64,000 nucleotides of DNA from Phytoactinopolyspora limicola. Lineage in GTDB: Bacteria; Actinomycetota; Actinomycetes; Jiangellales; Jiangellaceae. The first letter of the stretch is position 1; each line of letters starts with the position of its first letter. The stretch lies in assembly GCF_011320225.1 (NCBI RefSeq), contig NZ_JAAOEN010000010.1, positions 1 through 64,000 on the forward strand. Direction: 5' to 3'. A program made the position numbers and the translations under genes. The notes under the pieces were generated by a model. The model did no database searches. It was not told the origin of the DNA and saw nothing but the letters and a program-made list of their open reading frames with translations. Below, in pieces: positions 1 through 64,000 of this stretch.

Positions 1-49
1 CCAACGCCGCGGCCATCCTGATATCCATCGCTGCCACTCTCCCCGTCAT
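1..49 (-). CDS. 5' end of an IS481-family-like transposase (cut by window edge)
   Basis: On the minus strand an ATG at 49, with a second in-frame ATG at 28, opens a frame reading MTGRVAAMDIRMAAAL and running off the window. From memory of the family, IS481-type transposases often begin with a short MD-x-(R/K)-MA-x-ALA stretch before their first helix-turn-helix. Just upstream (76-127) lie two copies of a 17-bp repeat and a terminal TGT...ACA edge of the kind found at actinobacterial IS481 ends. Only about 16 residues are visible, so the call rests on the combination of the frame and the terminal repeat; it could be another DDE transposase of the same superfamily. Confidence 0.45.
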   Translation of the reverse strand, partial: MTGRVAAMDIRMAAAL

Positions 50-75
50 GAACACACAGTCCACAACAATTCAGG

Positions 76-127
76 TGTCAGCGATGTCCCGAGACATCAA
101 CTGTCAGCGATGTCCCGAAACAGGACA
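76..127. mobile_element. Terminal end of an IS481-type insertion sequence with two direct subterminal repeats
   Basis: The 17-mer TGTCAGCGATGTCCCGA occurs at 76-92 and 102-118. Read on the minus strand the element would begin TGTCCTGTTTCGGGACATCG at 127, which gives the TG...CA termini expected of this family; I recall near-identical ends from actinobacterial IS481 elements. The putative boundary at 127/128 coincides exactly with the outer edge of the left arm of the inverted repeat at 128-193, which suggests the element inserted there. The other end lies outside the window, so completeness and target duplication cannot be judged. Confidence 0.55.
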
Positions 128-472
128 ACGGACGACGGCGCGGTGTGGTGCATCTGATCGCCTCCACCATGCGGACGCCCGGCGATCAGATGCACGGTCA
201 GCGCTCTGAGGGCGGGTTGTGCATCTGATCGGCGACAGGGGCGGGCGAGCGGATCTGCGAGGGGTCTGACGAGCGGTGGGCGGCGGGGTTCTGGCAGGGT
301 GTTCTGCTCGTGTTGGTGGTGGGTGCCTCGTCGTCGTGTGCGCTACGCGGGGTGAACGCGAGTTCTGATGATCAGATGCACCAACTAACCGACGAGCCGC
401 GCTTGCGCATCTGATCGCCGGGCGTCCGCATGGTGGAGGCGATCAGATGCACCACACCGCGCCGTCGTCCGT
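128..472. repeat. 66-bp perfect inverted repeat with 213-bp spacer, carrying GATCAGATGC motifs
   Basis: Positions 128-193 and 407-472 are perfect reverse complements over 66 bp. Inside and around the arms the motif GATCAGATGC or its complement occurs at about 150, 184, 221, 370, 407 and 441. A variant, GATCAGGTG or its complement, occurs at about 481, 504 and 523. The spacer contains no convincing coding frame. The left arm stops at the putative IS edge while sequence continues beyond the right arm, so the left arm may have been cut by the insertion. With the IS end this accounts for most of the 540 bp before the first gene. Confidence 0.85.
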
Positions 473-540
473 CGTTGGTACACCTGATCGCTCCAGGGAA
501 AAAGATCAGGTGACAAAACGGAGATCAGGTGCACTTGGGC

Positions 541-2034
541 TTACCGGCCGTCCTCGCCGAACCAGCCAGCCAACCGCCCTCGACGGCCCACCGCGCGCAG
601 GCGTCGCTCGGTGATGGCGCGCAGTTCGCGTGGTGCCACGATCAGCACCTCGTCGCCGTGCCGCAGCGGCGTCTCGCTATCCGGCACGGCCGTTTCGCTT
701 CCGCGCACCAGCAGGGGGACGGTGACGCCACGGGGCAGCCTAAGTTCGGCGATCGTGACGCCATGTAGCTTCGACCCCTCCGGTATTCGAACCTGGATGA
801 GGTCTGCCTCCACCCGCTCGAGGGGCGCCGACTCGAGTTCGGCATCTCGTGCGTCCGCGCCCGACGCGACGTCCAGACGATTGGCCAGCCAGGGGAGGGC
901 CGGTGCTTGGAGCAGCGTGAACAGGACCGCGACGATGAAGACAACCGCGAACAACCACTCCGCGTCGGCCACCCCCTCGGCGAGCGGGATCGTGGCCAAC
1001 ACCACTGGGACCGCACCCCGTAGACCGGCCCAAGACAAGAACAGCTGCTCGCGTAGGCGAAGCCGGAAGGCCACGGTGGCCACCCACACGGAGATGGGGC
1101 GAGCGACGAAGGTTAACACCGCGCCCGCGGCTACGGCCGCCACGAACGCTTCCGGCATCTGTGCCGGCGACGAGAGCAACCCGAGCATCACGAACAGCCC
1201 GATCTGCGCGAGCCAGGCCACACCCTCGGCGAACGACCGGGTTGCTGCCCGGTGCGGTAGCCGTGAGTTGCCCAAGACGAGTGCCGCCAGATAGACCGCA
1301 GCGAAGCCACTAGCTTGCGCGGCGGCACCAAGGGCGTAGGCGAGTACCGTGATCGTCATGATCATCAATGGGTAGAGCCCGGGTGCCGGCAGCGCGATAC
1401 GGCGCAACAGGGTGCTTCCCAGCCAGCCGAGCACGATACCGATGGCGGCGCCGGCTACCAGCTGGTAGCCGACCAGCAGCCCAGCGAGTACTACGCCGTA
1501 GTCACCGGCCTGGCCGGTGCTGACGAGCACCACCAGCACGATAGTAGGGGCGTCGTTGAGCCCGGACTCTGCTTCGAGGGTGCTGGACATCCGCTTGGTG
1601 AGGGGGATCCGCCGCAACGTCGAGAAGACGGCTGCCGCATCGGTGGGTGCGAAGACGGCACCGAGCAAGATGGCCACGATCCAGTCCAAACCCAGCACGT
1701 AGTGGCCAACGACGGCGATGATGGCCGTGCTGACCCCGACGCCCACCGTAGCCAGCGAGACGCCTGCGGCCATGGCCGGGCGGACGTCGTCCCACCGAGT
1801 GGTGAGACCACCCTCGGCCAGGATGACGATCAAAGCGGCGTAGGCGAGCGCCTGCGCGAGGTTGGGGTCGTGAAACTGGATGCCGAGGCCGGACTCGCCG
1901 AGGGCCACCCCCAGGAGGAGGTAGAGCACCAGGGTAGGCAGTCCGAACCGGACGCTAGCGCGGACGGCAAGTACTGCCGCCACCAATACGAGCGCACCCA
2001 CGAGGAGGAACACGTTGAGCGTTGGAACGTCCAC
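541..2034 (-). CDS. Potassium/proton antiporter, CPA1/NhaP2-CvrA type with C-terminal RCK_C domain
   Basis: Inner-membrane cation/proton antiporter of about 497 residues. Roughly the first 390 residues form 11-13 hydrophobic segments. The conserved CPA1 ion-site residues are visible as Thr-Asp near 131-132 (GAVFAPTDAAAVF) and Asn-Asp near 160-161 (ESGLNDAPT). The last 85 or so residues look like a TrkA-C/RCK_C regulatory domain (IPEGSKLHG...GDEVLIVAPR), the layout of NhaP2-type K+/H+ antiporters that protect against excess K+ or alkali. I chose the GTG at 2034 because AAGGGGG sits about 7 nt upstream; longer in-frame starts would run into the terminator of the tRNA gene just upstream. Substrate (K+ versus Na+) is inferred from architecture. 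Confidence 0.88.
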   Translation of the reverse strand: MDVPTLNVFLLVGALVLVAAVLAVRASVRFGLPTLVLYLLLGVALGESGLGIQFHDPNLAQALAYAALIVILAEGGLTTRWDDVRPAMAAGVSLATVGVGVSTAIIAVVGHYVLGLDWIVAILLGAVFAPTDAAAVFSTLRRIPLTKRMSSTLEAESGLNDAPTIVLVVLVSTGQAGDYGVVLAGLLVGYQLVAGAAIGIVLGWLGSTLLRRIALPAPGLYPLMIMTITVLAYALGAAAQASGFAAVYLAALVLGNSRLPHRAATRSFAEGVAWLAQIGLFVMLGLLSSPAQMPEAFVAAVAAGAVLTFVARPISVWVATVAFRLRLREQLFLSWAGLRGAVPVVLATIPLAEGVADAEWLFAVVFIVAVLFTLLQAPALPWLANRLDVASGADARDAELESAPLERVEADLIQVRIPEGSKLHGVTIAELRLPRGVTVPLLVRGSETAVPDSETPLRHGDEVLIVAPRELRAITERRLRAVGRRGRLAGWFGEDGR

Positions 2035-2103
2035 GCGATCCCCCTTGTTTCCCGCGAATGGAACACCAGCGTCCCACGAGCTGCGAGGTTGGCGCCGGAA
2101 GAC

Positions 2104-2137
2104 GCAAAACGCCCGCCCCGTGCGCGACGGGACGGGC
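2104..2137 (-). terminator. Rho-independent-like terminator downstream of tRNA-Ser(CGA)
   Basis: An 11-bp GC-rich stem (2111-2121 with 2127-2137, one mismatch, 5-nt loop) is followed on the minus strand by GTTTTG. It lies 11 nt past the tRNA 3' end and before the antiporter start, so it separates the two transcripts. Confidence 0.65.
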
Positions 2138-2147
2138 GGCTTCGCCA

Positions 2148-2237
2148 TGGCGGTAGCGGTGGGATTTGAACCCACGGAGGAGTTGCCCCCTCACACGCTT
2201 TCGAGGCGTGCTCCTTAGGCCGCTCGGACACGCTACC
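2148..2237 (-). tRNA. tRNA-Ser (anticodon CGA)
   Basis: The minus strand folds as a class II tRNA. The acceptor GGTAGCG pairs with CGCTACC, followed by discriminator G and an encoded CCA. The anticodon stem CACGC/GCGTG holds the loop CTCGAAA, giving anticodon CGA for the UCG codon. A long variable arm (GAGGGGGCAACTCCTC region) is typical of tRNA-Ser, and the T arm reads GTGGGTTCAAATCCCAC. Length is 90 nt including CCA. Confidence 0.96.
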
Positions 2238-2298
2238 GCGGTCGAGGTTACCGGAGAGCGGGGCACGATACGAAATCGGGACGACGGAGAACGGCCTG

Positions 2299-2793
2299 CT
2301 ACAGGTGGTCACGGTGCCCGGCGAAGAACTCCTGTAGCAACGAGCTGCATTGGTCGGCCAGTACCCCACCGACGACCTCGGGTCGGTGGTTCAGCCGGCG
2401 GTCGCGCAGGACGTCGTACAGAGATCCAGCGGCCCCGGCTTTAGGGTCGGTGGCTCCGTACACCACCGTCGAGATCCGGGAGAGCACCAGTGCCCCGGCA
2501 CACATGGTGCACGGTTCGAGAGTCACCACCAAGGTGAGCCCGTCGAGCCGCCATGAGCCCACCGTGGCAGCGGCCGCCCGGATCGCCAGGACCTCGGCAT
2601 GGGCCGTGGGGTCGCGGTCGGCTTCACGTCGATTGCGTGCGCTGGCCAGGACGTTGCCGTGAGCGTCGACGACAACCGCGCCGACGGGGACGTCACCGGT
2701 CTGCAGCGCGTGGCGTCCTTCGATCAACGCCGCACGCATGGCGGGCGCGTGTAGCTGGACTAGGGCCGCGCTGGGAGTGGGCGACGAGGACAT
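2299..2793 (-). CDS. tadA: tRNA-specific adenosine deaminase TadA
   Basis: Cytoplasmic zinc enzyme that deaminates A34 to inosine in tRNA-Arg(ACG), allowing it to read CGU, CGC and CGA. The 164-residue protein has the deaminase zinc motifs HAE at 65-67 and PCTMC at 94-98, with the proton-shuttling Glu at 67; length fits the family. A tRNA-Arg(ACG), the expected substrate, is encoded in this window at 32013. The start at 2793 has only a weak ribosome site, but a TAGGCT box 6 nt upstream would fit a leaderless transcript. It is divergent from upp. Confidence 0.92.
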   Translation of the reverse strand: MSSSPTPSAALVQLHAPAMRAALIEGRHALQTGDVPVGAVVVDAHGNVLASARNRREADRDPTAHAEVLAIRAAAATVGSWRLDGLTLVVTLEPCTMCAGALVLSRISTVVYGATDPKAGAAGSLYDVLRDRRLNHRPEVVGGVLADQCSSLLQEFFAGHRDHL

Positions 2794-2926
2794 GATCGAA
2801 GCCTAGTGGCCGTCGTGTGGTGGCGTTGGGAAGATCTGGGACACGGGGGTCTGCACGGCGGGTGCGCTGGTCGCTGTGCGGGTCACGTCTCGGCGTCGTG
2901 AGTCTGAGCATGGCATCCTGTCTGCC

Positions 2927-3568
2927 ATGCGCCTGCTCGCCGTCGACCATCCGCTCGTCGCTCACAAGCTCGCCGTGCTGCGAGACAAGAACACCAACTC
3001 ACCTACGTTCCGGTTGCTCACCGACGAGCTCGTGACGTTGCTCGCCTATGAGGCCACCCGCGATACCCGGGTAGAGGAGACTGAGTTCGAGACCCCGGTG
3101 GGGCTGGCCCGTGGAGTCAAACTTGCCGCACCTAAACCTATGGTCGTGCCGATCTTGCGGGCGGGGCTAGGGATGCTCGACGGCATGACCCGGCTCCTAC
3201 CCACCGCGGAGGTCGGTTTCCTCGGCATGATCCGCAACGAGGAGACGCTGGAGGCCACCACCTACGCCAATCGCCTGCCTGACGACCTCACCGGCCGGCA
3301 GTGCTACGTGCTGGATCCGATGTTGGCCACCGGCGGCACGCTGGCCGCGGCTATCGGCTACCTGGTGGAATGTGGGGCTGATCAGATCACCGCGGTGTGT
3401 TTGCTCGTCGCGCCTGAGGGGTTGGCGCTGGTGGAGCGCGAGACCGCCCATCTGGGTGTGCCTATCACCGTGGTGACGGCGGCCGTCGACGAGCGGCTCA
3501 ACGACAAGGGATACATCGTTCCCGGCCTGGGTGATGCCGGGGACCGGCTGTATGGCCTGGCTGACTGA
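2927..3568 (+). CDS. upp: Uracil phosphoribosyltransferase
   Basis: Pyrimidine salvage enzyme making UMP from uracil and PRPP in the cytosol. The 213-residue product carries the PRPP-binding motif [10 protein letters not shown] (about 129-138) and the C-terminal uracil-binding signature [12 protein letters not shown] (196-207), and matches the usual family length. The ATG at 2927 is preferred to an in-frame upstream start at 2876 because it gives the canonical N-terminus. It is divergent from tadA with about 130 bp between them, and convergent with pntB. Confidence 0.95.
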
Positions 3569-3573
3569 GCTGG

Positions 3574-3694
3574 GTGATCGTTGCCGGATTCGCGCCCTAC
3601 CCAGCGGTGATCAAAACCCTGATCTGGTCGCTATGGCGACACGAATCCGGCAACGATCACGGGTGGGTGCGGCGCGAAACCGGCAACGATCACC
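3574..3694. repeat. Three copies of the GTGATCGTTGCCGG element, two as a 19-bp inverted repeat
   Basis: GTGATCGTTGCCGGATTCG at 3574-3592 is repeated as its exact reverse complement at 3642-3660, with a third, shorter inverted copy at 3680-3694. The set fills the gap between convergent upp and pntB. Related copies occur at 48733, 54083 and 58758. The inverted pair could form a long hairpin and act as a bidirectional terminator, but there is no T-run. Confidence 0.75.
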
Positions 3695-3703
3695 GGGGTG
3701 GGG

Positions 3704-5074
3704 CTACATCGACTTGACCCCGCCCACGAGGCCGGTCAGCGAAGCTTTGGCGTCGCCGAACAGCAGCGTGGTTTTCGGGTGGTAGAGCAGCTCGTTCTCG
3801 ATCCCGGCGAAACCCGGCCGCATGGAGCGCTTGAGGAACACGACGGCGCCGGATTGGTCCACATCGAGGATGGGCATGCCGTAGATGGGGGAATCCGGTG
3901 CGGTGCGCGCCGCGGGGTTGACGACGTCGTTGGCCCCGACGACGAGCGTGACGTCGGCGGTGCGCATCTGGCCGTTGGCCGTGTCCATCTCCAGGAGCTG
4001 CTCATAAGGGACGTTGGCCTCGGCGAGCAGCACGTTCATGTGTCCTGGCATCCGCCCGGCCACCGGGTGGATGGCGTAGGCGACCTCGATGCCGCGGCTC
4101 TCGAGCAGCTCTACCAGCTCGTGGATGGTGTGCTGGGCCTGAGCGACGGCCAGCCCATAACCAGGGACGATCATCACCTTCTGCGCGTAGTTGAGCATGA
4201 TGGAGACGTCGTCGACGCTGGCCGAGCGGACCGGACGCTGTGACTCGGTGGTGCTGCCCGCGGTGGAACCGCCGCGGAACGCGCCGAACAGGATGGAGCT
4301 GATCGATCGACCCATCGCCTGTGCCATCAGGCGGGTCAGGATGGTGCCGCTGGCGCCGACCAGGGTTCCACCGATGAGGAGCAGGGCGTTGCCGAGGATG
4401 TAACCGCCGGCTGCCACGGCCATACCGGTAGCGGCGTTGAGCAAGGAAATGGCGATAGGTACGTCGGCGCCGCCGACCGGTAGCACCAGCAGTACACCCA
4501 CCACCAGGGCGAGGGCACCAAGGGTGGCGGCGACCCAGGTCTCGGTGCCACCTCCGCCGTAGAGGACGGCCACGAGGGCGAGTGTGGCGGCCAGGGTGAT
4601 GCTGATCAGCGCCGGACCGCCGGGCGGGGTGACCGGGCGGGTGGTGATGATTTCTTGCAGCTTCAGGAAGGTAACCAGCGATCCGCTGAAGGCGATGGCG
4701 CCGACGGGAACGGTCAGGACGGCGGCCAGGAGCGGAAAGACGGTCTCGGCGTCGGTCAGCTCGAGATAAGCCACCAACCCGGCCGCTCCACCGCCGACCC
4801 CGTTGAACAGCGCGACCAGCTGCGGCATGGCGGTCATCGCGACTTTGCGTGCAGCCGGGATACCGATGGCGCATCCGACGGCGATGGCCCCGAGGATCCA
4901 TGGCAGGTTGTCCAGCTCGTAGACGATGAACGTGATGATCATCGCTGCCAGCGCGGCTACCGCGCCGAGGAGGTTGCCAGCACGCGCGGTCTTGGGTGAG
5001 GACAACGCTTTCAGCGCGAGAACGAAACAGATCGCGGCGGCTAGGTAGGCCAGCTGAGCCCAGGTGTCGATCAC
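3704..5074 (-). CDS. pntB: Proton-translocating NAD(P)+ transhydrogenase subunit beta
   Basis: Membrane subunit of the enzyme that couples hydride transfer between NADH and NADP+ to proton movement. The 456-residue protein has about nine membrane segments, then the NADP(H)-binding domain III with the VPGYGLAVAQAQ motif and the MPGHMNVLLAEANVPY and GANDVVNP segments of this family. The GTG at 5074 overlaps the TGA of pntAB (GTGA), so translation is probably coupled; an upstream in-frame ATG lies inside pntAB and is not credible. Third gene of the pntAA-pntAB-pntB operon. Confidence 0.95.
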   Translation of the reverse strand: MIDTWAQLAYLAAAICFVLALKALSSPKTARAGNLLGAVAALAAMIITFIVYELDNLPWILGAIAVGCAIGIPAARKVAMTAMPQLVALFNGVGGGAAGLVAYLELTDAETVFPLLAAVLTVPVGAIAFSGSLVTFLKLQEIITTRPVTPPGGPALISITLAATLALVAVLYGGGGTETWVAATLGALALVVGVLLVLPVGGADVPIAISLLNAATGMAVAAGGYILGNALLLIGGTLVGASGTILTRLMAQAMGRSISSILFGAFRGGSTAGSTTESQRPVRSASVDDVSIMLNYAQKVMIVPGYGLAVAQAQHTIHELVELLESRGIEVAYAIHPVAGRMPGHMNVLLAEANVPYEQLLEMDTANGQMRTADVTLVVGANDVVNPAARTAPDSPIYGMPILDVDQSGAVVFLKRSMRPGFAGIENELLYHPKTTLLFGDAKASLTGLVGGVKSM

Positions 5075-5388
5075 TCCGCGCCTCCAGCCGACGAGCGTTC
5101 GGTGGGTGTCTTCTTGCCCCGGAACATTTCCAGCATCCGGTCGGTGACAACGAAGCCGCCGACGAGATTCAGGGTGGCCAGCACGGTGGCGACGACGCCG
5201 ATGGTGAGCTGCGCGGGGTTGTCCGCGTGCCCGGTGACCAGCACGGCCCCGACGAGGATGATCCCGTGGATGGCGTTGGCTCCGGACATGAGGGGAGTGT
5301 GCAGAGTGGACGAGACTTTGGAGACGACTTCGTAGCCGGTGAAGGCGGCCAGGATGAAGATGGTCAGCAGGGCAACTTCGGAATCCAT
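5071..5388 (-). CDS. pntAB: NAD(P)+ transhydrogenase subunit alpha part 2 (membrane domain)
   Basis: A 105-residue protein with three hydrophobic segments, matching the short membrane piece that is separate in bacteria with a split alpha subunit. It carries the family segments FTGYEVVSKV, LMSGANAIHG and GGFVVTDRML. Its ATG overlaps the pntAA stop (TGATG) and its own stop overlaps the pntB start, so all three reading frames are tightly coupled. Confidence 0.94.
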   Translation of the reverse strand: MDSEVALLTIFILAAFTGYEVVSKVSSTLHTPLMSGANAIHGIILVGAVLVTGHADNPAQLTIGVVATVLATLNLVGGFVVTDRMLEMFRGKKTPTERSSAGGAE

Positions 5389-6515
5389 CAGCCCTCCTCT
5401 CCGAGCAGTTCACGGGTGGGCTCGTGGCGTATGCCGCCGTCATGGGCAACACAGACACCGGCGATGATCTCGTCGTCGAGATCGACGTTTACCTCACCGT
5501 CGGTGGTCATGAGCAGCAACAGGTTGACGAGATTGGCCGCGTACAGGCGGCTGGCGTGTACGGGAAGCTGGCTCGGGACGTTGCGGGCGCCCCACAACAG
5601 CGACCGTCCTACGGTGAGTTCCTCGCCGGGCTGGCTGCCCTCGACGTTCCCGCCGGACTCGGCGGCGAGGTCGACGACGACGCTGCCCGGCGGCATCGCC
5701 TCCACGGCGGCGCGTTCAACGAGCAACGGTGCCGACCGACCGGGCACGGCGGCCGTGGTGATCACGACATCGGCGCTCGACACGTGCGGGGCGAGCAGAT
5801 CTCGCTGATGCTGCGCGCGTTCCTCGGTCATTTCGCGGGCGTAACCACCGGCACCTTCCAGCGACGGGAGGTCGAGTTCGACGAAACGGGCGCCCAGGCT
5901 GCGGATCTCCTCGGCGGACGCCGACCGGACGTCGTAGGCGTCGACCTTGGCTCCGAGCCGTTTGGCGGTGGCGATGGCCTGCAAGCCGGCAACCCCTGCG
6001 CCTAATACCAGCACCCGCGCCGGCGGGACGGTTCCGGCGGCGGTCATGGACAGCGGGAAGAACCGGGGTAGCCGTTCGGCCGCCACCAGCACGGAGCGGT
6101 ACCCGGCCACCAGTGCTTGCGAGGTCAGCGCGTCCATGGACTGAGCTCGGGAGATCCGTGGCACCAACTCCATGGCGAACGCCGTGACCTGGGCGTCGCG
6201 TGCGGCCCGCACGATGTCCAGCTCGGCGGAGGTGGGGAGGAACGACATCACGACAGCGCCGGGTTTGAGTGTAGCGATGCGGGCGGGGTCGAGCGGCTGT
6301 ACCGCGAGGACGACGTCGGCACCTTCCAGGGACTCGCCCTCGGCGATGGACGCTCCGGCGTCGACGTAGTCTTGGTTGGCATGGTGGGCCCAGCGCCCGG
6401 CATCAGGCTCGACGACGATCTCGAGCCCTACGCCGGTGAGCCGGCCGACCAGCTCTGGTACAAGGGCGACCCGGCGCTCGTGCTCACGGGTCTCTCGGAC
6501 GACAGCGACTCTCAT
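5388..6515 (-). CDS. pntAA: NAD(P)+ transhydrogenase subunit alpha part 1 (NAD-binding)
   Basis: Soluble NAD(H)-binding domain I of transhydrogenase, 375 residues, related to alanine dehydrogenase. The Rossmann motif GAGVAG is at about 172-177, the conserved SRAQSMDALTSQ loop at 122-133, and the DVRSASAEEIRSLGA region follows the nucleotide fold. The ATG at 6515 overlaps the stop of a 20-codon upstream frame (ATGA), so its expression may depend on translation of that leader. First gene of the pnt operon. Confidence 0.95.
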   Translation of the reverse strand: MRVAVVRETREHERRVALVPELVGRLTGVGLEIVVEPDAGRWAHHANQDYVDAGASIAEGESLEGADVVLAVQPLDPARIATLKPGAVVMSFLPTSAELDIVRAARDAQVTAFAMELVPRISRAQSMDALTSQALVAGYRSVLVAAERLPRFFPLSMTAAGTVPPARVLVLGAGVAGLQAIATAKRLGAKVDAYDVRSASAEEIRSLGARFVELDLPSLEGAGGYAREMTEERAQHQRDLLAPHVSSADVVITTAAVPGRSAPLLVERAAVEAMPPGSVVVDLAAESGGNVEGSQPGEELTVGRSLLWGARNVPSQLPVHASRLYAANLVNLLLLMTTDGEVNVDLDDEIIAGVCVAHDGGIRHEPTRELLGEEG

Positions 6516-6574
6516 CGCCGCTCGACGCTAACAGACCGGCGTTCCGGCCGGTAGGGCTTGACAACTGTGGTCAT
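6512..6574 (-). CDS. Possible 20-residue leader peptide translationally coupled to pntAA
   Basis: On the minus strand an ATG at 6574, preceded by GGGAGG with 9-nt spacing, opens a 20-codon frame beginning MTTVVKPYRPERR. Its TGA (6514-6512) overlaps the pntAA ATG as ATGA, the same coupling used elsewhere in this operon. The peptide is rich in Arg and Val. I know of no described leader for this operon. It could be a chance frame, but the ribosome site and the exact overlap are both in favour of real translation. Confidence 0.5.
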   Translation of the reverse strand: MTTVVKPYRPERRSVSVERR

Positions 6575-6674
6575 GGTGGTGGACCTCCCATGCTCCGGAC
6601 GGCCAGGGCGATCTGGTTAATCGGACCCTAGTCAACGGGTGTGAGCAGGCGCACACCGGGGCGGGCGATCTAGT

Positions 6675-6748
6675 GGGTGGTTCCCATGATCATGAACACT
6701 TTGCCGTGTGATCACACGGCAAAGTGTTCATGATCATGGGAACCACCC
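6675..6748. repeat. 74-bp perfect palindrome with no loop
   Basis: Two 37-bp arms meet at the central GTGTGATCACAC and match perfectly from 6675 to 6748. The outer part contains CCCATGATCATGAACAC and its complement. It sits between the divergent pnt operon and the small gene at 6841, so it is not at a transcript end in the simple sense. It shares the CCCATGATCAT edge with the palindrome at 24670. Confidence 0.9.
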
Positions 6749-6840
6749 GGCGGGAGGGAGGTGCCGGGCCGGCGGTGATCGTCGCGGGCGCGCATACACT
6801 GATGGGAAGTGACCGCGGCCGGTGGATGAGAGGAACGGTT

Positions 6841-7029
6841 ATGGCAAGAAACCCAGGGGTTGTCGTCGGCGGTATCGCCCTCGGCATACTCCTTTTGATA
6901 GTGCTGCCGATCCCGTTCTGGCTGGTTGCGCTGGTTCTGATCGGTGTTCCGGTGGCCGGCTACCTGATGCTCGACCCGTCGCAGCGTCGACGGCTGAAGG
7001 ATCGCCGCCGGCGCCAGCTCGGCCCCTGA
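6841..7029 (+). CDS. Small membrane protein with two hydrophobic segments
   Basis: A 62-residue protein starting MARNPGVVVGG with hydrophobic stretches at about 8-24 and 27-44, followed by a strongly basic tail (RRRLKDRRRRQ) that should stay in the cytoplasm. The ATG at 6841 has GAGAGGAAC just upstream; a longer in-frame ATG at 6724 lies inside the palindrome and is unlikely. Function unknown; there is no obvious partner in the neighbourhood. Confidence 0.65.
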   Translation: MARNPGVVVGGIALGILLLIVLPIPFWLVALVLIGVPVAGYLMLDPSQRRRLKDRRRRQLGP

Positions 7030-7070
7030 CCGCACGGTTTGACGCCGGCCCGGGCTCGATGCCGGGCGGG

Positions 7071-7367
7071 TTAGTCGAGTCGCACCAGCGCGGGTGGTAC
7101 TGAAGCCGTACGCGGCGGTACCGCCCTAGTGGTGAGGGTGCCATCGGGCTCCACGCGATGCAGTGTGCGGTGCCCGCTGGGGTAGCGCGTTGCGACGCTC
7201 AAGCCTCGGCCAGTGCGTGCCGCGCAGTCCATCAAGATCCGAATGACGGCGGTGTTGGTGGTGGCCGTGGCGCGCGGCTCCGGATCGGTACCGATGAACA
7301 GCGTGACGGCGCCGGCGTCGTCGACCAGGATCACGGCGTCGGCCGCCCCGCTCGGATCGGGGATCAC
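7071..7367 (-). CDS. Hypothetical protein, about 98 residues
   Basis: Unrecognised small protein. The GTG at 7367 is chosen because AGGAGG lies about 9-12 nt upstream; the frame stays open further upstream (to 7490) but that part is Arg-rich and looks non-coding. The product begins VIPDPSGAADAVILVDDAGAVTLFIG, which looks like two beta strands, and it has no membrane segment or Cys. It lies convergent to the small membrane-protein gene at 6841 with a 41-bp gap. Confidence 0.5.
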   Translation of the reverse strand: MIPDPSGAADAVILVDDAGAVTLFIGTDPEPRATATTNTAVIRILMDCAARTGRGLSVATRYPSGHRTLHRVEPDGTLTTRAVPPRTASVPPALVRLD

Positions 7368-7550
7368 CGCCGGGAACACCTCCTGCGTTAGGTGAGCGGG
7401 ATGGGCAGCCCGCCCGGATACGTCACGTCTTCGGTGCTTTCTAGCAGATCGTGGAACACCGCGTGATCGCGGGATCATGATCTTCGACAACAGGTCGGTA
7501 TCTAACCGTGTTACCCTCCTGACCAGGCACGTGAAACAGGGGGAAGCGTC

Positions 7551-7769
7551 GTGAGTGCGCAGATGTCCATCGTCTGTGACCGTTGTGGTGACATCGGTGC
7601 CGTTGGTGCCGCCCCGCAGGAACTGCGGGCGGGTCTGACCGGCTGGCTTTGGCGCAACGGCCTTGATATTTGCCCGCTGTGCAGGCTCGTTGTTCCCGAT
7701 GGCATCCGTGAACGTGGCGCGAACCGCGAACGTAAGGGTGGCTACGGCGACGACCCTCCGGCTCCTTAG
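7551..7769 (+). CDS. Small zinc-ribbon-like protein
   Basis: A 72-residue protein with two CxxC pairs, C9/C12 (CDRC) and C41/C44 (CPLC), spaced about 28 residues apart as in a minimal zinc ribbon. The GTG at 7551 has a purine-rich GGGGGAAG about 5 nt upstream. The C-terminal third is polar and Gly/Pro-rich. Such small actinobacterial zinc ribbons are mostly uncharacterised; nucleic-acid or protein binding is only a guess. Confidence 0.6.
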   Translation: MSAQMSIVCDRCGDIGAVGAAPQELRAGLTGWLWRNGLDICPLCRLVVPDGIRERGANRERKGGYGDDPPAP

Positions 7770-7837
7770 CCAACCACCGGCCTCGCTGACGCGGTGCCAC
7801 CGTCGATGCCTGGCTTGGAATGCGGGACACTGGAGGG

Positions 7838-8317
7838 GTGAGTCGTATCGTTTATCGCTCTCCGCTAGCGCTGGGTATCCGCGGCGTCGGCGTCGGTGCC
7901 TCCACGCTCGGCGTCGTGCTGGTCGCTGCGATGCTGGTGGCCGCAGCCGGTCCCAGCGGGGCTTTGGGTGTGGTGGTGTGGAGCGTGCTCGGTCTGCTCG
8001 GCGCCGCCGCCCTCGTTGTTCTCGCCACCGGTGTGTTGCGGGCTTCGGGGTTACGCACCCGGCTGGTGCTCGACGACGATGGCTTCGTTAATGCCACCGG
8101 ACCTCGGGCCGGGGTCCGCAAAGTGGCGTGGCGAGATGTGCGGAAGGTCCAATCCGATGGTGACGTGGTGTCGGTCGACATCGCCGGCAACCGACAGAGT
8201 GTGATCCGCACCGCCATGCTGGACGTCGAGCCCAAGGTTCTCGCCCGTGAGCTGCGTGGCCGGCTCAACCGGGACCGTGGCTACACACCGTTCGGGACGG
8301 GCGAACAGGTGGGCTGA
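7838..8317 (+). CDS. Membrane protein with PH-like domain
   Basis: About 159 residues: two membrane segments (about 15-37 and 43-64), then a soluble region (RTRLVLDDDGFVNATGP...VAWRDVRKVQSDGDVVSVD) with the strand pattern of bacterial PH domains in small actinobacterial membrane proteins. The GTG at 7838 is uncertain. GACACT lies about 7 nt upstream and would suit a leaderless transcript, whereas an in-frame ATG at 7820 lacks a ribosome site. It converges on the LCP operon. Confidence 0.6.
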   Translation: MSRIVYRSPLALGIRGVGVGASTLGVVLVAAMLVAAAGPSGALGVVVWSVLGLLGAAALVVLATGVLRASGLRTRLVLDDDGFVNATGPRAGVRKVAWRDVRKVQSDGDVVSVDIAGNRQSVIRTAMLDVEPKVLARELRGRLNRDRGYTPFGTGEQVG

Positions 8318-8362
8318 GCGCGGCGCCTACGCGACGTCTGTTGTCGCGGTATCCCGCGTTCG

Positions 8363-9985
8363 TCAGCAGACCGCGTCGGTCTCCACCGGCTGGTCGGGAC
8401 TCACCTCGATGGTGTCGCCGTCGCCAGTATCCTCGTCGGTCGCTCCGTCGTCGTCCGTTTCGTCGGTGGAGGGCTGTTCGTCGTCGGCCGGAGGCTCCGG
8501 CTCGTTGGCGGGCGGTTCCCGCTCGTCGGTTGCCCCATCGGCGTCGGCGGCTGGTGGCTCGGACTCGTCGTCGAGCGGATCGCCGTCCGGGCCCGCCGTC
8601 AGGATGGTGTTGATGTGGGCCTGGAGCTGGGCGTAGTCCGGGTTGCTCGGGTTGGTGCCCGTGGTGGTCTGGAAGAAGTCGCGGTCGAGCGTCAGACTCT
8701 CCAGCGATCCGTCCCTGACCACGAAGGCCAGCTCTATCAATGGCGGGAAGAGATCCTCCGGGATATCGGTCTTGATGATCTCCCGGGTGGCCGAGGCGAT
8801 GCTCTGATATTGGGTGAACAGGGTCCGCGGATTGGCCTGGTTGGTGATCGCCCCCAGCAGGCATTGCTGCCTGGCCATCCGGTCGTAGTCGGTGGACATA
8901 CAGCGTGAGCGGGCGAACCACAGCGCCTGGCCGCCGTTGAGTTGCTGGTTGTCGCCGGCCCGGATCCACCCGCGTGGTGTGGTGCAGCCGGGGCCGTCCT
9001 CCCGGTTCTTGTTGCCGATAGGAATGTCGCGCGGGACATTCAGCGTGACCCCGCCCAGCGCGTCTACCAGTACCTGGAAGCCTTCCATGTTGACGAAGAT
9101 GAAGTAGTCGACGTCGATGTCGAGTGCACCTTCGACGGCCCATTTGGTGGCGTCCGCGCCGGGGTTGTCGGTGCCCTCGAAGACCTCGGGGTGGAGGATG
9201 GGCGCGTTGCTGTAGATGGACATCGCCATCCATTCGCGTTCGTCGCCGGCACCGTCGAAACCCTGCGGATAGAGCCCGGACAGTGGACTGGCGGCGGCGA
9301 ACGGCATCCGTTGCAGATTACGGGGGATGCCGATCATGGTCGCGTCGCCGGTATGGGTATCGATGCTCACGACGATGAGGGTGTTGAGCCGTTCACCATC
9401 CCGGCCGGGCCCGGCGTCGCTGCCCATGAGTAGCAGGTTGAGCCTGGGCATGTCGGCCCACGGGTCGCTGGTGTCGATGTCCGGCGTCGTGAGGCTCTCT
9501 CCGCCGGAGATGGCTTGGATGAGATCGCGTTGGACGAACGCGTTGCGGGCCCCCAGCGACAGTGGAGCGACGACGAGCGACGTCACGACAACCACCACGA
9601 GGGCTCCGCCGAGCCGCTTGCCGGCCGGCAACCGGGCGGGTTCGAGCAGACGGTGCGATACCAGAGCGACGATGAGCCAGATGGCGGCGGCCGCAACCAG
9701 AGCGACCCCGATGACGAACATCATCTGGCGGTCACCGCCGTAGGAGGCTAGCCGTCGAGTGGGAACGACGGCGATCACGGCCAAGACACCCAGCCCGGCA
9801 GCGACGAACAAGGCGAGCACGGCTGCGCCGAGCCGACGACGGCCGGCGGCGATCAGCCCGGTCCCGGGGACCAGGGAACCGATCGCGGTCTGCGCGATGA
9901 ACCGGCCGTATCTGGGCCGGCGACGCCGGCGACGGGCGGCGCGTCGGCCCGGATGACCGGACGGCTGGTCCTGGACCCTACCCAT
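8363..9985 (-). CDS. LytR-CpsA-Psr (LCP) family cell-wall ligase, paralogue 1
   Basis: LCP proteins transfer lipid-linked glycopolymers onto peptidoglycan on the outer face of the membrane. This 540-residue protein has a basic N-terminus, three membrane segments (about 53-75, 88-110, 127-142) and the LCP domain from about 180, with GSDAGPGRDGERLNTLIV and the IGIPRNL motif carrying the catalytic Arg. The last 85 residues are an acidic, Glu/Asp/Pro-rich and probably disordered tail ending DQPVETDAVC. It starts 15 nt after the stop of the upstream paralogue, so the two are co-transcribed. Confidence 0.88.
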   Translation of the reverse strand: MGRVQDQPSGHPGRRAARRRRRRPRYGRFIAQTAIGSLVPGTGLIAAGRRRLGAAVLALFVAAGLGVLAVIAVVPTRRLASYGGDRQMMFVIGVALVAAAAIWLIVALVSHRLLEPARLPAGKRLGGALVVVVVTSLVVAPLSLGARNAFVQRDLIQAISGGESLTTPDIDTSDPWADMPRLNLLLMGSDAGPGRDGERLNTLIVVSIDTHTGDATMIGIPRNLQRMPFAAASPLSGLYPQGFDGAGDEREWMAMSIYSNAPILHPEVFEGTDNPGADATKWAVEGALDIDVDYFIFVNMEGFQVLVDALGGVTLNVPRDIPIGNKNREDGPGCTTPRGWIRAGDNQQLNGGQALWFARSRCMSTDYDRMARQQCLLGAITNQANPRTLFTQYQSIASATREIIKTDIPEDLFPPLIELAFVVRDGSLESLTLDRDFFQTTTGTNPSNPDYAQLQAHINTILTAGPDGDPLDDESEPPAADADGATDEREPPANEPEPPADDEQPSTDETDDDGATDEDTGDGDTIEVSPDQPVETDAVC

Positions 9986-10000
9986 GGCTGGAGTGCGGCC

Positions 10001-11656
10001 TCAGCAGACGTCGTCGGTCTCCACCGGCTGGTCCGGTGCGACCTCGTCGTTGTCGGCGTCGTCGGACGGGGTGTCGGCTCCGGGGTCGTCGTCGGTGACG
10101 CCGTTGCCGGACGTTCCGGGTGCGGCCTCGTAGGTGTCGCCGGCTGGCTCGTCAGCGGTGTCGTCGGTGGGGTCGTCCGGGTTCTCACCAGGCTCGGAGT
10201 CGGCGGGAGGATCGTCGGCGGAGCCGGAATCGTCGGCCGGACCGGACTCGTCGTCGGGCTCCGATGGAGCGAGGATCTCGCCGATCCGCGTGTGCAGGAT
10301 GTCGTAGTTTGGATCCGCCGACGTAGCTCCCATCGAATTGAAGAAATCGCGGTCGAGGGTGAGGCTCTCCAGCGTGCCGCGCTGAACCTGTATGGCTAGC
10401 TCGATCAGAGCGGGGAAGAGCTCCTCTGGAACGTCGGTCTGGATGATGTCGACGGTCGCCGAGGCCAGCTCCTGGTACTTCACCAGGACGGTTCGCGGGT
10501 CGATCTCGTCGACGATGGCGCCCAGCACACATTGTTGCCGGGCCATGCGGTCGTAGTCGTCGGAACCACACCTGGACCGGGCGAACCAGAGCGCCTGGGA
10601 GCCGTTCAGCCGTTGGGCGTCGCCGGCATGGATATAACCCCGAGCCTGCGTACACCCGCCCGTACCGGGGATCTCCTTGTTGCCGATGGGGATGTCGCGG
10701 GGGACGTCGAGGGTCACACCACCAAGTGCGTCGACAAGCGCCATGAAGCCGTCGAGGTTGACCATGACGAAGTAGTCGATGTCGATGCCGAGTGCACCTT
10801 CGACAGCCCATTTGGTGGCGTCGGCGCCCGGGTTCTCCACTCCCTCGAACACGTCGGGCTGGAGGGCGGGGATGTTGCGGTAGGTGGCGTTGATCATCCA
10901 TTCGCCCGCGTCGCCCTCCCCGCGGAAGCCGTTGGGGTAACGCTCGGCCAACGGGCTGTCGTCCGGGAAGGGGAAGCTGCGCAGATTACGAGGGACCGAG
11001 ATCATGGTGGTGTCGCCACTGTGGGTATCGATGCTGGCGACGATCAACGTGTCGGGGCGGATCCCGTCCCGGCCGTCGCCGGCGTCACTACCGAGCAGCA
11101 ACAGGTTGAGCTGAGGGATATCGGCCCATGGGTCGCTCGAGTCTTTGATGTCAGGGGTGGTGTTGCTGTGACCACCGGAGATGGCTCCGATGACGTCGCG
11201 TTGAGTGAATACGTTGCGGGCGCCCAGCGACATCGGGGCCACCACGAGCGAGGCGATGACCACCACCACGAGTGCGCCGCCTAGCCGTTTGCCCGCGGGC
11301 AGCCCTATGGGCTCGAGCGCACGATGTGTTGCGAGGGCCACGATCAGCCAGATAATCGCGGCGGTGACCAGAGCCACCCCAATGACGAGGAGCATCTGGC
11401 GATCTCCGCTGTACGACAGCAGCCGACCAGACGGGGTGAGCGCGACGACCGCCCCCACGCCGAACATCGCCAGGATGAACATCACCAGGAGGAATGTGCC
11501 GATCCGCCGCTTGCCGGCGGCGATCAGACCAACCCCCGGAATGAGGGAGCCGACCGCGGTCCATCTGATGAACCGGCCGTAGCGCTGGGTACGTTCATGC
11601 CGACGTGACTCGAGCCGGGCGCGACGACTTCCGCGCGGACCTCCGGCTCTGCTCAC
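10001..11656 (-). CDS. LytR-CpsA-Psr (LCP) family cell-wall ligase, paralogue 2
   Basis: Close paralogue of the downstream gene with the same plan: basic N-terminus, three membrane segments, LCP domain (LGSDAGDGRDGIRPDTLIVAS and ISVPRNL) and an acidic tail ending DQPVETDDVC. Product is about 551 residues from the GTG at 11656, chosen because GGAGG lies 8 nt upstream; the in-frame ATG at 11671 is part of that ribosome site. First gene of the LCP pair. The two probably arose by tandem duplication, and the conserved C-terminal peptide in otherwise divergent tails suggests a shared function for that end. Confidence 0.88.
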   Translation of the reverse strand: MSRAGGPRGSRRARLESRRHERTQRYGRFIRWTAVGSLIPGVGLIAAGKRRIGTFLLVMFILAMFGVGAVVALTPSGRLLSYSGDRQMLLVIGVALVTAAIIWLIVALATHRALEPIGLPAGKRLGGALVVVVIASLVVAPMSLGARNVFTQRDVIGAISGGHSNTTPDIKDSSDPWADIPQLNLLLLGSDAGDGRDGIRPDTLIVASIDTHSGDTTMISVPRNLRSFPFPDDSPLAERYPNGFRGEGDAGEWMINATYRNIPALQPDVFEGVENPGADATKWAVEGALGIDIDYFVMVNLDGFMALVDALGGVTLDVPRDIPIGNKEIPGTGGCTQARGYIHAGDAQRLNGSQALWFARSRCGSDDYDRMARQQCVLGAIVDEIDPRTVLVKYQELASATVDIIQTDVPEELFPALIELAIQVQRGTLESLTLDRDFFNSMGATSADPNYDILHTRIGEILAPSEPDDESGPADDSGSADDPPADSEPGENPDDPTDDTADEPAGDTYEAAPGTSGNGVTDDDPGADTPSDDADNDEVAPDQPVETDDVC

Positions 11657-11814
11657 GGCTGCTGCCTCCATACACGATCATCGGGCCGCGAGCTAGTCTA
11701 AAGGCTCCGCGGCGGCGGTTGTGTGGCGCCAGGCGCAGACACCGCTATATCCATGACGAACGAGCACCGGTAATGGTTGCGTCCCGGCACCGAAGCGTTC
11801 CCCGTCGTCGGAGA

Positions 11815-12501
11815 TCAGCGGCCGCTTCGGGCCATGATGCGCTGGACCGTTGTGTCATCTACCTGCGTGAAGTCGGCGAACCATTCACCTACGGCCAGGA
11901 AATCCGCCGGTTGGGCGAGCACCACCACATCGTCCACATGGGCGGCCAGCCGGCGCACCGTGTCGGGTGGGGCGACCGGCGCGGCGAGCACCACCCGGCG
12001 CGGCGGTGGTGTCGCGTTCCGGACGAGCTGTGTGGCCGCGAGCGCCGTCGCACCGGTGGCGAGGCCGTCGTCCACCAGCACGACGATCCGTCCGCCCGGC
12101 TCCACCGCCGGCCGGTCGGCGCGGAACATCCGTTCGCGCTCCCGTGCCTCACGTTCGACGGTGGAGAAGGCCCGTTCTACGTCGCCAGCGTCGAGCCGGG
12201 CCCGGCGGATCACGTCGGAGTTGAGGACCCGAAGCCCCGACGCCGTGACCGCGCCGAGCGCCAGCTCGCGATGCCACGGCACCCCCACCTTGCGTACGAC
12301 GAGCACGTCGAGCTCACCATCGACGATCGCGGCCACCGCCGCGGCCACCACGACGCCACCTCTCGGCAGGCCGAGTACCAGCGGCCGGTCGGTGCGGTCG
12401 CGGCCGAGTACGTCGTCGACGGCGTGGCCGAGGTCGTGGCCCGACGCCGCACGGTCGGCCCACGGTCCGTGCGCCGACGACTGCCGGGCGAGACCCTTCA
12501 T
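11815..12501 (-). CDS. Phosphoribosyltransferase family protein
   Basis: About 228 residues with the type I PRTase signature VVLVDDGLATGAT at roughly 141-151 and an N-terminal LPRGGVVVA segment. This stand-alone family is common in actinobacteria, often near stress genes, and its substrate is generally unknown. The ATG at 12501 is preferred; an in-frame ATG at 12567 would abut the first base of the tRNA gene on the other strand and overlap its promoter. There is no clear operon partner. Confidence 0.75.
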   Translation of the reverse strand: MKGLARQSSAHGPWADRAASGHDLGHAVDDVLGRDRTDRPLVLGLPRGGVVVAAAVAAIVDGELDVLVVRKVGVPWHRELALGAVTASGLRVLNSDVIRRARLDAGDVERAFSTVEREARERERMFRADRPAVEPGGRIVVLVDDGLATGATALAATQLVRNATPPPRRVVLAAPVAPPDTVRRLAAHVDDVVVLAQPADFLAVGEWFADFTQVDDTTVQRIMARSGR

Positions 12502-12511
12502 ACCTACGACT

Positions 12512-12541
12512 TTGCCCTCTTGTGGCCTGGACGGGTACCCT
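12512..12541 (+). promoter_or_regulatory. Promoter of tRNA-Ser(GCT)
   Basis: TTGCCC (12512-12517) and TACCCT (12536-12541) are separated by 18 bp, and the second box is 26 nt before the mature tRNA 5' end. Spacing and sequence fit a vegetative sigma promoter. Confidence 0.5.
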
Positions 12542-12567
12542 TTCCACGCCGCCGGTTTCGGGGGCAT

Positions 12568-12659
12568 GGAGGCGTCGCCTAGTCCGGTTTATGGCGCCCG
12601 CCTGCTAAGCGGGTTGAGGTTCACCCCTCTCGCGGGTTCAAATCCCGCCGCCTCCGCCA
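12568..12659 (+). tRNA. tRNA-Ser (anticodon GCT)
   Basis: Class II tRNA of 92 nt with encoded CCA. The acceptor GGAGGCG pairs with CGCCTCC. The anticodon arm CCCGC-CTGCTAA-GCGGG gives GCT, reading AGC and AGU. A long variable arm and the T arm CGCGGGTTCAAATCCCGC complete the fold. Confidence 0.96.
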
Positions 12660-12661
12660 AC

Positions 12662-12690
12662 GTGACCAGGGTATTCGTAGCCCTGGTCAC
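12662..12690 (+). terminator. Hairpin terminator after tRNA-Ser(GCT)
   Basis: GTGACCAGGG (12662-12671) pairs perfectly with CCCTGGTCAC (12681-12690) around a 9-nt loop, directly after the tRNA. There is no strong T-run, as is common in actinobacterial terminators. Confidence 0.6.
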
Positions 12691-12781
12691 TGTGGACGCC
12701 GAACCATGACGCGGCAGCCCTGTGTTTACCGCGGGCAGCCCTGTGTGTACCGCGGGCGTGGGTGGAGCTGAGTGGGCGAGT

Positions 12782-13813
12782 TCAGCGTGACACTAGTGGG
12801 CCGCGCAGAGTGGACCGCAAGGTGGTGGCAGCGGTCGCCGACCCGGCCAGAGAGTCCAGGGCCAACAATGCCGCGCCGGCCACCGGCGGGAGGTCTACCA
12901 GAGTGACCTCGGCCCGCGGGGCGTGTAAGCGCACCCCCGTAACCACGGCGCTATGGAGTAATGGGTGACGGGCGGTGAGCACACCACCACCGAGCACGAC
13001 GGCGAAGGCGGAATCGTGCAGTGCCAGCCGGCGAGCCGCCACGTCCACGAAGCGGATGATCTCGTCGGCCTGCCTTTCGACCAGTCGCCGCGCTACGAGG
13101 TCACCGTCGTTGGCGACGGCGAAGAGCACGGTGGTGAGGTCGTCGACCTGACTGCGCGGTAGTTCCCCCAGGTGTAGTCCGACGCTGACGTCTTCCACGG
13201 TCGGCGTCCCGAAGTGTGCGGCCACGGCGGCGGTCAGCGCGGTGGCGGGGCCACGACCGTCTTCGCCGCGGGCCGCTTGCCACAGGGTGATGGCGGCAAG
13301 GTGATGACCACCGCCCCAGTCGCCGGAGATCTGGCCCAGGGCGGGAAACCGTGCGGTGCGCCCATCCGCGGCCCGGCCGACACAGTTGATCCCTGCGCCG
13401 CACACCACGGCGAGGGCGTTCGCGGCGTCGGTGCCGGCCCGCATCAAGGCGAAGGCGTCGTTGTCCACCCGGTGTTCAGCGGCCCAGGCGCGCGACTGGG
13501 CGGCTTTGGTCAGTGCGTCCACCTCGGTTGGTAGGTCGGCGCCGGCGAGGTAGATCTCAGCTCGGTCGATCATCACGTGGGGGGCCAGTCCGGCTGCGGC
13601 CCGGGCCTGCGTGATCAGCGAGTCGAGCAGGTTCATGGTGCCGTCGAGCCCGATCACGTCGGGAGACGAAACCGGGCCGCGGGCCGAACCGAGGACATCC
13701 CCGGTGGTGGAGCCGATGAGTACGTCGGTCTTCGAGTTGCCGCCATCGACCGCGATGAACAGGCGATCACCGTGACCGATTCCGGGTGGCGACGGGTGGG
13801 GCGCGGCGCTCAC
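12782..13813 (-). CDS. BadF/BadG-type sugar kinase (N-acetylglucosamine kinase-like)
   Basis: A 343-residue ASKHA-fold kinase with the phosphate-1 motif FIAVDGGNSKTDV near residues 19-31, a VVCGAGINCVG segment, a GDWGGGHHLA segment and a C-terminal VLGGGVLTA motif. This family phosphorylates GlcNAc, MurNAc or glucose-type sugars with ATP. The GTG at 13813 overlaps the stop of the GH4 gene (GTGA). Its place after a GH4 6-phospho-glycosidase suggests it phosphorylates either the incoming disaccharide or the released monosaccharide. Third gene of the ROK-GH4-kinase operon. Confidence 0.8.
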   Translation of the reverse strand: MSAAPHPSPPGIGHGDRLFIAVDGGNSKTDVLIGSTTGDVLGSARGPVSSPDVIGLDGTMNLLDSLITQARAAAGLAPHVMIDRAEIYLAGADLPTEVDALTKAAQSRAWAAEHRVDNDAFALMRAGTDAANALAVVCGAGINCVGRAADGRTARFPALGQISGDWGGGHHLAAITLWQAARGEDGRGPATALTAAVAAHFGTPTVEDVSVGLHLGELPRSQVDDLTTVLFAVANDGDLVARRLVERQADEIIRFVDVAARRLALHDSAFAVVLGGGVLTARHPLLHSAVVTGVRLHAPRAEVTLVDLPPVAGAALLALDSLAGSATAATTLRSTLRGPLVSR

Positions 13814-15069
13814 CGGGCCCAACCCAGATAAGTGGTGTTGGCGGCGATCAGCTCGTCGGTTAGGGCCTCTGCCAGTTCGTGTTGGCCGACGAGCGGGTGA
13901 GCCAGTAACGCGGCGTAGACCCGAGATCGTCCACCACGCTGCGCCGCGTCGAGGGCGAGTTCTTCGTATGCGCTGACCGCTCCGATCAGGCCGGCCAGTT
14001 CGGGACCCACGGGGTCGACGGGGACCGGTTCCGGGCCAGATTTGCGCACGTGGCACGTGGTCTCGATCACCGCGTTGGCGGGTAGGAACGGCAGCACGCC
14101 AGCGTTGCGTAGGTTGACCGCATGTTCGCCGCCGTCGCCGGTCAGCAACGACGTGACCAGGCCGACCGCTGCCTCGGAGTAGTAGGCGCCGCCACGCTGC
14201 GACAGCTGGGGTGGCTTTGTCGTCAGCTCGGGGTCGGCATAGAGGCGTAAGAGTTCGGCTTCCAGCTGTGCGACCTGTTCGCCCCTGGTGGTTGCGCCGC
14301 GTTGGTCCCGTACCACTTCGTCATGGCAGTAGAAGTAACGCAGGTAGTACGACGGAACACGGCCCAGAGCGGTCACCAGGGAAGCGGGAAGTCCGACATG
14401 TGTGGCGAGTGTCTGCGCCTGGCCGGAGATCAACTCGGGTAGCCGATCGACACCGTCCACATAGGCGGCTTGTTCCCACGTGAGGTGGTTGAGCCCGATG
14501 TGCCGCAGGGAGACGTCGTCGGCGGCCACGTCCAGCAGTTCGGCGAACCGGCGTTGGAACCCGATGGCGACGTTGCACAGGCCCACAGCCCGGTGCCCGC
14601 GGTCGAGAAGTGCGCGGGTGACGATGCCCACGGGGTTGGTGAAGGTGACGATCCAGGCTCCGGGAGCGGCCCTTTGCCGTGCCCGCTCGGCGACTTGGGT
14701 CACGACCGGAACAGTACGGAGCGCTTTGGCGAGCCCACCCGCGCCCGTGGTCTCCTGGCCGAGGCAGCCGCACGATAGGGGGAAGGTCTCGTCGCTGATC
14801 CGGGCCGTTTGGCCGCCGACGCGCAGCTGAATGATGACGATGGTGGCACCGTCGAGCCCCGCGTCGACGTCCGTGGTCCACGTCAGACGGCCGCCGTGGC
14901 CGTGATGGCGGAAGATCCGCTCGGCCAATGGGCCGACGACCGACAGTCGGTCGTCGGCCGGATCGATCAGCGTCAGCTCGTCGACTCCGAGGTCTCCGCC
15001 GAGCCGGGCGAAGCCATCGGCCAGTTCGGGTGTGTAGGTGGAGCCGCCCCCTACCACGGCGATCTTCAT
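13810..15069 (-). CDS. GH4 family 6-phospho-beta-glucosidase-like enzyme
   Basis: GH4 enzymes use NAD+ and a divalent metal to cleave glycosides by an oxidation-elimination route. The 419-residue protein begins with a Rossmann loop (VVGGGSTYTPEL), and has QLRVGGQ, the ETTGAGG loop, TNPVG, the metal-ligand CNV and the GLNHLTW motif, in the order found in 6-phospho-beta-glucosidases. Length is typical. The ATG at 15069 overlaps the ROK regulator stop (ATGA). The GH4 family also contains enzymes for non-phosphorylated substrates, so exact specificity is open. Confidence 0.85.
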   Translation of the reverse strand: MKIAVVGGGSTYTPELADGFARLGGDLGVDELTLIDPADDRLSVVGPLAERIFRHHGHGGRLTWTTDVDAGLDGATIVIIQLRVGGQTARISDETFPLSCGCLGQETTGAGGLAKALRTVPVVTQVAERARQRAAPGAWIVTFTNPVGIVTRALLDRGHRAVGLCNVAIGFQRRFAELLDVAADDVSLRHIGLNHLTWEQAAYVDGVDRLPELISGQAQTLATHVGLPASLVTALGRVPSYYLRYFYCHDEVVRDQRGATTRGEQVAQLEAELLRLYADPELTTKPPQLSQRGGAYYSEAAVGLVTSLLTGDGGEHAVNLRNAGVLPFLPANAVIETTCHVRKSGPEPVPVDPVGPELAGLIGAVSAYEELALDAAQRGGRSRVYAALLAHPLVGQHELAEALTDELIAANTTYLGWAR

Positions 15070-16388
15070 AGCCCCTCCTCGTCGTCCGATCGTGCTGCTG
15101 CCCGCTTCGAGTTCGTCGCCGGGTCGTCTCGGGTGGCACCGGTGGCGTCCTGCAGCGACTCGACGAGTTCGGTGCGCACCGCACGCAGGCTGGATTGGAG
15201 TGCGCCGAGCAACACCGGATTCTCGGCGACGCCCGTGACCTCGACTGGGGTGGTCAGCGAGGTGGCGTCGTGTAGTGCGGCGGCGGCCGCGTCACGAAGT
15301 CTCTGCCCTCCTGCGCGGGCGACCTCGCCGGCCAGCACTACCAACAGGGGGTCGAGGACGACGGCGACAGCGGCGAGGCCGATCGCCATCCGGGCGGCCA
15401 GTGCTTCGATGAACGCGGTGGCCGCGGCGGGGTCGAGGGTGGCCGGCCGGGTGTCGTCCGCGTGGGAACCCCGCATGCCGTTGGTTGTTCCGCCCCGTTC
15501 GATGGCGGCTACGGCGGCGGCTACCACGGCGCCTGGCGTGGATTCGTCGATGCCGTAGGTGGCGCCGAGGGCCAGTACGGCGCGACCGCCGCTGAGGTCC
15601 TGAAGGTCGGGAACGCCGGGTCCGCGGCCCAGCCCGAGTGGTAGGTAGCCGATCTCGCCGGCACCGCCGCGGGCGCCTCGGAGCAGGCTGCCGTTCAGGT
15701 CGATGGCCAGGCCCAGGCCCTCGCCGAACCACAAGAGGGCGAAGGAGTCGACGTCGGCGGCCTTGCCGTGGCTCCGTTCGGCGATCGCCGCCAGGTTGAC
15801 GTCGTTTTCTACCGCGACGTCGACGCGGAGCCGGCTGGCCAGCGTGCTGACCAGCCCGGGCTGATCGAAACCGGGTATGTCGATGTGTCGGATGGTGTCG
15901 GACTCACGGTCGTAGGAGCCGGGAACCCCCAACTGGATGTGGCGGAGCTGGTCGGTGTCGAGTCCCGCTTGCCGGCACAGGTGGTCGACGATGTCGGTGA
16001 CCGCTACGACGGGGTCGGTGCGCTCGAGGTCGACCGTCGTATCGGTGCGAGACAGGTTCGTGCCGTCGAGAGCGCACAGGCCCGCGGTCAGCAGTGGTCG
16101 GGATGTCTGTGACGTCTCCTCGACCGAGATCGCCGCGGCGTGTCCGGCCGTTGGGTTGGCCGCGTAGACCTCCGCGTTGGGGCCGCGGCCGGCGCTTACG
16201 TGACCGACCACCACTGCGAGGCCGGCTTCGGTGAGCCGGCGCAGGACGTCCGAGACGGTCGGCATCGCCAGCCCCGTGAGTTCGCGCAGTTCGCTTCGCG
16301 TCAACGGACCACGGTCGAGGAGTAGTGCGAAGCTGGTGCTGGAGTTCATCGCCCGCAGCAGCTTCGAGGATCCGGCAAGACGAACCAT
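15066..16388 (-). CDS. ROK family transcriptional regulator of the glycoside locus
   Basis: A 440-residue regulator with an N-terminal winged helix (about 15-65: GPLTRSELRELTGLAMPTVSDVLRRL) followed by a ROK sugar-binding domain (VENDVNLAAIAE, GARGGAGEIGYLPLG). The usual ROK zinc motif CxCGxxGCxE after the GEIG segment is absent; the position reads GPGVPDLQDLSGG. It is the first gene of the operon with GH4 and the kinase, and divergent from the ABC importer, so it probably represses both until a sugar or sugar phosphate binds. Confidence 0.85.
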   Translation of the reverse strand: MVRLAGSSKLLRAMNSSTSFALLLDRGPLTRSELRELTGLAMPTVSDVLRRLTEAGLAVVVGHVSAGRGPNAEVYAANPTAGHAAAISVEETSQTSRPLLTAGLCALDGTNLSRTDTTVDLERTDPVVAVTDIVDHLCRQAGLDTDQLRHIQLGVPGSYDRESDTIRHIDIPGFDQPGLVSTLASRLRVDVAVENDVNLAAIAERSHGKAADVDSFALLWFGEGLGLAIDLNGSLLRGARGGAGEIGYLPLGLGRGPGVPDLQDLSGGRAVLALGATYGIDESTPGAVVAAAVAAIERGGTTNGMRGSHADDTRPATLDPAAATAFIEALAARMAIGLAAVAVVLDPLLVVLAGEVARAGGQRLRDAAAAALHDATSLTTPVEVTGVAENPVLLGALQSSLRAVRTELVESLQDATGATRDDPATNSKRAAARSDDEEGL

Positions 16389-16403
16389 GCGTCACATCCT
16401 GAC

Positions 16404-16429
16404 ATAGATTAGGCAGCGCATCTAACTAT
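16404..16429. promoter_or_regulatory. Dyad operator candidate in the ROK-ABC divergent region
   Basis: ATAG-A-TTAG at 16404 and CTAACTAT ending at 16429 form an interrupted dyad within an AT-rich island in otherwise GC-rich DNA, 16 bp upstream of the ROK start. On the ROK strand it overlaps a TATAGT -10-like box. The related half ATAGTTA recurs at 16526. ROK regulators bind AT-rich palindromes, so autoregulation by the adjacent ROK protein is the likely reading. Confidence 0.5.
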
Positions 16430-16525
16430 AACACCGGGGTCTCGGGTATCCGGTGCCACTGATTCGAGCTAGGGCCGCAGGATATTCACCATCTCGCCGC
16501 GGAATCCTTGCCAGGCCATGAATTA

Positions 16526-16546
16526 ATAGTTAATCTGCCTTATAAA
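16526..16546 (+). promoter_or_regulatory. AT-rich promoter/operator region of the ABC importer operon
   Basis: ATAGTTAATCTGCC followed by TATAAA lies about 40-60 bp before the solute-binding gene. The first part matches the ATAGTTA half of the site at 16404 and the TATAAA could be a -10 box, so binding there would block the importer promoter. Confidence 0.35.
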
Positions 16547-16586
16547 TAAAGCCTTGTGATGCCTCGGCCAGCGAAGGGAACCCACC

Positions 16587-18371
16587 ATGAGAACGCGCCC
16601 TCGAGCTCTCTCCGCCCTAGTGGCCATCCCGGTGGCGATGGGACTGCTGGCCGTGGCCGCCTGCACCAGCGGCGGTACCGACGGCGACGACGGCGCTGCC
16701 CAGGGCGCCGGCGATGGGACGCCGGCCAGTGATACCGGCGCCGCTCCCCTTGATCCCGAGCTGACGTCCTTCCCGCGGGACGAGACACTCTTCACCACCG
16801 GTGTCGGTTGGGGGCCGCCGGCCAACTGGAATCCCATCACCTCGGGTGTCGCCACCGGACTCAACGGACTCGTCTACGAAACGTTGTTCCTCTTCAATCC
16901 CGAGACCCTCGAGCTCGAGCCGTGGTTAGCCGAAAGCGGCGAGTGGACCAGCGACGACGTCTACGAGGTCACCCTCAGAGAAGGCATCGAATGGGGCGAC
17001 GGCGAGCCGATGACCGCCGAAGACGTGGTCTTCACCGTCGAACTCGGCCATGTCGACGGGGTGCCGTACCAGAGCCTATGGACGTGGCTGGACTCCGCCG
17101 AAGTGGTGGACGAACGGACGGCTCGGTTCACCTTCTCCGATGCCCGCTACGGGCAATGGGACAACTGGATCTACAGCAACCAGATCGTGCCCGCGCACAT
17201 CTGGTCCACCTTCTCGGACGAGGACAAGGCGTCCGGTGCCAACGAGAACCCGGTCGGCAGCGGGCCGTACGAGTACCACTCTCATGACAACGACCGGATG
17301 GTGTGGCAGAAGCGTGCCGGGTGGTGGGCCACCGAGGCGCTCGGCCTCGAGGTCAAACCGACCTACGTCGTCGACGTTCTGTCGAACAACGAGGTGGGTA
17401 TGGGCCTGGTCCTGCAGGGGACGGTCGACATCAGCAACCACTTCTTGCCGGGCATCAACCAGATCGTCGACGGAGACTTCGGGATCAGCACCTACTACTC
17501 GGAACCGCCGTACATGTTGTCGGACAACACCACCATGTTGATCCCGAACAACACCCGTCCGCCGATGGACGACCCGGAGTTCCGCCGGGCTTTGGCCTTC
17601 GCGGTCGACACGGACGCGATCGTGTCCAACGTCTACGGGGACATCGTCCGAGCCGCCAACCCGACGGGTCTATTGCCGGTCTGGGAGCAGTTCTACGACG
17701 ACGCGGTGGTCGACGAATTGGGTTTTAGCTACGATCCCGAGCGCGCGGAACAGACCCTCGCTGATGCAGGCTATGCGGACACCAGTGGCAACGGGTTCGT
17801 CGAGACCCCTGACGGTGATCCGATCGAGCTGGAGCTGATCGTTCCGGCCGGATGGACCGACTGGATGGAAGCGGCCCGGGTCATCGCCGAGAACGCCCGC
17901 GAGGCTGGTATCGACGTCACCGTCGACTTCCCGGACGCGGCGCTGCTCGACGACATGCGCACCTCGGGAAACTTCGACCTGGTGCTTAACGGCTGGGCCG
18001 GACTCAGCAACACGCCCTGGACGTACTACAACTACATCTATTCATTGCCGTTGCAGGACATGCAGTGGAGCACCAACTTCGCCCGTCATGAGAACGACGA
18101 GGCGTGGGAGCTGGTTCAGCAACTCGCCCGGATGTCGATCGACGACCCGCAGTTCGCCGATGTCGTCTCGCAGCTGCAGCGGATTCACCTCAGCGAGATG
18201 CCGGTCATCCCGGTCTGGCACAACGGGCTGTGGTCGCAGGTGAACAACGAGGTGTGGACGAACTGGCCGTCCGGCGACGCTGACACGCCCGGCCATCTCC
18301 CGAACCTGTGGGACGGGAAGCTGAACATGGGCGCGATCTACCTGCTGACCGAGATCGAACTCGCCCGGTAA
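16587..18371 (+). CDS. ABC transporter substrate-binding lipoprotein, family 5 (oligopeptide/oligosaccharide type)
   Basis: A 594-residue extracytoplasmic lipoprotein with a signal peptide and lipobox AVAAC (Cys26), then a Ser/Gly/Asp-rich linker and an SBP_bac_5 fold (LREGIEWGDGEPMTAEDVVFTVE; a long C-terminal lobe). GAAGGG precedes the ATG. Family 5 proteins bind peptides, but several bind cellobiose and other oligosaccharides; the divergent GH4/kinase/ROK operon argues for a glycoside here. First gene of the five-gene importer operon. Confidence 0.88.
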   Translation: MRTRPRALSALVAIPVAMGLLAVAACTSGGTDGDDGAAQGAGDGTPASDTGAAPLDPELTSFPRDETLFTTGVGWGPPANWNPITSGVATGLNGLVYETLFLFNPETLELEPWLAESGEWTSDDVYEVTLREGIEWGDGEPMTAEDVVFTVELGHVDGVPYQSLWTWLDSAEVVDERTARFTFSDARYGQWDNWIYSNQIVPAHIWSTFSDEDKASGANENPVGSGPYEYHSHDNDRMVWQKRAGWWATEALGLEVKPTYVVDVLSNNEVGMGLVLQGTVDISNHFLPGINQIVDGDFGISTYYSEPPYMLSDNTTMLIPNNTRPPMDDPEFRRALAFAVDTDAIVSNVYGDIVRAANPTGLLPVWEQFYDDAVVDELGFSYDPERAEQTLADAGYADTSGNGFVETPDGDPIELELIVPAGWTDWMEAARVIAENAREAGIDVTVDFPDAALLDDMRTSGNFDLVLNGWAGLSNTPWTYYNYIYSLPLQDMQWSTNFARHENDEAWELVQQLARMSIDDPQFADVVSQLQRIHLSEMPVIPVWHNGLWSQVNNEVWTNWPSGDADTPGHLPNLWDGKLNMGAIYLLTEIELAR

Positions 18372-18406
18372 CCACCCGGGAACCCGGCAACCACCCGGGA
18401 ACCCGG
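18370..18406 (+). repeat. Two direct copies of an 18-bp CCCGGG-containing unit between SBP and permease genes
   Basis: AACCACCCGGGAACCCGG occurs at 18370-18387 and 18389-18406, immediately after the solute-binding stop (the TAA overlaps the first copy). The CCCGGG-rich sequence can fold and may act as the 3' stabiliser or processing hairpin often seen after binding-protein genes. Confidence 0.55.
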
Positions 18407-18438
18407 GAACCAGCTGACTCGGAAGGCGGGAGCGCACG

Positions 18439-19437
18439 TTGGGACGTTACTTTGGCCGCAAGTCGATCGTCTACGCCCTGACGTGCATCGTAGCGGTGAC
18501 GATCAACTGGCTCGTGCCGCGTTTCATGCCCGGCGATCCGGTCCTCCAGATGCTCATCTCCCGAGGGCCGGACACGAACCCCGAACAGACCGCCGTGATC
18601 ATGGACTACTACAACCGGCTGTTCGGTTTCGACGTGCCGTTGTGGCAGCAGTACCTCAACTACTGGGGTGCCTTGTTCAAAGGTGACCTGGGGGTGAGCG
18701 TATGGCTGTTTCCCACCCCGGTGGCCGACGTCGTCTTGCGCGCGCTGCCCTACACACTCGGCCTGCTCCTGCCCGCGATTCTGCTCAGCTGGTTCCTGGG
18801 CAACAAGGTCGGCGCGATGGCGGCGCGGCGCAAGTGGCTCGACAACTCCGTGCTCCCGGTCGGCTACGTGCTCACGGCCACGCCGTACATGTGGCTGGCC
18901 ATCCTGCTGGCCTGGAGCCTCGGGATCGTCGCCGGGATCTTCCCCACCGCCGGAGGGTACGGATTCGACCTGCAGCCGGCGGTGTCGTGGGAGTTCGCGA
19001 GCAGCTTGGCGATGCACTGGTTCCTCCCGTTCCTGTCGTTGTTCCTCGTGGCGTTCGGCGGATGGGCCATCGGTATGCGCAACCTGGTCATCTACGAGCT
19101 GGAATCCGACTACGCCAACTACCTCGCGGCGTTGGGGGCGCCACCTCGGCTCATCCGTCGGTACGCGTTCCGCAACGCGATCCTTCCGCAGGTCACCGGG
19201 CTCGCACTGCAGCTTGGTGTGCTCGTCGGCGGATCCATCCTGACCGAGGTGGTGTTCGCCTATCCCGGTCTCGGGAACCTCGTCTTCCAGGCGCTGTTGC
19301 ACCGCGACTTCTTTCTCCTCCAAGGCGTCGTCCTGTTCATCGTGATCGGCGTCCTCGTGGCCAACTTCGTCATCGATGTCGTGTACGTGCTCGTCGACCC
19401 GCGCACGAGGGCGGGAATGCAAGGAGTGTCCGCGTGA
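18439..19437 (+). CDS. ABC transporter permease 1 (DppB/OppB type)
   Basis: A 332-residue inner-membrane permease with six membrane segments, an N-terminal NWLVPRFMPGDPVLQM segment typical of the DppB family (family consensus FxPGDP), and the EAA-like loop LGAPPRLIRRYAFRNAILPQ that contacts the ATPase. The start is a TTG at 18439 with GGGAG about 7 nt upstream. The stop overlaps the next permease start (GTGA). Confidence 0.88.
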   Translation: MGRYFGRKSIVYALTCIVAVTINWLVPRFMPGDPVLQMLISRGPDTNPEQTAVIMDYYNRLFGFDVPLWQQYLNYWGALFKGDLGVSVWLFPTPVADVVLRALPYTLGLLLPAILLSWFLGNKVGAMAARRKWLDNSVLPVGYVLTATPYMWLAILLAWSLGIVAGIFPTAGGYGFDLQPAVSWEFASSLAMHWFLPFLSLFLVAFGGWAIGMRNLVIYELESDYANYLAALGAPPRLIRRYAFRNAILPQVTGLALQLGVLVGGSILTEVVFAYPGLGNLVFQALLHRDFFLLQGVVLFIVIGVLVANFVIDVVYVLVDPRTRAGMQGVSA

Positions 19438-20318
19438 CCGACACCAGACCGCTCAAACCGATCACGGCCGACGCTCGCCGCGCGGAGATATTCCGCCTCG
19501 CACTCGGCAACCCGAAGGTCATCGCGGGCCTCGTCATTCTGGCGACGCTGCTGGCCTTGGGGCTGGCCGCTCCACTGCTCAGTGGGCATGGCCCGAGTGA
19601 CTACGTCGGCCCCCGCGCGGAACCGCCGTCGGCGGACTTCTGGTTCGGGACCACCCTGTTCGGCCAGGACGTCTTCGTCCAGTTCGCCAACGGGATCCGG
19701 TCGACCTACGTGGTGGGGCTGCTGGCGGGTGGGATCGGTGCCCTCGTCGGCATGACGGTTGGCTTCGTCGCCGGCTACCGGGGTGGTGTCGTCGACGAGA
19801 TCCTCAGCATGATCACCAACGTCGTGCTCGTTCTCCCCGCGTTCGCCGTACTGATCATCTTGGCCGCGTACGTCGGCATCGACTCGGTGGTCCATCAGTC
19901 GGTGTTCATCGGCGCGTTCTCCTGGCCCTGGGTGGCCCGGGCGGTCCGGGCGCAGACGTTCTCCCTGCGGTCGCGCGAGTTCGTCGACCTGGCCAGGCTG
20001 ACCGGGGTCCGGCCGCTGACGATCATCCGCACCGAGATCGGCCCGAACATGGGGTCTTACCTGCTGCTCGTCTTCATCGTGCTGTTCGGTGGTTCGATCC
20101 TCACGGCCGCGTCGCTGGACTTCCTGGGGCTCGGGCCACCAGGGCAGATGTCACTCGGTCTGATGATGAACCAAGCGCTTCAGTCCTCGGCCTTGGTGCT
20201 CGGTATCTGGTGGTGGTTCCTCCCGCCCGGCATCGGCATCGTGCTGATCGTTGGTGCCCTCTACGTCACCAATATCGGCCTTGACGACGTGTTCAATCCC
20301 AAGCTGAGGAAGATGTGA
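19434..20318 (+). CDS. ABC transporter permease 2 (DppC/OppC type)
   Basis: A 294-residue permease: a hydrophilic start, a first membrane segment (VIAGLVILATLLALGLAAPL), the family pattern FWFGTTLFGQDVF, five further membrane segments and the loop LTGVRPLTIIRTEIGPNMGS. The GTG at 19434 overlaps the preceding stop and has AAGGAG 7 nt upstream; the open frame extends far upstream, but that part only shadows permease 1. Confidence 0.88.
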   Translation: MTDTRPLKPITADARRAEIFRLALGNPKVIAGLVILATLLALGLAAPLLSGHGPSDYVGPRAEPPSADFWFGTTLFGQDVFVQFANGIRSTYVVGLLAGGIGALVGMTVGFVAGYRGGVVDEILSMITNVVLVLPAFAVLIILAAYVGIDSVVHQSVFIGAFSWPWVARAVRAQTFSLRSREFVDLARLTGVRPLTIIRTEIGPNMGSYLLLVFIVLFGGSILTAASLDFLGLGPPGQMSLGLMMNQALQSSALVLGIWWWFLPPGIGIVLIVGALYVTNIGLDDVFNPKLRKM

Positions 20319-21268
20319 TGAGTCTTCAGGTAGACGGGCTTCGGGTTCGTTATCGCACGCTGCGTGGCGACGTTCACGCCCTGGATGGTGTGACGTTCGA
20401 GGTGGCCGACGGTGAGATCATGGGCCTGGTCGGTGAATCCGGCTGTGGCAAAACCACCCTCGCGAAGAGTTTGATCCGGCTGGATGGCCGGATGCAGTAC
20501 GTCGACGGGGTGGTCGAACTCGACGGCGTCAAACTTCCGATCGACGATCAGCACGCGATGAACCGCTTCCGGTTCACCCAGATTTCGTTCGTGCCCCAGT
20601 ACGCGATGAGCGCGTTGAATCCGATCCGCAAGATCGGCAAGATGATCGCCGAATTGTTGGAGTCTCGAGGATTCGACTACAAGAGCATCCAACCGGAACT
20701 GGAGCGCAGGCTGGACCTCGTCGGGCTGCCACGCGACGTCCTGCGCCGGTATCCGATCGAGTTGTCCGGCGGGATGAAACAGCGCACCGTGGTGGTGGTC
20801 TCCACCTTGCTGGACCCGTCGCTGCTCGTGGCCGACGAGGCCACCTCGGCCCTGGACGTCTCCAACCAGAAGGCGGTAGCGGAGACGCTGGTGGAGTTCC
20901 GGGACCGCCGTTTCGTCCGCAGCGTCATCGTCGTCACCCACGACATCTCGTTGGGTTACCAGATCGCGGACACGATCATGGTGATGTACGCCGGGAAACA
21001 GGCGGAGAAGGCACCCGCCGAGGTGATCGTCAATTCGCCGCGTCATCCGTACACCCAGGCGCTGATGTCGTCGTTGCCCGAGGTCGGCGTGCGGTACGAG
21101 GACCGGCGACTGGCCGGTATACCCGGCAGTCCGCCGCCGTTGCTGAATCCACCGTCCGGGTGCCGATTCCGAGATCGGTGTCCACTCGCGTTCGACCAAT
21201 GCGCGGAAGAGCCGCCGTTCGTGGAGATAGCGACCGGTCATTCGGTCGCCTGCTGGAAGGCGGCGTGA
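20318..21268 (+). CDS. ABC transporter ATP-binding protein 1 (DppD type)
   Basis: About 316 residues with Walker A GESGCGKT, signature LSGGMKQR, Walker B LLVADEATSALD and the C-terminal oligopeptide-type extension with four Cys (GCRFRDRCPLAFDQC...C). The ATG at 20318 overlaps the permease 2 stop (TGATG) with GAGGA upstream; a GTG one codon earlier is an alternative. Walker B has Ala where Pro is usual. Confidence 0.88.
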   Translation: MSLQVDGLRVRYRTLRGDVHALDGVTFEVADGEIMGLVGESGCGKTTLAKSLIRLDGRMQYVDGVVELDGVKLPIDDQHAMNRFRFTQISFVPQYAMSALNPIRKIGKMIAELLESRGFDYKSIQPELERRLDLVGLPRDVLRRYPIELSGGMKQRTVVVVSTLLDPSLLVADEATSALDVSNQKAVAETLVEFRDRRFVRSVIVVTHDISLGYQIADTIMVMYAGKQAEKAPAEVIVNSPRHPYTQALMSSLPEVGVRYEDRRLAGIPGSPPPLLNPPSGCRFRDRCPLAFDQCAEEPPFVEIATGHSVACWKAA

Positions 21269-21269
21269 C

Positions 21270-22220
21270 ATGTTGAGGCTGAACCGGGTCTGGAAGACGT
21301 ACCGGGTCGGTGCGTTCGGCACCCGCGAACTCACCGCCGTCCGCGACGTTAGCCTGGACGTGGCACCAGGTGAGGTGGTCTCGCTGATCGGGGAGAGTGG
21401 CAGCGGAAAGACAACCATCGGAAGAATGGTGTTGCGTCTCAACTCGGTCAGCCAAGGGCGGATCGAGTTCGACGGTACGGATGTATCCACGCTGCGGGGC
21501 CGCGCGCTCAAGAGCTACTACCGCAAGGTGCAAGGCATCTTTCAAGATCCGTACAGTTCCTTCAACCCGATCTTCAAAGCGGACCGGGTCTTCGACATGG
21601 TCAGGCGCCAGTTCTTTGCCGGTACCCCCAATGCGACATGGCACGGCAAGATCGAGGCGGCCCTCGCGGATGTGCGACTCGACCCCGCTCAGGTGCTGAA
21701 CAAGTACCCCCACCAGCTGTCCGGTGGTCAGCTCCAGCGGATGTTGATCGCCCGAGCCTTGCTCTTGGACATCAAGTTGCTCATCGCCGACGAGATCATC
21801 AGCATGCTCGATGCCTCCACCCGCATCGATGTCATGAACCTGCTGGCCGACCTGACGAGTCGCGGCGTCGGCGTCCTATTCGTCACCCACGATCTGGCGT
21901 TGGGGAATTACCTGAGCACGACGACGGTGATCCTTCGGCGCGGCGTCATCGTCGAGATGGGCGCCACCGACAAGGTGTTCGCCAATCCTCAGCACCCCTA
22001 TTCCACACACCTGCTCGGATCCGTGCCCCACCTGCATAAGAAGTGGAGTCAGGTCGAGGCGGAACTGGCGCGGCACGACGCCCGGCTCGGGCCGTGCGGA
22101 TATCACGCACATATGCCGGGTCGATGCGGCATGCCACCGCACGACCCGGATCAGCCCATGCTCGCGGAGATCGAGCCGGGCCATGTGGTCGGCTGCTCTT
22201 ATGACCAGCCGCTCGGCTGA
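21270..22220 (+). CDS. ABC transporter ATP-binding protein 2 (DppF type)
   Basis: A 316-residue ATPase with Walker A GESGSGKT, signature LSGGQLQR and an unusual Walker B/D-loop stretch, LLIADEIISMLDAS, in place of the common DEPTSALD. From memory, SMLDAS/SMVDAS-type D-loops are seen in oligosaccharide members of this family. The C-terminal extension contains CGYHAHMPGRCG and a final VGC. It starts 1 nt after the previous stop and is the last gene of the importer operon. Confidence 0.86.
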   Translation: MLRLNRVWKTYRVGAFGTRELTAVRDVSLDVAPGEVVSLIGESGSGKTTIGRMVLRLNSVSQGRIEFDGTDVSTLRGRALKSYYRKVQGIFQDPYSSFNPIFKADRVFDMVRRQFFAGTPNATWHGKIEAALADVRLDPAQVLNKYPHQLSGGQLQRMLIARALLLDIKLLIADEIISMLDASTRIDVMNLLADLTSRGVGVLFVTHDLALGNYLSTTTVILRRGVIVEMGATDKVFANPQHPYSTHLLGSVPHLHKKWSQVEAELARHDARLGPCGYHAHMPGRCGMPPHDPDQPMLAEIEPGHVVGCSYDQPLG

Positions 22221-22239
22221 CCTCCCCGATCCCTCCACG

Positions 22240-22261
22240 CTGCGTTCACCCTCCCACGCAG
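22240..22261. terminator. Weak hairpin between convergent ABC and reductase-methyltransferase genes
   Basis: CTGCGT (22240-22245) pairs with ACGCAG (22256-22261) around a 10-nt loop in the 45-bp convergent gap. The stem is short and no T-run follows, so this is a tentative call. Confidence 0.3.
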
Positions 22262-22265
22262 GGCA

Positions 22266-23972
22266 TTAGGTTCGGCGCAGCCGGACGATGTTGTCGGGCC
22301 TGGTGGCGGGTTCGCCGTCCGGTGCGGTCAGCTCGACGGTGACCGATTCGGCCCGCTCGACGGTCCAGCCGTCGCCGTCCAGCAGAGTGCGGATCTCGTC
22401 GACGGTCGGGAAGCTCACATGTGCGGGCGGTTCGGGCTGCCATGACGGTGGCCCCTGGTGGCCGATGACGAGCAGCGTGCCGCCTGGCGCCACGGCGGCT
22501 GCGGCGCGGCGCAGGATCTCGGAGCGGTGCAACTCCACGGGAGAATGCAGGTAGGTGGCGGTCACCAGCTCCCACGTACCGTCCAGGATGTCGGCGTTGA
22601 GATCATGCCGCAGCCAGTGGATCCGATCGGCGACCCCGGCGGCCGCGGCCTGCTCTGCCGCATGGTCCAGTGCAGCCTTGGAGATGTCCACCCCGGTCAC
22701 CGTCCAGCCTTGCTGAGCCAACCAGATCGCGTCGGCACCGCTGCCGCAGCCCAGGTCCAGGGCGGTCTTCCGCGGGGTCCGGATGGGGCGGTCGGTGAGT
22801 TCGGTGACGATCAGCTGGTTGGGTCGGCCGCTCCACGGCTGATGGCCGGGGCGGTAGAAGTCTTCCCAGAACTCGGCCGGATCGGCCGGTAGATCGGCGG
22901 AGCCGGACCAGTGATCGTCGTGGCCGGAGCCGTGAGTGTGCCCGCGGTGGGCGGGCTCCGGCGCCATCGCGGCAACGGCGGCCTCGACGGCGCGGCGGGC
23001 GTCGTCGGCGACGAGGTCCGCGTTGAGGCTCGCGGCGGCACGGACCCCGCTGGCTGCCGCGGTGATCACTGGTGCTCCGGGGTCGACGAGGTTCCCGGCT
23101 GCCCACACCCCCGCGACGCTGGTGGCACCGTCCGGCGCGGCCGTAACCTGCGGCCCGAGGGTGGCCCCCTTGACGACCATCGCCGTGGTCTCTACGCCGA
23201 GTTGATCGAGCAGGTCGGTGCGTAGGTCCCACTGCGGCGCCACGACAACGGCAGCGCAGTTGATCCGGCTGCCGTCGGCGAGTAGCACCCCGGACAACGC
23301 CGCGTTGGTGATGTCGACGCCGGCGAGGCGCCCGGTGATCGTCGCGACCCCGCGTGCGCTCAGTTGTGCGGCCTCCGCGGTGTCCGGCGCGGGTGAGACG
23401 TCGTGCAGCAATGTCACGTGTGGTGACCATTGGCGCCACATCAACGCTTGGTGCACCGCCATCGGTCCGTCGCCGAGTACGACGATGTGTTGGTCGCGAA
23501 CCTCGTGACCGTGGCAGTACGGGCAATGAAGGACGTCGACCCCCCACCGTTCGGCGAGGCCTGGGGCATCGGGAAGCTGGTCGACGATCCCCGAGCTCAG
23601 AAGCAGCCGTCGGGTGTGGATCGATGAACCGTCGGCGAGGTCGACCTCGAACCCGGCGCTGGTAGTCCGGGCGGTGATGACTTCACCGGCGATGACATGA
23701 CCGCCGTAGCGGGTCACCTCCGCGGTGCCGAGGGTTACCAGATCACCGGGCGGTAGGCCGTCTCGTGTCAGGTATCCGTGCATGTGGCTGGCTGGTGCGT
23801 TCCGTTGACGTCCGGCGTCCACGACGGTGACGGAGCGGCCCGCGCGGGCGAGCGTGAGCCCGGCCGACAGGCCCGCGGCACCGCCGCCGACCACGACCAC
23901 GTCGATGACGTCATGGTGGTCCGGGGGCGCGGGCATGGCAGGGGGTGCGGTGGCCGGCGATTGGTTCGTCAT
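22266..23972 (-). CDS. Fusion of thioredoxin reductase-like FAD/NAD(P) oxidoreductase and class I SAM methyltransferase
   Basis: A 568-residue two-domain protein. Residues about 22-345 form a thioredoxin-reductase-type flavoprotein: VVVVGGGAAGLSAG FAD loop, redox pair CPYC at 150-153, VLGDGPMA NAD(P) loop and a C-terminal GVWAAGN motif. A His-rich linker (HRGHTHGSGHDDHW) leads into a TehB-like methyltransferase (LDLGCGSGADAIWLA near 404). The ATG at 23972 has CAGGAGC 6 nt upstream. The fusion is a known but uncharacterised architecture; reduction plus methylation of a metalloid or thiol is a reasonable guess. Divergent from an XRE-cupin regulator. Confidence 0.85.
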   Translation of the reverse strand: MTNQSPATAPPAMPAPPDHHDVIDVVVVGGGAAGLSAGLTLARAGRSVTVVDAGRQRNAPASHMHGYLTRDGLPPGDLVTLGTAEVTRYGGHVIAGEVITARTTSAGFEVDLADGSSIHTRRLLLSSGIVDQLPDAPGLAERWGVDVLHCPYCHGHEVRDQHIVVLGDGPMAVHQALMWRQWSPHVTLLHDVSPAPDTAEAAQLSARGVATITGRLAGVDITNAALSGVLLADGSRINCAAVVVAPQWDLRTDLLDQLGVETTAMVVKGATLGPQVTAAPDGATSVAGVWAAGNLVDPGAPVITAAASGVRAAASLNADLVADDARRAVEAAVAAMAPEPAHRGHTHGSGHDDHWSGSADLPADPAEFWEDFYRPGHQPWSGRPNQLIVTELTDRPIRTPRKTALDLGCGSGADAIWLAQQGWTVTGVDISKAALDHAAEQAAAAGVADRIHWLRHDLNADILDGTWELVTATYLHSPVELHRSEILRRAAAAVAPGGTLLVIGHQGPPSWQPEPPAHVSFPTVDEIRTLLDGDGWTVERAESVTVELTAPDGEPATRPDNIVRLRRT

Positions 23973-24037
23973 CGGTGCTCCTGGATGGTGAGGTGAAAAC
24001 GTCGGTCTGTCCAGGATGACGAGTCCAGTCACGGAGT

Positions 24038-24065
24038 GGCAAATATGTTTGCCGGTATGGCAAAC
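24038..24065. promoter_or_regulatory. Three GGCAAA half-sites forming overlapping dyads
   Basis: GGCAAATATGTTTGCC (24038-24053) is a perfect dyad, and its right half pairs again with GGCAAAC at 24059-24065. The three alternating half-sites lie between the fusion gene and the XRE-cupin gene, 9 bp before the latter's GTG, so they are the obvious binding site for that regulator and could repress both directions. Confidence 0.6.
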
Positions 24066-24073
24066 TGAATCGG

Positions 24074-24673
24074 GTGAGTGGCGATATCGACCGCACCCTG
24101 ACCGACGTTGGTCCTCGGCTGCGAGCGCTCCGGCTCCAGAGCGAGTTGACGCTCGGTCAGCTGGCCGAGGTCACGGGTATCTCGTTGAGCACTCTCTCCC
24201 GCCTGGAGTCGGGCCAACGGCGGCCCACCCTCGAGTTGTTGTTGCCACTTGCCCGGGCGCACCAGGTGTCACTCGACGAGCTGGTCGACGCACCCGATAC
24301 CGGCGATCCGCGGATCAACGCCAAGCCCATCACCCGTGGTGGCATGACGTTCGTGCCCCTCACCCGGCAGCTGGGCCACGGCTTGCAGGCGTTCAAGCAG
24401 ATCATCCCCGGGGTGGACGCCCAACGTGCCGTGGCGCCGGAAACACGGGTGCATGAAGGTTACGAGTGGTTGTACGTTCTGTCCGGTCGGCTGCGGCTCG
24501 TCCTCGGCTCACACGATCTCGTTCTCGGCCCCGGCGAGGCAGCGGAGTTCGACACCCGCGTCCCGCACGGGATCGCGGCGGCCGGTCCCGAGCCGGTTGA
24601 GGTCCTCAATATCTACGGGCCCCAGGGGGAACGTATACACGTGCGAGCGCGCCCCAAGCCATCAACCCCATGA
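24074..24673 (+). CDS. XRE-family helix-turn-helix regulator with C-terminal cupin
   Basis: A 199-residue regulator: HTH_3 at about 10-65 (LRLQSELTLGQLAEVTGISLSTLSRLESGQRRP) and a cupin fold from about 110 (HEGYEWLYVLSGRLRLVLG...GEAAEFDTRVPHGI). The cupin His and Glu residues could bind a metal or small ligand. GTG start at 24074. It is divergent from the reductase-methyltransferase fusion, and the GGCAAA dyads between them are its likely operator. Its stop codon lies inside the 52-bp palindrome shared with the convergent LmeA gene. Confidence 0.85.
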   Translation: MSGDIDRTLTDVGPRLRALRLQSELTLGQLAEVTGISLSTLSRLESGQRRPTLELLLPLARAHQVSLDELVDAPDTGDPRINAKPITRGGMTFVPLTRQLGHGLQAFKQIIPGVDAQRAVAPETRVHEGYEWLYVLSGRLRLVLGSHDLVLGPGEAAEFDTRVPHGIAAAGPEPVEVLNIYGPQGERIHVRARPKPSTP

Positions 24674-24721
24674 TCATTGGCTTTTGACTACCGAATTCGG
24701 TAGTCAAAAGCCAATGATCAT
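24670..24721. terminator. 52-bp perfect palindrome containing the stop codons of both convergent genes
   Basis: The sequence 24670-24721 is a perfect loopless palindrome centred on CCGAATTCGG. The TGA of the XRE-cupin gene (24671-24673) and the TGA of the LmeA gene on the other strand (24718-24720) sit at mirror positions within it. Each transcript would therefore fold a 26-bp stem beginning at its stop codon, which suggests a shared bidirectional terminator, although no T-run follows. Confidence 0.75.
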
Positions 24722-25461
24722 CGGGACAACATGACGTCGTCGGCGGCGACGAGTACCTCGAAACCAGCGTCGGATGGCCGGGCCGTGGTGACCCTGAGTC
24801 CGTAGGGCAGCACCGGTAGCGGCACGTCCACCGACAACGCCCGGGTGATCTGATCGACCTGCTCACGGGCCTGGGCCGGAAGCTCGGCCAAGCCCTCGGC
24901 GGCCAGCTCGCCGACCCGCATCTGCAGAGTGTTGCCGTCGACACTCACGGTGGCGGAGCCGGTCAACGTGACGGTTGTGCCGACGACCTCGACCGGTAGC
25001 CGCACCGCGACCGCGTCGCCACCTGCGGCCGCCAGCTCCAGCCCATCCAGACCGGTGGAGTTGGCGACACTCTGGTAGTCGATCAGGCCAGCACCTTCGA
25101 CCCGGTCGGCATGGATAGCGCCCGATCTGTCGAGCAACGTCGACATCGATGCTGTCACACCCGTCGCGGTCAGTTCGACCTCGGGCAGGCGCGCCTCGCC
25201 AGTGCCCACGTCGCGCAGCTGGACCGTCACCTCGCGATACTCTCCGGCGGCCACCTGGGTCAGGAATGGGAACCCGCCGATGCTGACGTCCGGGTGGCCG
25301 GACCGCACCTCGTTCCTGGCCAGCTCTGCCGCTACCTGATCGGCGACCACCCGGCCACCGACCCAGGACGCCACTCGGTCGGCGACAGCCAGTAGTGCGC
25401 CAACTACCACCAGCACGATGAGTATCCGTCGAAAGGTCCGCACGAGCGACCACTCTCTCAT
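24718..25461 (-). CDS. LmeA-like phospholipid-binding protein (DUF2993)
   Basis: A 247-residue protein with one N-terminal membrane anchor or signal segment (about 10-28) and a DUF2993 body: VADQVAAELARNE...VSIGGFPFLTQVAAGEYREVTVQL is the family's characteristic opening. In mycobacteria LmeA supports envelope glycolipid maturation at the outer face of the membrane. An in-frame GTG at codon 7 is a possible alternative start. Convergent with the XRE-cupin gene; no operon partner. Confidence 0.85.
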   Translation of the reverse strand: MREWSLVRTFRRILIVLVVVGALLAVADRVASWVGGRVVADQVAAELARNEVRSGHPDVSIGGFPFLTQVAAGEYREVTVQLRDVGTGEARLPEVELTATGVTASMSTLLDRSGAIHADRVEGAGLIDYQSVANSTGLDGLELAAAGGDAVAVRLPVEVVGTTVTLTGSATVSVDGNTLQMRVGELAAEGLAELPAQAREQVDQITRALSVDVPLPVLPYGLRVTTARPSDAGFEVLVAADDVMLSR

Positions 25462-25526
25462 TAGTCGCGATCAGGGCGAACCGTGGCGGGTCGGTCGGAC
25501 GGGCATCCGTGGAAACGGGCGTGGCG

Positions 25527-26600
25527 TCAGGGGAGATGCACGACGATCTTCCCGGGCCGGGCCCCTCGAACCAGGCCCACCAGAGCGGCCACGCCGTGCT
25601 CGATCCCTTCCACCACGGGTTCGTTGCCGAGTGGGACATCGTCGGCGAACCACTTCACCGCACGACGGACGTACTCGGGGAACATGTCCAGGTAGCTGGC
25701 GACCCGCATGCCCCGCACCGTGAGCTGCTTGTCGATGACCTTGAGCAGGTTGCTTGGGCCGGGAACCGGGTGATGTGCGTTGCACATGCTGGCCGCACGC
25801 ACCAACACCGCCCGGCCGCCGGGACGCAGCGCGTCGATGGCCGACTCCAAGAGCTGGCCACCAACGCTGTCCAGGTACACGTCGATGCCGTCCGGAGCGA
25901 TCCGGTTGAGTTGTTGTCCTACCGCGCCGAGATCGTGATCGAGCACCATGTCGAAGCCGTAGTGGTCGAGCACGGTGAGGACATCCGTCGGCCCGCCCGC
26001 GGCGCCGATCACCGTCGACGCTCCGAGTTCGCGGGCGATCTGCCCGGCGACGCTGCCGATCGGCCCGGCCGCCGCCGAGATGAAGACGATCTCGCCCGCT
26101 TCTATCCGGGCGACCTCGGTCAGCGCGGCATACGCGGCCAGTCCGGGAATTCCCAGCACACCCAGATATGCCTGGGGTGGCGCCAGGTCGGTGTCCACCA
26201 CCAGGGCCGCGTCGGCGTCTACCACTGCGTATTCGCGCCAGCCCAGGAAGTGCAGGACGGAGGCTCCGGCCGGCACCGCCGGCGACCTCGACTCGATCAC
26301 CTCACCGATGGCGCCGCCGTCCAATGGCATTCCGAGTTGGAATGGTGTGTAGGCGGGTTCGGGGATGTCGTCCATACGTCCGCGCACGTAGTTGTCGACG
26401 GATAGCCATCGGTTGCGGACCAGTATTTGGCCGTCGCCCGGCTCCGGCATCGGCGAGTTGGCCAGCTCCAGATGTGCCATGGCCAGTTCGCCCGGCCGGG
26501 AGACCAGCCGCACTTCGGTGTTGCTGGTGGTTTCCTCCACGATGGTCACCACTGGGGCCGAACCTGCCAGTCGCGCACTCGCGGACGGTGCCTGTGCCAT
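25527..26600 (-). CDS. NADP-dependent MDR oxidoreductase (zinc-independent, CurA/prostaglandin reductase type)
   Basis: A 357-residue medium-chain reductase with the family opening (LVSRPGELAMAHLELANSPMPEPGDGQ, LSVDNYVRGRM) and the nucleotide-binding AAAGPIGSVAGQIA loop; the catalytic zinc ligands are missing. Related enzymes reduce the double bond of 2-alkenals and enones with NADPH. The ATG at 26600 has GGAGGAACG directly upstream, better than the in-frame ATG nine codons earlier. It is divergent from the LAL regulator; substrate unknown. Confidence 0.85.
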   Translation of the reverse strand: MAQAPSASARLAGSAPVVTIVEETTSNTEVRLVSRPGELAMAHLELANSPMPEPGDGQILVRNRWLSVDNYVRGRMDDIPEPAYTPFQLGMPLDGGAIGEVIESRSPAVPAGASVLHFLGWREYAVVDADAALVVDTDLAPPQAYLGVLGIPGLAAYAALTEVARIEAGEIVFISAAAGPIGSVAGQIARELGASTVIGAAGGPTDVLTVLDHYGFDMVLDHDLGAVGQQLNRIAPDGIDVYLDSVGGQLLESAIDALRPGGRAVLVRAASMCNAHHPVPGPSNLLKVIDKQLTVRGMRVASYLDMFPEYVRRAVKWFADDVPLGNEPVVEGIEHGVAALVGLVRGARPGKIVVHLP

Positions 26601-26773
26601 CGTTCCTCCAACCTGAACAGGGTTCATTCCGGACGTTACGAGCCGACCTTCTCGATCGTCGTCATCCGTAAGTCCACCTCCGGGTGGAATGCCTGGGCCG
26701 ACCGGATGATCAGGGGCGCCGGTACCATAGGCCCACGTGTGGGGATGCCCATGTTTGGTGGTGAAAGTCCGGC

Positions 26774-29542
26774 ATGACGACCGACGGAGCTGGCCTGAAA
26801 GCTCAGCGCCGTACCGTCAGCCTGCCGAGCGGGCTGATGTCCACCAAGCTGTTCGTTCCGCCGTCGCCGGCCGGCTTCATTCCGCGGTCCCGGTTGGTCA
26901 GTCAGCTCGACGACGGGGTCTCGCGCAAGTTGACCCTGGTGTGCGCGCCTGCCGGGGCTGGCAAGACGGCGCTGCTGGCTGATTGGAGCCGGCAGCATCC
27001 AGGAGCCGTGGCGTGGCTGTCACTCGACGCCGGCGATAACGACCCCGCCCGGTTCTGGCGACATGCCGTCGCCGCGATCGATCGGGTGCGCCCCGGTGTC
27101 GCGGAGCGATTTGCTCCCCTGTTCGGTCCGCCGCCACCATCGACGTTCGACGGCCTGGTCACAGCTGTGATCAATGAGTTGACCGCTGATCCAGCACCTG
27201 TGCTCCTGCTGCTCGACGACTATCACCTCATCGACTCGGAGCAGGTTCATGCCTCGGTGCGGTTTCTGCTGGAGAACAGCCCACCAGGGCTCCATGTCGC
27301 ACTGGCCAGCCGGGGCGAACCACCGTTGTCGCTGGCCAGGCTGCGGGCCCGTGGACAGCTTGCCGAGGTCGGCAGCACCCAGCTGCGATTCACCGACGAC
27401 GAGACCGCCGCGCTGTTGCAGGCCGCCGGCGGGGCCAACCTGACTGCTGACGTCGTGCGGGCACTGACCTCGCGTACCGAGGGTTGGGCCGCGGGACTGC
27501 AACTGGCTGGCCTGTCGCTGCGTAGCCACCCAGATCCGGCGGAGTTCGTGGCGACATTTACCGGTAGCCATCGGTACGTCTTCGACTATCTGACGGCCGA
27601 GGTGCTGGATCTCCAGACCGAGTCGTTGCGGGAATTCCTGCTGGAGACGTCGGTGCTGGACCGCCTGTCCGGACCGCTCTGTGCCGCCGTCACCGGCCGG
27701 CCCGATTGCCAGGCGACGTTGGAGGCTATCGACGCCGCGAACCTGTTCCTGGTGCCTCTCGACGAGCAGCGTGGGTGGTGGCGCTACCACCACTTGTTCG
27801 CCGAACTCCTGCGCGCTCGGCTCATGTCGAGCCAGCCTGAGCGGGCGCGAGATCTGCACCGCAACGCAGCGGTCTGGTACGAGGAACGCGGGTTGGTCGG
27901 CGACGCCGTAGGACACCGCATGGCGGCGGGCGACACGTTCAAGGCAGCCCGGTTGATCGAGCAATACTTCGACGAGCTGTACCTGAGCAGCGAGAAAGCT
28001 ACGGTGCAGCGGTGGCTGGCGGCGCTGCCCGCCGATGTACGTGCCACCAGGTCGCGTCTGCACCTGACCAGTGCCGCGTTGAGCCTGATCGGCGGCCAGG
28101 TCGACGAGGTGGCGGACCTGCTCGATCTGGCCGAGCGGACATGCTCCTCGTCGTCCGTTGAGGTGTTCGAGCCGTCGGTGGGCCGGGCAGCCAGCCGGCT
28201 CGCCAACATCCCGGCGGGGATCGCCGTGGGACGCTCCTATATCGCGCACTTGGTCGGTCGAGCCGACGATGCCATTCGTTACGGCCAACAGGCTCGCGCG
28301 GCTCTCGATGACGAGTGGATGCTGGACGGGCTCGCGCAGGCCAGCATGGCCGCAGCCACCTGGGTGAGCGGGCAGGTCGCGGAAGCTGAGCAGGCTCTGG
28401 TGGCCAACATCGCTCTGTGGCAGGCGACGAGACAGAACGAACTGGTCGCGATCGAATCGTGGTTGCTGGGGCGGGTCCACACTGCTCAAGGGCGACTCGA
28501 CGCGGCGTACAAGACCTATCAGCATGCGCTGACCAGGTGCATCGTCCCCGGCCAGCCGCCGCCCACCACCGCGGGTGTCGCGCATGTCGGGATGGCCGAC
28601 GTGGCCTATCAGCGGGGCAACCTCGGCGTTGCCTTAGGCCATGCCATCGAGGGTGTAGAGCTGTGCCGTCATTTCGCGTTTCCCGAGTATCTGGCGAGAG
28701 GGCTGGTTACTCTCGCCTGGATCCGGCAGGCCGAAGGTGACCCCGGTGCAGCGACCGCGGCTATACATGAGGCACAGGGGTACGCTGACCCGGCCGTTGT
28801 GGACCTGTTCAATCCGGTCCCTGCTCAGGCCGCCCGGTTGCTGCTCGCCCAGGGCGACCTCGCCGGCGCCGCCGGGTGGGTGGCCGATCGCGGTCTTGGC
28901 GTCGACGACGAGGTGACTCATGCGTCGGAGCTGACATACCTGGTGCTGGCCCGGGTCCGGTTGGCGCAGGGGGAGGTGGACGATGCGGTGCGTTTGCTCG
29001 GTCGGCTGCACGCCGCGGCGGCTGCGCAGCGGCGGATGGGCAACGTCGGCGAGATTCAAGCGCTACGGGCGTTGGCGCTGGCAGCGGTAGGTGACGACGA
29101 TGCCGGAATCACTGCACTGGCCGACGCCCTTAAACTGGCCCAGCCGGCTGGTTACCTGCGGGTTTTCGTCGACGAGGGCCGACCGATGGGGGAGTTGCTC
29201 GGCCGTCTCATCGCGGCCAGGCGCACCGGGCAAGCGGCTGCTCAGGAACTGCCCTTGACATATCTCGGCCAGCTAGCGAAAGCGTTCGACGCACAGGCTC
29301 CGGATCGGGCCCCACACCCGACGGCACCAACCACCTCAAACGTGATCACCGGTCTCAGCGATCGAGAGTTCGAAGTGCTCCAACTGCTGGCCACGGGGCG
29401 GCGTAACGACGAGATAGCAGCTGAACTCTTCGTGACGCTCAGCACCGTCAAGAAACACGTCACGCACATCTTGGAGAAGCTCGGAGCGGCCAACCGAACC
29501 GAAGCCACCGTTCGGGCCCGCGCCATCGGCCTGATCAGCTGA
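26774..29542 (+). CDS. LAL-type LuxR family transcriptional regulator (MalT-like)
   Basis: A 922-residue regulator. A P-loop near 58-66 (APAGAGKTAL) and a Walker-B-like LLLLDDYHLI mark the STAND ATPase. A long TPR-like helical middle (about 350-820) follows. The C-terminal LuxR HTH is clear (LSDREFEVLQLLATGRRNDEIAAELFVTLSTVKKHV). MalT-type proteins bind ATP and an effector and then activate transcription. The effector is unknown; divergent from the MDR reductase gene, which may be a target. Confidence 0.9.
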   Translation: MTTDGAGLKAQRRTVSLPSGLMSTKLFVPPSPAGFIPRSRLVSQLDDGVSRKLTLVCAPAGAGKTALLADWSRQHPGAVAWLSLDAGDNDPARFWRHAVAAIDRVRPGVAERFAPLFGPPPPSTFDGLVTAVINELTADPAPVLLLLDDYHLIDSEQVHASVRFLLENSPPGLHVALASRGEPPLSLARLRARGQLAEVGSTQLRFTDDETAALLQAAGGANLTADVVRALTSRTEGWAAGLQLAGLSLRSHPDPAEFVATFTGSHRYVFDYLTAEVLDLQTESLREFLLETSVLDRLSGPLCAAVTGRPDCQATLEAIDAANLFLVPLDEQRGWWRYHHLFAELLRARLMSSQPERARDLHRNAAVWYEERGLVGDAVGHRMAAGDTFKAARLIEQYFDELYLSSEKATVQRWLAALPADVRATRSRLHLTSAALSLIGGQVDEVADLLDLAERTCSSSSVEVFEPSVGRAASRLANIPAGIAVGRSYIAHLVGRADDAIRYGQQARAALDDEWMLDGLAQASMAAATWVSGQVAEAEQALVANIALWQATRQNELVAIESWLLGRVHTAQGRLDAAYKTYQHALTRCIVPGQPPPTTAGVAHVGMADVAYQRGNLGVALGHAIEGVELCRHFAFPEYLARGLVTLAWIRQAEGDPGAATAAIHEAQGYADPAVVDLFNPVPAQAARLLLAQGDLAGAAGWVADRGLGVDDEVTHASELTYLVLARVRLAQGEVDDAVRLLGRLHAAAAAQRRMGNVGEIQALRALALAAVGDDDAGITALADALKLAQPAGYLRVFVDEGRPMGELLGRLIAARRTGQAAAQELPLTYLGQLAKAFDAQAPDRAPHPTAPTTSNVITGLSDREFEVLQLLATGRRNDEIAAELFVTLSTVKKHVTHILEKLGAANRTEATVRARAIGLIS

Positions 29543-29543
29543 G

Positions 29544-29584
29544 CGGTCGGGCCAGCTGAACGGTCGGGCCAGCTGAACGGTCGG
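29544..29584 (+). repeat. 17-bp tandem repeat after the LAL regulator
   Basis: CGGTCGGGCCAGCTGAA occurs at 29544-29560 and 29561-29577, followed by a partial third copy, directly after the stop codon. CAGCTGA also occurs at the stop itself, so the repeat probably arose by local slippage. Confidence 0.7.
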
Positions 29585-29605
29585 ATCGTGGCGCATGTCG
29601 GTCTT

Positions 29606-29644
29606 GGGTCGGGGCCGCGCCGCACGGCGACGTGACCCCGACCC
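29606..29644. terminator. Hairpin between convergent LAL regulator and pckG
   Basis: GGGTCGGGG (29606-29614) pairs with CCCCGACCC (29636-29644) around a 21-nt GC-rich loop within the convergent gap; likely a bidirectional terminator. Confidence 0.5.
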
Positions 29645-29670
29645 GTCGAGCACACTGCTTGGGTCGGCTG

Positions 29671-31512
29671 TTAGCCCAGCCGAGCCTTCAAGCCGTCGAG
29701 CTCGGCCCAGAGTGTCGCTGGAAGGTGGTCGCCGAACCGCTCGAACCATTCGGTGATACCGGGGATCTCGGCTCGCCACTCGTCGGCGTCCACCCGCAGG
29801 CAGGCCGCCAGATCCTCGTCGCTGAGGTCCAACCCGTCGGTATCCAGGGATTCGGGGGTCGGGATGTGCCCGATCGGCGTCTCGGTGGCCGCGGCGTTGC
29901 CTTCCAGCCGTTCGATGACCCACTTCAACACCCGGCCGTTCTCGCCGAAGCCGGGCCACACGAAGCCGCCGTCCTCGTCGCGCCGGAACCAGTTCACGTA
30001 GAAGACCTTGGGCAGCTTGGCCGCGTCGGCGTCCTTGCCCATGGAGATCCAGTGCGCGAAGTAGTCGCCGCCGTTGTAGCCGATGAACGGCAGCATCGCC
30101 ATCGGATCGCGGCGGACCACGCCCACCTGTCCGGCGGCGGCGGCGGTGGTCTCCGACGAGAGCGTCGCGCCCATGAAGACACCGTGGTTCCAGTCGCGCG
30201 CCTCGGTCACCAAGGGGATCGTCGTGGCGCGCCGGCCGCCGAACAGGATGGCCGAGATCGGCACACCCTTGGGGTCGTCGTATTCGGGCGCGATGATCGG
30301 GCACTGCGTGATCGGTGTGCAGAAACGGGAGTTGGGGTGCGACGACGGCTCCGTGACTCCCTCGACGCCGGGGCGCCAGGTGCGGCCCTTCCAGTCGGTC
30401 AGCCGGGCTGGGGGCTCGTCGGTCATACCCTCCCACCAGATGTCGCCGTCGTCGGTGAGCGCGACGTTGGTGAAGACGCTGTTGCCCTTGTTGATGGTGC
30501 GCATCGCGTTCGGGTTGGTCTTCCAGCCGGTCCCGGGTGCCACACCGAACAGGCCGTATTCGGGGTTGAGTGCGTAGAGCCGGCCGTCGTCGCCGAACCG
30601 CATCCAGGCGATGTCGTCGCCGAGCGTCTCCACTTTCCAGCCCGGGATGGTTGGCTCCAGCATGGCGAGGTTGGTCTTGCCGCACGCCGACGGGAACGCC
30701 GCCGCGATGTAGTGCACCGCATTCTGCGGCGAGGTGAGCTTCAGGATCAGCATGTGTTCGGCCAGCCAACCCTCATCGCGGGCCATCACGCTGGCGATTC
30801 GCAGCGAGTAACACTTCTTGCCTAGCAGCGAGTTGCCGCCGTAGCCCGAGCCGTACGACCAGATCATCCGTTCCTCGGGGAACTGGGTGATGTATTTCGT
30901 CTGGTTGCACGGCCACGGTACGTCGTCCTGACCCGGCTCCAGCGGGGCACCGACGGAATGCAGGCAGGGAACGAAGTCAGCGGTGGTGCCCATCGCCTCG
31001 AGCACGTGTGCGCCCATGCGGGCCATGACCCGCATCGACGCCACCACGTACGCGGAGTCGGTGATCTCCACACCGAACATGGGATTGGCCGCGTTGACCG
31101 GGCCCATACAGAACGGGATGACGTACATCGTGCGGCCCTGCATGCAGCCGCGGTACAGCTCGGTCATCTCGGCTTTCATCTCGCGTGGGTCGCGCCAGTT
31201 GTTGGTCGGCCCCGCGTCGGCCTCGTCGATCGAGCAGATGAAGGTGCGCTCTTCCACCCGAGCGACGTCGGTGGGGTCGGTACGGGCCCAGAACGAGTTC
31301 GGCTTCTTCTCCGGGTCCAGCCGGACGAGGGTGCCCGCTTCCACCAACTCCTCGGTGATCGCGTTCCACTCTTCGTCGGACCCATCGCACCAGTGGATCC
31401 GGTCCGGCCGGGTGAGCTCCGCTACCTCGCGGACCCAGGCGAGCAGGTGAGGATGTGAGGTGGGTGCGTTGTCGAAGTCGTGGGCGAGGCTGTGGTCGGC
31501 GACAGCTGTCAT
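29671..31512 (-). CDS. pckG: Phosphoenolpyruvate carboxykinase (GTP)
   Basis: Gluconeogenic enzyme converting oxaloacetate and GTP to PEP and CO2. The 613-residue length is typical of the GTP-dependent family. The kinase-1a P-loop FPSACGKTN is at about 273-281, with the active-site Cys in it. Other family segments are [29 protein letters not shown] and the nucleotide-binding [15 protein letters not shown]. It is a single-gene transcript with a 500-bp upstream region containing a cluster of GGTCCG dyads. Confidence 0.96.
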
Positions 31513-31710
31513 GGCGGTTGTCCACCCTCCGCTAGCGTTCAGCCGTCGACGGCGCGGCCGACGGCGGGTAGGCGAAAGCGACCCGTTCCAGCCCGTTCTG
31601 GAGCGAGGCGCGTTCGTGGTGATACTTCGACCGTACGGACCAGATCTCAGCTCGTGGACCGGATGCCGGGGTGAAGAGGCTCACAAGGTAGGTCAAAAAT
31701 GTGGACAAAT

Positions 31711-31756
31711 CGGACTTTGGTCCGGACCTCACCGGACCACGAGACAGTCTGGTCCG
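31711..31756. promoter_or_regulatory. Cluster of overlapping CGGACC/GGTCCG dyads upstream of pckG
   Basis: CGGAC-TTTG-GTCCG (31711-31724), GGTCCGG-N6-CCGGACC (31719-31738) and CGGACCA-N10-TGGTCCG (31733-31756) overlap within 46 bp. Repeated half-sites with different spacings look like a multi-dimer operator about 200 bp upstream of pckG. The cognate regulator is unknown. Confidence 0.4.
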
Positions 31757-31979
31757 TACCACTACCGTCCTCTTGGTGATGGCGGAACAGTGGACTGCCT
31801 CGCCTGCCCTGGGGCATGTCATGCTTGCGCGCCGAGCGGTCTTTCGTATGTACGGTTCGGCGTGACGGCCACAGGTGGAAGCCTGAGGTGGCAGCACGCC
31901 GCAGACTGGCGTCGGGCCAGGACGGCCGGGCGGCGTTGGCCGAACCCGATCCGATTTCTGTTCTGGCGGGGTGGGCCGG

Positions 31980-31985
31980 TACACT
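31980..31985 (+). promoter_or_regulatory. -10 box of tRNA-Arg(ACG)
   Basis: TACACT lies 27 nt before the tRNA 5' end; a weak -35 (TTCTGT near 31956) is 18 bp further upstream. Confidence 0.4.
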
Positions 31986-32012
31986 CTTGGACGGCTCGCA
32001 GATGTGGGCCGA

Positions 32013-32088
32013 GCGGCCGTAGCTCAACGGATAGAGCATCTGACTACGGATCAGAAGGTTGAGGGTTCGAATCCTTCCGGCCGCGCCA
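32013..32088 (+). tRNA. tRNA-Arg (anticodon ACG)
   Basis: A 76-nt tRNA with encoded CCA. The acceptor GCGGCCG pairs with CGGCCGC. The anticodon stem TCTGA/TCAGA holds the loop CTACGGA, giving ACG. D arm GCTC-AACGGATA-GAGC and T arm GAGGGTTCGAATCCTTC (with one G-T pair) are normal. A34 of this tRNA is the substrate of TadA, encoded at 2299. Confidence 0.96.
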
Positions 32089-32437
32089 TCGCACATGATC
32101 AAGGTCGCATCTTCATTGGTGCGCGGAACGCTCGCTGGAAACCGGTATCTAGGCCGATCGAGCGGGGACTCACCGCACCAGGCCGGACGATGATGGGCCG
32201 CTGACTGGACTGAACGGCCCTTCGCGTCGGCAGTCGCCGAGTTCCGTACGCACGATGCGGGATTCATGTCCGCCCGCGCTGAGTCGCTCGTCGCCGCCAA
32301 TAGCCGCTCCCCTGAATACGTAGCGTCCTGCGATCTGAGCGTTGTAGGGCACGCTGTGCAGGACGCTATGGTCGCGGCCGATGAGTTTTGTTCACCCGGA
32401 TGGTCGGACTGTGTGACCAACACCGATAGGAGACCGG
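32089..32437. other. About 350-bp gap between tRNA-Arg and the DHFR-like gene
   Basis: I see no supported gene here. The only clear structure is the 11-bp inverted repeat at 32321-32368. The start of the DHFR-like mRNA must lie within it. Confidence 0.5.
32321..32368. repeat. 11-bp inverted repeat upstream of the DHFR-like gene
   Basis: TAGCGTCCTGC (32321-32331) is matched by GCAGGACGCTA (32358-32368) across 26 nt, ending about 70 bp before the start codon. It could be an operator or a leader hairpin. Confidence 0.55.
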
Positions 32438-33043
32438 ATGTCCAAGATCACAGCAAGCCTGTTCATGGCGCTCGACGGCGTCGTCGAGAACCCGGAAGCT
32501 TGGCAGTTCCCATACTTCAACGAGGAGTTGGGCGCAGCGGTCAACGCGAACCACGGCGTGGCCGACATCATGGTCTTCGGCCGCAAGACTTATGAAAGCT
32601 TTGCCAGGGCTTGGCCCAGGCGGGAGTCGGCAGAGAAAGGGGACGCGGCGTTCGCGAAAGCGCTCGGCGACATGCGCAAGATCGTCGTATCGAATCAGCA
32701 ACTGGAGTTCACATGGCGCAACTCTGAGCAACTGCGGGGCGATCTCGTCGAGGTCGTCCGGGCGCTCAAGGACGACCCGAGTTCAGGGCACATCGCACTG
32801 AGCGGTTCGGTGTCGGTCGTGCGCCAACTGCTCGCCGCACGGCTCGTCGACGAACTGCACCTGTTCGTCAACCCGATCTGTGTGGGCACCGGGATGCGGC
32901 TGTTCAGCGACGGCGGGCCCACCCTGCCTGTCCGGCTACTCTCGTCGCAGGCGTTCACGACCGGTGTGCTGCACGTCGTCTACGGACCGGACGACGCACC
33001 TCCGAAGGGGTCGTACGAAACTGCGCGGAAGAACCTCGCCTAG
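32438..33043 (+). CDS. Dihydrofolate reductase family protein (RibD C-terminal-like)
   Basis: A 201-residue protein of the RibD-C/DHFR-like fold: opening KITASLFMALDGVVENPE, the VFGRKTYE nucleotide-binding loop, GSVSVVRQLLAARLVDELHLFVNP and a terminal TTGVLHVVY strand. Such stand-alone proteins are NADPH-dependent reductases of unknown substrate rather than true folate enzymes. AGGAGACCGG precedes the ATG. Convergent with the SNF2 helicase gene. Confidence 0.85.
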   Translation: MSKITASLFMALDGVVENPEAWQFPYFNEELGAAVNANHGVADIMVFGRKTYESFARAWPRRESAEKGDAAFAKALGDMRKIVVSNQQLEFTWRNSEQLRGDLVEVVRALKDDPSSGHIALSGSVSVVRQLLAARLVDELHLFVNPICVGTGMRLFSDGGPTLPVRLLSSQAFTTGVLHVVYGPDDAPPKGSYETARKNLA

Positions 33044-33070
33044 CCACGAGGTCCCTCCGCGTCAACAGAA

Positions 33071-35197
33071 TCAGGCCTGCCGGTCGGTCAGCGCCTCGGT
33101 CAGTAGCCCCACCAGCGCTTCGAGTTGGATGTCGGCCGACGAAACGAGCTCGTCCTCGCCCGAGCCATCGAGTGCGCGTGCGGCAAGGCTCGCCTTGGCG
33201 TCGATGAGCTCGGCGATCTTGGCGTCGATCGTCTGGGCAGCGATGATCCGCCAGGCCGTGACGGGTTCGGTCTGCCCGATCCGGTGCACCCGGTCGATGG
33301 CCTGGGTCTGCTCGGCGTTGGTCCATGAGAGTTCGGCGAGGACGACGTTGCTGGCGACTTGGAGGTTGAGGCCGACGCCTGCCGCGGTGAGAGAGCAGAT
33401 CACGATGGTGACGTCCGGGTCGTTGACGAACGCGTCGATGTTGCGCTGGCGGACGCCGGGAGTCTGGTCGCCGCGGACCGATGCGTAACGGATACCCCGC
33501 GACTCCAACAACTCCGCGGCGGCGTCCATCACATCGATGTGTTTGGCGAAGAACACCACCTTGCCCGCGTTGCGGGCCAGCTGGGCGGCGTAGTCAGCGG
33601 CCAAAGCCGCCTTGGCCTGGCCGATCCGCCGTACCACGGAGAACACGTTCTCGCCCGACGTCGAACGGTCCGCGTCCTTGAGCTCCGAGCGCACGACCCG
33701 CCGGACAAGCTCGTGGTCGATCCCCTCGACGGTTGTGTTCGACCGTTCCGCGCGGGCGGCGACGGCGGCGTCGTAGCGCTGGACGAGACGCAGCGTCAGC
33801 TCACGCTCGGCGTTGCGGATGGAGCGGGTGGTGGCGAGATCGAGCTCCACGGGCAGGTCGGCGATTCGCCGGGCCGGGATGTCGCTGGCGACGTCGACCT
33901 TGCGCCGCCGGACGATGCCGAGATCGATGACCGCTTGGCGCGCCGCGGGTTGGAAACCACGATCGACAGGAGTCAGGCCGGTCTCCTCCAGCGCCGTCAT
34001 CAGCGGCGGACCGGGCTTCTTGTCGTCGATCCAGCCGAGGAGTTGCCAGATCGCCCGGAAGTCGTCGATGTCGTTGATGAGCGGGGTACCCGTGAGCGCC
34101 ATCATCAGCGGCCGCGGGACCCGCTGCCGGATCCGATCGGCGATCTCGAGGACATGCTGGGACCGCTGGGATTTCTTGTTCTTGATGAAGTGCGCCTCGT
34201 CGACGACCATGCCGCGGAAGCCGTGGGTGGCGATCCAGCCGACATGACGGTCCAGCACCTCGTAGTTCACGACCACGATGTCGGCGAACCCATCGATCGT
34301 TTCGCCGCTGCCGTGAATCACCGTGACGCTGCGCGAGGGCGTCCAGAGGGCGACCTCACGAGCCCAGTTCGTTTTGACCACGCTCGGGACCACGCACAGC
34401 AACGGGTAGGCGTTCGCGGCGTCCGCGGCCAGTAGGGCCTGGGCGGTCTTGCCCAGTCCTGGTTCGTCGGCCAGCAGGAACGTCCGATGACCGCGGGCCG
34501 CGGCGGTGACCATTCGAGCCTGGTGCGGCATCAGCTCGAGCCCGGCAGGCAGGTGTGATGGGGCCGGTTCGGGTAGATCCATACACGACCCTGCTCCGGG
34601 TGCGGCGTTCTCGAACGAGTTCAGTAGCGGCGTGATCAGCTCCCAGCCGGCGAGGCGCCGCTGCATGGGGCGGCGCTGCGGGGCATCACCGAAATCCGGC
34701 GCGAGGAACGGGTTGGCCAGCTGCGCGGCAGCCACCGATTGCGGTACCACCTGCCGTTCATTGCGCGCGGTGGTCGCGGGCGTCCGTGGACGCTCGACCT
34801 CCGGGTCTGGCGCCAGGCCGCCGGCCACCTGCATCTCCCGCTTCAGCCTCAACGCCGCCTCAGTGGCTTCGGCGTCCTCGGCGAGGAGGGAGAACAGCGA
34901 CGGCTCACGGGTCGCGGTCTGCGCGAGAATGGTCGCGATTCCGTCCAGCCGTCGCAACGCGATGTCTCGTTGTGCGTCGGTCACGGACGTATCGGCCTTG
35001 ACCCGCGCACGCTCGTCCCGCACCTGCAACGCCACGGCCTGGAACTTCGCGGAATCTACCTTCCCGCGCTGAACGTTGGTCTCGATGTCTCGGACCGCTT
35101 TGGCGAGGACGGGCAGGATCCCGTCGTTGTCGCGCGGACGACGTCTGCCGCGCTGGGCTGTTCCGGTTCCCCCGGAACGACGTGCATTTTGTGCCAC
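33071..35197 (-). CDS. SNF2-family DEAD/DEAH-box helicase (SMARCAL1-like)
   Basis: A 708-residue SF2 ATPase. An approximately 220-residue variable N-terminus is followed by Walker A DEPGLGKTAQA (about 245-254), DEAH box VVDEAHFIKN, LTGTPLIND, and in the second lobe VFFAKHIDV, TAAGVGLNLQ and motif VI QAIDRVHRIGQ. It should translocate on double-stranded DNA and remodel protein-DNA or forked structures. The GTG at 35197 has AGGAGG 4-5 nt upstream; a TTG one codon earlier is possible. Divergent from a UvrD-type Tudor-domain gene. Confidence 0.88.
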   Translation of the reverse strand: MAQNARRSGGTGTAQRGRRRPRDNDGILPVLAKAVRDIETNVQRGKVDSAKFQAVALQVRDERARVKADTSVTDAQRDIALRRLDGIATILAQTATREPSLFSLLAEDAEATEAALRLKREMQVAGGLAPDPEVERPRTPATTARNERQVVPQSVAAAQLANPFLAPDFGDAPQRRPMQRRLAGWELITPLLNSFENAAPGAGSCMDLPEPAPSHLPAGLELMPHQARMVTAAARGHRTFLLADEPGLGKTAQALLAADAANAYPLLCVVPSVVKTNWAREVALWTPSRSVTVIHGSGETIDGFADIVVVNYEVLDRHVGWIATHGFRGMVVDEAHFIKNKKSQRSQHVLEIADRIRQRVPRPLMMALTGTPLINDIDDFRAIWQLLGWIDDKKPGPPLMTALEETGLTPVDRGFQPAARQAVIDLGIVRRRKVDVASDIPARRIADLPVELDLATTRSIRNAERELTLRLVQRYDAAVAARAERSNTTVEGIDHELVRRVVRSELKDADRSTSGENVFSVVRRIGQAKAALAADYAAQLARNAGKVVFFAKHIDVMDAAAELLESRGIRYASVRGDQTPGVRQRNIDAFVNDPDVTIVICSLTAAGVGLNLQVASNVVLAELSWTNAEQTQAIDRVHRIGQTEPVTAWRIIAAQTIDAKIAELIDAKASLAARALDGSGEDELVSSADIQLEALVGLLTEALTDRQA

Positions 35198-35499
35198 CAA
35201 GCCTCCTGCTGAGTGCTACCTGGACGAGAATCGAGATCCCGACCGGTTTAGAGCTACCGGCGCCCCGTCCCGCCGCCGAACTGGTGCGGCCCATACCCCT
35301 GCTGACAAGCGCCTCCCCGCATCTACGGGGGCGGCACGCGAATCTCAGCGCCGACGCACCGACGTCGAACGGCAATCTCACGAGAAGCGGACGCCGCTGG
35401 GATGAAATCCCCGGAAAGGGACACCCGACGAGCCGGTGTTATGTCCATGATACCCGGAGTATGGGGTCGTTGCCGCCGCGAGAGCGCATACTGGAACCA
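35198..35499. other. 300-bp divergent gap between SNF2 helicase and Tudor-domain gene
   Basis: A long open frame on the plus strand crosses this gap but its first 106 codons look non-coding. No repeat or clear promoter box stands out. The promoters of both flanking genes should be here. Confidence 0.4.
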
Positions 35500-35721
35500 A
35501 TGACGAAACGAATGCCGGCCAAGCGGCGACATCTTGCCAGTAGTCCCTTCCTTCCTCAGTCCGAGCCAGTCATCGAGCAGTTCGTGCTCGGAGACCGGGT
35601 GTCCCACGAGACGTATGGCGTCGGTCGCGTCATGGGTCAGGAGGCCGACGCGGTGACCGTCGACTTCGGGACCCGCACGGTCCGCGTCGCCAGCCCCTTC
35701 CGCAAGATGGAAAGGCTGTAG
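35500..35721 (+). CDS. Stand-alone UvrD/PcrA C-terminal-like Tudor domain protein
   Basis: A 73-residue protein: a short basic leader (MTKRMPAKRRH) followed by a small beta-barrel segment LGDRVSHETYGVGRVMGQEADAVTVDFGTRTVRVASPFRKMERL (paraphrased from about residue 30 on). This resembles the Tudor-like tail of UvrD/PcrA helicases, whose pattern is GDRV-H-x-(F/Y)-G-x-G-x-V...DFG...R-L. In PcrA/UvrD that tail contacts RNA polymerase. It is divergent from the SNF2 helicase, and a role at the transcription-repair interface is an inference. Confidence 0.65.
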   Translation: MTKRMPAKRRHLASSPFLPQSEPVIEQFVLGDRVSHETYGVGRVMGQEADAVTVDFGTRTVRVASPFRKMERL

Positions 35722-35923
35722 CTCTCGCTGGAGACGAGTCCGACGGCGCCACCACATATTCAGGCACGATGTGTTCCCGGTGCCACGCGGGGCGCGGCTC
35801 GGTGTGCGCATAGGCCGAATCGGTCTGAGTTCGGCGGGGTCGTTGACGGTCACCGTCGACGTGTCCTCCCGCTGTGTAGCTCGAAACATAGCAAGCGGTT
35901 CCATCGGGCAGTAGCCTCAGAGA

Positions 35924-36085
35924 ATGTGGACATTGATTGGCCTGCTCCTGCTGGTATGGCTAGCGCTCTCGATCATCGGGTTCGTCATCAAGGGATTGGT
36001 GTGGCTGGCCATTATCGGCATCGTCTTCTTTGCGGCCACGGCCCTCTTCGGCTGGGGTAAAGGCAAGGACCAATCACGACGATGA
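35924..36085 (+). CDS. Small hydrophobic membrane protein (53 residues)
   Basis: An ATG at 35924 opens a 53-codon frame starting MWTLIGLLLLVWLALSIIGF, with hydrophobic segments at about 3-22 and 24-43 and a basic tail KGKDQSRR. There is no ribosome site, but TAGCCT 6 nt upstream of the ATG would suit a leaderless transcript. Short hydrophobic proteins of this kind are common in actinobacteria and of unknown function. Confidence 0.6.
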   Translation: MWTLIGLLLLVWLALSIIGFVIKGLVWLAIIGIVFFAATALFGWGKGKDQSRR

Positions 36086-36102
36086 CGTGAGGTGGCGGCC
36101 GG

Positions 36103-36519
36103 TCAGAGCGGCGCCCAGTTCGGGTCGTAGTCTTCGTGGTCGTCCCATACGGTAGCGAGAATGCACATGATCATGGCTGCCGCACCGGCCAGATAGCGCG
36201 GTGCCGGACCATCCGTGTCCTGCCAGACCTCACACTGATCGACGAGTGTCCGTTTGGCGGCGATGTCCGAGAGCACCCGGGCCGGTGAGTGCATGGCGAC
36301 GTGCCAGCCGGCGCCTTCCAGCTCGGCGACCACCGGCGCGGCCACGATCATCTCGTCGGGACTCACCGCTACTGGCGGCGGCAGCGGCTCCAACACGACG
36401 TCGCCACCTACTTCCACACCCCAGCTCGCCCCGCCGACGTATTCGGCGGCGGCACGCGCGGCCGTCTCAAGCTCATCAAGCCGGGCGCGCAGGAACGCGG
36501 CCAGGTCGGGTTCGTTCAT
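36103..36519 (-). CDS. DUF6221 family protein
   Basis: A 138-residue protein with the features of this actinobacterial family: the opening DLAAFLRARLDELETAARAA, the central HVAMHSPARVLSDIAAKRTLVD segment, and the C-terminal DHEDYDPNWAP motif after a hydrophobic helix. Function unknown. The ATG at 36519 has GGAGG 7 nt upstream; the open frame continues to 36594 without support. It lies between the small hydrophobic gene and the GH65 operon. Confidence 0.8.
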   Translation of the reverse strand: MNEPDLAAFLRARLDELETAARAAAEYVGGASWGVEVGGDVVLEPLPPPVAVSPDEMIVAAPVVAELEGAGWHVAMHSPARVLSDIAAKRTLVDQCEVWQDTDGPAPRYLAGAAAMIMCILATVWDDHEDYDPNWAPL

Positions 36520-36621
36520 CGAGCCACCTCCACCCACGACGAACCCCCACCTGTGAACATGATGCACGTAGACGGCCGTCCGGCCAAGGGCCACCGCCGA
36601 TGTAGGTTTCGGTGATGGTGT

Positions 36622-39000
36622 TCAGGTAGGTGGCGCGATGGTGCGGCGGATAGGTGCCCGGCCGACCGGTTGCTCCGGTTCTGTCCCAGGATCGGGCATC
36701 TCGGGGATGGCCATCGTCACCGGTTTCCCGATGGCCACGGTGACCGGCTGCCCATGGTGGAACAGGTGGAGTCGAGCGTCGTCCTGATGGTCGCCATCAC
36801 GCAGGTAGTAGGTGACCTCGCGGGCGGCGATGCTGACCCGCAGCCGGAGGTCCCGCCAGAGCAGCGAGAAGTCCAGCCGGCTGATGTGTTCGGGCAGCCT
36901 CGGTGCGAACGCGAGAACGCCGTCGTGATCTCTCATCCCGCCGAAGCCGGCCACCAGCGCGATCCACGACCCGGCCAGCGACGCCAGATGAACGCCGTCG
37001 CTGGTATTCGAGTGCGTGTCATGAAGATCGGTCAGCGCGGCCTCGCCGAGGTAGTCATAGGCGAGCTCGAGGTGGCCGGTCTCCGCGGCCAGCACTGCCT
37101 GGGTGCACGCGGACAGCGACGAGTCACGGGTGGTCCGCGCCTCGTAGTAGCGGAAGTTGCGGGCCTTTTCGTCCGGGCTGAACACGTCGCCGCGCCAGTG
37201 CATGGCCAGCACCAGGTCGGCCTGTTTGGATACCTGACGCCGATAGAGATCGAAGTACGGGTGGGTGAGCAGCAGCGGATATTCCTCGGGTTTCGTCGCG
37301 GTGAAGTCCCATTCCTGGAACCGGGTGAAACCTTCGGACTGCTGGTGGACGCCTAGTTCGGCGTCGTACGGGACAACCATGGCCGCGGCTGCCTCCAGCC
37401 ACGCGCGTGGCTCCTCTGGTTGTACGCCGAGCCTCTCGGCGACCTCTGGATGGCGGTCGACCGCGTCGGCGGCGCCGGCAAGGTTCCGCTGCGCCATCAG
37501 GTTGGTGTAGACGTTGTCGTTGGCGATGGCCGAGTACTCGTCCGGTCCGGTGACACCGTCGATGTGGAAGTCGCCGTGGCGGTCGTGGTGGCCCAGCGAG
37601 TGCCACAGCCGGGCGGTCTCCACCAGCAGTTCGACACCCACCTCGCGCTCGAACGTGTCGTCGCCGGTGGCCTGGACGTAACGCATGGTGGCGTCGGCGA
37701 TCGCCGCACCGATGTGGAACGCCGCGGTGCCGGCCGGCCAGTACCCGGATGTCTCGTGGCCACGGATGGTGCGCCAGGGGAAGGCTGCCCCCTTCAATCC
37801 GAGGGTCCGGGCGCGGTCGCGGGCGAGATCGAGGGTGGCATGCCGCCAGCGCAACACCTGCACCGCCGCCTGCGGCTTGGTGTAGATCAGCACCGGCAGG
37901 GCGAACATCTCGGTGTCCCAGAACACGTGCCCGTCGTAGCCAGGTCCAGTGAGCCCTTTGGCCGCGATGGGCCGCATCTCGTTGCGGGCTCCGGCCTGGA
38001 GCACGTGGAACATGCCGAACCGGACCGCCTGCTGCACTTCGGGATCACCCTCGACCCGGACGTCGCCGGCGTCCCAGAATTCGTCCAGGTACTCGCGTTG
38101 ATCGTTGCGGAGTCCTTCCCAGCCCGCGAGTCGGGCCGATGCCAGCGCGGCGCCGACCTGATCGCGCAGGGCCGGCAGCGATCGTTGGCTGGACCATCCG
38201 TATGCGAGGAGTTTGACCACCCGGAGCCGCTGCCCGGGCCGGAGCACGCACGCGATGGTGGTGCGGACCCAGTCGGGGAACGCCTCGGTGCTGACCACCT
38301 CATCCTGCGGGCTGTCCACGAGGTGTGTCATGGCCGCGGCCATCCGCAGCCCGCTGGCCCTCGTGCGGTGGATGAGTAGCCCACCGGCGCCGTTGGCCAA
38401 GTGCTGTTCGGACTGGAGGGGTGCCTCGAGAACCGCGGCGACGCGGGGATCGGCCCGGGCTGCCGGGAGTTCTTCGTTCGCCACCAGCCCGGACTGCACG
38501 ACCAGGCGGGTTTTGTCGTCCAGCGGTTCGACCTCGTAGCAGATGGCGGCCACCGCGCGATGGGTGAAGGACACCAGGCGGGTCGAATGGACGCGGACGG
38601 CGTTGCCCGTGGGGGAGACCCATTCGACGGCTCGTTCGAGGGTGCCGGCGCGCAGGTCGAGGGTGCGCTTGTGTGAGCGGACCTCGCCGTAGCGCAGGTC
38701 GAACGGCTCGTCGTCTACCAACAGCCGGATGAGCTTGCCGTTGGTGACGTTGAGGATGGTCTGCCCCTGCTCTGGGTAGCCGTAGCCGGCCTCGGCGTGG
38801 GGAAGCGGACGGAGCTCGTAGAACGAGTTGAGGTAGGTGCCGGGGAGCCCGTGCGGCTCGCCTTCGTCGAGGTTGCCCCGTAGCCCGATATGCCCGTTGG
38901 ATAGGGCGAAGACCGATTCGGACTGGGCTAGCACGTCGAGGTCGAGGCTGGTTTCGGTGATGTGCCACGGGTCGCACGGAAAGCTCGACTCACGGATCAT
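36622..39000 (-). CDS. GH65 family disaccharide phosphorylase (trehalose/maltose/kojibiose type)
   Basis: A 792-residue cytoplasmic enzyme that should cleave an alpha-glucobiose with phosphate to beta-glucose 1-phosphate and glucose. The catalytic Glu is in GPDEY (about 485-489), and FWDTE (360-364), the GYWPAGTAAFHI segment and the C-terminal EVTYYLRDG barrel cap are family features. There is no signal peptide. The ATG at 39000 overlaps the stop of the HAD mutase gene (ATGA). Which disaccharide is used cannot be decided from the sequence by eye. Confidence 0.88.
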   Translation of the reverse strand: MIRESSFPCDPWHITETSLDLDVLAQSESVFALSNGHIGLRGNLDEGEPHGLPGTYLNSFYELRPLPHAEAGYGYPEQGQTILNVTNGKLIRLLVDDEPFDLRYGEVRSHKRTLDLRAGTLERAVEWVSPTGNAVRVHSTRLVSFTHRAVAAICYEVEPLDDKTRLVVQSGLVANEELPAARADPRVAAVLEAPLQSEQHLANGAGGLLIHRTRASGLRMAAAMTHLVDSPQDEVVSTEAFPDWVRTTIACVLRPGQRLRVVKLLAYGWSSQRSLPALRDQVGAALASARLAGWEGLRNDQREYLDEFWDAGDVRVEGDPEVQQAVRFGMFHVLQAGARNEMRPIAAKGLTGPGYDGHVFWDTEMFALPVLIYTKPQAAVQVLRWRHATLDLARDRARTLGLKGAAFPWRTIRGHETSGYWPAGTAAFHIGAAIADATMRYVQATGDDTFEREVGVELLVETARLWHSLGHHDRHGDFHIDGVTGPDEYSAIANDNVYTNLMAQRNLAGAADAVDRHPEVAERLGVQPEEPRAWLEAAAAMVVPYDAELGVHQQSEGFTRFQEWDFTATKPEEYPLLLTHPYFDLYRRQVSKQADLVLAMHWRGDVFSPDEKARNFRYYEARTTRDSSLSACTQAVLAAETGHLELAYDYLGEAALTDLHDTHSNTSDGVHLASLAGSWIALVAGFGGMRDHDGVLAFAPRLPEHISRLDFSLLWRDLRLRVSIAAREVTYYLRDGDHQDDARLHLFHHGQPVTVAIGKPVTMAIPEMPDPGTEPEQPVGRAPIRRTIAPPT

Positions 39001-39746
39001 CGGGTGGCTCCATCCATCAGTTCGGCGAGCGTGCTCACGACGACGTCGGCGCCGGCCGCCCGGAGCGCATCTGCCTGGCCCACCCGGTCGATACCAACAA
39101 CGTAGCCGAACTCGCCGGCCCGGCCCGCCTCGACGCCGGCGATGGCGTCCTCGAAGACGGCCGCCTGGGCGGGCTCGACCCCTAACCGTTCGGCGGCGGC
39201 CAGGAAGGTGTCCGGATGTGGTTTGCCGCGTAGGCCCTCTTGGCGGGCGACGACCCCGTCGACCCTGACTTCCAGCATGGATGCCAGGCCGGCGGCCTCG
39301 ATCACCTCGCGGCAGTTGGCGCTGGCCGACACGACGGCCCGGCGGAGTCCGGCCCGCTGGGTGGCGTGAAGATACCGCTCGGCGTCGGGATAGGCGCTGA
39401 CGCCGTGTTCGCGCAGCTGCTCGAGGAGCGCGGTGTTCTTGCGGTTCCCGATGCCGGTGACGGTACTCAGATCGCCGAGATCGTCAGGGTGGCCCTCCGG
39501 GAGGGTGATGCCACGAGATTCCAGAAAGGTGCGCACGCCGTCGGCCCGTGAGCGGCCGTCGACGTACTTGTAGTAGTCATCTTCAGGGTCGAACGGCACG
39601 TAGGGTGCGCCGTCGTCCTGGGAACGCTGGAGGAGGAACGTGTTGAAGGTTTCTTCCCAGGCCGCTTTGTGGACGACGGCGGTGGGGGTCAAGACGCCGT
39701 CGAGGTCGAACAAGCAGGCGCTGACCTGGTCCGGCAAGCTCAGCAT
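38997..39746 (-). CDS. Beta-phosphoglucomutase-like HAD hydrolase
   Basis: A 249-residue HAD protein with the DxD nucleophile pair FDLDGV (Asp14, Asp16), the cap segment AAWEETFN and YVDGRSRADGVRTFL, motif II SASANC, and motif III/IV KPHPDTFLAA...FEDAIAGVEA. Coupled by overlap to the GH65 phosphorylase, it would convert beta-glucose 1-phosphate to glucose 6-phosphate, the standard pairing for this pathway. Confidence 0.9.
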   Translation of the reverse strand: MLSLPDQVSACLFDLDGVLTPTAVVHKAAWEETFNTFLLQRSQDDGAPYVPFDPEDDYYKYVDGRSRADGVRTFLESRGITLPEGHPDDLGDLSTVTGIGNRKNTALLEQLREHGVSAYPDAERYLHATQRAGLRRAVVSASANCREVIEAAGLASMLEVRVDGVVARQEGLRGKPHPDTFLAAAERLGVEPAQAAVFEDAIAGVEAGRAGEFGYVVGIDRVGQADALRAAGADVVVSTLAELMDGATR

Positions 39747-39791
39747 GCGTTGATGGTATCCACCGAGGTGTTCTCCGGCGTGCTCGCGGGG

Positions 39792-40107
39792 TCATGTGTC
39801 GCGAGGTAGTCGGGAATCGGCGGCCCGGGCGAGCCGACCGGCGAGCTCGGCCAGCATCTCCCGTAGTTCAGGTGGCTCGTGTACCTCGAACTCGAAGCCG
39901 AACAGGCCGATCCAGAGTGCGAGTTCGTATCCGGCGACACCACGCGCGGCGTTGACGGGGTAGCCCAGGGCGCGCAGCCGGCTCGACGTCGCGGCGGACG
40001 GTCCGGGTGGAGACGTTGAGCCTGGCCGCGAGCTCGGTGCCGGACCATTCTCGGCGCACCTGGAGCAAGGACAGCAACCTGAGCAGCCGTCCCGACGTCT
40101 CCCACAT
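39792..40107 (-). pseudogene. Broken WYL/YafY-type regulator (frameshift plus loss of the WYL domain)
   Basis: From the ATG at 40107 the frame reads an intact DeoR-like HTH (LLSLLQVRREWSGTELAARLNVSTRTVRRDVE) and then goes out of frame near 39980, where GAGCCGGCTG has one base more than the expected GAG CGG CTG. The next frame continues as RALGYPVNAARGVAGYEL. It then jumps straight to a family C-terminus (FGFEFEVHEPPELREMLAEL), so roughly 200 residues including the WYL domain are missing. Divergent from the epoxide hydrolase gene, as intact relatives often are. Confidence 0.75.
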
Positions 40108-40128
40108 ACATGACATCGTGCCAGAACG

Positions 40129-40147
40129 TAGGACAAGTCCTGTCCTA
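40129..40147. promoter_or_regulatory. Dyad TAGGACA-N5-TGTCCTA between broken regulator and epoxide hydrolase
   Basis: A perfect 7-bp dyad with a 5-bp spacer lies 23 bp before the epoxide hydrolase ATG. The same layout (CTGACA-N5-TGTCAG) precedes the intact WYL regulator at 47745. It is probably the operator of the regulator now lost. Confidence 0.55.
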
Positions 40148-40169
40148 ATGGGTCCCTAGCATTGAATGT

Positions 40170-41315
40170 ATGACGTCGAACAGCATCGAACCGTTTCGTA
40201 TCGACATTTCCCAGGAAGATCTCGACGATCTCCGCGATCGGCTGACTCGGACCCGCTGGCCTGCCGACATAGCTGACGCGGGTTGGAGCCGGGGGGTCCC
40301 GGTCGGCTATCTCCAACGGCTCGCCGAGTATTGGGGGACGACGTTCGACTGGCGGGCGCAAGAGGCCCGCCTGAACGCTTTCCCGCAGTTCACCACCGAT
40401 ATCGATGGTCAGAACATCCACTTCGTCCACGTGCGCTCTCCGGAGCCCGGCGCGCTTCCCCTGCTGCTCACGCACGGCTGGCCCGGCTCATTCGTCGAGT
40501 TCGCCGAGATCATCGAACCGCTGACCGACCCGGCGCGGCACGGCGGTGATCCGGCCGATGCGGTCCATGTGATCGCACCATCCATTCCGGGTTTCGCGTT
40601 CTCCGGGCCGACACAAGAAGAGGGATGGAACGTCGAGCGTATCGCCGCGGCCTGGGCGGAATTGATGAGCCGGCTCGGCTACGAGCGGTATGCCGTGCAG
40701 GGGGGCGACTTCGGGGTCTCGATCAGCCGCGCGTTGTGCCTCGCCGACCGGGACCGGATCGTGGCGATCCACGTGAACGGCGGTTTCACGTTGCCATTCG
40801 ACGTTCCCGCCGAGGAGGTCGCCAGCCTGCCCGAGCGAGACCAGGAACGTTTCGCCTACTTATACGGATACGACACCGGATATGTGGCCATCCAGGCGGC
40901 CAAGCCACAGACGGTCGCCTATGGCCTGACCGACTCTCCGGTCGGGCAGCTGGCGTGGATCGTGGAGAAGTTCCGGGAGTGGACCGACCCGGCCAAACTA
41001 TTACCCGAGGACGCGGTCGAGATCGATCAATTGCTCGCCAACGTCAGCGTGTACTGGTTCACCGGGACCGCCGGATCGGCGGCGCAACTGTACCGCGAGG
41101 CGAGCGCCGACTGGGGCGGCGAGCCCGAGGTGTTGGAAGTTCCGGCCGGCGTGGCGCTGTTCGGTAGCCGCGACGTCGCGCTGAGACAGGTCGACGAGAA
41201 GGCTAACAACATCGTCCACTGGAGCGATTACGACCGTGGTGGACACTTCGCGGCGATGGAAGCACCCGATCTGCTCGTGAGTGACATCCGGACGTTCTTG
41301 CGACAGTACCGCTAG
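40170..41315 (+). CDS. Epoxide hydrolase family protein (EHN domain plus alpha/beta hydrolase)
   Basis: A 381-residue protein with the N-terminal EHN segment (FRIDISQEDLDDLRDRLTRTRWP), the oxyanion motif HGWPGS (102-107), nucleophile Asp180 in GGDFG and a C-terminal catalytic His in GGHFAAME. It hydrates epoxides to diols in the cytoplasm; there is no signal peptide. The adjacent broken WYL regulator and its intact operator suggest it has lost specific control. Confidence 0.88.
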   Translation: MTSNSIEPFRIDISQEDLDDLRDRLTRTRWPADIADAGWSRGVPVGYLQRLAEYWGTTFDWRAQEARLNAFPQFTTDIDGQNIHFVHVRSPEPGALPLLLTHGWPGSFVEFAEIIEPLTDPARHGGDPADAVHVIAPSIPGFAFSGPTQEEGWNVERIAAAWAELMSRLGYERYAVQGGDFGVSISRALCLADRDRIVAIHVNGGFTLPFDVPAEEVASLPERDQERFAYLYGYDTGYVAIQAAKPQTVAYGLTDSPVGQLAWIVEKFREWTDPAKLLPEDAVEIDQLLANVSVYWFTGTAGSAAQLYREASADWGGEPEVLEVPAGVALFGSRDVALRQVDEKANNIVHWSDYDRGGHFAAMEAPDLLVSDIRTFLRQYR

Positions 41316-41337
41316 TTCCCTAGGTCTGAGCCGCTGT

Positions 41338-41373
41338 CTTGTCCATGATCATGTGTTCGTGACCATGGACAAG
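41338..41373. terminator. Near-perfect palindrome between convergent epoxide hydrolase and TetR genes
   Basis: CTTGTCCATG (41338-41347) pairs with CATGGACAAG (41364-41373), and the pairing continues inwards (TCATG with CGTGA, including a wobble pair) to a TGTT loop. It overlaps the TetR stop codon at 41349-41351. The CCATGATCAT edge matches the palindromes at 6675 and 24670. Confidence 0.6.
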
Positions 41374-42095
41374 GTGGGGGCCGGGTCCGACCAGGGGAAG
41401 CCGGAGGACAATGCGGCCAGCCGGACGGTCGAGACGAACAGGGCGTCACGTGCCTCCGGGGTGAGGAAGCCGAAGTGCCCGTACGTTTCGAGGGACACGA
41501 AACCGTGCAGTGCCGACCAGCAATGCAAGCAGGCCTGAAAAGTCTCGGCCGGCACCGTGGCTTCGGCCGGTTCGCTGGCGGCTTGCTTGGCGATGATGCA
41601 GCCCAGCAGGGCGTCGTCTACCTCGTGGATGGTGGGTCTGCCGAGCATGCCCCGGGCGGCCGCTTCGGCGAACAGTGATTCGAGTTGGGCCATCGCCCGG
41701 CGCGCCGCCTCAGTGGTGGGCCCTTCGTCTGGCGCCACGTAACCCGGGACGGGCATGCCGAAGATGAGGGCGAACCGTTGTGGCTCCTGGTTGACCCACC
41801 GCCGATAGGCGCTGGCGACGGCGAGGAAGCTGCCGGAGAGATCGTCGGCGGACGCCCGCGCCCGGCTTTCGGCGACAGTGGTTCCAAGATCGTCGAACGC
41901 GTCGACGATCAGCGCGGTCAGCAACTCGTCCCGGTCGGCGAAGTAACGGTAGAGGGCCGGCGCGGTCATACCCATCGAGCGAGCGATGTCCGAGAAGCGG
42001 ATGTCGGTGCTGCCGTGTTCGCGCATGAGCGACAGGGCGGTTTCCTTGATTTCGTCGATGGTGGCCGCCCTGGCCCGTTCCCGTCGTGTCGTCAC
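41349..42095 (-). CDS. TetR family transcriptional regulator (WHG-type C-terminal domain)
   Basis: A 248-residue regulator with a TetR HTH in the first 60 residues (TDIRFSDIARSMGMTAPALYRYFADRDELLTALI) and a ligand domain with RRWVNQEPQRFALIFG and CWSALHGFVSLE typical of the TetR_C_13/WHG group. It is divergent from the MMPL transporter, with several TGACG half-sites between them, and is likely its repressor. Confidence 0.88.
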   Translation of the reverse strand: MTTRRERARAATIDEIKETALSLMREHGSTDIRFSDIARSMGMTAPALYRYFADRDELLTALIVDAFDDLGTTVAESRARASADDLSGSFLAVASAYRRWVNQEPQRFALIFGMPVPGYVAPDEGPTTEAARRAMAQLESLFAEAAARGMLGRPTIHEVDDALLGCIIAKQAASEPAEATVPAETFQACLHCWSALHGFVSLETYGHFGFLTPEARDALFVSTVRLAALSSGFPWSDPAPTLSMVTNT

Positions 42096-42154
42096 GCGTT
42101 GGTCATCTCCCTGAGTGAATTCTCAGTTACACACTGTCACAGATGTGAAGAGAC

Positions 42155-42225
42155 TTGACAAGCGGAACGGGATCGGCGAATAGTAATGACGCATAACACT
42201 TGTGACGTATCTTAATTTGCGTCAC
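42155..42225 (+). promoter_or_regulatory. MMPL promoter with repeated TGACG half-sites
   Basis: TTGACA (42155-42160) and AATAGT (42179-42184, 18-bp spacing) form a promoter. Downstream lie ATGACGCAT (42186), GTGACGTAT (42202) and the inverse GCGTCAC ending at 42225; GTGACG-N12-CGTCAC is a dyad. These are the likely TetR binding sites. Confidence 0.45.
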
Positions 42226-42255
42226 GCTCCGTTTCGCTATCGACGAGGGCCGCTC

Positions 42256-44517
42256 ATGACCACGCACGCGCCAGATATCGACCACACCAAACTGACCGCC
42301 CCGTCGTCGGCGCCACCGCCGGGCACCGGGCTACTCGGCGTGCTCGCCGGGCACGCGTACCGACACCGCGGCCGGGTGATCGTCGCCTGGATCGTGGCCA
42401 TCGCGGCGGCGGCCGGCCTGTCCGTCACCTTCGCCGGCGACTTCTCGGCCGACTACTCCGCTCCGGGCTCCGACTCGGGCCAAGCCCAGGACCTGCTCAA
42501 CGAGCGGTTCGCGGTCTTCTCCGGCGCGACCGTCGATGTTGTCGTCCACGCCGACGACGTGACGGCACCGGACGTCCGCACCGCCGTCGACGGGTTGCTC
42601 GCCGACTTGGCGGCGGCGCCGCCGGTGGCCGCCGCCGACGACCCGTATACCCAGCCGGGACAGCTATCGGCGGATGGGCGCACGCTGTCCACCCAGCTCT
42701 GGCTCACCCACGACAACGGCGCCGACGTGCCGGAAGAGGAGAGCGAACGTCTCCTGGCGATAGCCGAACGGGCCGAACGCCCCGGATTGGAGATCGCCCT
42801 CGGGGGCGAAGCGATCATGTGGGCCGAGCAGGGTGAGATCGGCTCGGAGGGAATCGCGCTCGTCGCTGCCGCGATCATCTTGCTATTCACGTTCGGCTCG
42901 GTGGTAGCCGCCGGCCTTCCACTGCTCGTCGCGCTGTTCGGACTCGGTGTCAGCGCGATGCTGACCGGATTGATCGCCGCGGTGATCGCCGTGCCGGACT
43001 GGTCCACGGCGCTGGCGACGATGCTCGGCATCGCGCTGGGTATCGACTACACCCTCCTGATGGTGACCCGGTTCCGGGAATGGCGTGCCGTCGGTTTGAA
43101 CCCCGAACGGGCGACGGTGGCGACACTGGACACCGCCGGCCGAGCGGTTCTCGTCGCTGGAACGACCGTCGTGGTCAGCATGCTCGGCCTGTTCGCGATG
43201 GGGTTGTCGTTCATGCGCGGCGCCGCCGTCGTGACCATCGCCGCCGTGCTGATCGTGATGGCCGCCGCGACGACGTTGTTCCCCGCCCTGCTCGGATACC
43301 TGGGGCACCACGTCGATCGGTTGCGGCTGCCTCTCGGGCGCCGGCGGCCGGTCCAGGTCGCCGACGGCGGGCATGTCGAACCGTCGCGGCGGTGGCTGGC
43401 ATGGAGCCGGCTGGTCGAGCGGCACCGGGTGATCGCCGCCGTGGCCGGGGTCGGTGTCCTGCTCGTGTTGGCAGCGCCATTCCTCGGGGCGCGGTTCGGC
43501 TTCCCCGATGCTGGCAACGAGGTGGAAGAGAAGTCGGTCCGCCAGGCCTACGACATGCTGGCCGACGGCTTCGGCCCAGGTGCCAACGGTCCGCTGCTCC
43601 TGGCCACTGACCTTTCCGGTGCCACTGATCCGGCGGTACTGGACGGGGTGGCCAGCCAGATCGCGACCGCACCCGGGGTGGCGGCGGTGACACCACCGGT
43701 GATCAACGACGCCGGTGATACCGCGGTGTTCACCGTGGTGCCCACCACTGGACCACAGGACGACGCCACCGAGGAACTCATCCACTCGCTCCGGGACGAG
43801 GTGATCCCGGCCGCCAGCGACGGCACGGGGCTCGACGTCTATGTCGGCGGGGTCACCGCCACGGCGATCGACAGCTCCGCCAACGTCGTGAGCCGGCTGC
43901 CGGTGTTGATCGGTGGGGTGGTGCTGTTGTCGATGGCGTTGCTGCTCGTGGCTTTCCGCAGCATTGTCATCCCGATCACTGCCGCGCTGATGAACCTGCT
44001 CTCGGTGGCCGCCGCGTACGGGGTGGTCGCGCTTGCCCTGGAGGGCGGGTGGTTCGGTCAGCTGATCGGCATCAACACCCCCACACCCATGCCGGCCTTC
44101 ATCCCGGTGCTGATCTTCGCTGTTCTGTTCGGGCTGTCCATGGATTATGAAGTGTTCCTGATCAGCCGGATGCGAGAGTCATGGGTGCGGGCCGGGAACA
44201 ACGCACGTGCCATCGTCGATGGGTTGGCCAACACCGGCCGGGTCATCACCGCGGCGGCAGCGATCATGGTCGCGGTGTTCGCCGCGTTCGTCCCCAGCGA
44301 CGAAGTCTTTCTCAAGGTGATCGGGGTCGGGATGGCGGCGGCCATCTTCATCGATGCCACCGTCGTGCGGATGCTGCTGGTGCCGGCCGTGATGCACCTG
44401 TTCGGGCGGCACAACTGGTGGCTGCCCATCAGTTGGGAGCGGCGGCTGCCGCAGCTACACGTCGAGGGTCGCCCCGAGGTTCACTTGACGGCGGTCGCAG
44501 GTAGCCGTCACGAGTGA
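42256..44517 (+). CDS. MMPL family RND transporter
   Basis: A 753-residue membrane protein with two repeats, each one membrane helix, an external domain of about 150-200 residues and five or six further helices. The conserved in-membrane patterns are GIDYTLLMVTRFREW in the first half and GLSMDYEVFLISRMRE in the second, including the proton-relay Asp-Tyr pairs. The ATG at 42256 has GAGGG 6 nt upstream; the frame is open to 42202 without support. Exports lipids or drugs by proton antiport; next to a TetR regulator a detoxification role is likely. Confidence 0.9.
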   Translation: MTTHAPDIDHTKLTAPSSAPPPGTGLLGVLAGHAYRHRGRVIVAWIVAIAAAAGLSVTFAGDFSADYSAPGSDSGQAQDLLNERFAVFSGATVDVVVHADDVTAPDVRTAVDGLLADLAAAPPVAAADDPYTQPGQLSADGRTLSTQLWLTHDNGADVPEEESERLLAIAERAERPGLEIALGGEAIMWAEQGEIGSEGIALVAAAIILLFTFGSVVAAGLPLLVALFGLGVSAMLTGLIAAVIAVPDWSTALATMLGIALGIDYTLLMVTRFREWRAVGLNPERATVATLDTAGRAVLVAGTTVVVSMLGLFAMGLSFMRGAAVVTIAAVLIVMAAATTLFPALLGYLGHHVDRLRLPLGRRRPVQVADGGHVEPSRRWLAWSRLVERHRVIAAVAGVGVLLVLAAPFLGARFGFPDAGNEVEEKSVRQAYDMLADGFGPGANGPLLLATDLSGATDPAVLDGVASQIATAPGVAAVTPPVINDAGDTAVFTVVPTTGPQDDATEELIHSLRDEVIPAASDGTGLDVYVGGVTATAIDSSANVVSRLPVLIGGVVLLSMALLLVAFRSIVIPITAALMNLLSVAAAYGVVALALEGGWFGQLIGINTPTPMPAFIPVLIFAVLFGLSMDYEVFLISRMRESWVRAGNNARAIVDGLANTGRVITAAAAIMVAVFAAFVPSDEVFLKVIGVGMAAAIFIDATVVRMLLVPAVMHLFGRHNWWLPISWERRLPQLHVEGRPEVHLTAVAGSRHE

Positions 44518-44556
44518 ACGATGGCAGGGCATCCGGCGCCGTCCCGGCGCGACGGG

Positions 44557-45159
44557 TCAGATCCAGCCCTCCTCCCAGGCCCGGTGGGCTGCGGCGTGGC
44601 GAGAACCAACGCCGAGTTTGGTCATCGCCGACGATAGGTAGTTGCGGACGGTGCCGGAGGCGAGATGGACGCGCGCGGCGATCTCGTTGATCGACGCGCC
44701 GTCCCGCGCTTCTCGCAGGACGTCGAGCTCCCGGTCGGTGAGTGGGCAGTTGTGTTCGGTCAGGGCGGAGGCGGCGATGTCCGGATCGACGTACCGCTGA
44801 CCGCGGGCGACGGCACGGATGATCTCGGCGAGCCGGGCCGCCGGGGTGGTCTTCGGGACGAACCCGCTGATTCCGGCGGCGAGCGCGCGGCGCAGCACTC
44901 CTGGCCGGGCGTGCCGGGTGACCAAGACCACCTTGGCGGGCAGCTCGGCCAGGATCTCCTGAGCCGCACGCACGCCGTCTCCAGGTGGCATCTCCAGGTC
45001 GAGGACGGCGATGTCCACCTTGTGGATGGCAGCCAGGCGCACCGCTTCGGTGGTGGTCGCCGCCTCCGCTACGACGTCGAGATCGTCCTCCAGTCGAAGG
45101 AGCGCGGTCAGAGCACCCCGGATGAGGTCCTCGTCGTCGGCGATCAGCAACCGGATCAT
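44557..45159 (-). CDS. NarL/FixJ family response regulator (DesR-like)
   Basis: A 200-residue regulator with receiver Asp54 in AVLDLEMP, acidic pocket ADDED at 7-11, Thr/Lys switch residues (VTRHA, PKTTPA) and a C-terminal LuxR HTH (LTDRELDVLREARDGASINEIAARVHLASGTVRNYLSSA). The ATG at 45159 overlaps the kinase stop (ATGA), so the pair is co-translated. Confidence 0.92.
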   Translation of the reverse strand: MIRLLIADDEDLIRGALTALLRLEDDLDVVAEAATTTEAVRLAAIHKVDIAVLDLEMPPGDGVRAAQEILAELPAKVVLVTRHARPGVLRRALAAGISGFVPKTTPAARLAEIIRAVARGQRYVDPDIAASALTEHNCPLTDRELDVLREARDGASINEIAARVHLASGTVRNYLSSAMTKLGVGSRHAAAHRAWEEGWI

Positions 45160-46358
45160 CGTTCTGCCTCCGAGTCGACGTGGAGCGGCAGCGTTGCCGT
45201 CAGGGTGAAGCGCTCACTCTCGTTCGTCCAGGTCAACCTGCCGCCCCGGGCGCCCACCCGGGCGGCGAGGCTGCTCAGGCCGGATCCGTCGACCGCCGGC
45301 GCGGCCGAGCTGGCGCCGTCGTTGCGGATACGTAGACACAAGACACCGTCGCTGAGCTCGGAACCGATCTCGGCGGACCGAGCTGCGCTGTGTCGCAAGA
45401 TGTTCGTCGTGGCCTCACGGACCACCAGCCCGAGGAGTTGCCGGTCAGGTGTGTCCAGATGGTCGGCGCCATCTGGAAGACCGGACGGTGGATTCGTCCG
45501 GGTCTCGACGCCGGCGGCGGCCAGCACCCGGGTCGCGTTGGTGATCTCCGCGCCGAGGGTGGTGTCCCGATAGCCGTACGCGACCGCCCGAGTGTCATGT
45601 AGCGCGTCGACGGAGAGACGTCGTACCTCGCGCATCTCCGCCGCGGCGCGCTGTGGATCAGCCTCGACGAGCCGTGCGGCCAGCTCACTCTTCAGCGCGA
45701 TCACCTGTAGATGGTGCCCTTGGACATCGTGTAACTCGGCGGCGAAGCGCAGCCGCTCGTCCTTGACCGCGGCGTCGGCGGAGAGGCGGCCGGCGGTGTC
45801 GAGGCGTTCAGCGACGTCCCACGACCACAAGATGCCCAGCGTGATCCAAATGACGGATCCGACGATGACCGGCGGGAGCGCGACCGCCCATAGTGTGTGG
45901 TCACCGGACGCGGTGGCGTCCACAGCACCGATCGCCGCGGCGCCACCCATGGCGAGCGTGATGAACTGCCACCTGCGTCCCGGTGACAGGTACGTCACGA
46001 TGATCGACGCCATGATCGCCGGCGCCAGCGGCCACGCCCGTGACCCGTCGGCGGTGAGCATCACACTGCTCAGCGCGGTCGCCGCGACGACTCCCATCGC
46101 CACCGCTGCCACTGGCATATCGGCGGGCGCGACCTCAGCGCCGGTGAGGGAGCCGAGTGAGAGCCGGTGGGTGAACAGGAGAGTGATGGCCGCGGCTATC
46201 ACCCCGGATGTCACCGTACCGGCGACCCACACCCAGGGCGCGGCAGCGGTGGTGATTAGCCAGCCGCCGACTACGCCGACGAGGGAGAGCACGTTGGTGC
46301 CGGTCAGCGTCCACCAGGTGAAGCGGCGGAACCTCCCGAGATCGTCGGCGGGCTCCAT
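45156..46358 (-). CDS. Sensor histidine kinase (DesK-like, HisKA_3)
   Basis: About 400 residues: four to six membrane segments, then a HisKA_3 dimerisation domain with phospho-His in RFAAELHDVQGHHLQ and an HATPase domain (REATTNILRHSAA as N-box; DGSGLSSLAARVGARGG as G-box). DesK-type kinases sense membrane state, and their operons commonly control an adjacent transporter; here a divergent membrane-protein gene follows. The start is uncertain: ATG 46358 is used, with GTG 46373 and ATG 46439 also in frame and none with a good ribosome site. Confidence 0.85.
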   Translation of the reverse strand: MEPADDLGRFRRFTWWTLTGTNVLSLVGVVGGWLITTAAAPWVWVAGTVTSGVIAAAITLLFTHRLSLGSLTGAEVAPADMPVAAVAMGVVAATALSSVMLTADGSRAWPLAPAIMASIIVTYLSPGRRWQFITLAMGGAAAIGAVDATASGDHTLWAVALPPVIVGSVIWITLGILWSWDVAERLDTAGRLSADAAVKDERLRFAAELHDVQGHHLQVIALKSELAARLVEADPQRAAAEMREVRRLSVDALHDTRAVAYGYRDTTLGAEITNATRVLAAAGVETRTNPPSGLPDGADHLDTPDRQLLGLVVREATTNILRHSAARSAEIGSELSDGVLCLRIRNDGASSAAPAVDGSGLSSLAARVGARGGRLTWTNESERFTLTATLPLHVDSEAER

Positions 46359-46543
46359 CTGCGCGTGGGGCACCCCGCCATTGTGGCAGCACACGCCATG
46401 CCCGCGGCAGCAACGACCAGCGTCGATGACAGATGTCATCCATTCTGGTGACGAATCCACGCCACGGCGTCGGGATTCGCCACTACGCGCCGGTGGTCCG
46501 CTCCTCCAGGCTGGCAGCAATCCGGTCAAGAGGAGTAGACGAC

Positions 46544-47137
46544 ATGACAACAACGAACGGTCCGACAGCCCCGGCCGGCACCACGGGATGGTGGAATCCG
46601 GGCAGGTTCCTGCTGCGGCGCTGGCCGACCGCACTAGGCCTGGGTGGAGCGCTTCTGGCGGCCGGCCGAGGGTACTCGCCGGAACTGCTGGCGAGCCTCA
46701 CTGAGATTCTCGTGCTCCTTCCCCTGGTGTACTTGCTGGCCGTCGCGCTGCGGCGACGATCGGCGACGTGGCCGGTCCTCGGTGGGCTGGTCGTCGTCTT
46801 CGTCGTCCTGCGTGTGGTGGGTGTGGTCTCGCCGGCGGCGGCATTCGCCGGGCTGGCGTTGATCGTGCTGGTCTGGGGGGTCGTCGACCAACAGCTACGC
46901 CGCGCCGGAGAGTTCCGGGTTCAGTCTCTGGGGATGGTCGGGTTCGGGCTGATCGCACTGATCGGGTTGGTCGTCGAACCGGATCTCGGCCGGTACGTCG
47001 TGGCCGCGGGGTGGTTCCTGCACGGCCTGTGGGACTTCGTGCATCTGCGGCGCGACAAGGTGGTGGTGCGCTCGTACGCCGAGACGTGTGGTGTGCTCGA
47101 CCTACTTGTCGCCGTCTTGCTGGTTCTGCCGCGGTGA
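46544..47137 (+). CDS. Multi-pass membrane protein of unknown function
   Basis: A 197-residue protein with about five or six membrane helices from residue 25 on and no recognisable catalytic motif; the C-terminus carries WDFVHLRRDKVVVRSYAETCGVLDLLVAVLLVL. GAGGAG lies about 8 nt before the ATG at 46544. Divergent from the histidine kinase, so possibly a target of that two-component system. Confidence 0.7.
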   Translation: MTTTNGPTAPAGTTGWWNPGRFLLRRWPTALGLGGALLAAGRGYSPELLASLTEILVLLPLVYLLAVALRRRSATWPVLGGLVVVFVVLRVVGVVSPAAAFAGLALIVLVWGVVDQQLRRAGEFRVQSLGMVGFGLIALIGLVVEPDLGRYVVAAGWFLHGLWDFVHLRRDKVVVRSYAETCGVLDLLVAVLLVLPR

Positions 47138-47144
47138 TCACGGG

Positions 47145-47177
47145 TGAGCCCCGTCGCTGGGCTGCGATGCGGGCTCA
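47145..47177. terminator. Hairpin between convergent membrane-protein and PNPOx-like genes
   Basis: TGAGCCC (47145-47151) pairs with GGGCTCA (47171-47177) around a 19-nt loop inside the convergent gap. Confidence 0.4.
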
Positions 47178-47215
47178 GGCCGTGTCGGGAGCCGGTCCAA
47201 GGCTGAGCGGCAGGA

Positions 47216-47683
47216 TTATCGGTTGAACGTCGTCACGGCTTGTCCGGGGCGCCACAGCTGGATGAGCATGCCGGTCCGCGATTCGTTGAGCCCGGCCAGC
47301 ACGACGTCGTCGATGCCCATCAGGAACAGGTGGAACGGTCCAGGCGCCTCGATCGGCCGGTCGAGGTAGTCGTCGAGCTGATCGGTGGGCACCTCGAGGG
47401 CCCGGCCGGAGATCCTCGCGTCGCCGTGTTCCATCGATCCGTCGCCCGGGTTCGAGTGCAGCGCGTACCGGCCGTCACGTCGTAGATCACGCGCCTTCAT
47501 CGCGTCGAGCATGGAACCGATGACGAGATGATCACCGTGGAAGTCGACCTCGGTTCCGCTGACCCGGGGTGCCCCCTTGGCACGTAGCGTGGCAAGGACA
47601 TGGTGTTTGGTGAAGGTGAAGCGCTGCCGGACCGCCGCGGCTAGCTCTGGTGCTTCGGTGGAGAACTGTTTCCAAGAGGCCAT
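47216..47683 (-). CDS. Pyridoxamine 5'-phosphate oxidase family protein (FMN-binding split barrel)
   Basis: A 155-residue single-domain split-barrel protein: HHVLATLRAKGAPRVSGTEVDFHGDHLVIGSM is the FMN-binding half, and KARDLRRDGRYALHSNPGD follows as in flavin or F420-dependent actinobacterial members. The exact cofactor and substrate are unknown. It is divergent from the WYL regulator and may be its target. Confidence 0.82.
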   Translation of the reverse strand: MASWKQFSTEAPELAAAVRQRFTFTKHHVLATLRAKGAPRVSGTEVDFHGDHLVIGSMLDAMKARDLRRDGRYALHSNPGDGSMEHGDARISGRALEVPTDQLDDYLDRPIEAPGPFHLFLMGIDDVVLAGLNESRTGMLIQLWRPGQAVTTFNR

Positions 47684-47705
47684 GAGTTAAGTATTGAGCG
47701 AATTC

Positions 47706-47722
47706 CTGACATCCAGTGTCAG
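47706..47722. promoter_or_regulatory. Dyad CTGACA-N5-TGTCAG upstream of the WYL regulator
   Basis: A perfect 6-bp dyad with a 5-bp spacer lies between the divergent PNPOx-like and WYL genes, 23 bp before the latter. Spacing and position mirror the dyad at 40129. Confidence 0.55.
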
Positions 47723-47744
47723 CGTTAAGGCATAGATTCGGACT

Positions 47745-48737
47745 ATGCGAGCCAGCCGGTTGATGAGCCTGATGTTCCTGCTGCAACAGCGCCGCGGAGC
47801 CACGGCCGCCTGGCTCGCGGGAGAGCTCGACGTGTCGGTACGCACCGTCTACCGCGACGTCACTGCCTTGCAGGCGGCCGGCGTGCCGTTGTGGACCGAA
47901 TCCGGGCCGGGCGGAGGCATCCACCTGGTAGAAGGCTGGCGGACCCGCCTGGACGGTCTCACCGGAGACGAGGCCGCGGCGCTGTTCCTGGCCGGTGCAC
48001 CAGCAGCGGTGGCCGATCTCGGACTAGGGGCCGTGCTGACAGCGGCCGAGAGCAAGGTCATCGCCACGTTGCCTCCGGAACTTCGGGGCCGGGCCAGCCG
48101 ACTGCGGGAGCGTTTCCACCTCGACGCCCCCGGATGGTTCGATGCCGAAGACACACCTGCGGCGCTGCCCACGGTGGCCGAAGCGGTGTGGGCGGGCCGG
48201 CAGATCGACGTCAGCTATGAGCGTCCGGACGGTCCGGTCTCGCGCCGGCTCGGCCCACTTGGCCTCGTGCTCAAGGCCGGGACGTGGTACTTGGTGGCCA
48301 CACCGGACGGCGCACCCGGGCAGATCCGGACCTACCGCGTAGGGCGGATCGGTGCGGTCGAGCCACGCGACGAACGCGTCGACCGGCCGGACGGTTTCGA
48401 GCTGGCTGAGTGGTGGGCGGCGTCGGCCGCGGCGTTCGACCTGTCGCTGCTGCGATACCGGTGCCGGGTGCGGCTGGCACCGTGGGCGCTACGCAACCTC
48501 CACCACTACGTCGGTCCGGCGTCCGCGACATCCGCGCGGGCGACGGCCACACCACCCGACGCCGATGGCTGGTGTGTGCTCACCCTGCCAACCGAACGAG
48601 AAGACGTGGCGTTGCGGCAGCTGGCGGCCTTGGCGCCCGGTGTGGAGGTCCTGGAACCGGAGTCGCTGCGTCAGTCGCTGCACTCCATCGGGCAAGCCCT
48701 CGCCGATCAGAACGCTGGGCGCCCCGAGTGCCGGTGA
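47745..48737 (+). CDS. WYL-domain helix-turn-helix transcriptional regulator (YafY type)
   Basis: A 330-residue regulator: N-terminal DeoR-like HTH (MSLMFLLQQRRGATAAWLAGELDVSVRTVYRDVTAL), then a WYL domain (ISYER-type segment, LGLVLKAGTWYLVA, RTYRVGRI) and a C-terminal WCX extension. WYL domains sense small ligands or nucleic acid. The likely target is the divergent split-barrel gene, and the TGACA dyad between them is the likely site. Its stop lies inside a copy of the GTGATCGT repeat. Confidence 0.9.
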   Translation: MRASRLMSLMFLLQQRRGATAAWLAGELDVSVRTVYRDVTALQAAGVPLWTESGPGGGIHLVEGWRTRLDGLTGDEAAALFLAGAPAAVADLGLGAVLTAAESKVIATLPPELRGRASRLRERFHLDAPGWFDAEDTPAALPTVAEAVWAGRQIDVSYERPDGPVSRRLGPLGLVLKAGTWYLVATPDGAPGQIRTYRVGRIGAVEPRDERVDRPDGFELAEWWAASAAAFDLSLLRYRCRVRLAPWALRNLHHYVGPASATSARATATPPDADGWCVLTLPTEREDVALRQLAALAPGVEVLEPESLRQSLHSIGQALADQNAGRPECR

Positions 48738-48756
48738 TCGTCGCCGGATTTCTGCC
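48733..48756 (+). repeat. Copy of the GTGATCGTnGCCGGAT element overlapping the WYL gene stop
   Basis: The 24-bp sequence at 48733-48756 matches the inverted sequence at 54083-54106 at 23 of 24 positions. It supplies the TGA of the WYL gene and extends into the gap before transketolase. Confidence 0.75.
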
Positions 48757-48836
48757 TTCACCCGGGTGCTTCCGGGTCTGAGGGAATACCCCATCAGGAT
48801 GTTGGAATCGGCTCGATTCGGGTAACAGGGTGGATT

Positions 48837-50678
48837 GTGGCTGATGGAAACATGTCCGAACTGGCGGCGCTGGCCCAACAGCTACGGGTAGATGCGGTCC
48901 GCTGCGCGGAGGTGGCCGGCTCCGGCCACCCGACGTCGTCCCTGTCCGCGGCGGACCTCGTGGCCGTACTGGCAGCCCGGCACCTGCGTTACGACATCAA
49001 CAATCGTGCCAACCCGCAGAACGATCACCTGATCTTCTCCAAGGGACACGCCTCGCCTTTGTTATACGCACTTGGCAAGGCGGCCGGCCTGATCACCGAC
49101 GACGAACTGGTCACCTACCGTGCCCTCGGTAGCCGGCTCGAAGGCCATCCCACCCCTCGCGCGCCGATGGTGGACGTGGCAACCGGCTCCCTGGGGCTCG
49201 GTCTACCCACCGGCGTCGGCCTCGCTCTGTGCGGGCAGCGGTTGGACCGGCTGCCCTACCGAGTGTGGGTGCTCTGCGGAGATGGCGAACTGGCCGAGGG
49301 ATCGGTCTGGGAGGCGGTCGAGCACGCTTCATACGAAGGGCTCAACCACCTGGTGGCGATCATCGACGTCAACCGGCTCGGCCAGCGCGGACCAACCCGA
49401 TTCGGCTGGGATATCGGCGCCTACGCCCGGCGCTTCGAGGCGCACGGCTGGCGCGTGCTCCGGATCGACGGTCATCACCTCGATCAGATCGACGCCGCCT
49501 ACCGCGAGGCGCTGACCTCCACTCGACCCACCGCTGTTCTGGCCCGCACGGTCAAGGGAGCCGGCATCGCCGAGGTGGCCGATCAGGAGGGGCACCACGG
49601 CAAGCCGGTCGGCAACGGCCGGCGGGCCATCGCCGAACTCGGCGGAGTCCGCCACCATCGGGTAAACGTATCCAAACCGCCCTACCTCGCCCCTCCCCAC
49701 CGGTTCGGGGAACGCGGACGGTACCAGCCACCCGTCTACGAACTCGGCGACACCGAGTCCACGCGCGATGCGTTCGGAGCCGCATTTGCCGCGCTGGCTC
49801 GAGCCCGTCCCGATGTCGTGGGGCTGGATGCCGAGGTGTCCGACTCCACCCGGATGGAGCGGTTCGCCGCCGAGCACCCCGACCGGTTCTTCCAGTTCTA
49901 CATCGCCGAGCAGCAGATGGTCGCCGCCGCCATCGGCATTCAGGCACGGGGCTGGAATCCGTTCGTGGCCACCTTCGCCGCCTTCCTGGCCAGGGCCTAC
50001 GACGTGATTCGGATGGCGGCCGTCAGCCGGGCAAACCTGTGCCTCGTCGGGTCCCACGCCGGAGTGGCCATCGGGGCCGACGGGCCGTCGCAGATGGGCC
50101 TCGAGGACATCGCGGTGATGCGTGCGGTGTATTCGAGTACGGTCATCCATCCCTGTGACGCCAACCAGACCGGGATGCTGATGGAGCAGCTGGCCGACCG
50201 TGCCGGTATCCGCTACTTGCGTACCTGCCGGGGCGAGACACCAGTGATCTACCCGCCCGGAGAGGTCTTCGAGGTGGGCGGTAGCCGCGTACTGCGTTCC
50301 AGCTCCGCCGACGCGGTCACGCTGGTGGCGGCCGGAGTCACCGTCCACGAGGCGCTCGCCGCGGCCGACGACCTAGCCCGGCATGGTGTTGCGACACGTG
50401 TCATCGACCTCTACTCGATCAAACCGGTCGACGCGGTCACCCTGCACCAGGCCGCTGGCGACACCGGGTTCCTGGTGACCGTCGAGGATCATCGCCCGGA
50501 AGGTGGCCTCGGGGACGCGGTCTGCCAGGCGTTCTCCGGCGCGGTGGCGCCACGGATCACCCGGCTCGGGGTCGACACCATGCCCGGCTCCGCCACACCG
50601 GCCGAGCAGCTCGTAGCCGCGGGAATCGACCATTCGTCGATCGCCGCCGCGGTGCTTTCCCAGCTCGCGGCCCGGTGA
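48837..50678 (+). CDS. tkt: Transketolase (short, metazoan-like length)
   Basis: A 613-residue thiamine-diphosphate enzyme of the non-oxidative pentose phosphate pathway. The SGHPTSSLSAADLVAVL opening, the TPP/Mg motif GDGELAEGSVWEA with the downstream Asn (DVNRLGQ), the pyrimidine-domain segment EQQMVAAAIGIQARG and the C-terminal GVDTMPGSATPAEQL are visible. It is shorter than the 660-residue E. coli type and fits the shorter transketolase group. GTG start at 48837 with AGGGTGG upstream. Single gene; likely works with the gntK-gnd pair further along. Confidence 0.9.
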   Translation: MADGNMSELAALAQQLRVDAVRCAEVAGSGHPTSSLSAADLVAVLAARHLRYDINNRANPQNDHLIFSKGHASPLLYALGKAAGLITDDELVTYRALGSRLEGHPTPRAPMVDVATGSLGLGLPTGVGLALCGQRLDRLPYRVWVLCGDGELAEGSVWEAVEHASYEGLNHLVAIIDVNRLGQRGPTRFGWDIGAYARRFEAHGWRVLRIDGHHLDQIDAAYREALTSTRPTAVLARTVKGAGIAEVADQEGHHGKPVGNGRRAIAELGGVRHHRVNVSKPPYLAPPHRFGERGRYQPPVYELGDTESTRDAFGAAFAALARARPDVVGLDAEVSDSTRMERFAAEHPDRFFQFYIAEQQMVAAAIGIQARGWNPFVATFAAFLARAYDVIRMAAVSRANLCLVGSHAGVAIGADGPSQMGLEDIAVMRAVYSSTVIHPCDANQTGMLMEQLADRAGIRYLRTCRGETPVIYPPGEVFEVGGSRVLRSSSADAVTLVAAGVTVHEALAAADDLARHGVATRVIDLYSIKPVDAVTLHQAAGDTGFLVTVEDHRPEGGLGDAVCQAFSGAVAPRITRLGVDTMPGSATPAEQLVAAGIDHSSIAAAVLSQLAAR

Positions 50679-50694
50679 CCGGGGCGGTACCGGG

Positions 50695-50943
50695 TCAGAC
50701 GGATCGTTCGGCATTGTCGGCGACTCCGTCGACGCCCGAAATCCGCGCGCAGTGGGCGCAGCAGTAGACCAATCCCCGGGCCTCCACGCCGTGCCCGATC
50801 ACCCGGCAGGCGCAGTGCGCACACCGTGGGGCGCACCGGTGGATGGCGCACTCGAAGCTGTCGAAGGTGTGTTCGTGGCCGTCCGGCGTGCGCAAGCTGA
50901 AGCTGCGGTCGTAGTCGTTGCCGCATACGTCGCACACACTCAT
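50695..50943 (-). CDS. Small Cys-rich protein (prokaryotic metallothionein-like)
   Basis: An 82-residue protein with ten Cys (4, 7, 32, 37, 41, 44, 46, 61, 62, 65) and several His, arranged as CDVCGNDYD...FDSFECAIH...CAHCACRVIGHG...YCCAHCAR. This pattern is found in small actinobacterial proteins labelled prokaryotic metallothionein. The ATG at 50943 has GGAGGACAG just upstream, which overrides a longer open frame. It probably binds zinc or another metal; whether it stores metal or is structural is unknown. Confidence 0.75.
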   Translation of the reverse strand: MSVCDVCGNDYDRSFSLRTPDGHEHTFDSFECAIHRCAPRCAHCACRVIGHGVEARGLVYCCAHCARISGVDGVADNAERSV

Positions 50944-51087
50944 AACTGTCCTCCAGGTCTCGTTTCCGGCATCGACGATGTCGTCGTCCCCCGTGGTTAC
51001 CCACCACCCGGCCGCGTACTCCCCGTGGCCGTTTCGACGACGGGAGCCCGGGTAAGCGCGGGACATGAGCGATCACAACGGCCGGCG

Positions 51088-51228
51088 TGGGCGACGCACC
51101 GGCTCTACCACCTGGCGCGGATGCCAACGACGCACCGGAAGGCGCGGGTGCTCGCCGACTGGGTGATGGATGTGGCGTTCCCCCGTCAGGTGGTGGTGTT
51201 GGTGGACTGCACGACCCGCGCCACGAGT
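51088..51228 (+). pseudogene. Remnant of the C-terminus of an NDH-2-like FAD oxidoreductase
   Basis: On the plus strand, between two minus-strand genes, a frame reads HRLYHLARMPTTHRKARVLADW followed by VMDVAFPRQVVVL (both shortened here). This resembles the end of actinobacterial type II NADH dehydrogenase-like proteins, with the pattern YHL-x-x-(L/M)P-x(3)-R/K-x-RVLADW-x(5)-F-R. No upstream catalytic part or start exists nearby. It is probably a gene relic, though a chance frame cannot be excluded. Confidence 0.4.
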
Positions 51229-51231
51229 TCG

Positions 51232-52326
51232 TCACCAGCGCAGCACGGCAGCCACCCCGTCAGCACTGATCGGCCGCCCGGTCACGACGGTCTCGGCGTC
51301 CGTCGCGGCGGACGCGCACAACACCGCCAGATCAGCGCGCACCGGCCCGGCCTCCCGCGCCGCGGCCGGCAATGGCAGACCGGGGTGAGCGGCGGGTTCG
51401 ACCACGGTGCCCGAGGCCACCTCAGGAGCAAGCACGGCGGTGCGGACCCGGCCTTGGACCAGGGCGGGCAGAACTCCGTCGACGCCCAGCACGGCCGCGC
51501 CGTCGCGGCCAGCCTCCTCTTCCAGTTCGTTCAAGACCCGCCGTCGGTCACTGTCGACGGCCTCCCGGACCACCTCGTCGATGGCGTCGTCCAGGACAGT
51601 CCGTGAACTTCCGGCCGCGCGTCCACCGGTCTCGAGCTCCACGAGGGCGGCCCTGGCCGGCTCGCTCACCGCCTGCCGGATCTCACCCTGGGCGCGTAGA
51701 TCTCCAGCCGTCACGACGGCCCGCACGCCGGTGGTGATCAGCTCGTCGATCTCCGCGGCGACCTGCTCGGCGTTGCGGCGCCAGGTCTCCTCGGCGCGCC
51801 GCTGGTACCGCTTGTGCGACCACCCGCCGACGGCGACCTTCGTGAGGTGTTTCGTGTCGCCGTCGGCGCTGTCATGGGTCACCAACCGTTCTGGCCAAGG
51901 AGCGTAGAGCTCGAAGTCGGCACCCTCTCGGTCGGCGAGTACGACGAGGATCGGCACCGCGGTGCTGCGATCGGCGAGCCAACCGGTGAGGTCTGGCAGT
52001 GGCCCCCACGTGACGGTCTCGTTGGAACGTGGCCGGGGCACGACGTCGTCGAGGACGATGTCGTTGTCGGCGGCCACGACCATCCGGGCGGTTGAGCCCG
52101 GCATGTCGACTGGTTCGGTGATCCGTTCTTCGGCGAGGTCGATCAGCTCGCTGGGCGCGGCCATCCGCTGCAGTTGCTCGCGTGCCGACCGCCAGCGTAC
52201 GGCCAACCGGTGGGGTGCCTCGTCGACGTTGCGGCTCACGTCGAGGTACGCCGTGAGGAACGGCCCGGGATGCTGGCACACCTGGGAGATCACGTCGGTA
52301 GTGGCATGGGGCTGGGTGGGGCGCAT
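51232..52326 (-). CDS. Vms1/Ankzf1-type (baeRF family) peptidyl-tRNA hydrolase-like protein
   Basis: A 364-residue protein with an RNase H/eRF1-like plan: N-terminal PGPFLTAYLDVSR, a middle KVAVGGWSHKRYQRRAEETWRRNAEQVAAEI segment (baeRF motif, shortened here) and a C-terminal domain with VDGVLPALVQGRVRTAVLAP. Relatives in mycobacteria are hypoxia- and stress-linked, and the eukaryotic family releases stalled peptides from ribosomes. The ATG at 52326 has GGAG upstream. Divergent from the GAF-ANTAR gene, next to a Cys-rich protein gene. Confidence 0.75.
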   Translation of the reverse strand: MRPTQPHATTDVISQVCQHPGPFLTAYLDVSRNVDEAPHRLAVRWRSAREQLQRMAAPSELIDLAEERITEPVDMPGSTARMVVAADNDIVLDDVVPRPRSNETVTWGPLPDLTGWLADRSTAVPILVVLADREGADFELYAPWPERLVTHDSADGDTKHLTKVAVGGWSHKRYQRRAEETWRRNAEQVAAEIDELITTGVRAVVTAGDLRAQGEIRQAVSEPARAALVELETGGRAAGSSRTVLDDAIDEVVREAVDSDRRRVLNELEEEAGRDGAAVLGVDGVLPALVQGRVRTAVLAPEVASGTVVEPAAHPGLPLPAAAREAGPVRADLAVLCASAATDAETVVTGRPISADGVAAVLRW

Positions 52327-52460
52327 AAGATCACTCCAAAGATAAAGAAAGAATCACGATATCGATGCGATCTCGTCTCGCTGGCGGTATGAGTAGTGGT
52401 GGAGTAGCCGTCAGGCGGGGGGTTCGGCGCACCGTTGGTGGGCCGATTGTGGAGGTTGTC

Positions 52461-53141
52461 ATGAATGTGCAGGATTCGGCGGAGTTCGCCGACGCGGCTC
52501 GTCAACTCGCTACGGAGCCGGATTTCGATCACGCCGCGCAGCGCATCGCGGAATACGCCACCGAGATGACCAGCGCCGAACAAGGCGGCGTCGCCCTGCT
52601 GCGGTCCAGTCACCGGTGGGAGGTCGCGGCCGCTACCGGCGCCGAAGCGGAGCAGGCGGGGCGGATCCGGTCCGCGATGCACGAGGCTCCCGGGTTCGAC
52701 CCCGCGGATGACCACGACACCTGCCTCGTCAGTAACACCAGCCAGGATCACCGCTGGCCACAGTGGGGTTCGCAGATGGCGGAGCTCGGATTCCGCAGCG
52801 CGGTGAGCGCCTGCTTGTACACCAGTCGCCGTACCATCGGCACTCTCGATCTCTATGCCAGCTCGGTTGGCCAGCTCGACGAGGCCGATGCCGAACGTGC
52901 CCGGGTGCTGGCCAGCCACGCCTCGGTGGCGTTGGACTTCCTGCAGGAAGAGATCGGGCTGCGGCGCGCGGTCGAGACCAGAAACATCATCGGGCAGGCA
53001 CAGGGGTTGCTGATGGAACGGTACGGGCTCGACGCTCATCGTGCGTTCGACGTCCTCCGGCGACATTCTCAAGACAGCAACATCAAGCTGCGCGAGGTAG
53101 CGGAACAGCTGATCTCGACCCGGAGCCTGCCTGTCGACTGA
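52461..53141 (+). CDS. GAF and ANTAR domain regulator
   Basis: A 226-residue protein: GAF sensor domain at about 15-150 (EQGGVALLRSSHRWEVAAATG, FRSAVSACLYTSRRTIGTLDLYA) and an ANTAR RNA-binding domain at about 165-220 (IIGQAQGLLMERYGLDAHRAFDVLRRHSQDSNIKLREVAEQLI). ANTAR proteins act as antiterminators on paired hexaloop hairpins. The ATG at 52461 has GGAGG 6 nt upstream. Its 3' end overlaps the convergent sigma-factor gene by 59 bp. Confidence 0.9.
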   Translation: MNVQDSAEFADAARQLATEPDFDHAAQRIAEYATEMTSAEQGGVALLRSSHRWEVAAATGAEAEQAGRIRSAMHEAPGFDPADDHDTCLVSNTSQDHRWPQWGSQMAELGFRSAVSACLYTSRRTIGTLDLYASSVGQLDEADAERARVLASHASVALDFLQEEIGLRRAVETRNIIGQAQGLLMERYGLDAHRAFDVLRRHSQDSNIKLREVAEQLISTRSLPVD

Positions 53142-53964
53142 CCGGCCGCGTGTTCAGCCGCCGCCTGAGGTGACCGAGGATCCGAGCCAGCAGCCGCGAC
53201 ACCTGCATCTGGGTGATGCCCATGTCGTCGGCGATCTCCTGTTGGGTCCACCCCCGGACGAATCGCAAGTACAGAACGCGCTGGTCCCGCGGTGACAACG
53301 CGCGGCACAACGGACGCAGGACCGTCCTCGCCTCCGCTCGCCCGAAACCGGCGTCGTCGGCACCGATCACATCCGATAACGAGCCACCGTCCTCGGTGTG
53401 GACGGGTGCGTCGAGCGACATGGGTGTGTAGCAGCTATGGCACGCCTGCGCTTCCTCCACGTCGCGTACGTCCAGGTCCAGCTCGGCGGCGATCTCACCG
53501 GGTGTGGGGAGGCGGCCCAGCCGTTGCGCCAGCCCCGCCGCGGTGGTCGTGATCTGGCGATGCAGCTCCTGGATCCGCCGCGGTGGGCGGATGGTCCAGC
53601 CGTGGTCGCGGAAGTATCGCTTGACCTCGCCGGCAATGGTAGGCATGGCGAACGAGACGAAGTCCACCCCACGTTCGGGTGTGTACCGGCGTACCGCGTT
53701 CACCAATCCCAGGTAGGCCACCTGGGTCAGATCGGCGACATCTTCGGAGCGTCCCGCGTACTTGCGGGCGATCGACTCGGCCAACCCCGTGTTGAGCATG
53801 ATGGCTTCATCCTGCAACCGCCGCTGCTCGGCTGGTCCGGCATTGGCGGCTCGGCGCAATAGCCGATGTGTGTTCTCCGCCCGGCCGGTGCCGTCACCGG
53901 CGGGGGCAGCATGATTGTTTGCGGAATGAGCTAAGGAAGTGGATCTGGCGGTCGCGAGAGGCAC
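53083..53964 (-). CDS. RNA polymerase sigma factor, SigB/SigF/SigG family
   Basis: About 293 residues with region 2 (RKYAGRSEDVADLTQVAYLGLVNAVRRYTPERGVDFVSFAMPTIAGEVKRYFRD, shortened), region 3 (LPTPGEIAAELDLDVRDVEEA) and region 4 HTH (DQRVLYLRFVRGWTQQEIADDMGITQMQVSRLLARI). This is the stress/development group of actinobacteria, usually controlled by anti-sigma factors; none is adjacent. The GTG at 53964 has GGTAGG 7-8 nt upstream, with GTG 53973 an alternative. Tail to tail with GAF-ANTAR. Confidence 0.9.
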   Translation of the reverse strand: MPLATARSTSLAHSANNHAAPAGDGTGRAENTHRLLRRAANAGPAEQRRLQDEAIMLNTGLAESIARKYAGRSEDVADLTQVAYLGLVNAVRRYTPERGVDFVSFAMPTIAGEVKRYFRDHGWTIRPPRRIQELHRQITTTAAGLAQRLGRLPTPGEIAAELDLDVRDVEEAQACHSCYTPMSLDAPVHTEDGGSLSDVIGADDAGFGRAEARTVLRPLCRALSPRDQRVLYLRFVRGWTQQEIADDMGITQMQVSRLLARILGHLRRRLNTRPVSRQAGSGSRSAVPLPRAA

Positions 53965-54082
53965 GGCCAACACCTACCGAACAGGTCGGAATGTGATGTG
54001 GCTGCTGCTTAACCACCTACTTGTCAGCCAAACATGGCTCCGGCGGCATGTCAACCGGCCCCTGCTCATCAACCGGTGGGTA

Positions 54083-54106
54083 GGGCAGAAATCCGGCCAC
54101 GATCAC
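54083..54106 (-). repeat. Copy of the GTGATCGTnGCCGGAT element between Tex and sigma-factor genes
   Basis: The 24 bp are the inverse of those at 48733-48756 with one mismatch. They lie in the 220-bp gap between the Tex stop and the sigma-factor start; two TGGGCCCA palindromes near 54135-54158 also occur in this gap. Confidence 0.75.
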
Positions 54107-54185
54107 CGAGGACGGGTGACGCCGTTGCGGTTGGGTGGGCCCAGGGGGGCCAATGGGCCCAGGCCTCGGGCGAGGATCGGGCGCG

Positions 54186-56537
54186 TCACCCCTTTGACGT
54201 GTAGCCGGCGCGGCGCAGGGCCTCGGCGATCGCACCTTGTGGTTCGTTCTTGCCACCCTGACCACGGTCGCGTCGTGGTCCGTCACCCCGTCGAGGCCCG
54301 GCCGGACCTCGGGTGCCGTCGCCACCAGGCGAGCGCCGCTGCGCCGGCTTGCCGGCGCTGACCTCGTCGTCGAGACGCAGCGTCAGCGAGATCCGGTTGC
54401 GGGGCACGTCGACGTCGAGCACCTTGACGTGTACGACGTCGCCGGGTTTGACGACATCGCGCGGGTCTTTGACGTATTCGTGGGACATCGCCGAGATGTG
54501 CACCAGGCCGTCCTGGTGGACGCCGACGTCGACGAACGCCCCGAACGCCGCCACGTTGGTGACCACTCCCTCGAGCCGCATCCCGGGCTTCAGGTCGGCC
54601 ACGGTCTCGACGCCTTCGCTGAACGTTGCCGTCTTGAACGTCGGGCGGGGGTCGCGGCCGGGTTTCTCCAGCTCAGCCAGGACATCGGTGATAGTAGGCA
54701 GCCCGTAGGTGGTGTCGACGAAGTCGGTCGGACGTAGCCCGCGCAGCGCCCGGCCATTACCCAGCAGGGTGCGGAGGTCACCGCCGGCAGCCTGGGCGAT
54801 CCGGCGAGCCAGGGGATAGGACTCCGGGTGCACGCTGGAGGCGTCCAGCGGCTCGTCGCCGCCGCGGATGCGCAGAAACCCGGCGCATTGTTCGAAGGCC
54901 TTCGGGCCGAGGCGGGGGACCCGCTGCAACGCGGTGCGGGAGGAGAACGGACCGTGGTCTTCCCGGTGCACGACGATGTTCTCCGCCAGCCCGGTACTGA
55001 TGCCGGATACCCGGGACAGCAGGGGCACCGATGCGGTGTTGAGGTCGACCCCGACCGCGTTCACGCAGTCTTCGACTACCGCGTCGAGGGAGCGGGAGAG
55101 TGCGCCTTCGGTGATGTCGTGCTGGTATTGCCCGACACCGATCGACCTCGGTTCGATCTTCACCAGTTCGGCCAAAGGATCTTGCAGGCGGCGGGCGATC
55201 GACACCGCGCCACGGATGGACACATCGAGATCCGGGAGTTCACGTGAGGCGAACGACGACGCCGAGTACACCGACGCCCCGGCCTCGGAGACCATGACCT
55301 TGGTCAGCTTCAGCTCCGGATGTGCCGCGACGAGTTGGCCGGCGAGGTGGTCGGTCTCCCGCGACGCGGTGCCGTTGCCGATGGCGATCAGTTCGACGTT
55401 GTGGTCGCGGGCCAACTGCTCGAGGACGGCTAGTGCCTCGTCCCAGCGGGCCTGTGGCTTGTGCGGGTAGACGGTAGTGGTAGCGACCACCTTGCCGGTG
55501 GCGTCGACCACGGCGACTTTGACACCGGTGCGGTAAGCCGGGTCCAGGCCCATCGTGGGCCGGGTGCCGGCTGGCGCGGCGAGGAGGAGATCACGGAGGT
55601 TGCTGGCGAACACCCGGATGGCTTCCTCTTCAGCAGCCTGGCGCACACGCATGCGGAGGTCGAGCCCGAGGGTGACCATGATGCGGGTCCGCCAGGCCCA
55701 GCGGACCGCGTCGGCCAGCCAGCGGTCGGCCGCCCGGTCCCGGTTCTCGATGCCGAACCGGTGGGCGATGGCACGCTCGTAGTCGGTCGGGCCGGTTTGG
55801 TCGTCGTCCTCGGCGGTGGGCTCCACCGTCAGATCGAGGATCTCCTCCTTCTCCGCCCGGAACAGCGCCAGGGCGCGGTGTGATGGTAGCCGCGACAGCG
55901 GCTCGGCGAAGTCGAAGTAGTCGGAATATTTGGCACCGGCCGCTTCGGCGCCGGCCCGCACCTTGGATACGAGGCGCCCCCGCGACCACACCCGTTCGCG
56001 CAGGTCACCGATGAGGTCGGCGTCCTCGGCGAAACGTTCGACGAGGATCGCCCTGGCTCCGGTCAGCGCGGCCGCGGCGTCCGGCACACCGTCGGTGATG
56101 AAGGTGGCGGCCGTCGTCTGGGGGTCCTGCGTGGGGTCGCTCAGCAGCGTGTCGGCGAGTGGCTCCAGCCCGGCCTCCCGGGCGATCTGGGCTTTGGTCC
56201 GCCGCTTGGGTTTGTACGGCAGGTAGATGTCTTCCAGGCGGGCTTTCGTCTCCGCCGCATGAATCTTCGCTTCCAGCTCCGGGGTCAGCTTGTCTTGGTC
56301 GCGGATCGAGTCCAGGACGGCCGCCCGGCGCTCTTCGAGCTCGCGAAGGTAACGCAGGCGCTCCTCCAGCACCCGAAGCTGTGCGTCGTCGAGTGTTCCC
56401 GTCGCTTCCTTGCGATACCGGGCGATGAACGGCACGGTGGCGCCGTCGTCGAGCAGCGCGACGGCTGCGGCCACCTGGGTCTCGCGGACTCCGAGCTCTT
56501 CAGCGATCTTGTGGTGCACCCGGTCCTGCGTGGTCAC
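54186..56537 (-). CDS. Tex-family RNA-binding transcription accessory protein
   Basis: A 783-residue protein with all Tex parts: N-terminal helix bundle (ELGVRETQVAAAVALLDDGATVPFIARYRKEATGTLDDAQLR, shortened), the YqgF-like domain (PTMGLDPAYRTGVKVAVVDATGKV), helix-hairpin-helix region (DCVNAVGVDLNTASVPLLSRVSGIS), and the S1 domain (GMRLEGVVTNVAAFGAFVDVGVHQDGLVH). A charged Arg/Gly-rich tail of about 60 residues follows. It contacts RNA polymerase and RNA. The GTG at 56537 with GGGGAG 8 nt upstream is preferred to a GTG two codons earlier. Confidence 0.92.
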   Translation of the reverse strand: MTTQDRVHHKIAEELGVRETQVAAAVALLDDGATVPFIARYRKEATGTLDDAQLRVLEERLRYLRELEERRAAVLDSIRDQDKLTPELEAKIHAAETKARLEDIYLPYKPKRRTKAQIAREAGLEPLADTLLSDPTQDPQTTAATFITDGVPDAAAALTGARAILVERFAEDADLIGDLRERVWSRGRLVSKVRAGAEAAGAKYSDYFDFAEPLSRLPSHRALALFRAEKEEILDLTVEPTAEDDDQTGPTDYERAIAHRFGIENRDRAADRWLADAVRWAWRTRIMVTLGLDLRMRVRQAAEEEAIRVFASNLRDLLLAAPAGTRPTMGLDPAYRTGVKVAVVDATGKVVATTTVYPHKPQARWDEALAVLEQLARDHNVELIAIGNGTASRETDHLAGQLVAAHPELKLTKVMVSEAGASVYSASSFASRELPDLDVSIRGAVSIARRLQDPLAELVKIEPRSIGVGQYQHDITEGALSRSLDAVVEDCVNAVGVDLNTASVPLLSRVSGISTGLAENIVVHREDHGPFSSRTALQRVPRLGPKAFEQCAGFLRIRGGDEPLDASSVHPESYPLARRIAQAAGGDLRTLLGNGRALRGLRPTDFVDTTYGLPTITDVLAELEKPGRDPRPTFKTATFSEGVETVADLKPGMRLEGVVTNVAAFGAFVDVGVHQDGLVHISAMSHEYVKDPRDVVKPGDVVHVKVLDVDVPRNRISLTLRLDDEVSAGKPAQRRSPGGDGTRGPAGPRRGDGPRRDRGQGGKNEPQGAIAEALRRAGYTSKG

Positions 56538-56744
56538 TGTCACGGCTCCCCGATCGATCCTCTCGGTGCGGTTGGCTCCGGGCCAGGCGCACGACGCCAC
56601 TCCCGGAAGGGATATTCTGCCTGTTGTCGTTCTGGGGTGGGCGGCCAGGACGGCGAGCGGCCCGCCGTGGTCATGGTGCTACCTTTGACGTCGTTTGCGG
56701 AGGTCGCCCCGAGCCGTCCCACGGTTCTGACAGGAGGTCGCCCG

Positions 56745-57260
56745 GTGAAGGCAGGACCCCAGCACGTCATCGTCATGGGAGTGTCCGGTTCGGGCAAAAC
56801 CACAGTGGCGAAGAGGCTGGCCCAGCAGTTGGCATGGCCCTACGCGGAGGGTGACGACTTCCACCCACCAGCCAACGTCGACAAGATGGCCGCGGGTGAA
56901 CCGCTCACCGACGACGATCGCTGGCCATGGTTGCGGGCCATCGTCGACTGGATGTGTGCGCAAGCCGGTGACGGTCGGAGCACGGTCGTGACCTGCTCGG
57001 CGTTGCGGCGTGTCTACCGGGATGTGCTGGGTGAAGCCGACGGGTTGGTGCGGTTCGCGTATCTGGCCGGAGACATCGACGTCATCGGCGAGCGGGTCGG
57101 TTACCGGCGGGGACACTTCATGCCGGTCTCGCTTCTCGAATCACAGTTCGACACCCTGGAGCCGCTCGAGCCGGACGAGGCTGGAATCGCGGTGGACGTG
57201 TCCGGTACACCCGAGCAGATGGTGCAGGACGTCATCGACGGACTGGAATTGGGTCACTGA
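56745..57260 (+). CDS. gntK: Gluconokinase
   Basis: A 171-residue kinase with P-loop GVSGSGKTT at 12-20, the substrate segment EGDDFHPPANVDKMAAGEPLTDDDRWPWL and the CSALRRVYRD motif, phosphorylating gluconate to 6-phosphogluconate. The GTG at 56745 has AGGAGG 7 nt upstream; the open frame further upstream overlaps the Tex gene and is not used. It precedes gnd by 48 bp, so the two form a gluconate-to-ribulose-5-phosphate unit. Confidence 0.93.
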   Translation: MKAGPQHVIVMGVSGSGKTTVAKRLAQQLAWPYAEGDDFHPPANVDKMAAGEPLTDDDRWPWLRAIVDWMCAQAGDGRSTVVTCSALRRVYRDVLGEADGLVRFAYLAGDIDVIGERVGYRRGHFMPVSLLESQFDTLEPLEPDEAGIAVDVSGTPEQMVQDVIDGLELGH

Positions 57261-57308
57261 GCCGGACGTAGCCGTCGGCGCTGAGCCGCACACCGGAACG
57301 GAGAGAAC

Positions 57309-58754
57309 ATGGCCGAGCAGCAGCAATCAGCGGACGTCGCCGTCACCGGACTAGCCACGATGGGCCGCAATCTGGCGCGTAACCTGGCCCGGAACGGTTA
57401 CCGGGTCGCGGTTCACAACCGCAGCCGGGAGCGTACCGACGCACTGGTCGCCGAGTTCGGACACGAGGGGACCTTCGTGCCCGCCGCCAGCCTCGAGGAG
57501 CTGGTCGCCGCCCTGGAGCGGCCTCGCAAGGTGATCGTCATGGTGCAGGCGGGTGGCCCAACCGACGCGGTGATCGATCAGCTGCGGCCACTACTCGACG
57601 ACGGTGACGTTGTTGTCGACGCCGGGAACGCCCACTACCAAGACACCCGGCGGCGCGAGGACCAGCTGCGCGCGGACGGCATCCACTTTCTCGGCACCGG
57701 CGTGTCCGGCGGTGAAGAAGGTGCCCTGCTCGGACCGAGCATCATGCCGGGTGGCAGCGGTCATGCGTACGAGGCGTTGCGGCCGATGTTCGACAGGATT
57801 GCCGCCGAGGTGGACGGCACCCCGTGTTGTGCACACGTCGGGCCGGATGGCGCCGGGCATTTCGTCAAGATGCTGCACAACGGCATCGAGTACGCCGACA
57901 TGCAGCTCATCGCGGAGTCCTACGACCTCCTGCGGCTAGGGCTTGGCATGGAGCCGGCCGCCGTCGCCGAGGTGTTCGGCCGGTGGAACAGCGGCGACCT
58001 GGAATCGTTCCTCGTGGAGATCACTGCCGAGGTGCTGGCGCACGTCGACGACACCACCGGGCGCCCATTCGTCGACATCGTCCTCGATCAGGCCGGGCAG
58101 AAAGGCACCGGGCGCTGGACCGTCATCTCCGCGCTGGAGCTCGGGGTGCCGGTCAGCGGCATGGCCGAGGCGGTCTTCGCCCGGGGGCTCTCCGGCGACG
58201 CGCGACGACGCGAGGCGGCCCGTGCGTCGTTGAGCGGGCCGTCGGCAGTACCCGACGTCGGCGACCAGGACCGGTTCGTCGACGACATCCGCGACGCCCT
58301 CTACGCCTCCAAGCTGGTCGCCTACGCTCAGGGATTCGACACCATCCGGGCCGCCAGTGAGGAGTACGGGTGGGACGTCGACCTCGGCGCTATGGCCACC
58401 ATCTGGCGGGGCGGTTGTATCATCCGGGCGCGTTTCCTGGACCGGATCAGGGACGCCTACGATCGCCGCCCCGAGTTGCCGACGCTGCTGGTGGACGAGT
58501 ACTTCCGCGCCGCGGTGGCCGACGCCCAGGCCGGTTGGCGGCGGGTGGTCGCCGCCGCGGCTCAGCTAGGTGTGCCGGCGCCCGGCTTCAGCAGTGCCCT
58601 GGCCTACTACGACGGATTGCGGGCCGAACGCCTACCGGCAGCGCTGATCCAAGGACAGCGTGACCTGTTCGGGGCGCACACCTACCGCCGGGTCGACCGC
58701 GAGGGCACCTTCCACGTCGACTGGTCGGGAACCCGCACCGAACAGCAACGTTAG
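57309..58754 (+). CDS. gnd: 6-phosphogluconate dehydrogenase (NADP-dependent, decarboxylating)
   Basis: A 481-residue enzyme making ribulose 5-phosphate, CO2 and NADPH. N-terminal Rossmann GLATMGRNLARNLARNGY with Arg in VHNRS indicating NADP preference; substrate motif GTGVSGGEEGALLGPSIMPGG (shortened), catalytic Lys in HFVKMLHNGIEYADMQ, and the long all-helical C-terminal domain with DQAGQKGTGRWT. GGAGAGAAC precedes the ATG. Second gene of the gntK-gnd pair. Confidence 0.95.
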   Translation: MAEQQQSADVAVTGLATMGRNLARNLARNGYRVAVHNRSRERTDALVAEFGHEGTFVPAASLEELVAALERPRKVIVMVQAGGPTDAVIDQLRPLLDDGDVVVDAGNAHYQDTRRREDQLRADGIHFLGTGVSGGEEGALLGPSIMPGGSGHAYEALRPMFDRIAAEVDGTPCCAHVGPDGAGHFVKMLHNGIEYADMQLIAESYDLLRLGLGMEPAAVAEVFGRWNSGDLESFLVEITAEVLAHVDDTTGRPFVDIVLDQAGQKGTGRWTVISALELGVPVSGMAEAVFARGLSGDARRREAARASLSGPSAVPDVGDQDRFVDDIRDALYASKLVAYAQGFDTIRAASEEYGWDVDLGAMATIWRGGCIIRARFLDRIRDAYDRRPELPTLLVDEYFRAAVADAQAGWRRVVAAAAQLGVPAPGFSSALAYYDGLRAERLPAALIQGQRDLFGAHTYRRVDREGTFHVDWSGTRTEQQR

Positions 58755-58779
58755 CCCGTGATCGTTGCCGGATCACGGG
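58755..58779. terminator. Bidirectional hairpin between gnd and the GH31 gene
   Basis: CCCGTGATC (58755-58763) pairs with GATCACGGG (58771-58779) around GTTGCCG. It overlaps the GH31 stop codon and follows the gnd stop directly. The left arm and loop read GTGATCGTTGCCGGAT, another copy of the dispersed element, here clearly in a terminator position. Confidence 0.6.
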
Positions 58780-61010
58780 GAGAAGACGTGGCGGAGCCGG
58801 GGCCAACTCGCGCTGCGGCAGTAGACGGGGACCTCGTCGATCGGAACCTCCCGCGTGACCACGCTGCCACCGGACAACTCCTGCCCGGTCCAGGCGTCGA
58901 CCCACTCTCCACCCGGTAGATAGGTGTCCCAGCTGGTCACGCCCGGATCGACCACCGGAGCCACGAGGAGATCGTCACCCAACAGGTACTGACGCGGATA
59001 TACCCAGGCATCGTCGTCACCCGGATAGTCGAAGAACAACCCGCGCATCAGCGGTGCACCCCCGGCCACGGTGTGGGCGGCCTGCTCGGCCAAGTACGGC
59101 ACCAGCCGATCCCGCAGGTGGGCATAACGACGGAACACGGGGATGACCCGTTCGTCGCCGGTCTGCTCGGCCACGTTCCACGGTGTGCGGTCCCGCCAGG
59201 GACGCCGATGGTGGTTGAACTCCGAGTGGTACTGCATGATCGGCATGAAGCAGGACGCCGCCGTGGCGCGGAGGTACAGTTCGGCGTCCGGCACATCACC
59301 GGAGAAACCGGCCAGGTCCCAGCCCCAGTAGACGATGCCGCAGGCGCTGGCGGTGATACCGGCGGTCACCGCGGACCGGAGCCCGTCCCACGTGGAGTCC
59401 TCGTCCCCGGCCCAGAACGCACCGTGTGCCTGGGAGCCGGTGAACCCGGCCCGGCTGAACGTCACCGGTGCCTTGCCGCATGAACGCAACAGGTCGCCAT
59501 AAGCGCGGGCGTAGTGCACCGGGAAGAGGTTGTTGGCGGCGGCTCCGTCCTGCGGGCCGTCGGCCGACGAGACACCATGCTGGAGATCGTGCCCCCAGGC
59601 GTGCTCGCCGCCGTCGGTCTTGAATCCGTCGATGCCTAATTCCTCGACCAGGTAACGACGTTTCTCCGTCCACCAGGTCCGGGCCTGTTGCGAGGCTAGA
59701 TCTGGCATCAAAGCCAGCGGGAACCACCAGCCCCGGTTCCGGTAAGGACGGCCGTCGGCCTCGGTGACGACGAGTCCCTGCTCGACGGCGGCCCGGGCAT
59801 CCGCCGCCAGCTGCCCGGTCGGGTGTGGGCGCATCTTCAGCAGCGGGATCTGCCACAACAACACCTTGATGTCGCGGTCGTGGAGCTCGTCGACCATCCC
59901 CTTCGGGTCGGGCCAGGCGCCGGCCGGCGGAAAGCGGAAGTCGCTGAGCCGATGCGGGGAGCCGTCCTCGTTGACGTCGTACTCCGCATCACGGAACGCG
60001 GTGAAGGTGGACTCGTCGCTCCAGGCCTCGATGACGAGGGCGCCGACCGGGATGTCGTGGGTGCGGTGGTGTTCCATCTCCGCCATGACGCGGGCTTGAG
60101 TGTTCCATTCGTTGCCGCTGGCCCACAGCCGGAACACCCAGTCCGGCAGCAGCTCGGGGCGGCCGGCGTCGTCGAGGAAGGTGTTGAGGATCTCGGTCGG
60201 GCTGCCGTCGTAGATCCGCACGACGAGTTCGTCGTCGCCACCCGTCTCGGCTTCGACGGTCAACGTGTCCGGGCGGCTGGCGCCGACGTCGTACCAGGTG
60301 CGACGCGACGTTCGTACATGGAAACCCCAGGTGCGTTCACCAACCACCATCGCAAACGGCATCGGCAAGTAGGTGCGGCCATGGGCGCCCTGCTGCTTGT
60401 ACTGCTCGAAGACGACGGCGTCGAGCAGGCGTCCGCGCTGATCGACGTGGTCGTAGCGTTCACCGAAGCCGACGACGCGGTCGCCGGGCGCCAGCGGCAG
60501 GTCGAACCGGACCCGGCGCGGCCCATCAGACCCAACCAGCCACCGCGCCGTGCCGTCCACATCCGTCGAAGACGCGGCCGCCGTCCGGTCCACGATCAGC
60601 GTGCCACCGTCGTCGCGCCATTCGGCGGCGGTGACGTCGTACCAGCGGGTCGAGCGGGTGCGCTGGTCGTCGTAGTCGGCGATGAACCGATACCGGTAGG
60701 TGGTCCCAGCGGTCAGCGGCGGCGTGGTGACGTGCCAGTACTGCTGATCGGCCAGTGAACGTGCCTGCGCGGCAGCCAGGTGGCCACCGTCCGCGGCGGC
60801 ATCCCCGACCGCGTCGCCACCTGGCGGACGCATCGGCCACTCGTGGATCGGCTGGTCTCCGGCGGCCCATTCGCAACGCATCGACCGCACGCTGGCCGAC
60901 GCACGTGCTCTCAGCTCACACCTCTCGCCCGCCTCGGGTTCGGCCGGCACTCGCTGATCACCGGTGGTGGCGTACGGATGGCCGGAGCCGTGTGGCCGGT
61001 GCCGAATCAC
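58773..61010 (-). CDS. GH31 family alpha-glycosidase
   Basis: A 745-residue cytoplasmic enzyme without signal peptide. After an N-terminal beta domain (VVGFGERYDHVDQRGR), the (beta/alpha)8 barrel carries the nucleophile Asp in GIDGFKTDGGEHAW and the acid/base Asp in WAGDEDSTWDGLRSA, with the C-terminal beta domain ending in QYLLGDDLLVAPVVDPG. The family includes alpha-glucosidases, alpha-xylosidases and transglycosylases; specificity is open. The GTG at 61010 overlaps the GH15 stop (GTGA). Last gene of the alpha-glucoside operon. Confidence 0.86.
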   Translation of the reverse strand: MIRHRPHGSGHPYATTGDQRVPAEPEAGERCELRARASASVRSMRCEWAAGDQPIHEWPMRPPGGDAVGDAAADGGHLAAAQARSLADQQYWHVTTPPLTAGTTYRYRFIADYDDQRTRSTRWYDVTAAEWRDDGGTLIVDRTAAASSTDVDGTARWLVGSDGPRRVRFDLPLAPGDRVVGFGERYDHVDQRGRLLDAVVFEQYKQQGAHGRTYLPMPFAMVVGERTWGFHVRTSRRTWYDVGASRPDTLTVEAETGGDDELVVRIYDGSPTEILNTFLDDAGRPELLPDWVFRLWASGNEWNTQARVMAEMEHHRTHDIPVGALVIEAWSDESTFTAFRDAEYDVNEDGSPHRLSDFRFPPAGAWPDPKGMVDELHDRDIKVLLWQIPLLKMRPHPTGQLAADARAAVEQGLVVTEADGRPYRNRGWWFPLALMPDLASQQARTWWTEKRRYLVEELGIDGFKTDGGEHAWGHDLQHGVSSADGPQDGAAANNLFPVHYARAYGDLLRSCGKAPVTFSRAGFTGSQAHGAFWAGDEDSTWDGLRSAVTAGITASACGIVYWGWDLAGFSGDVPDAELYLRATAASCFMPIMQYHSEFNHHRRPWRDRTPWNVAEQTGDERVIPVFRRYAHLRDRLVPYLAEQAAHTVAGGAPLMRGLFFDYPGDDDAWVYPRQYLLGDDLLVAPVVDPGVTSWDTYLPGGEWVDAWTGQELSGGSVVTREVPIDEVPVYCRSASWPRLRHVFSP

Positions 61011-62137
61011 CGCACACCTCCCGTCACACCCAGCTCGTCGGCCAAGATCAGGTACATCCCGTGCGACCACAGGAGTGGGGTGGCCACCGGACCCCAGCGG
61101 TCGACCCACTCCTGCTGCCGACCCGGCGCGAGCAGGTGATGGTCCACCTGCTCGGGTAGCTCACCGTCGGGTGTGGCCTGCGCCGCGATCCAACGCAGGC
61201 CCTCCAGCGCGGCCGTACGGTCGCCGGCCACGGCTCGATTCCACGCGAGAAAAGCGGTCAGCAACGGCCACTGACCGCCGCCGTAGAAGGTGTCCGCGAC
61301 GAATCGGTGCACACCACCGTCCACGCAGAGCTGCCGCTCGACCTCGTCCACGGTGGCCCGGCCCACCTCACTATCCGGGCTCACCAGGCCGAATGGCGCC
61401 ACGCAGGCCAGCAAGCTGGCGTCGACGGCGGACGTGCCCAGCCACTTCGCCAGGTGACCGTCGACAACGCCGCCCTCTCGGGTCAGCACCGCGGAAATCT
61501 CCTCGACCACAGCGTTGGCGGCTGCCCGGTCCGCGAGAGTCAGGCCGGCCCCCAACCACGGGTTGGCCGTCACCGCGCGTAACCCCGCGTGGATCGCGCC
61601 CAGCGTGGAGACGTGCCGCTGGTCGTCGTGTTCTTCCCACCAGTCGAAGCAGGGCCGGTTCCAGAACGTACTGAGATACCGGACGGCGGTCACCACCGCC
61701 TTCTGCAGGTCGTCGGGGTCGACGCCGGGGTCGGCCGGGTGGCGACGCAGGTGTTCGTCGACGGTCCACAGCCAGGTGCCGTACCCGTCGAGCTGGAAGT
61801 CCCACCAGGGATCACGGCCGAGTTCGCCGTCCAGCGTGTACCGAGTGGGCAGCAGATCGGCCGACGGTATCACCACACCCCGGGCAGCCCGGGTGATCAG
61901 CTCGTCCACTTGGCCGGAGCGCTCCACCAGTACCCGGGCACACCAGGTGTGGAACGCCCCGGCGCTGGACCAGTCGCCGTACCGGCTCACCCCCTCGGCG
62001 ATAAACGCGCCGTCGCGGAACCAGCAATACCCGCGGTACGCACTGAACGACGGGCTCGCCGGGTAGGCACCCGAGGGTGCCTGGTGGGTGGTGATGACGC
62101 GGTGGCTGTGCCGGGCCAGCGCTTCGAGGTCGATCAA
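61007..62137 (-). CDS. GH15-like glucoamylase-type (alpha/alpha)6 glycoside hydrolase
   Basis: A 376-residue protein, shorter than bacterial GH15 enzymes with an N-terminal beta domain, so only the catalytic helical barrel is present. Motifs include YCWFRDGAF (substrate pocket), WWDFQLDGYGTWLW, WEEHDDQRHVSTLGAIHAGL and the C-terminal GELPEQVD with a putative catalytic Glu. TTG start at 62137 with AAGGAG 7 nt upstream. It lies 57 bp after the solute-binding gene. Intracellular hydrolysis of alpha-linked gluco-oligosaccharides is the likely role. Confidence 0.8.
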   Translation of the reverse strand: MIDLEALARHSHRVITTHQAPSGAYPASPSFSAYRGYCWFRDGAFIAEGVSRYGDWSSAGAFHTWCARVLVERSGQVDELITRAARGVVIPSADLLPTRYTLDGELGRDPWWDFQLDGYGTWLWTVDEHLRRHPADPGVDPDDLQKAVVTAVRYLSTFWNRPCFDWWEEHDDQRHVSTLGAIHAGLRAVTANPWLGAGLTLADRAAANAVVEEISAVLTREGGVVDGHLAKWLGTSAVDASLLACVAPFGLVSPDSEVGRATVDEVERQLCVDGGVHRFVADTFYGGGQWPLLTAFLAWNRAVAGDRTAALEGLRWIAAQATPDGELPEQVDHHLLAPGRQQEWVDRWGPVATPLLWSHGMYLILADELGVTGGVR

Positions 62138-62194
62138 CGACGTTCTCCTTCTGGGCAAGCTCTTACGTAGAGGAGGCTGAGAACGCGCGGCCCC

Positions 62195-63451
62195 TTAGTT
62201 AAGCAGCGCGTTGACGCGGTCAGCGGCGTCGGCCAGTGCGTCCTCCACGTCCTTTCGTCCGGCCGCCGCCTCACCGAGCTCCTCGGTGACGGCATCCTGC
62301 ATCTCCTGCTGGCTGGAGATCACCGGCGGCAGCACCGTCTCCTCCAGTGCCTCGAACACGGCATCCCGGTTGGCCGGTGGGGTCTGATCCAGGTAGGGGG
62401 CGAGCTTGTCGGTGTCGGCAATGGGTGGAAGCTCCCATCCTGCTTCCAGCCGGGTGTCCACCATCGCGTCGGACGACGTCAGGTACTCCAGCCACCGCTG
62501 CGCCTCTTCGGGGTGGTCGCTGCCGGCGCTCACCACCACGCCGTTGGTGAACATGGCGCTGGCCTGGGTGGCGTTGCCGGGTTCGACGACGATGTCCCAC
62601 TCGAAGGGTGTGTCGGCCAGCGGACCGAACATCCAGATGCCGGTGTGCCACATGGCGAGGTTGCCGGACCGGAACAGCTCGGTGTCGAAATCCGGTGTCC
62701 CCGCGCCGTCGGCCTCGGTAGGCATGACGGTGCCGGGTTTCTCCACCAGCCAGCGTGCCGCCTCCAGGCCGGCCGGGCTGTCGAAGGCCACCGCCGAGCC
62801 GTCCGCGGTGAAGAACTCACCGCCGGCCTGGGCCAGGACCTTGTAGAACTCGTGGAACGTCGCCGGTTGATAGAGGCCGAAGACTCCCTCGTCGGTGTCG
62901 GTTAGTGCCTCGGCGGCGGCGAGTTGGTCTTCCCAGGTCCAGTCGGCGGAAGGTTCGTCCAGGCCGGCTTCGGCGAACAACTCCTTGTTGTAGAACAGCA
63001 CGACGTCGGAGAACGACTCCGGCAGGCCCACCTGTGCGCCGTCGTACTGGAACGCCTCCAGCAGCGACGGTGTGTAGGCGCCTTCGTCGACCCCGCTCAG
63101 CTCGGCCAACGCACCGGACTCGGCGTAGGTGACGAAGTTCTCGTAGTTCAGCTCGAAGGCGTCGGCCTCCGTGTTGCCGGCGACGGCGGTTTGCAGCCGG
63201 GTGAAGTAGTCGTCGTACGGTGTGGTCTCGACGATCACCTCGATGTCCGGGTTGTCCGCCTCGAACGCCTCGACGATGCTGGCGAGGTTGTCCTCGTTGC
63301 CGTTGTTCGAGGAGAACTCCATGTAGCGGACGGTGACCCGGTCGGATTCGTCGTCGCCGGACGACGAGCGGGTGGCTGACCCTTGCGAGCAGGCGGCGAG
63401 CATCAGCGTGCTGGCCGCAACCGCGACGCCGATGGTGAGTTGACGCCTCAT
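62195..63451 (-). CDS. Carbohydrate ABC transporter substrate-binding lipoprotein (MalE type)
   Basis: A 418-residue extracellular lipoprotein with signal peptide and lipobox LAAC (Cys21), a Ser/Gly/Asp-rich linker and an SBP_bac_1 fold (VRYMEFSSNNGNEDNLASIVEAFEADNPDIEV, shortened; later FYNKELFAEAGLDEP and TADGSAVAFDSPAGLEAARW). GGAGGAGACA precedes the ATG at 63451; the open frame further upstream overlaps the permease gene. It delivers an alpha-glucoside, judged by the GH15 and GH31 genes downstream. Confidence 0.9.
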   Translation of the reverse strand: MRRQLTIGVAVAASTLMLAACSQGSATRSSSGDDESDRVTVRYMEFSSNNGNEDNLASIVEAFEADNPDIEVIVETTPYDDYFTRLQTAVAGNTEADAFELNYENFVTYAESGALAELSGVDEGAYTPSLLEAFQYDGAQVGLPESFSDVVLFYNKELFAEAGLDEPSADWTWEDQLAAAEALTDTDEGVFGLYQPATFHEFYKVLAQAGGEFFTADGSAVAFDSPAGLEAARWLVEKPGTVMPTEADGAGTPDFDTELFRSGNLAMWHTGIWMFGPLADTPFEWDIVVEPGNATQASAMFTNGVVVSAGSDHPEEAQRWLEYLTSSDAMVDTRLEAGWELPPIADTDKLAPYLDQTPPANRDAVFEALEETVLPPVISSQQEMQDAVTEELGEAAAGRKDVEDALADAADRVNALLN

Positions 63452-63489
63452 TGTCTCCTCCGTGTGTTGGTGGCCGACCGCTCCGGGGT

Positions 63490-64000
63490 TCATTTGAGCC
63501 CGGAGCGGGCGACGCCTTGGATGACGTATTTCTGCGCCGCGAGATACAGCACGGCGATCGGGATGATGCTGACGACCGAGCCGGCCATCACCACGTCCCA
63601 CGCGGTGGTGAACTGGCCGTGCAAGGTGCTCAGACCCAGGGGCAGGGTCATGAACTCTGGTGATCGGATGATGACCAGTGGCCACAGGAAGCTGTTCCAG
63701 CTGGACATGAAGGCGAGTACGGCGAAGGTGGCCAGGGCCGGCCGGATTAGCGGCAGGATCACCATCGTGAACACCCGGATGTGGCCGGCACCGTCGATGA
63801 TGGCGGCCTCGTCGAGCTCGCGGGGCACCTGGGCCACGGCTTGGCGCAGCAAGAACACCCCGAACGCTGAGGCGATGCTCGGTGCGATCAGCGCGGCGTA
63901 GGTGTCCACCAGGTTGAACGTGCGCATCTGGATGAACAGCGGCACGACCAGAACCTGCATGGGAACCATGAGGGTCGCGAGGTAGACGACGAACAGTGCG
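63490..64000 (-). CDS. Carbohydrate ABC transporter permease (MalG type), 5' end beyond window
   Basis: C-terminal 170 residues of a CUT1 permease: membrane segments, the EAA loop (ELDEAAIIDGAGHIRVFTMVILPLIRPAL, shortened), then WPLVIIRSPEFMTLPLGLSTLHGQ and a final QKYVIQGVARSGLK as in MalG proteins. The frame continues to the window edge, so the start and the partner MalF permease should lie beyond 64000. It precedes the solute-binding gene by 38 bp in the same operon. Confidence 0.9.
   Translation of the reverse strand, partial: ALFVVYLATLMVPMQVLVVPLFIQMRTFNLVDTYAALIAPSIASAFGVFLLRQAVAQVPRELDEAAIIDGAGHIRVFTMVILPLIRPALATFAVLAFMSSWNSFLWPLVIIRSPEFMTLPLGLSTLHGQFTTAWDVVMAGSVVSIIPIAVLYLAAQKYVIQGVARSGLK

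Follow-up and report, generated by a model that had tools for sequence, protein, structure and literature searches.

Dispersed loop-free palindromes with TGATCA feet that provide stop codons at gene ends in an actinomycete, and their possible role as two-way terminators

Background

The REP sequences of the GTAG and CGTC superfamilies (Di Nocera et al. 2013, PMC3733652) are high-copy, dispersed palindromes, with several families present in a single genome. Most of their copies are located between genes that converge or run in the same direction, and the ends of GTAG REPs often give the flanking genes their TAG stop codon (PMC3733652); the donation of a stop by a palindromic repeat is therefore not new. 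In Neisseria and the Pasteurellaceae, a single repeated motif, the DNA uptake sequence, forms many terminator hairpins when it occurs as inverted pairs, and it is also found singly, in 1000 or more copies (Kingsford et al. 2007, PMC1852404). The U-less or I-shaped terminators of Streptomyces, each a separate sequence recognized by its mapped 3' ends, have a strong stem and no U-tract and are located at gene ends, some of them serving both strands (PMC8269248). In E. coli, inverted repeats of a general kind, with arms from 5 bp and mostly forming parts of canonical intrinsic terminators, show enrichment at gene ends and directly behind stop codons (PMC6060812).

Here we describe two families of repeats, F1 and F2, represented in the window, by which we mean the whole 64-kb stretch of DNA that was analyzed. 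Like the REPs they are high-copy dispersed palindromes with more than one family per genome, but they are distinguished from the known REPs by a two-sided, paired TGATCA foot instead of an unpaired, one-sided GTAG or CGTC tag, by a fixed, loop-free core of 50 bp instead of a palindrome of 20-40 bp, by the exchange of families at a fixed site, and by the RAYT transposase, which is present in genomes with GTAG REPs whereas none was found in the host of F1 and F2. As a stop they offer TGA, on either strand, rather than TAG. They share with the inverted uptake sequences the use of one repeated motif in inverted pairs, but number only about 180 copies, with paired arms (F2 arms checked). They resemble the Streptomyces terminators in stem, placement and lack of a U-tract, but constitute a repeat family known from sequence alone; they resemble the E. 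coli inverted repeats in their enrichment, but are one dispersed kind. They fall outside the canonical Rho-independent terminators, in which a GC-rich hairpin is followed by a U-tract. A search of the open-access literature, outside which most subscription journals lie, found no description of these repeats; one of the short strings occurs in 61 papers, and the 15 of them that were listed appear to have no connection with bacterial repeats.

Results and discussion

A perfect palindrome holding two facing stop codons

The sequence ATGATCATTGGCTTTTGACTACCGAA|TTCGGTAGTCAAAAGCCAATGATCAT at positions 24670-24721 of the window is a perfect 52-bp palindrome with arms of 26 nt and no loop. At the composition of the window an arm of this length is expected about 3e-10 times per 64 kb, and no arm reached 14 nt in Markov-shuffled sequence from 400 kb of this genome. 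The palindrome separates convergent genes coding for an XRE-cupin regulator and an LmeA-like protein, whose TGA codons occupy exact mirror positions within it (Table 1). This arrangement had been pointed out in a sequence-only reading of the window and is confirmed here. TGATCA contains TGA on either strand, which lets a single copy end two genes that face each other. Folding of this copy gives -47 to -51 kcal/mol, depending on the strand. A consensus scan for Rho-independent terminators recovered no site at this position, and Rfam gave only sub-threshold matches, chiefly to miRNA-precursor models, as expected for a long perfect hairpin.

Table 1. Coordinates of the palindrome, its flanking genes and related elements in the window
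Feature	Position	Strand	Remarks
XRE helix-turn-helix and cupin regulator gene, left partner	24074..24673	+	HTH_3, E 3.9e-15; Cupin_2, E 2.2e-15
Left outer stem CCCC	24666..24669		short and imperfect in this copy; final cupin codons (PSTP)
F1 core, foot to foot	24671..24720		TGATCA, 19-nt arm, 19-nt arm, TGATCA; 50 bp, no loop
XRE-cupin stop TGA	24671..24673	+	inside left TGATCA foot (24671-24676)
LmeA stop TGA	24718..24720	-	inside right TGATCA foot (24715-24720), reads TCA on the + strand
Right outer stem CGGG	24722..24725		final LmeA codons, minus strand
LmeA-like phospholipid-binding protein gene, right partner	24718..25461	-	PF11209, E 1.6e-30
F2 element	6675..6748		74-bp perfect palindrome; same TGATCA feet as F1, different interior
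Related hairpin, outside the F1/F2 assignment	41338..41373		between another convergent pair; one TGATCA foot is the stop of 41349-42095 (-)

The edge ATGATCAT is common to this palindrome and to those at 6675-6748 and 41338-41373, and occurs eight times in the window against an expectation of 0.35. The earlier reading was thus right that the three share an edge, and that the palindrome at 41338 overlaps a stop codon. Two further features of the window are a cluster of inverted GGCGATCAGATGCAC copies near its start (148-467) and a 19-nt perfect inverted repeat (3574-3592/3642-3660) with a 49-nt spacer; the latter is not of the TGATCA type and sits between the convergent called genes 2927-3568 (+) and 3704-5074 (-).

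Comparison with homologs indicates that neither protein was truncated by the palindrome, since relatives share the same end points without it. The median end of 80 relatives of the cupin protein is residue 199 in the numbering of the query, which has 199 residues; its conserved part stops at HVRARPK, and only the last four residues (PSTP) look element-like. Likewise, the LmeA C-terminus LSR* recurs in the sister species G004 and G001, both of which lack a palindrome at this place. In G004 the LmeA stop is still spelled CTCTCCCGGTGATCA, as some F1 copies have it at their left edge, which might point to a decayed element there. Truncation of either protein by the palindrome was rejected. An LmeA homolog from another genus (L064; G021:C26:41378-42010) shows two in-frame TGA codons and may represent a pseudogene or a sequencing error.

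Two high-copy families of fixed architecture

We searched the window's own genome (6.59 Mb in 40 contigs) for further copies and found the element at 24670-24721 in dozens of near-identical places. The F1 core GACTACCGRATYCGGTAGTC has 92 occurrences with at most two mismatches, and a reversed control of it has none; the F2 arm TGATCATGAACACTTTGCC has 90 forward and 89 reverse matches, corresponding to about 90 copies. Together the two families amount to approximately 180 copies, scattered through the genome and mostly situated at gene ends. Their architecture is strikingly constant: the foot-to-foot length is exactly 50 bp in 54 of 54 F1 and 50 of 50 F2 copies read, and TGATCA is present at both ends, paired, in all 104. 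The whole genome holds 269 TGATCA pairs 25-50 nt apart, a count that includes chance and coding matches. The feet are flanked by a pyrimidine tract to the left and a purine tract to the right; these are most pronounced over about the nearest 13 nt and have faded by about 25 nt. Over 105 copies with 10-nt flanks the mean fold is -59.8 kcal/mol, and T makes up only 13% (0.128) of the 20 nt beyond the hairpin, i.e. there is no U-tract. The copies hence show the stable hairpin near a stop codon, without a U-tract, that characterizes an I-shaped terminator.

Two models of origin were set aside on the basis of these searches. The places listed for the F2 arms are close pairs, save a few with a diverged partner arm; with F2 arms not found singly, the uptake-sequence model was rejected on the arms of this family. 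A duplication of TGATCA inside an older hairpin, i.e. insertion into pre-existing palindromes, is likewise unsupported, because in 400 kb of the genome no solitary TGATCA was flanked by four or more complementary bases.

Covariation and symmetry of the arms

Changes in one arm are compensated in the other: GGCTGTTGAC stands opposite GTCAACAGCC in two copies, and GACCACCG opposite CGGTGGTC in four. The outer stems vary among copies, and their within-copy complementarity at positions 1-10 exceeds that of all 2000 permutations; at positions 11-16 it does not. Pairing with covariation is also maintained in the lower stem of the elements of G001 and G002, both sister species (at one pair, CG in 11 strings and TA in 11; 0 of 1000 permutations as good), and the interiors are variable. 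These strings, of which 25, 29 and 16 were used among the matches listed, were found by a pattern demanding intact feet, so that the conservation of the feet in G001 and G002 is partly a property of the sample.

The symmetry of the centers bears on the possibility that the elements act as DNA, either as the dyad target of a protein or as a cruciform absorbing supercoils between convergent genes. The central pair 24-27 of F1 is symmetric in 50 of 54 copies (GC in 32, AT in 18) even though it is unable to pair in RNA, the two intervening bases being too few for a loop; this, the loop-free perfect symmetry and the excess between convergent genes (see below) would all suit such a site. The F1 symmetry may reflect either two founder lineages or a symmetry at the DNA level. 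In F2, however, the same pair is matched in only 25 of 50 copies, i.e. the centers are not symmetric, and the variable interiors over a covarying lower stem in G001 and G002 are more hairpin-like than expected of one binding site. We accordingly consider a DNA-level role highly improbable.

Placement at gene ends, stop codons and C-terminal tails

To place the copies we used genes called with a purpose-written codon-usage caller (89% coding on 400 kb), relying only on the stops, as its starts are unreliable. The sample comprised 105 distinct copies, 100 of them classifiable; as its windows were mostly picked for holding a copy, the density of copies is not derivable from it. Convergent, tandem and divergent gene pairs hold 39, 51 and 10 of these copies respectively, compared to 190, 763 and 170 among all gene pairs. 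The convergent class is thus over-represented (P ~1e-7), whereas the divergent class is depleted per intergenic base (P ~6e-6) but not significantly so per gene pair (P 0.09). In 47 of the 51 tandem cases the upstream stop is no more than 40 nt away from the copy. A 400-kb stretch taken without selection has an element at five of its 61 convergent pairs and none at the other 56.

Among the 131 gene 3' ends that face an element, 54 stop exactly at the TGA of TGATCA, 52 stop 0-40 nt before the element, 18 farther away, and seven deeper inside in another frame. Given that equal use of the frames would put the TGA class at about a third of the genes reading in, this is a strong in-frame bias (54 versus 7; P ~5e-19, genes reading straight through being outside the count). 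Both mirror TGAs are used in eight of the 39 convergent pairs, inclusive of the XRE-cupin/LmeA pair. The sequence-only reading had proposed that the element either inserted at the gene ends and brought its stops or evolved as a compact bidirectional terminator. A dispersed repeat with frequent use of its TGA and an element-encoded Pro/Ser tail lends support to the former, and placement and fold fit the latter. It had further reasoned that the idea would fall if relatives kept their C-termini without the palindrome and no other gene pair showed the arrangement: the natural ends do coincide without it, but seven other convergent pairs have the same double stop.

The use of the foot as a stop leaves a mark on the proteins. 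Pro and Ser account for 36% and 16% of the last five residues of genes ending in an element TGA, as opposed to 7% and 7% in element-free genes; tails such as PSP, PLP and PSR arise because these genes run through the pyrimidine edge of the element. For instance, the protein of the gene adjoining the copy L181:6043 ends in ...LHPLSLHPHSR here and in ...LRPLSP in the sister species, the rest of the protein being 86% identical.

That the foot provides the exact stop for about half of the genes facing it could also be explained by a post-transcriptional element, i.e. a hairpin at the stop codon that stalls or releases ribosomes or shields the 3' end of the mRNA with no termination of transcription; there is a report that REPs lying no more than 15 nt from a stop codon cause ribosome stalling and reduce translation (PMC12306157). 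Nevertheless, the convergent excess and the bidirectional symmetry better match a two-way end, and 52 other genes stop 0-40 nt upstream of the element, which makes this explanation improbable.

A probable two-way transcript end

We favor, as the reading that is probably correct, that F1 and F2 are dispersed, REP-like repeats that act as U-less two-way terminators or as hairpins at 3' ends, that copying or conversion spreads them, and that they are retained at places where the TGA is in frame. On this proposal, the plan of pyrimidine tract, TGATCA foot, two 19-nt arms, TGATCA foot and purine tract would place at either side a foot that terminates any gene entering in the right frame. Transcription from either side would yield a very stable hairpin, most likely halting RNA polymerase both ways as a U-less ('I-shaped') terminator and/or blocking 3' exonucleases. 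Copies would be spread or homogenized through a copying or gene-conversion process, and those with an in-frame TGA would tend to persist, the cost to the gene being a short Pro/Ser tail. Against termination stand the missing U-tract, the 56 of 61 convergent pairs in 400 kb that have no element, the symmetry of the F1 central pair in spite of its inability to pair in RNA, the approximately seven or eight copies flanked by well-supported divergent genes, at which no gene comes to an end, and the closeness of the hairpin to a translated stop: in E. coli the ribosome can reportedly repress a terminator located very close behind such a stop (PMC4824070). Since the stem is long, enough of the hairpin may stay closed above the ribosome.

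Should this be borne out, a single short repeat would determine where transcription ends, which stop is used and which residues come last for dozens of proteins at once, on both strands, and would offer a high-GC actinomycete a route to compact two-way gene ends without U-tracts. F1 and F2 would also be candidate insulating parts for actinomycete genetics.

Possible exchange and spread of copies

The comparison with the sister species G004, approximately 88% identical at rpoB, rests on four tandem pairs in synteny, each with an element in one species or both. At the first site both have F1, with a compensated GACTACCG/GACCACCG difference that is common among the copies of each species. At the second, the orthologous gene end carries F1 here and F2 in G004, at the same place and with outer tracts that are recognizably homologous. 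The third site has F1 here and no element in G004, and the fourth a third family in G004 and no element here. The first two sites fit homogenization and an exchange of interiors between the TGATCA feet, although the sites are too few to distinguish gene conversion from re-insertion. More speculatively, and in our estimate unlikely, the families might make up a self-homogenizing pool of terminator cassettes, whose interiors are swapped between TGATCA feet at fixed sites by a putative lineage-specific recombination. Were this so, many gene ends would share a source of stop, C-terminal tail and terminator, and each species would rewrite the pool. Different cassettes at the same site in sister species provide a natural experiment in which termination strength, arm repair and spread could be compared. 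The third family of G004 is edged by TTGATCATGGGC/GCCCATGATCAA and, at 58 bp, is longer than F1 and F2 (G004:C1 102592-102649, 207363-207420 and 390874-390931).

The sites occupied in one species alone, the high copy number, the near identity within a species and the distinct families of each genome are also what a non-autonomous mobile element of the MITE- or REP-like kind would produce; its insertion at gene ends would make any terminator effect incidental, with the 3'-end bias representing the survivors of selection against insertions in promoters and coding regions. Yet profile searches with PF01797 (RAYT, the Y1 transposase) were negative in all 22 genomes of the family, with five of 14 controls positive, and a REP with RAYT was rejected on this ground. 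Further, the places listed for the F2 arms hold them only as close pairs, with no insertion sequence bearing such ends among them, and at the single empty site read no clean target duplication could be made out in intergenic sequence that is too diverged. The structure is, moreover, preserved through covariation. We hence regard a mobile element, too, as an unlikely explanation. A viral origin was rejected, no exact F1 or F2 arm being present in the viral collection.

Distribution across the actinomycetes

TGATCA pairs were matched in 22 of 22 genomes of the bacterial family to which the host belongs, with 39-269 in those at least 90% complete; most other Actinomycetes searched have 0-45, many resembling coding sequence, and the 39 of G006 do not stand out clearly from that background. 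The repeat families differ between genomes, with near-identical copies within a species. One genome searched, G010, gave three rpoB matches (C1 5894, 7705360 and 7714283) near both ends of a single-contig assembly, one of them reversed, which is probably an assembly overlap artefact. Matches in G046, G096, G098 and, more weakly, G149 suggest that TGATCA-edged repeats arose elsewhere in the class; the elements read in G046 and G096 have architectures different from F1 and F2. G096:C1 and G149:C2, from unrelated families of the class, hold further TGATCA-edged hairpin families (TGATCATGCACRTCCTGGG... and TGATCATGCACGTTCGCCCC...). In G046:C1, from another actinomycete family, TGATCATGCAATCCCGCCACCC units are arranged in head-to-tail and inverted clusters with a spacing of about 35-60 bp (e.g. 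150637-150750 and 1810226-1810399), in contrast to the single palindromes of F1 and F2.
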